From a virus, in the IMG/VR virus record IMGVR_UViG_3300020478_000075, positions 1 to 22,574 of that record: a stretch of DNA of 22,574 nucleotides. One strand, 5' to 3'. Below are positions 1-22,574 of the stretch, piece by piece. The notes below the pieces were generated by a model. That model did no database searches. It was given only the letters and a program-made list of their open reading frames with translations, and was not told the DNA's origin. Within the stretch, counting starts at the first letter, position 1. Each line of letters opens with the position of its first letter. A program made the position numbers and the translations under genes.

Positions 1-566
1 TTAAGCAAGTCTGCTTTTTGAGATAATAATGTTATACCAAGCAACTGCTCAATAATTTCTCTTTGTTCTGCTTGTTTAGTTGCTAAAAATGGTTGTGTGT
101 ATGTATTCAGTGCAATTATGTTTTTAAACATAGCAAGAGTCATACCAACTAGTTTATTAATTTCTTGTTGTGTTTCTTTGTTTTCGCCTTGTGCTTCGTT
201 GCTGTCTGTATTTTGTTCAATGTTGTTTGCATAGAATTTAAAAATGCCAGGTTTTCTACCTCTTTCAATAGTGTAATCAACATTATTTTTTGTAAACTTA
301 ACACCCACTAACATTCCTTTTTCATTTGTTTTGTTTACTAGATTGTCTCTTCTAATATTTGTTAATGCTTCACCAAAAAATACATAAGATAATGCATTAA
401 TAATAGTTGTCTTACCAGTACCATTTCTAGCACCAGCGTCATCTCCACCTAGATCTAAATTTTCTCCAATAACCAATACTAAATTTTTATTAGCAAAGTT
501 TATACTTTGTGTAGCATTACCTACACTCATAAAGTTTTTAACTGAAAGTTCTTTAATTGTTAACAT
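1..566 (-). CDS. 46: Recombination endonuclease subunit gp46 (Rad50/SbcC-like ATPase), C-terminal part outside window
   Basis: ATPase subunit of the gp46/gp47 complex, the phage counterpart of Rad50-Mre11 and SbcCD, which resects DNA ends for recombination-dependent replication. I read 188 codons from ATG at 566-564 to the window edge; the T4 protein is about 560 residues, so the coiled coil and C-terminal ATPase half are missing because of the window, not a mutation. Residues 45-54 (GARNGTGKTT) form the Walker A loop. The T4-like start NFMSVGN (11-17) and the Q-loop region (about 139-160, LVGMTLAMFKNII) match gp46. The start is supported because the beta-strand before MSVG is needed and T4 gp46 has a similar N-terminal stretch. 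The start codon lies inside the end of gp47 (14-base overlap), which suggests translational coupling. A Gly/Asp-rich insertion (NLDLGGDDAGA, about 36-46) precedes the P-loop. Identification is very secure. Confidence 0.96.
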   Translation of the reverse strand, partial: MLTIKELSVKNFMSVGNATQSINFANKNLVLVIGENLDLGGDDAGARNGTGKTTIINALSYVFFGEALTNIRRDNLVNKTNEKGMLVGVKFTKNNVDYTIERGRKPGIFKFYANNIEQNTDSNEAQGENKETQQEINKLVGMTLAMFKNIIALNTYTQPFLATKQAEQREIIEQLLGITLLSQKADLL

Positions 567-1572
567 CTAAATCGTTGTAAATTGCTGTTAATATGTTTTT
601 GTCATATGTTTCAGAATCTACACCTTGTAATTGTTTAATAACAATTTGATCAACACTATCAAATTTTTGCACTTCAATTGTAGGCTGTTGTGCTTGGTCA
701 AGTTGTTCTGGTATTAGTTGTAATTCTCTTAATTGATATTTGTCAATAAATGTTTCTCTTATAAAGTTTGCTTCTTCATAAGATATTTTAATATCTAAAG
801 TAACTCTAGTATACATTTTTGGTTTTAAAAACTTTTCCGGATCTTCTAACAGTTCACTTATTTTAATAGTTCTATATCTTGGCATATCTGGCCAATTAAT
901 ATATTTTGGTTGTCCACCATATTCTAATATCATCATACCACGTTCGTCATCCCAAGCGTCTGCGTAGTTGTGTGGAAATGCATTACCCATATAAGTTACA
1001 TTTGCGTTTTGTTGTCTTTTATGGAAGTGTCCTGAGAAAACTTCTCCACAATTTGCAAAGTGTTCTGTTTTAATAGTTCCAACATCTGGCATATCTACCA
1101 TTGCGTTCATTTTAAAATATGGAAGTTCAAAATGTCCAAACACATATTTTTGTGTCATTTTTTCAATAACTTTCCATTCATCTCCAACTACCCATGGAAT
1201 AATTGCAACGTCATCTTCAACAATCCATTCATTAACAAGATGTATGTTTGGAATATTTCTAATATATTCCATTGAATTAATTTCTCTTTTTTCTCTGTAA
1301 AATAAATCGTGATTACCCATTATTACATAAACTTTTTCAAATGCCGCACCTAATCTTTCCATATTAGAAACTGTGTAGTTCATTGTGGAAACGTTAGTTG
1401 CAGATCTTTGGTGGTGCCAATCGCCTAAGAATATACAAGTTTCACAACCGTGTGCTTTGGCTTGTTCAATAAACCAATATATAAATGATTCGCAATCATC
1501 GTTGTGTATTCTAGAATTACCTTTTAGTCCAAAGTGTATATCTGTAAAACAAGCAACTTTTTTAAAAAACAT
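553..1572 (-). CDS. 47: Recombination endonuclease subunit gp47 (Mre11/SbcD-like nuclease)
   Basis: Nuclease subunit that works with gp46 in DNA end processing. It has 339 residues, the same length as T4 gp47. The metallophosphoesterase motifs are all present in order: DIH (11-13), GDWHH (50-54), GNHD (86-89), GHFE (146-149) and GHFH (181-184), giving the metal-binding Asp, His and Asn residues expected of an active two-metal nuclease. The C-terminal part (about 230-339) is the less conserved capping and partner-binding region. It lies three bases downstream of gp55 and overlaps the start of gp46 by 14 bases, so the three minus-strand genes are probably one transcript. No truncation or missing catalytic residue was seen. 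The N-terminus MFFKKVACFTDIH starts directly with the first strand of the fold, which supports this ATG. Confidence 0.97.
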   Translation of the reverse strand: MFFKKVACFTDIHFGLKGNSRIHNDDCESFIYWFIEQAKAHGCETCIFLGDWHHQRSATNVSTMNYTVSNMERLGAAFEKVYVIMGNHDLFYREKREINSMEYIRNIPNIHLVNEWIVEDDVAIIPWVVGDEWKVIEKMTQKYVFGHFELPYFKMNAMVDMPDVGTIKTEHFANCGEVFSGHFHKRQQNANVTYMGNAFPHNYADAWDDERGMMILEYGGQPKYINWPDMPRYRTIKISELLEDPEKFLKPKMYTRVTLDIKISYEEANFIRETFIDKYQLRELQLIPEQLDQAQQPTIEVQKFDSVDQIVIKQLQGVDSETYDKNILTAIYNDLDVNN

Positions 1573-1575
1573 ATT

Positions 1576-2556
1576 CTACCATTTCTTTTTAACAGGCGGT
1601 TTATGGCCAGTCATATCTAATTTTTTATAATTTACTTCTTCAAAATCCTCTGCATTTAGTTGACCAGTTTTTTTAAATTTTTTGTTTAATTTTGCAATAC
1701 CGGTTTTATTAACATATGTTACTTCACCATGTGCAGTTTCCATTCTCTTTTTATAAGCAACAGTGTTTCTATCATTTTCACCTTGTCTAGTAAAAGAAGG
1801 ATTCATATGATTCATTTCTAATAAATCATCTCTAATAGATTGATTTTTCTTTTCAATGTTTAAAATTCTTGTGAAACTATTAGTAATTGCCGCAGTATAA
1901 TATGCAAAAGGATTTTCAGATTTACTTTCATCAAACTGCAAACCAATTTGTGATAGTTGCATTAATGCTTGTGACTGCATTTCATCATTGTAAGTATAAC
2001 CTCTCCAGTTTGATCTTGTTCCGTATCTTTCACAAAGTTTCATAAACATCATTGCTAAACTATTTGTAATTTTTCCATGAGTACAAGAGAAATAGCCATT
2101 GCCCATTCCACCAATCCAATGTGATTTTCCCACAACCTTTGCTTTACCTTTTTTGTCCAACCTATAATGTTGGAAAGGCGGAAAGTTTACTTTGCTGTGA
2201 TGATCCGCTACACTTTTTGGATTTTTCTTTCTTTCAGAATCTTCAGGAATATGTTCAAATGTCATTACTCTAAATACCAAATCTGTTTTTTCAATTTTTC
2301 TAGTGCTAACTGTATAGTCTGATAATTTAATTTTTTTTAATCCAGATTCTTTTGCTGTTTCCCATGCTTCTTGTGTTAATCTTTTTGCTTTTGCTTTTCT
2401 GGCTTTTGCTATTGCTGAAGGATTAATTTTTTTAAGACTAGGTACTATAATATCATATTGTGAATCTTCTGTACTAACATACGAACAATATGTGTTTTTG
2501 CTGGCGTGTATTTGAGCCAATAGATCCCGATTGTTTAAGTATTTCACTCTCTTCAT
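1576..2556 (-). CDS. 55: Late-transcription sigma factor gp55, long form
   Basis: Phage sigma factor that redirects host RNA polymerase to late promoters. The family signature is in residues about 165-245: an RSNWRGYTYNDEMQSQ stretch, then LQFDESKSENPFAYYTAAI and SFTRILNIEKK, which correspond to sigma region 2 and match T4 gp55 (SGYT, NFDETKYKNPHAYIT). The N-terminus (VKYLNNRDLLAQI, 4-16) also matches the T4 start. At 326 residues it is much longer than T4 gp55 (185). The extra material is mainly residues about 20-160, a basic, Ala/Lys-rich segment followed by a conserved-looking stretch (FRVMTFEHIP, 95-104; KVNFPPFQHYRL, 122-133) of unknown role. The C-terminus is Lys-rich (ends KKKW), and I do not see the sliding-clamp-binding motif SLDFLYE of T4 gp55. 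The start has only a weak AGAG-type ribosome site (2566-2569 region, minus strand). Confidence 0.9.
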   Translation of the reverse strand: MKRVKYLNNRDLLAQIHASKNTYCSYVSTEDSQYDIIVPSLKKINPSAIAKARKAKAKRLTQEAWETAKESGLKKIKLSDYTVSTRKIEKTDLVFRVMTFEHIPEDSERKKNPKSVADHHSKVNFPPFQHYRLDKKGKAKVVGKSHWIGGMGNGYFSCTHGKITNSLAMMFMKLCERYGTRSNWRGYTYNDEMQSQALMQLSQIGLQFDESKSENPFAYYTAAITNSFTRILNIEKKNQSIRDDLLEMNHMNPSFTRQGENDRNTVAYKKRMETAHGEVTYVNKTGIAKLNKKFKKTGQLNAEDFEEVNYKKLDMTGHKPPVKKKW

Positions 2557-2693
2557 AATTATCTCTATTTTTTAGTAAATGACCACAAACAGGTCTGTTG
2601 AAATGTGCCGTACGGTTAATTAAATACGCCTATTATCTTGCCTATAAATATGTTTAAAGTATACAAAATTTAACAAAGGAAATCAACCAAATT
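2557..2693. promoter_or_regulatory. Divergent control region between gp55 and the baseplate operon
   Basis: This 137-base gap is the only sizeable non-coding stretch in the window and separates head-to-head transcription units. It holds three short perfect or near-perfect palindromes close together: AACAG-GT-CTGTT (2588-2599), CCGTACGG (2608-2615) and TTAATTAA (2616-2623). On the minus strand a GATAAT box (2637-2632, five of six bases of the sigma70 -10 consensus) could serve gp55, but I see no convincing -35 element. On the plus strand a late promoter lies at 2643-2650, only five bases from that box. A regulator binding the palindromes is possible but not shown. Confidence 0.45.
2643..2650 (+). 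promoter_or_regulatory. T4-type late promoter before the baseplate operon
   Basis: An exact TATAAATA late-promoter box, with no -35 element needed in the T4 system. Start of transcription is expected about six bases after the box (near 2656), giving a leader of about 38 bases that contains the AAGGA ribosome site (2676-2680) for the gene at 2694. The same box with the same preceding C occurs at 9114-9121, and both lie in intergenic space in the right orientation. Confidence 0.85.
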
Positions 2694-3551
2694 ATGGTTT
2701 GGAAAACGATAAAAAACACAGCTGGAAAGATTGCTAAAAGCACAGTAGGTGAAGGCATATTTAATAGAACAGCGGAAAGGCTTTTTGGCGCAAACATAAA
2801 GTCAAAGTATCTATTAAGAGGCCAAGCAAAATGGGTTAATAGAAAAGATGATGTTGATTGGCGTGTAAGATTGGCAGTCCCTCAGCAAGGTCCGTTGTTT
2901 GAAGAATTATTTCCAACAACTGGGCAAACTAGCCATCAACTATATCCATTAAGATCTGAAGCAGGATTCCATTGGCCAGTAACACCGTCAATGGTTGTGC
3001 AACATTCGGCTAATTATAATGCTTTATCACAAACACATAGCAATTATCCATTTCAAGCATATCAAAATTCACAAGTTGATCAAATGAATATTGTTGGAGA
3101 ATTTCCTGTGCAAAATCAAGATGATGCCGCATATTGGGTTGCAACTGTAAATTTTTTACGTACAGTTTCAAAAATGTTTTTTGGCAACGACAAATCAAAA
3201 TTAAAAGGTAATCCACCTCCTATATTACATTTAACAGGATATGGTGATCATATGTTTAAAAATGTTCCAGTTGTTTTAAACACGTTTAACGTTGAGTTAA
3301 GATCTGGAATTGATTATATTTCAACAACTCAAAGATCTCCATATCGTGAAATGGCTAATGACAATTATGACACAGTTGAATTTAATCCAGATTCTTTTGA
3401 TCAAACATGGGCACCAACATTATCGCTTATATCAGTATTAGTAACACCAGTTTACTCTAGACAAAGTTTGAAAAACTTTAGTCTTAAACAATTTGCCGCA
3501 GGCGATATGGTGATTGGTGGTGAAAATGATACTAAGATAGGATTTATTTAA
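2694..3551 (+). CDS. 48: Baseplate tail-tube cap/junction protein, gp48-like
   Basis: Likely caps the baseplate hub and starts tail-tube assembly. It is 285 residues, shorter than T4 gp48 (364). I recognise it from its position at the head of the baseplate genes before gp53 in marine T4-like phages and from the tube-protein-like core: VGEFPVQNQDDAAYW (134-148), a helix (FLRTVSKMFFG, 154-164), then PPILHLTGYGDHMF (175-188) and a strand-rich stretch VPVVLNTFNVEL (191-202). This helix flanked by beta-hairpins is the pattern of the tail-tube fold shared by gp19, gp48, gp54 and gp27. The start is supported by AAGGA at 2676-2680, although the 13-base spacing is long. Its stop overlaps the next ATG (TAATG). 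It could instead be the gp54 equivalent; the fold class is more certain than the number. Confidence 0.65.
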   Translation: MVWKTIKNTAGKIAKSTVGEGIFNRTAERLFGANIKSKYLLRGQAKWVNRKDDVDWRVRLAVPQQGPLFEELFPTTGQTSHQLYPLRSEAGFHWPVTPSMVVQHSANYNALSQTHSNYPFQAYQNSQVDQMNIVGEFPVQNQDDAAYWVATVNFLRTVSKMFFGNDKSKLKGNPPPILHLTGYGDHMFKNVPVVLNTFNVELRSGIDYISTTQRSPYREMANDNYDTVEFNPDSFDQTWAPTLSLISVLVTPVYSRQSLKNFSLKQFAAGDMVIGGENDTKIGFI

Positions 3552-3850
3552 TGTCAGAATATTCAAGCACATCACCGTATTATTCAACAGGTCAAAACGC
3601 AATTAATTTGGATGTATTAGTTCCAAGAACAATAACAGCAGAGGCCGATGACCAGTCTTATACAATTGAAAGAACTTATGCATATAGACCAGACCTATTA
3701 GCATTTGATTTATACGGAACTCCAAGGTTATGGTGGGTCTTTGCACAAAGAAATCCAAACGAGATAGAAGATCCAATTTATGATTTCAAACCGGGAGTTA
3801 CGATACAGTTGCCTAAACCTGCAAACATATCTAAAGATTTAGGAGTATAA
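3551..3850 (+). CDS. 53: Baseplate wedge protein gp53 (LysM-like)
   Basis: Small wedge protein that in T4 joins neighbouring wedges around the hub. The central part, residues 43-70 (TYAYRPDLLAFDLYGTPRLW followed by WVFAQRNPN), then IEDPIYDFKPG (72-82) and IQLPKP (85-90), is the LysM-like core typical of gp53 in T4-like phages. At 99 residues it is about half the T4 length (196) and consists of little more than this domain. TAGGA (3538-3542) is a good ribosome site and the ATG overlaps the stop of the preceding gene (TAATG), so translation is probably coupled. No N-terminal extension is possible in this frame without entering the upstream gene. The identification rests on the LysM-like core plus position. 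Confidence 0.85.
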   Translation: MSEYSSTSPYYSTGQNAINLDVLVPRTITAEADDQSYTIERTYAYRPDLLAFDLYGTPRLWWVFAQRNPNEIEDPIYDFKPGVTIQLPKPANISKDLGV

Positions 3851-3851
3851 A

Positions 3852-6245
3852 ATGCCATCGTTAGGTAAATCAGACCAACTCAGAAAAAGAGGAACAAAAA
3901 CTGAAACTGTTTACAAGAAGGACGCAAATGATCCGATTTTTAAAACAAGGTTTAGTGGCGATAAAAACATCCAACGTTTCCGAAACCTAGAGGAAACTAG
4001 AGTAATAACAACAACAAGGTCTGATGAAACAAGAGCAGACACTCAATCATTAAAAGGTTCTAATGTAGAAAATCCTTTACACCAATTTACTACATATAAC
4101 TCTCTTTTTACACTATCAGGAGTATCAGAAAAAGAATTATTTGATCATTCTTTTATGAAGAATCCTGTACATGATATTATTGCACGTAGTGGCGGTATAG
4201 GTAATCCAACAGTTTCTGGATATAGAGGAGAAGACGAAGATGCTGGCGAGAATAATCCTATATTTCAAGACAAAATAAAACCTTTCCTAAAAGAAAAATG
4301 GCAAAAAGATCATGCAGAGAGTATTAGAATATTAGAACAAGGCAAGGATATATTTTTTGAAAATGTAAATATTCTTTCAACAGCATCTCCTAATCCTGAA
4401 AGAGGAATGGGTAGTTTTACTAGAATGGAGTTTGAATTGCATGAACCATTTGGAGTGTCTTTTGTTGAAAAGGTTAGAGCGGCCACGGCTATTAATAGAT
4501 TTCAAGATTATCAAGATGCACCATTATTGTTAACAATTGAATGGAAAGGGTTTGATGAACATGGAAGAGATATTACGCCAAAATTTAAAAGAGAAACCTT
4601 AGTTAGAAAAATTCCAATAATAATTTCAAGAGTAGAGTTTAATGTAAATGCTGGAGGAGCCACATACAGGATAATAGCAGTACCATATACGGATTTAGCA
4701 TACGATGACAGATATAAATTTCCAAGAAGTGCTATGCCAATTGAATCCGATGATGCATTTACATGGTGCAAATCAGCTATAAGAATTTTAAACAATCAAA
4801 TGTTACAAGAAATTAAAGAGAAAAAAAGAGAATTAAAAGATGTTTATGAATTTATCATTAGTTCAGAAGTTGAGCATGGTGCAATAAAATATAAAAAAGA
4901 TGTTGACGGAAAAGCAAGTACTGTTTTGTCAGCAGGAGAAGTTAAAATTTATACATACGACGAAACATCTGATGCTAAAATGTCAGTAAAAATAAGTGGC
5001 CAAAAAACAACCGGAACAGACGGAACGTCACTGCCAAAATTATTTGAAGATATAATTAGGAATAGTTTTGGCTATCAAAATCTTATTGAAGACTTTTGGG
5101 CCACATATGTTTCTTCTGGAGGTGGAGGCGATATAGAAACATTAACAAAAAACGACAACGAAGAATTAAAGAAAAAAATGCAAAATGAAGCATATATGAC
5201 TGCTTTGTTTTCAAATAATCAATATGTTAATTGGTTTAAAATTAAAACGTCAGTACAAACGTATACAAACGAAAATCCTGACAAATATACTAAAATGCAC
5301 CGGAAAAAAATAACTTTTTATGCACAACCGTATAAAATTCATATAGGAAAATTAGTTACAGCCGGATTAAGCCTACCTGGAGATTTTACAGATAACGTAG
5401 TAAAACATTACAATTATATCTATACAGGAGAAAATATAGATATACAAAATTTAAATATCTTTTATAAAAGTGCATACTATATGCGTAGTCTAAGAGGAGA
5501 TACAGAGACAGTAGGTGCTATAGAAAAAGCCTGGAATTGGATAACAAATACACCTACAAAAGTATTTGGGCAAGACCCAGCCGGAGCACTTCTAGGAACT
5601 AGATCTTATCCGTCAATAATAAAGTCTAGAAGTTCAGTTAGTTCAACTGAGAAAGGTAATACTAGAGCACAAGAATTTTATGATTATCTAACAAACCCTG
5701 AAGCAGATATGATGAAAATTGAATTAGAAATATTAGGTGATCCAACATATGTAGCACAAGATTTATATACACCGATTCATGCACAAAATATAGTAAATGG
5801 TGGTTCTGGCTTTAATGGTAATTTTAATTACATATGGCATTGTTTTAATGTTGATAACAACACACCAGCCATAAATTTAATATACTGGCTACCAGAAGAC
5901 ATAAATGAAAGTACAGGAGTTTTATCAGGAGTTGGTGATAAAGTAAAAAGAAATATGAAAAATTTATTTTTTAGTGGTGTTTATGAAGTTGTAAGAATCG
6001 ATTCAAGTTTTAATCAAGGAGAATTTAAACAAACATTAACTTGCGTAAGATTACAAGGACAAAATGGAGAAGGGTTACCGGCGGTATTGACGGAGGGAGT
6101 TACAAAAAGTTCTAAAAAAATCGATAGTAACAAAGAGAAAGATAAAGATAATGTAAACAAGAAACATAAGTTAGATATTGATTGGACCAACCCATCTGAA
6201 ATTAACCAATTTGATACAACAATTAGCAACAAGAGGTTCCCTTAA
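3852..6245 (+). CDS. Large structural protein, probable baseplate hub (gp27-like)
   Basis: A 797-residue protein without a family I can name for certain. Two stretches suggest a hub protein of the gp27 type: residues about 173-217 (GSFTRMEFELHEPFGVSFVE, a typical hub strand pair, followed by KVRAATAINRF), and residues about 706-738 (FFSGVYEVVRIDSSFNQGEF followed by KQTLTCVRLQG), the pattern with which many phage hub proteins end their core. The context agrees: it lies directly before the gp5-like spike, which sits on gp27 in T4, and no other gp27 candidate is in the window. It is twice the length of T4 gp27 (382). Residues about 320-345 are strongly charged and helical, and the C-terminus (about 750-785) is a Lys/Asp-rich flexible tail. 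The ribosome site AGGAG (3841-3845) is well spaced. Marine phage annotations usually call such genes virion structural protein. Confidence 0.55.
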   Translation: MPSLGKSDQLRKRGTKTETVYKKDANDPIFKTRFSGDKNIQRFRNLEETRVITTTRSDETRADTQSLKGSNVENPLHQFTTYNSLFTLSGVSEKELFDHSFMKNPVHDIIARSGGIGNPTVSGYRGEDEDAGENNPIFQDKIKPFLKEKWQKDHAESIRILEQGKDIFFENVNILSTASPNPERGMGSFTRMEFELHEPFGVSFVEKVRAATAINRFQDYQDAPLLLTIEWKGFDEHGRDITPKFKRETLVRKIPIIISRVEFNVNAGGATYRIIAVPYTDLAYDDRYKFPRSAMPIESDDAFTWCKSAIRILNNQMLQEIKEKKRELKDVYEFIISSEVEHGAIKYKKDVDGKASTVLSAGEVKIYTYDETSDAKMSVKISGQKTTGTDGTSLPKLFEDIIRNSFGYQNLIEDFWATYVSSGGGGDIETLTKNDNEELKKKMQNEAYMTALFSNNQYVNWFKIKTSVQTYTNENPDKYTKMHRKKITFYAQPYKIHIGKLVTAGLSLPGDFTDNVVKHYNYIYTGENIDIQNLNIFYKSAYYMRSLRGDTETVGAIEKAWNWITNTPTKVFGQDPAGALLGTRSYPSIIKSRSSVSSTEKGNTRAQEFYDYLTNPEADMMKIELEILGDPTYVAQDLYTPIHAQNIVNGGSGFNGNFNYIWHCFNVDNNTPAINLIYWLPEDINESTGVLSGVGDKVKRNMKNLFFSGVYEVVRIDSSFNQGEFKQTLTCVRLQGQNGEGLPAVLTEGVTKSSKKIDSNKEKDKDNVNKKHKLDIDWTNPSEINQFDTTISNKRFP

Positions 6246-6247
6246 AG

Positions 6248-8719
6248 ATGCCAAAACAACATTTCGGATTTTCAGACACAGAAGATAACCAAAAGAAAAG
6301 CAGTATTGGTCAATATGATACGGATCCAGGCCCATATATTGGTATAGTTGCTTTTCCGGCCGATCCTACAAGAATGGGAAAATTAGGTGTTAATATACCA
6401 GAGTTATCAAAAACAAATAATCCAACAAAAGATCAAATAATATGGTGTGATTATCTATCACCTTTTTATGGTTCAAAACCTAGAGATGCAGTATCAAAAA
6501 CTGATCCTTACAATTATAAAGAGTCACAACAATCATATGGTATGTGGTTTGTTCCACCTGACATAGGAACAGAAGTACTAGTAATGTTTATAAAAGGTAA
6601 TAAAAATCATGCATTTTGGCTTGGTTGTGTGCCACAACCGTTAATAAATCAAGAAATTCCTACTTCTGGATCAAGCGAGAATACTTCAGTAAGTGCTGAT
6701 TATGTAGGAGAAATGTCTACGCAATCAACTGATGATATATTTGGTACAAACTTATTGCCTGCAGGCGAAAAAAATTCTAGACTAAATCCAGAACCCCTAA
6801 CAGGTCGAGAAGAAAAATCATTTAAGAGACCAGTTAATGACTTGTTAGCAGATCAAATGTTAAATCAAGGAACAGTTGGAGACCCAGTTAGAGGACCAAT
6901 ATCATCATCTGTAAGAAGAGAAACACCAAGCAGAGTGTTTGGTATGAGCACACCAGGACCAATAAGAACAGATTCGCGACAAATGAATATTGGAATAGAA
7001 GGTGATAAAATAAGACCAGATAGAGGATTAGGACATTCATTTATAATGGATGATGGAGATTTTTTAGGAAAAAATAAACTTACAAGATTGAGAACAGCAT
7101 CAGGACATCAAATATTAATGCATGATACTGAAGGGTCAATTTATATTGCTAATGGTTCTGGAAATGCATGGATTGAAATGACTGCTGAAGGAAGAATTGA
7201 TCTTTATTCTGGTATTGGAGGAATCAATTTTAGGACAGAGGGAGATTTTAATTTACACGCAGACGGAAACTTTAATGTTCATGCAGGAAACTCACTTCGA
7301 ATGAGTGCTACAGGTGAAATGTTAAAATCTGCCGCGGCAATATATTCAATGGGTGATATGGGAGTATTCACGTCAGCACAAAACGGACCAATAATGGATT
7401 ATGGATCACAAGGTATTTCGTCATACACTAACGGACCACAAAGTCATGGTGCTGGAGGTAGAATAGATTTAGCAGGATCACAAGTACACTTTAACTCAGT
7501 TGGTGCAAGTGCTAGTTGGGGACCAAATTGGTTAACTCCAGAAAGGGCAGGAATGAAAGAATATGATGCCAATGATGTTGAGTTAGCAGACAAAGGTTTA
7601 AAACCATTAGAACCATTTACTAGAAAAACAAAAACAACAGTTCATAGATTTATACACCACGAACCTATGCCAAGATTTAAAGCCTTCCAAGCAGGGTCGG
7701 TACTTCCTATTGATCATGATGATAAAAAAATGTGGTCTAGGTTATCAAGCACGCCAGGAACTCCAGAATTTATAGCTCAACAAAATAGAATATCAGAAAA
7801 TAAAACTATTAGAGATGCACAATATCAAACAGATATGTTGTCATATGTAAAAACAAAAATGGGTAATTCAACTGACGTAGCTAAAGCAAGAAAACTAATT
7901 AATGACTTTGGAAAAAAATACGATGACACTTTTCAGATTGTTAGTCAAGTTGGAGGTGCATGGGACACAGCTAATGATAGTATTTCAAATGCAATAGGCA
8001 AGTTTCCTCTTTCAGACCAATTAGATGGATCAGGAAACATAAAAGAATATTCTAGTAAATTAACTTCTCAAGTAATTGAAAATTTAACAGGTAAAGGAAA
8101 GGATATATTTGCAAATAAAGTTTTTGTAAACAATAAAGGAGATGTATTTTCACTTGGAGATACTGTCTCAGGCATAACAGGAAACGTAGATATAGGTTCT
8201 CTATCTAATGATATAAATGTAATTAAAAAATTAAAAGGCGATTTAAGTGTTCAAAGTTTAACATCAGCAATGAATGTTTCTTCGGTATCTCAAATTTATA
8301 AAAACGTTGTAGGTGGAAATGTAACTGGACTTACAAATATACAAAGTATTAATCAAGTAAAAGGAGTAGCAACTAGAGCTCTAGCAAAAATAAGAGGCGC
8401 AGATTTAATGAATCCAAATGAAATGAAAAATTTAACTAATTTTGGTAAGTTTTCAACAGGCCTTAAAAAGTTTGCCGCAAATCCTGGTGCTTTCTTTAAA
8501 GGTTTTAAATTCAGTGATATTAGATTAAAAGAAGAAATACAATTAGTTGGCAAATCACCTGCAGGTATAAACATTTATTCGTTTAAATACAAACACACAG
8601 ATGGAACGTATCAAGGTGTTATGGCACAAGAAGTTCCGTGGGCAACAAAGATGACTGATACAGGATTTTATATGGTAGACTATAATAAAGTAGACGTAGA
8701 ATTTAGGAGATTAAATTAA
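6248..8719 (+). CDS. 5: Baseplate central spike, gp5-like, with C-terminal S74 chaperone domain, no lysozyme
   Basis: Central spike of the baseplate, 823 residues. Residues about 28-136 are the gp5/VgrG-type OB-fold (PYIGIVAFPAD, RMGKLGVNIPEL, FVPPDIGTEVLVMFIKG, HAFWLGCVPQP). Residues about 284-435 contain short Gly/Asp-rich strands (SIYIANGSGN, IDLYSGIGGINF, DFNLHADGNFNVHAGN) like the gp5 beta-helix. The lysozyme domain found in T4 gp5 is absent. A largely helical, Ser/Lys/Asp-rich segment of unknown function covers about 480-740. The last 68 residues are an intramolecular chaperone of the peptidase S74/endosialidase type: SDIRLKEEI (756-764), INIYSFKY, GVMAQEVPW, with Ser756 and Lys761 in the dyad spacing of self-cleaving members. 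Trimerisation and removal of the tail are therefore predicted. A weak AAGAGG site at 6231-6236 precedes the ATG. Confidence 0.88.
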   Translation: MPKQHFGFSDTEDNQKKSSIGQYDTDPGPYIGIVAFPADPTRMGKLGVNIPELSKTNNPTKDQIIWCDYLSPFYGSKPRDAVSKTDPYNYKESQQSYGMWFVPPDIGTEVLVMFIKGNKNHAFWLGCVPQPLINQEIPTSGSSENTSVSADYVGEMSTQSTDDIFGTNLLPAGEKNSRLNPEPLTGREEKSFKRPVNDLLADQMLNQGTVGDPVRGPISSSVRRETPSRVFGMSTPGPIRTDSRQMNIGIEGDKIRPDRGLGHSFIMDDGDFLGKNKLTRLRTASGHQILMHDTEGSIYIANGSGNAWIEMTAEGRIDLYSGIGGINFRTEGDFNLHADGNFNVHAGNSLRMSATGEMLKSAAAIYSMGDMGVFTSAQNGPIMDYGSQGISSYTNGPQSHGAGGRIDLAGSQVHFNSVGASASWGPNWLTPERAGMKEYDANDVELADKGLKPLEPFTRKTKTTVHRFIHHEPMPRFKAFQAGSVLPIDHDDKKMWSRLSSTPGTPEFIAQQNRISENKTIRDAQYQTDMLSYVKTKMGNSTDVAKARKLINDFGKKYDDTFQIVSQVGGAWDTANDSISNAIGKFPLSDQLDGSGNIKEYSSKLTSQVIENLTGKGKDIFANKVFVNNKGDVFSLGDTVSGITGNVDIGSLSNDINVIKKLKGDLSVQSLTSAMNVSSVSQIYKNVVGGNVTGLTNIQSINQVKGVATRALAKIRGADLMNPNEMKNLTNFGKFSTGLKKFAANPGAFFKGFKFSDIRLKEEIQLVGKSPAGINIYSFKYKHTDGTYQGVMAQEVPWATKMTDTGFYMVDYNKVDVEFRRLN

Positions 8720-9093
8720 TGTCGACGACATTTAAAGGATTTTCATCAAGAGCAGACAAGCAGAACTTTAAGATTTATGATTTTGAGTGTGCTAAACAGG
8801 ATCTCATAAATCGTTTGTCGGTACGGAAGGGCGAAAGAGTGGAGAATCCTGAGTTTGGCACAATTATATACGATGCACTGTTTGAACCATTAACAGATGT
8901 GTTAAAAAGTGCTATTGTAGACGATGTTACAGCAAATATGAATGCTGATCCTCGGTTAGCTGTAGACGATATTAGAGTATCAGAGTCTAACCATGGGATA
9001 GCAATACAGTGTTCAGTTACATTTGTACCTCTTAATATCACTGAAAAAATGCGTTTTCATTTTGATGAGAACTCGCTATTACGCCTATCTTAA
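8719..9093 (+). CDS. 25: Baseplate wedge protein gp25
   Basis: Small wedge protein of the gp25/GpW family that connects the wedge to the sheath and shares its fold with lysozyme-like tail proteins. It is 124 residues (T4: 132). The family signature is present: RKGERVENPEFG (36-47) and LFEPLTDVLKSAIVDDV (54-70), with the Glu-Pro of FEP, followed by alternating strands (VSESNHGIAIQCSVTFVPL). The ribosome site AGGAG (8705-8709) lies in the end of gp5 and the ATG overlaps the gp5 stop (TAATG). Codon use looks less AT-extreme than in its neighbours, with CGG, GGC, GTG, GAG and CTG codons around 8820-8880. It is followed by the second late promoter, so it is probably the last gene of the first late unit, although read-through into gp6 is likely because no terminator is visible. 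Confidence 0.94.
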   Translation: MSTTFKGFSSRADKQNFKIYDFECAKQDLINRLSVRKGERVENPEFGTIIYDALFEPLTDVLKSAIVDDVTANMNADPRLAVDDIRVSESNHGIAIQCSVTFVPLNITEKMRFHFDENSLLRLS

Positions 9094-9113
9094 TATACGC
9101 ATATAATTAATTC

Positions 9114-9121
9114 TATAAATA
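9114..9121 (+). promoter_or_regulatory. T4-type late promoter before gp6
   Basis: Exact TATAAATA box in the 43-base gap between gp25 and gp6. Transcription should start about six bases downstream (near 9127), only about ten bases before the gp6 ATG at 9137. No ribosome site is seen in the remaining bases (TTGTTGTAAAACACT), so transcripts from this promoter would have a very short leader. It matches the box at 2643-2650. Confidence 0.85.
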
Positions 9122-9136
9122 TTGTTGTAAAACACT

Positions 9137-12100
9137 ATGGCCACAACAGAACGACAGAATAGATTATTAGTAGCGGAAGATTGGAGAAAAATCTATCAAG
9201 CATTCCAACAAGCCGACTTTAAATCTTACGATTTTGAAACATTACGTAGAACAATGGTGGCTTATCTACGTGAAAATTATCCAGACGATTTTAATGACTT
9301 TATTGAAAGTTCAGAATATGTTGCATTAATTGATTTAATTGCATACATTTCACAAGCACTTTCTTTTAGAGTAGACTTAAATGCTAGAGAAAACTTTTTA
9401 GCAACCGCTGAAAGAAGAAACTCGGTTTTAAGATTAGCAAGATTAATCAATTATAATGCTAGACGAAATTTACCAGCAACAGGACTTTTAAAAGTAGATT
9501 CTATTTCTACTACAGAAGATGTAATTGATTCTACAGGAACAAATATAGCAACACAAACTATTATATGGAATGATTCAGCAAACTCAAATTATAGAGAACA
9601 ATTTACTGCTATATTAAATGCGGCAAATCAAACAGGACAGTTATTTGGAAAACCAAGAGAATCAGGAGACATTGGTGGAATAAAAACCGAAGTTTACACT
9701 CTTGCATCAAACCAATCTGATTTACCTATTTTTACATTTACTAAAAGTGTTGGTGGAACATCAAGAGCTTTTGAGATTGTACCATCGTCTATTAATAATT
9801 CAGAATCAATTTACGAAGCAGATCCAATTGATGGAACAGGTTTAACTTATTCATATAGAACTGATGGATCTGGAGATGCATCTAATAATACAGGATTTTT
9901 CTTTTTATTCAAACAAGGTTCATTACAACAATCAGATTTTACTGTTGATACAGCTACTACAAATTATAAAAGACCAGTTGGTTCAGGTGGTATAAATGAT
10001 ACAGACGTTTGGTTATATAAATTAGATCAATTTGGACAAGTATATGAAAAATGGACAAGGGTTCCTTCTGTATCGGGTAACAATGCCATTTACAATTCTT
10101 TATCAAAAAGTGAAAGAAATATTTACAACGTTGTTACAAAAAATAACGATGCAATAGATTTAGTTTTTGGAGATGGAAACTTCTCTAATATGCCATTGGG
10201 ATCTTTTAGAGCATATTATAGAGTAAGTGATGATGCCAAATATGCTTTACAACCAGCAGATATGTCGTCAATTCAAATTGATGTTCCATATCTATCTGTT
10301 AACGGATCACAACAAACGTTAACTATTAATTTAGGATTAAAATCATCAATATACAATAGTGCGGCAACTGAATCTAATGATTCAATTAAAGAAAAAGCAC
10401 CACAAGTTTATTATGCACAAAATAGAATGATTACTGCAGAAGACTATCAAGTAGTACCGTTGTCAGCATCACAAGAAATTATAAAAGTAAAATCAGTTAA
10501 TAGATCAGCATCTGGAATATCTAGAGCAAAAGAAATTTTAGACCCAACTGGTGCTTATTCAAATTTAAGTATATTTGCTGACGATGGAATATTATATAGA
10601 GAAGAAAATACAAACCAATTTACATTTACATTTACTAATAGAAATGATATTTTGTCTACAGTTAATAATTCAGTTGAAGCAAAATTAAAAGAAGCATATT
10701 CAAGACATTTTTATTATTTGAAATATGGAACTAAAGATTTAAGCACATTATCAGCTACGTGGAATTCTACAACAACTGGTACAAATACTAATACAGGATA
10801 TTTTACATCAGGCGGTGCACTTGTAATTGGTGACTTTGCAACATCCAATTTAAAATACGCAAAAGTAGGGTCTTTAATTAAATTTACTTCTCCTGACAGT
10901 AGAGAATTCTTAAACGGTTCATTAGTTACTGCAGGCACAGATAACGCAGAAGATAGATCATGGGCAAAAGTTGGTGCAGTCGACGGAGATGGTGCAAATG
11001 GTGGTGTAGGAAATCTAGCATCAGGATTAGGCCCAGTTACACTTAATAATATAATACCGCAAGGTGCAAATATAACAGCAATATTTCCTAACTTGGCTAC
11101 AACATTTAGTGATGCACTTAAAACTGATATAATTGACAGAACAGAAGCATATGAAGACTTTGGTTTAAGATATGATTTAGATAGTCAAGAGTGGAAAGTT
11201 ATTACTACAACAAATTTAAGTTCAAGTTCAACATTTAGTTTAAGTAATGCAGGATCAACAACAGGTTCGAACACAGACGCAAGTTGGTGGTTTAAGTTTA
11301 CAAACGATGGAAACACTTATACTGTAACTTATAGAAGTTTAGATTATATATTTGAATCAGAATCTCAAAATAAATTTCATTACGATAAGCAAGAAAAAAT
11401 TTATGATTACAAAACAGGTAAAAGTGTTAAAGATACAGTAAAAATTTTAAAAACTAATTCAATAGTTTCTACAGGAAATTCAATTGGTTATGATATTAAT
11501 TGGCAAGTTGTAGATACAATTACAGAAGCAGATGGATATCAAGATAACAGAAAAGTAAAAGTTGGTTTTTATGATGACGACGACGATGGTGTTGTTGATA
11601 ATCCAGATATATTTGATATTATAGTAGAACCAGATACAAGCGAGTCTACAAAATATGTATTTTATCAAAAGTATACATCGTACGACAACATAGAAAGATA
11701 TAAACCATATGCGGCAACTAATTTTGTTGTAACGCAAAATGAATCTAGTATTACACTACCAAGTTCTTATTCAGATGGACAATTATTTTATTTTTATGAT
11801 ACATCAGAAAATGTAATTAAAAAATTTAGTTCATCAACAAATACTCTAGTTACAACTACAGATTATTATGCAAGACGAGGTAGATCAACTATAAATTTCC
11901 AATATAAACATAATGCTGGACAAGAAACAAGAATAGATCCTGCAGTTTCAAATATAGTTGATGTGTATATGTTAGAAAGAACGTATGATAATTTATTTAG
12001 AATATGGTTACAAGATGGTGGAACAAAACCTACACCACAAACATCGGATCAAATAAGAATTGCATATTCAGGAAAATTAAATCCGTTAAAATCATTATCA

Positions 12101-12616
12101 GACCAAATAGTTTATCATCCAGTAAAATATAAAATTTTATTTGGTAAAAATTCAGACGAAGAATTACAAGCAACATTTAAAATAGTTAAAAATTCAAATA
12201 CAAATGTAACAGACGCAGTAGTTAAAACTAGAGTAATTAATGCAATTAACGATTTTTTTGCGTTAGACAACTGGGATTTTGGAGATGCATTTTATTTTAC
12301 AGAATTAGCCGCATTCGTACATAACAGACTAGCACCAGATATTATGACAGTTGTTATTGTACCAAATCAATCAGGACAAAGTTTTGGGTCTTTGTTCCAA
12401 ATAAATTCAGCGGCAGACGAAATTTTCATTAGTGGGGCCACCGTTAGTGATGTATCAATTATAACTGCATTAGGTGCCAACCAACTAGTAGCATCAGGAA
12501 CAGTTGTAACTTCAACATCAACCGCTACAACAAACACTACAACAGGTTCAGCAGTGTCAGGCTCTACTACATCAGGATCCGGTTCAAGTACCGGCAGTAG
12601 TGGGGCAGGATACTAA
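9137..12616 (+). CDS. 6: Baseplate wedge protein gp6, enlarged
   Basis: Main wedge protein that forms the inner ring of the baseplate by dimerisation. It is 1,159 residues against 660 in T4. The N-terminus is very close to T4 gp6: DFKSYDFETLRRTMVAYLRE (27-46), YPDDFNDFIESSEYVALIDL (48-67), SFRVDLNARENFL and RRNSVLRLARLINYNARRNL. The C-terminal gp6 core (about 940-1115) contains NLFRIWLQDGGTKP, HPVKYKILFGKN and NWDFGDAFYFTELAAFVH. The extra length lies in the middle (about 500-930), where several strand-rich stretches look inserted. Residues 813-824 (DDDDDGVVDNPD) fit the 12-residue calcium-loop pattern of EF-hand and dockerin proteins. The last 40 residues are almost only Ser, Thr, Gly and Ala, a flexible tail. 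No ribosome site precedes the start. The stop overlaps the next ATG (TAATG). Confidence 0.95.
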   Translation: MATTERQNRLLVAEDWRKIYQAFQQADFKSYDFETLRRTMVAYLRENYPDDFNDFIESSEYVALIDLIAYISQALSFRVDLNARENFLATAERRNSVLRLARLINYNARRNLPATGLLKVDSISTTEDVIDSTGTNIATQTIIWNDSANSNYREQFTAILNAANQTGQLFGKPRESGDIGGIKTEVYTLASNQSDLPIFTFTKSVGGTSRAFEIVPSSINNSESIYEADPIDGTGLTYSYRTDGSGDASNNTGFFFLFKQGSLQQSDFTVDTATTNYKRPVGSGGINDTDVWLYKLDQFGQVYEKWTRVPSVSGNNAIYNSLSKSERNIYNVVTKNNDAIDLVFGDGNFSNMPLGSFRAYYRVSDDAKYALQPADMSSIQIDVPYLSVNGSQQTLTINLGLKSSIYNSAATESNDSIKEKAPQVYYAQNRMITAEDYQVVPLSASQEIIKVKSVNRSASGISRAKEILDPTGAYSNLSIFADDGILYREENTNQFTFTFTNRNDILSTVNNSVEAKLKEAYSRHFYYLKYGTKDLSTLSATWNSTTTGTNTNTGYFTSGGALVIGDFATSNLKYAKVGSLIKFTSPDSREFLNGSLVTAGTDNAEDRSWAKVGAVDGDGANGGVGNLASGLGPVTLNNIIPQGANITAIFPNLATTFSDALKTDIIDRTEAYEDFGLRYDLDSQEWKVITTTNLSSSSTFSLSNAGSTTGSNTDASWWFKFTNDGNTYTVTYRSLDYIFESESQNKFHYDKQEKIYDYKTGKSVKDTVKILKTNSIVSTGNSIGYDINWQVVDTITEADGYQDNRKVKVGFYDDDDDGVVDNPDIFDIIVEPDTSESTKYVFYQKYTSYDNIERYKPYAATNFVVTQNESSITLPSSYSDGQLFYFYDTSENVIKKFSSSTNTLVTTTDYYARRGRSTINFQYKHNAGQETRIDPAVSNIVDVYMLERTYDNLFRIWLQDGGTKPTPQTSDQIRIAYSGKLNPLKSLSDQIVYHPVKYKILFGKNSDEELQATFKIVKNSNTNVTDAVVKTRVINAINDFFALDNWDFGDAFYFTELAAFVHNRLAPDIMTVVIVPNQSGQSFGSLFQINSAADEIFISGATVSDVSIITALGANQLVASGTVVTSTSTATTNTTTGSAVSGSTTSGSGSSTGSSGAGY

Positions 12617-15600
12617 TGGCAGATAATCCAACTAGTCCATTAACAAATCAGGAAGTTGTTAAACAAGGCAACAACGAATTACGAAGAACAGTCCAACACT
12701 TACCTGCATTTTATAGAACAGACGCAAACGAAAGATTTTTAGGTAGCACATTAGACCCATTAGTACAAAAAGGATCTTTAGAAAGGATTGATGGATATAT
12801 TGGTAGACAAGATGCATACACTAGAAAAATTACAGATAGGTATGTAGGAGCAACAAACAGAGATAGATTTGCTTATCAGTTAGAACCTACAGTAACTTAT
12901 ACAGATAAAGATACAACATCAGTTAATCCAGAAGACCAAGTTAAATTTACAGGAACGTATGATGATTATATTAGTCAAATAAAATATTTTGGTGGTGTAG
13001 TAGATAATCATGATAGATTAAACAAAGAAATTGTTTATTCTTGGAACCCTGCTATTGATTATGACAAGTTAATTAATTACAGAGAATACTATTGGGTGCC
13101 AGAAGGTCCTAATCCAATTGAAATAGATTCAGTTGGACCATCGGCTGTATCAGAATATAAAGTCGAAGTATGGCCAGATGATGGTAGTTCTGCTAAAGCA
13201 TGGAATTTACCTCATAGAGAAAACGAAAGAAATCCAATTTTAACGTTATATAGAGGTAATACTTATAAATTTAATGTAGACGCAAAAGGTCATCCGTTAT
13301 GGATAATGACCGAACCATATAAAGACAGTGTAGCCGCAGACGGATCAACGTCAACAATATATTCAACTGGAGTAACAAATAATGGTACCGATGGTGGCAC
13401 AGTAACATTTACAGTACCAACAGGTGCACCTGATACATTATATTATCAGTGTGGCAACCATGATTCTATGTATGGTACATTGTATATTAGAACTATATCA
13501 ACTACTGATAAATTAGATCCAGATAAAGATATAATTGGAGTTAAAAATTATTCATTAAGAACATTAGATTTATCTAATGGTATGAAAATTAAATTTAAAG
13601 ATAGTATTCTTGGAGGAGCATCAACATATAAAGGTAAACAATATTATGTTGAAGGAGTTGGTGATGCTATTACTTTAACCAATGTTGAAGATTTAATTAC
13701 GCCAGAAAGTTATGCAACAGAAACTCAAATTCCATATGATTCAGCTGTTTACGATTCAAGACCATATTCAACAGCATTTTATAGACCAGAAACATTAGAT
13801 TATATAACAATTAAAAGAGATTCAATAGATAAAAACCCGTGGTCTAGATACAATAGATGGTTTCATAGAGATGTAATTGAAAGAACCGGAGAAATAACCG
13901 GAGAAAAGAAAGTATTAGATGAAACAGATAGAGCAAAAAGACCAATTCTAGAATTTGATTCGGGACTTGAACTTTATAATCACGGAAATGTTTCAAAAGG
14001 ATCAGTAGCATTATTTGATACAGTAACAACAGATGCTTTTAGTAATGTAGTTAATTCAACAGGTTATATTATTGACGGTATTTCGTTAGCTGACGGAATG
14101 AAGGTAATATTTTCTGCAGACACTGATCCCACTGTAAAAAATAAAGTATATGTAGTAAATTTTGTAACAGCAGGAGATTCAACTTTAAGTATTGCATTAA
14201 CTGAAGACACTAATGGCTCTCCAGTTGATAGAGAATCAATATTTGTTGAACTTGGTACATCAAATCAAGGTAAAACTTTTTATTATAACAATACAACAAA
14301 AGTATGGACAGCGTCACAAGAAAAAACAAAAGTAAATCAACAACCTTTGTTTAAAATGTTTGATGATAGTCATATATCTTTTGATGATGCTACAACATAT
14401 CCAAACTCAACGTTTAAAGGAGCAAAAGTTTTTGAATTTGCAACATCAGATTCAGCAACTAAAGACACAGTATTAGGAATCAAAGTAAAATATAACACAA
14501 TTAATAATGTTGGAGATATTGTATTTGAATCTGATCACACTTCCGGAAGTTTTACATACAACTCAGGAACAACTATTGTAACAAAAAAATTAGCAGAAGG
14601 CCATTTACATTATACTACAAGTTCAACAACACATAACTCAAAAGGTGCATGGATTAAAAGATCAAGCGAAAGTAAACAAAGAGTTATAAGAACTTTTATT
14701 GCTGATGAAACAGAAAAACAATTATTTCAAGTTGATTTTTATAAAGAGTCAGCGGCATTAACTGATTTAGAAATTTCAGTTTCAGTTAATGGAATTAGAA
14801 AAAATTTAACAACTGACTATACTTTAGTTAATGGAACAGTTAACAAATATGTAAAATTTGTTAAAGAATTATCAGTTAATGATCAAGTAAAAATTACTGG
14901 ATATTCTAGTGCAAAAAAAGTTGCAAATAAAGGAATATACGAAGTACCAAAAAATTTAGAAACTAATGCTTTGAATAAAACTATAGGTACATATACCTTT
15001 GGTCAAATATTAAACCATGTACAAGATATGTTTGAAAGGAACATTGAAGTAACTGGAGTAATACCAGGAGTTTCAAATTTAAGAGATAAGCCAGATGCAA
15101 GGTTAAAAGGTGGGACAATTTTGCAACACCAAAGTTCTTTGTTACCCGCAGTTTTTAGTTTAATTGATCAAAATGCAAATGTAATAACTGCTTTAGATTA
15201 TTGTAATAAAAAATACGAAGAATGGTATAATTCATTTTTAACACACGCCGTTGGAACTGCATATGAAGGTGTAGCATCAGATAGAGTTGATGAAATATTA
15301 GAATCCATGAACCAAGGTAAAAATAGCTCATTTCCATTTTACTATGAAGACATGGCAGGATTTGGTGAAAATGTTTCAATAAGAACTTATACCGTTCCTG
15401 ATGCTTCTCAAACAGAATACGCAATTGATTCACAATTTAGTATAACAACTTCAAGTAATAGAGCGGTGTATGTATATCTAAATGATGTATTGTTAAATTT
15501 AGGTACAGATTATACTTTTAGCACCGACGACGATACTGTTAATATAACAGCCACACTTGCAGAAGGTGATACAATTAAGATTAGAGATTATCCTGATACA

Positions 15601-18600
15601 ACTGGTAGTTATATTCCACCAACACCAACTAAACTTGGAATGTATCCAAAATTTACACCAGAAAAGTATACAGATACAACTTATATTACTGATACTGAAG
15701 TTATTAGAAAACATGACGGATCCATTATAAAAACATATGGAGACGAAAGAGATGATTTAATAATAGAATTAGAAAGAAGAATTTATAATAATATAAAAGC
15801 GTCTTATGATTCTACATTATTAGATATTAATGAATCTACGCCATCAGCATTTACATCAACTGAATTTACATTACAAAATATTAATGACGTTATGGCTGGA
15901 GATTTTTATAAATGGGCTGGTAGAAATAATGTGCAATATCTTACAAATACAACTTTTTCTGAAGGATCACCTTTTACTTACAACTATGCAAGAAGTACTG
16001 ATAGAGTAAACAATCAAAGTTTGCCAGGACATTGGAGAGGAATATACAAATATTTTTATGATACAGATTGTCCACATACTAGACCATGGGAGATATTAGG
16101 CCATTCTGAAAAACCTAGCACGTGGGACGCAACTTATGGTGCGGCACCTTATACGTCAGGTAACACAGTATTATGGGACGCAATAGATTCTCAAACTGGA
16201 AGATATGGAAAATCAGGAATTAAAAGTTATTTGCCTGTTAATGCATCAGGCGAGTTATTAGATCCTATTGCGGCAGGACTTATAGATAATTTTGATATAC
16301 CAGGAAGAAGAGCAGGATGGAAGTTTGGTGATCATGCACCAGCAGAAACGTCTTGGAGAAGGTCATCAGCATATCCATTTACTGTAATGAAAACTTTAGC
16401 ATTAACAAAACCTGCTAAATTTTTCTCAATATATTTTGATACATCAAGGCACACATTAAACTCTGTAGGAAATTTAGTAAGTTCTGAAACAGGAATTCGA
16501 ACACAATTAGCAACAGCAAAATATCATTTAGAAACGTTAACAGATAATACAACTGGCACAACAACAAGGTATACTACTGCAGGATATCAAAATTTTGTTG
16601 TAAATTTCTTAGTTTCAAGAAATTTAGATCCAACAACTTTTTATTATGATAAAATGAAAGCCTTAGATGTACAATTATCTTATAAACTTGGTGGATTTAC
16701 GGATAAAGATAATTTAAAAGTTTTAACAGATTCGGTTTCACCAGGATCAGCATCCGGTTCTAAATTTATTCCAGATGAAAACTATAAAATATTATTTAGA
16801 ACATCAAACCCAGTTGAATCGTTTGAATATTCAGGTGTGTTAATTGAAAAAAATACTGATACTGGTCTTGATGGATCAACATTATTAGGTGGATATAAAG
16901 TTTTAGGTTATAATACTACAAAACCATATTTTAATTTTTATTATCCTGTCGAATCAGCAACACATAACAAAGTTAAAATATCCGGAGTAGAAGTCAAACA
17001 ATATCCAAATTATTCAGAAGATTTGCAAACTGTTCCTTATGGATTTGTATTTGACACGATACAAGAAGTAGTAAACTTTTTATTTGGATATGGACACTAT
17101 TTAGAAAACAGAGGATTTAAATTTAACAAATATTCAAATGAAATTAAAGAAACATTAAATTGGTCAAATGCAGTTAGAGAGTTTTTATTTTGGACAACTC
17201 AAAATTGGTCGCCCGGAAGTGCTATAACTGTATCACCGGGGGCTAATGGATTTGAATTAGATACAAATAATTCAGTTGTAGGAAAAATTAAAAACCTTGC
17301 AGGGGATTATTCAACATTAGATGCAGGTGGAAGAAAAGTAGATATAAGAGATATTTCTATTAAAAGAATTGGAAAAACATTTGATTTAGGAATAAAAGCA
17401 AACGATGTAGGATTGTTTAATATTGAATTAAACACAGTTCAAAAAGAGCATATGCTTTTATTTGATAACTCTACAGTGTTTGCAGATATAATTTATAATC
17501 CACAAACTGGCTTTAGACAACAAAGATTAAAATTAGTAGGATGGAAAACTGGTGGATGGAATGGTGATTATTATGCTCCGGGATTTATATTTGATTCAGC
17601 ACAGGTTAGTTATTGGATAGCAAACACAGATTATAAAATTGGAGATTCAATTGAATACCAAGGTAAATTTTATGTTGCAAAAATAAACCATACTTCAACA
17701 ACAGAATTTGTAACGTCCAATTGGATATTAAAATTAGAAAAACCAGCACCACAATTAATTCCAAACTTTGATTATAAAATTTCACAGTTTAATGATTTTT
17801 ATAGTTTAGAATCAAATAATTTTGATGAATCGCAACAAGAACTTGCACAAAAATTAACTGGATACCAGTCAAGAGACTATTTAGAAAATTTATTTGTTAA
17901 TGATATATCACAATATAAATTTTATCAAGGATATATTAGAGAAAAAGGAACAAAAAATGCTATTGATAGAATATTAAAAGCAAAATACGAAGACCAAGAC
18001 ATTTCTTTAGACTTGTATCCTGAATGGATGATTCGTACAGGAAGATTTGGTAATGTTGATGCGATTGAAAATATACAAATAAGGTTAAAAGATAATGAAA
18101 TTGTAAACAATCCACAAAGTATTGAATTACTTGATTCTTCAAATAGTACTAAATCTTATATAAGAAGTTTAGGAATTCCAAAACAAGACTTTTATCATAC
18201 ACCAGTTGAATATACAGCTAGTACAACTTTTTCACAATATGATTATACGAAAACAGGTGTTGATAGAGATACAGTACAAGTTTATAAAACTGCAGGGTAT
18301 CCACAATTAAAACAAGTTCAACATACGGCATTTAACATTTCAGATCTTCTTAATCTTGATATTGACGGTGTAGAAGCCAATGAGTTAGTTTGGGTTGCAA
18401 ATAAATCAAATAACGATTGGGACGTTCTTAGAATAACAAATGCAGGAGTAAAAATTGCAAATTTAAGATCAATAAACGAATCAACGCAAATGGAAATTAC
18501 TTTTACAGCAGGTCACGGATTGACTGACGCTACATCTACTACGTTAGCTGATTATATTGGAATAGCAGAGGCAGAAGACGAAGCATTAAACGGAGTTTAC

Positions 18601-21600
18601 GAAGTTAAAAATGTAATTGACTATAAAAGAATAGTAGTAGATTATACAGGTAATTTGGCTTTACCTACACTTGATGATGGATCAACAGCAGATAGTTTTG
18701 GAAATGTTTTAAAATTTGTTTCAGTAAGATTAGATTCAATGGACAATGTAAACGATCGTCTAGGCTATGATGTATATAAAGACAGAATTGAGGCATTAGA
18801 AACAGGTGATAAAGTATTTGCAGATGCAGATAGTGACGGATTATGGAGAGTATATGAAAAACAAAATCCATATACACATAAACAATTATTATCACCAGAT
18901 AGTACAACTGCTGATCAGGATTTTGGATGGCAAATTGTTGCAAGAAACGACGGAAGAGCTGTGGTAGTTGCCGCACCAACAGATGGACAAGGTACAATAA
19001 ACTTTTTATTCAGATCAACAGCAACAGCAGGATCGACTTTCTTATCACAAGCATCTTTAACAACCACTGCAGGTGACGATAACACAGGTAAGTTAGGTTA
19101 TTCGTTGTCAATGAGTACAGACGAAAACTTTGTTGTAGCAGGTGCACCTTATACCAATTCTTATGGCTCTGATGGAAGCACAAGATTTTCAGATGCTGGA
19201 TTAATTAAAATATTTGTGTGGCAAGCGACTACGTTTCAATACGGAACATTATCTACAAAACTACCACCAGAAGATCAAGCAAGTCAAAATTTTGGATGGG
19301 CACATAAAATTTGTGAACCGGGAGCAAATTCAGTTAGATCAACACCAACAAAATATTTGTTTGTATCATCTCCAGGGTATAATACAGATACAGGTAGAGT
19401 GTATATGTATGAATGGAGTGTTGGTGACGATGGATCAACATATGATACATGGACACAATGTTTAACAATTGATTCTCAATCACCAGGATCAAACCAACGT
19501 TTTGGACATAGAATTGCCGCAAGTGATACAGCAGATATTCTTGCAATAAGTTCTAAAGCACCTGGAAATGCAGGTAAAGTAGAGATATTTGTAAGAACAT
19601 CATCAAGAAACGATGATAGTGTAAATCATTCATTTAGTTTAGTGCAAACACTTACTGGTGTAACAAGCGATGGATCAACACTTAATACTCAATTTGGTGA
19701 ATCAATAGCAATGAGTAAAGACGGTACAACTTTAATTGTTGGCTGTCCGGGTTATGATGATAGTTCAGCCGCAGACGCAGGAGCAATTTATTATTATAAA
19801 TGGGACGCTGACAACGATTCTACATTAACTTATACTTTACAACAAACGTTAAGTTCACCAGATAAACAAGCATTTGCAAAATTTGGATCATCTGTTGATC
19901 TAAACAACGACGGAACAAGATTAGTTATTGGTGCAGAAAAATTTGCTAATAGTAGAGAAATGAAATTTGATTCAGGTGAAACAACTTTTGATTTACAAGA
20001 CACTGTTGTTGTTGATGAGAATATAGGATCAGGTGGTGCATACACGGCTACAAGGTATAACACAAAATTTGTAATAGATGATAGATTAACTACAACAAGT
20101 GTATCTGCTAATGATGATTTTGGAAGAGGTGTATGTGTAATTGACCAATCAGTGTTTGTAGGAGCACCAGATGATGATGGAAACATTTCTTCAGATGGAA
20201 GTACTAAACTTTCAAACGACGGAACCGTTGCAGTTTTTGACCTTACAACCAATGATGAATATGCATGGAAACAACTTACATATGAAAAACCATTAATTGA
20301 TATTGAAAAGTTAGGAAAAACTTTTGATTTTGATAGCAAGTCTAAAAGAATTAAAGAACATTATAATTTATATGACCCAATTAAAGGAAGAATATTAGGT
20401 GTAGCTGATCGAGAAATTAATTATAAAACACATTGGGATCCAGCACAATATAATAATGGCACAAATCCAAATACTAAAATGTCATGGGGTGAAGAACATA
20501 TTGGAGAAATTTGGTGGGATCTTTCAAAAGTAAAATGGATTTGGTATGAACAAGATACACAAGAATACAAAACAAATAATTGGGGTAAAACTTTTCCAGG
20601 ATCTTCAATTGATATTTGTGAATGGACAGAATCAACATATCTACCGTCACAATGGAGTACTTTAGGTGCTTCAACTGACGGCCCATCTTTAGGAATTACA
20701 GGAGTACCAGTTCATCCTGATGATTCACAGTATACTCAAAGAAGAAAATACAATTCTGACACAGGAGTATTCACAAACTATTATTACTTCTGGGTTAAAA
20801 ATAAATCAAATGTACCAACAACCAGTGTTGTAAAAAGATTTAATACAACGTCATATATTTCAAATATAATATCAAATCCAAGATCGTTTGGATTTAGTTA
20901 TTATGCAGTAACTGATATTAACAAAATAATTTTATGGAATACAAAAAATTTAATTAATGTTGATATTATTTTAAACATTGATACTAAAAATAATACATAT
21001 GATTCTAACGCACATTCAGTATGGAAGTTAATACGAGAAGGTGATGAAGATTATAGACCAGGAACACAAATAGAAACACGTTGGTGGGATTCTTTAATAG
21101 GTAAAAACGCATCTGGAGATGTTGTACCAGATCCTAATCTTGCAGTAAATGAAAAATATGGAAATAATATTAGACCAAGACAAAGTTGGTATACTAATAG
21201 ATATGATGCCTTAAAAGAAATAATTGATTATGCAAATAGTGTATTAAAGAAACAGCAATTAGTAGGAACATTTAGTTTAACTAATTTAAACTCAAAAGAT
21301 CCTGAACCAACTGCTGGAAGTTTAGAATGGGACGCAACAGTTGACACATATGAAGAATTAACATACCTTGATACTAGAGATATATCTGGTCTAACAAATT
21401 ATCTTGTAAAATCAGACAGTAATGCAAATAATTTGTGGGCAATATACCAATGGGACGGATCAGTTTGGTCAAGAACAAAAGTTCAAACATATGATTCTAG
21501 CAGGTATTGGTCATATACGGATTGGTATAAAACAGGTACAGACGAAAATACAAAAATTGACAAACAAGTTACATATGAATATGAATTAGATCAATTAGAT

Positions 21601-22574
21601 TTAGGAATTGACAAATATGTTAAAGTAACTTCAGCAGACACTGGTGGTTGGAAAATATTTAAAAACACAGCCTCTGGTTGGGAAAATTGTGGAACACAAA
21701 ACGGAACTATTAGAATATCAACAAAACTTTATGATTATTCTCAAGATGCAACAGGGTTTGCAGGGCCAGATAATTTTGATGATAACTTCTATGACCAAGA
21801 ACCATCATTAGAAACAAGACATATATTAAAAGCATTAAAAGAAGATTTATTCATAAACCAATTAGCTGTAGAATACAATACTTTATTCTTTACAGGTTTA
21901 AGAAAAGTATTAGAACAACAAACTTATGTTGATTGGATGTTTAAAACTTCGTTTTTAAATGCTAGAAATTCGGTTAGACAGTTAGATCAGAGAAAAACTT
22001 ATACAACAAAAACAGATACTTGGGTTGAAAGTTATATTAACGAAGTTAAACCTTTCCATAGTAAATTAAGAGAATATAAAATAGGTTACCAAGGTACTGA
22101 CACAGAAGATGGAATATTTACAGACTTTGATAATCCACCGTTCTATGATTCAGAAACTGCAAAAATTAGAGGATTAAATGTATCTAAAGATTCTAGTAAA
22201 CTAACTGAATATCCATGGCAGATGTGGTATGACTATCATAAAAAATATGTTTCATCAATTACATTAGTAGATGGAGGTTCTGGATATACAGAAACACCAA
22301 TAGTAACAATTATAGGCGGAACGGTAGAAAGTACAGGACCATTCCAAGTATTAGGTACAAGTAGTTCTGGTAGTACAAGTGGAACGTATGGATATTATTA
22401 TCCATTGTTTACAGATCAAGAACAAGCAAAAATATATGACACACAAAATAATAGTGGATCGGGTGTCGCAACATCATACACATTTACTGAATACTCTGGT
22501 AGAACTTTTTATATGCCTGCAAGTACAGTAAACACAGGACAAACTCTTAAATCGGGTGAATTTAAAATGTACAC
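12616..22574 (+). CDS. 7: Giant baseplate wedge protein, gp7-like, C-terminus outside window
   Basis: An open frame of 3,319 codons from ATG at 12616 to the window edge; I read every codon and found no stop. AGGA at 12607-12610 and the TAATG overlap with gp6 support the start. T4 gp7, which starts wedge assembly and bridges gp6, gp8, gp10 and gp53, has 1,032 residues. The identification rests on position after gp6 and on stretches known from gp7-like proteins of marine T4-like phages: LPAFYR near the N-terminus, HDGS, YGDERDDLIIELERRIYNNI (from about 1041), LPGHWRGIYKYFYDTD (1136-1151), LGKTFDFD (near 2570), VKPFHSKLREYKIGY. Added modules are a cupredoxin-like domain (about 208-295), a CBM5/12-like motif (1664-1710), a seven-repeat propeller (about 2090-2560) and a Gly-rich module at the visible end (from about 3214). 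It might include functions that are separate genes in T4. The true length is unknown. Confidence 0.8.
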   Translation, partial: MADNPTSPLTNQEVVKQGNNELRRTVQHLPAFYRTDANERFLGSTLDPLVQKGSLERIDGYIGRQDAYTRKITDRYVGATNRDRFAYQLEPTVTYTDKDTTSVNPEDQVKFTGTYDDYISQIKYFGGVVDNHDRLNKEIVYSWNPAIDYDKLINYREYYWVPEGPNPIEIDSVGPSAVSEYKVEVWPDDGSSAKAWNLPHRENERNPILTLYRGNTYKFNVDAKGHPLWIMTEPYKDSVAADGSTSTIYSTGVTNNGTDGGTVTFTVPTGAPDTLYYQCGNHDSMYGTLYIRTISTTDKLDPDKDIIGVKNYSLRTLDLSNGMKIKFKDSILGGASTYKGKQYYVEGVGDAITLTNVEDLITPESYATETQIPYDSAVYDSRPYSTAFYRPETLDYITIKRDSIDKNPWSRYNRWFHRDVIERTGEITGEKKVLDETDRAKRPILEFDSGLELYNHGNVSKGSVALFDTVTTDAFSNVVNSTGYIIDGISLADGMKVIFSADTDPTVKNKVYVVNFVTAGDSTLSIALTEDTNGSPVDRESIFVELGTSNQGKTFYYNNTTKVWTASQEKTKVNQQPLFKMFDDSHISFDDATTYPNSTFKGAKVFEFATSDSATKDTVLGIKVKYNTINNVGDIVFESDHTSGSFTYNSGTTIVTKKLAEGHLHYTTSSTTHNSKGAWIKRSSESKQRVIRTFIADETEKQLFQVDFYKESAALTDLEISVSVNGIRKNLTTDYTLVNGTVNKYVKFVKELSVNDQVKITGYSSAKKVANKGIYEVPKNLETNALNKTIGTYTFGQILNHVQDMFERNIEVTGVIPGVSNLRDKPDARLKGGTILQHQSSLLPAVFSLIDQNANVITALDYCNKKYEEWYNSFLTHAVGTAYEGVASDRVDEILESMNQGKNSSFPFYYEDMAGFGENVSIRTYTVPDASQTEYAIDSQFSITTSSNRAVYVYLNDVLLNLGTDYTFSTDDDTVNITATLAEGDTIKIRDYPDTTGSYIPPTPTKLGMYPKFTPEKYTDTTYITDTEVIRKHDGSIIKTYGDERDDLIIELERRIYNNIKASYDSTLLDINESTPSAFTSTEFTLQNINDVMAGDFYKWAGRNNVQYLTNTTFSEGSPFTYNYARSTDRVNNQSLPGHWRGIYKYFYDTDCPHTRPWEILGHSEKPSTWDATYGAAPYTSGNTVLWDAIDSQTGRYGKSGIKSYLPVNASGELLDPIAAGLIDNFDIPGRRAGWKFGDHAPAETSWRRSSAYPFTVMKTLALTKPAKFFSIYFDTSRHTLNSVGNLVSSETGIRTQLATAKYHLETLTDNTTGTTTRYTTAGYQNFVVNFLVSRNLDPTTFYYDKMKALDVQLSYKLGGFTDKDNLKVLTDSVSPGSASGSKFIPDENYKILFRTSNPVESFEYSGVLIEKNTDTGLDGSTLLGGYKVLGYNTTKPYFNFYYPVESATHNKVKISGVEVKQYPNYSEDLQTVPYGFVFDTIQEVVNFLFGYGHYLENRGFKFNKYSNEIKETLNWSNAVREFLFWTTQNWSPGSAITVSPGANGFELDTNNSVVGKIKNLAGDYSTLDAGGRKVDIRDISIKRIGKTFDLGIKANDVGLFNIELNTVQKEHMLLFDNSTVFADIIYNPQTGFRQQRLKLVGWKTGGWNGDYYAPGFIFDSAQVSYWIANTDYKIGDSIEYQGKFYVAKINHTSTTEFVTSNWILKLEKPAPQLIPNFDYKISQFNDFYSLESNNFDESQQELAQKLTGYQSRDYLENLFVNDISQYKFYQGYIREKGTKNAIDRILKAKYEDQDISLDLYPEWMIRTGRFGNVDAIENIQIRLKDNEIVNNPQSIELLDSSNSTKSYIRSLGIPKQDFYHTPVEYTASTTFSQYDYTKTGVDRDTVQVYKTAGYPQLKQVQHTAFNISDLLNLDIDGVEANELVWVANKSNNDWDVLRITNAGVKIANLRSINESTQMEITFTAGHGLTDATSTTLADYIGIAEAEDEALNGVYEVKNVIDYKRIVVDYTGNLALPTLDDGSTADSFGNVLKFVSVRLDSMDNVNDRLGYDVYKDRIEALETGDKVFADADSDGLWRVYEKQNPYTHKQLLSPDSTTADQDFGWQIVARNDGRAVVVAAPTDGQGTINFLFRSTATAGSTFLSQASLTTTAGDDNTGKLGYSLSMSTDENFVVAGAPYTNSYGSDGSTRFSDAGLIKIFVWQATTFQYGTLSTKLPPEDQASQNFGWAHKICEPGANSVRSTPTKYLFVSSPGYNTDTGRVYMYEWSVGDDGSTYDTWTQCLTIDSQSPGSNQRFGHRIAASDTADILAISSKAPGNAGKVEIFVRTSSRNDDSVNHSFSLVQTLTGVTSDGSTLNTQFGESIAMSKDGTTLIVGCPGYDDSSAADAGAIYYYKWDADNDSTLTYTLQQTLSSPDKQAFAKFGSSVDLNNDGTRLVIGAEKFANSREMKFDSGETTFDLQDTVVVDENIGSGGAYTATRYNTKFVIDDRLTTTSVSANDDFGRGVCVIDQSVFVGAPDDDGNISSDGSTKLSNDGTVAVFDLTTNDEYAWKQLTYEKPLIDIEKLGKTFDFDSKSKRIKEHYNLYDPIKGRILGVADREINYKTHWDPAQYNNGTNPNTKMSWGEEHIGEIWWDLSKVKWIWYEQDTQEYKTNNWGKTFPGSSIDICEWTESTYLPSQWSTLGASTDGPSLGITGVPVHPDDSQYTQRRKYNSDTGVFTNYYYFWVKNKSNVPTTSVVKRFNTTSYISNIISNPRSFGFSYYAVTDINKIILWNTKNLINVDIILNIDTKNNTYDSNAHSVWKLIREGDEDYRPGTQIETRWWDSLIGKNASGDVVPDPNLAVNEKYGNNIRPRQSWYTNRYDALKEIIDYANSVLKKQQLVGTFSLTNLNSKDPEPTAGSLEWDATVDTYEELTYLDTRDISGLTNYLVKSDSNANNLWAIYQWDGSVWSRTKVQTYDSSRYWSYTDWYKTGTDENTKIDKQVTYEYELDQLDLGIDKYVKVTSADTGGWKIFKNTASGWENCGTQNGTIRISTKLYDYSQDATGFAGPDNFDDNFYDQEPSLETRHILKALKEDLFINQLAVEYNTLFFTGLRKVLEQQTYVDWMFKTSFLNARNSVRQLDQRKTYTTKTDTWVESYINEVKPFHSKLREYKIGYQGTDTEDGIFTDFDNPPFYDSETAKIRGLNVSKDSSKLTEYPWQMWYDYHKKYVSSITLVDGGSGYTETPIVTIIGGTVESTGPFQVLGTSSSGSTSGTYGYYYPLFTDQEQAKIYDTQNNSGSGVATSYTFTEYSGRTFYMPASTVNTGQTLKSGEFKMY
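13237..13500 (+). other. Cupredoxin-like module within the gp7-like protein
   Basis: Residues 208-295 of the gp7-like protein read LYRGNTYKFNVDAKGHPLWI, then a Gly/Thr-rich loop, TVTFTVPTGAPDTLYYQCGN and HDSMYGTLYI. This is the strand order of plastocyanin-like cupredoxins. His226, Cys279, His282 and Met285 occupy the places of the type I copper ligands (Cys-x2-His-x2-Met at the C-terminal loop). Similar CxxHxxM stretches are frequent in marine phage structural proteins. Whether copper is bound is unknown. Confidence 0.6.
17605..17745 (+). other. CBM5/12-like carbohydrate-binding motif within the gp7-like protein
   Basis: Residues 1664-1710 have the spacing of the small chitin-binding modules: a Trp at 1667, DYKIGDSIEYQGKFYVAK, and a second Trp at 1703 (NWILKLEKP). 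In the family, the aromatic residues Trp-Tyr-Trp line the sugar-binding surface. The match is to a short, common pattern (W, YxxGDxVxYxGxxY, W), so it may be only a structural small beta-domain in this protein. Confidence 0.45.
18913..20280 (+). repeat. Seven FG-GAP-like protein repeats forming a probable beta-propeller in the gp7-like protein
   Basis: Seven degenerate repeats of 57-79 residues follow the pattern FGxxI....DG..LVVGAP....G.VYVY.W. The FG (or LG) dipeptide starts at 18922, 19093, 19291, 19501, 19693, 19882 and 20119. The best repeats read FGESIAMSKDGTTLIVGCPG and FGSSVDLNNDGTRLVIGAEK. This is the integrin-alpha type of seven-bladed propeller. The strand before the first FG (GLWRVYEKQNPYTHKQL) resembles the last strand of repeat seven (VAVFDLTTNDEYAWKQL), as expected when the ring is closed by N- and C-terminal strands of one blade. 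Repeats diverge at DNA level. Confidence 0.75.

Follow-up and report, generated by a model that had tools for sequence, protein, structure and literature searches.

An integrin-type FG-GAP propeller predicted in a hairpin turn of a giant gp7-position baseplate wedge protein of uncultured aquatic phages

The window analyzed here (22,574 nucleotides of viral DNA; positions 1-22,574 of the IMG/VR record IMGVR_UViG_3300020478_000075) encodes a giant protein at the position of the baseplate wedge protein gp7, in which one seven-bladed FG-GAP_2 propeller, likely of the integrin alpha-head type, appears to occupy the turn of a beta-hairpin. The flank sequences suggest a single uptake after which the module was kept, so that the propeller probably belongs permanently to the working attachment machine of the phage and is not an optional decoration. 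The explanation that we consider best, at a probability of roughly 45%, is that a fixed propeller, inserted in the hairpin and gained once, serves as a permanent docking platform rather than as a variable receptor binder.

The host ORF (12616..22572, plus strand) contains 3,319 codons and is open at the end of the window, while relatives with both ends present encode proteins of 4,200-4,580 aa. It follows genes for gp5-like, gp25-like, and gp6-like proteins and matches PHROG 10938 (E 0). Its cultured relatives found by tblastn are jumbo phages (24-29% identity), of which RaK2 and PA5oct have the same gene order after gp6, and the PA5oct homolog is annotated as detected by mass spectrometry. 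By homologous flanks and gene order, the protein belongs with the gp7-position wedge proteins of RaK2/PA5oct-type jumbo phages (PHROG 10938). In T4, gp7 (1,032 aa) also comes after gp6, but hhalign comparison of three ORF regions with T4 gp7 (a single T4 sequence as template) gave probabilities of 0.08-0.31% and detected no homology; the label “gp7-position” therefore refers to gene order only. The initial annotation had described the flanks of the propeller as ordinary gp7-like sequence; the strings that it quoted are present at 18604 and 20287, but they are not recognizable as T4 gp7 sequence. NCBIfam gave no match, and neither did a nucleotide search against phages. Upstream, the C-terminal segment of the gp5-like protein (6248-8719) resembles Peptidase_S74 (endosialidase chaperone), which seems unusual for this position. 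The tail genes downstream of the wedge gene encode, in relatives, products of 241, ~500, and ~470 aa. Among the metagenomic contigs, one relative is assigned to a Pelagibacter bin and one to a Betaproteobacteria bin, where binning errors are possible.

The propeller module spans residues ~2086-2543 of the ORF (nt 18871-20244, plus strand, as are all features of the window given below), with FG/LG motifs in seven places (residues 2103, 2160, 2226, 2296, 2360, 2423, and 2502). Pfam FG-GAP_2 (PF14312; cut-off 23 bits) matches the whole ORF at 45.3 bits (E 9.7e-12) and the propeller alone at 63.9 bits (E 1.6e-17). A blade profile made from the blades in the window and iterated on relatives counts exactly seven: blade 1 (FGWQIVARNDGRAVVVAAP, 18922..19062), blade 2 (LGYSLSMSTDENFVVAGAP, 19093..19260), blade 3 (FGWAHKICEPGA...YLFVSSPG, 19291..19470), blade 4 (FGHRIAASDTADILAISSKAP, 19501..19656), blade 5 (FGESIAMSKDGTTLIVGCPG, 19693..19854; the top Pfam repeat), blade 6 (FGSSVDLNNDGTRLVIGAE, 19882..20088), and strands one to three of blade 7 (FGRGVCVIDQSVFVGAP ... 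GTVAVFDL, 20119..20244). Blade 6 bears a long arm of 32 residues between its strands B and C (19936..20031), with a conserved FDxGxTTFD motif. The motif positions, the Pfam match, and the profile count together confirm the seven FG/LG repeats that had been read from the sequence at the outset. The matching N-terminal strand noted then is real as well: YTHKQLLSPD (residues 2086-2095) resembles YTLQQTLSSPD, the fourth-strand motif of blade 5, and the structural model has a strand there.

AlphaFold2 (AF2), run on residues 1797-2650 with 93 sequences, predicts a propeller with a mean pLDDT of 83.2 overall and about 90 across the propeller itself, and its strand list yields seven blades. Blade 7 has three strands in this list, the fourth being YTHKQLL (18871..18891) from the N-terminus of the module. 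Judged by the strand count, the sequence resemblance, and the full-length integrin matches, the ring is probably completed by the module's own N-terminal strand, in which case the module could fold independently and leave the surrounding scaffold undisturbed. Integrin alpha chains make up all of the best 50 Foldseek matches listed against PDB (E 3e-15 to 4e-12), the best match to an integrin head having a TM-score of 0.66 by target length at E 3e-15. Similarly, hmmsearch of the module profile against PDB sequences matched integrin alpha chains only, with integrin alpha-4 as the best (E 4e-14). Seven four-stranded blades, counted from the profile and the model strands, and the fold similarity place the module among integrin-alpha-type propellers. 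Besides these, fold matches among viral models include giant-virus FG-GAP proteins, an Atu_ph07 “hemagglutinin”, and an S-TIM5 virion protein. None of the 93 homologs has, in any blade, the integrin-type calcium motif (DxD/NxD/NGxxD), for which inspection had been proposed. The initial reading of a seven-bladed FG-GAP propeller inside a baseplate wedge protein is thus supported, with closure of the ring the inferred part.

A first hint of an insertion, of about 490 residues, comes from PHROG 10938, whose best stretch aligns 1,205 window residues against 711 profile positions. In the cultured phages RaK2, 121Q, XaC1, PA5oct, Atu_ph07, and Vibrio 2.275.O, both flanks are present and no blade is found; the comparison with gp7-like proteins of other phages that had been suggested initially thus shows the module to be cleanly absent from some homologs. 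In an environmental relative without the module (L231), the pre-insert and post-insert profiles abut directly, and the hairpin is intact, reading QWTVYKRHLNKWEPIRT as against LWRVYEKQNPYT...[propeller]...YAWKQLTYE in the window. The two hairpin strands (RVYEK, residues 2078-2082, 18847..18861; WKQLTY, residues 2551-2556, 20266..20283) are conserved in relatives without the module, where the turn is a few residues long. AF2 of L231 (pLDDT 64 overall, about 85 at the hairpin) places one strand at 234-239 and the other at 242-248, joined by a turn of two residues. Taking these alignments and models together, the propeller appears to sit exactly in the hairpin turn, with roughly 465 residues in place of a few. 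As the hairpin itself is not recognizable in the RaK2/121Q/XaC1 group, the evidence for the exact site comes from PA5oct and from the environmental relatives. Two propeller-free proteins, those of L195 and of Atu_ph07 (L257), have more than 1,200 unrelated residues between the same flanks, so this region accepts other cargo too.

To survey the distribution of the module, we collected 279 distinct inter-flank segments, mostly by flank-only scans from which the best 80 matches each were taken, which makes the collection a sample rather than a census. At least two blades were found in 235 segments, exactly seven in 173, and none in 44; some of the lower counts come from propellers that long insertions interrupt. 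When the same segments were shuffled with composition kept, 275 of the 279 contained no blade and four contained one. A propeller common to all homologs is rejected by the 44 bladeless segments. In an unrooted tree of 123 rows built from flank sequence only by a quick search, a single branch (SH-aLRT 100) separates all 87 propeller rows from the others, so one change explains the data, and the module is present in every member found of this propeller clade. The simplest history suggested by these sequences is that the module was gained once, in the ancestor of a large clade of uncultured aquatic phages, and then became fixed. The tree, being unrooted, does not settle gain versus loss, and a propeller ancestral to the family and lost in RaK2, PA5oct, and related lineages (a history compatible with any function) would be just as cheap, but it is rather improbable given that the module-free rows are deep and diverse, many of them closing the hairpin at this site with a short turn, and that T4 gp7 (1,032 aa, with no sequence homology) has little room for such a module. 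Third-position GC is 0.153 in the module, a value inside the ORF's own range that gives no sign of recent import; recent transfer is ruled against on this ground, the higher overall GC reflecting amino-acid make-up. Searches of cultured phages by tblastn gave no match to the window's propeller at E 1e-3, and with the propeller of a divergent relative gave Phosso alone (E 0.1).

Within the window's clade (40 rows), the mean pairwise identity is 66% for the module, 58% for the scaffold before it, and 67% for the scaffold after it. Loops show the same degree of conservation as strands and hardly vary in length, no hypervariable loops are seen, and the blade 6 arm has the same length in all 40 rows. 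A module found in every clade member and, in the window's clade, as conserved as its scaffold fits poorly with the “decoration” proposed in the initial annotation. The clearest conserved cluster beyond the FG/GAP skeleton is the B-C arm of blade 6, in which the D of TTFD is invariant in the alignment. From propeller topology, the B-C loops are expected on the face opposite the tether. As both ends of the propeller would be tethered on one side, the opposite face, with the TTFD arm, would point away from the wedge, where it may form a permanent dock for a further component of the virion such as a fiber or pin protein; alternatively, its ligand may be a surface feature that is almost constant among the hosts. 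The evidence that we count for docking consists of the fold, the insertion point, the single change on the tree, the constancy, the TTFD arm, and the mass spectrometry detection in PA5oct. Against it, conservation among close relatives could equally stem from a shared receptor, and among the 53 divergent rows the module is more variable than the scaffold that follows (31% vs. 54% identity).

A somewhat less probable reading, and the strongest competitor, is that the propeller sits on the outside of the baseplate and contacts a receptor or glycan there, perhaps a surface feature common to many hosts. FG-GAP propellers of integrins and adhesins bind ligands, and other phages have stand-alone FG-GAP proteins, both of which agree with such a role. 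Further, CBM5/12-like (chitin-binding) modules lie within the propeller in 23 relatives of other lineages and in none of the shuffled segments, the one in L168 scoring above the Pfam CBM_5_12 cut-off; these insertions favor some surface exposure in at least some lineages and glycan contact there, which also speaks against docking. In L168, L171, L338, L371, and others, the inter-blade insertions reach several hundred residues and carry up to three such modules. The absence of hypervariable loops and the nearly fixed loop lengths in the window's clade, and a module constant in all clade members found, argue against receptor contact. Receptor-binding proteins typically have variable tips. The window has a CBM5/12-like (chitin-binding type 3) module of its own outside the propeller (17608..17751), which is below the Pfam cut-off (E 6e-4) but matches the same module in solved chitin deacetylases; it was the sole relevant match when the N-flank and N-terminal profiles were searched against PDB. 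It is missing at the corresponding place in RaK2, 121Q, XaC1, and Vibrio 2.275.O, and being absent or displaced in cultured relatives, appears to be mobile within these proteins.

It is unlikely that the propeller is mere structural bulk, that is, an inert compact domain with no specific ligand that makes the wedge broader at its periphery or screens a neighbor. A hairpin-turn insertion need not upset the fold, and the unrelated insertions in L195 and Atu_ph07 would suit a spacer, but conservation in the blade 6 arm goes further than the structural FG and GAP residues, and for an inert domain one would expect more losses or replacements than are seen in the tree. More speculative still is an elaboration of the docking proposal, to which we assign a low probability: the wedge propeller would be the phage counterpart of an integrin head, with the TTFD arm docking a partner whose receptor binding is relayed via the hairpin into the wedge to trigger sheath contraction.

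The wedge protein appears to illustrate how a complete foreign domain can enter a multi-subunit machine via a hairpin turn without disturbance and then become a constant part of it throughout a large clade of uncultured aquatic phages, for which the module serves as a marker. The hairpin also offers a precise cut site for a functional test, and the module is a lead to an attachment part absent from all cultured relatives examined.

Compared with known systems, the gp7-position proteins of RaK2, 121Q, PA5oct, and other jumbo phages (PHROG 10938) share gene order and homologous flanks with the window but lack the propeller, having 218-329 residues between the flanks instead of 722, while Atu_ph07 has 1,543 residues of other sequence there. 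The stand-alone FG-GAP proteins of phages (Atu_ph07 gp320, cyanophage S-TIM5, and ORFs 107-108 of Sinorhizobium phage Phosso) also consist of FG-GAP_2 repeats, but are separate proteins, whereas the window's module is part of a wedge scaffold. Among them, gp320 (L426, 7019-8200; annotated as hemagglutinin) is encoded among tail genes beside those for the tail sheath, in a phage whose gp7-position protein has no propeller. Phosso encodes two adjoining giant proteins with dozens of FG-GAP repeats (L256, 13339-24417 and 24491-30819; annotated as hypothetical), and a 419-codon frame of S-TIM5 (JQ245707, 159571-160488) contains six FG-GAP_2 matches and is apparently the virion structural protein of the fold search. 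In the open-access literature searched, which leaves most subscription journals and preprints outside, we found no description of an FG-GAP propeller in a phage baseplate. Like Pfam FG-GAP_2 (PF14312) repeats, for which it scores above the cut-off, the module has a short A-B turn and no calcium loop, but differs from FG-GAP_2 in general as a single ring set in a giant wedge protein. The closest counterpart is the integrin alpha-chain propeller (PDB 9ind, 3v4p), which likewise has seven FG-GAP blades and is the top match by both structure and profile. In integrins, too, one strand of the propeller comes from the N-terminal end, as predicted for the phage module. The phage propeller differs in belonging to a phage structural protein, in lacking the calcium motifs, in being nested in a hairpin where the integrin propeller starts its chain, and in the extra TTFD arm of blade 6. 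We therefore picture it, tentatively, as a module that may act as a protein-docking platform like the integrin alpha-chain propeller, minus the calcium sites.
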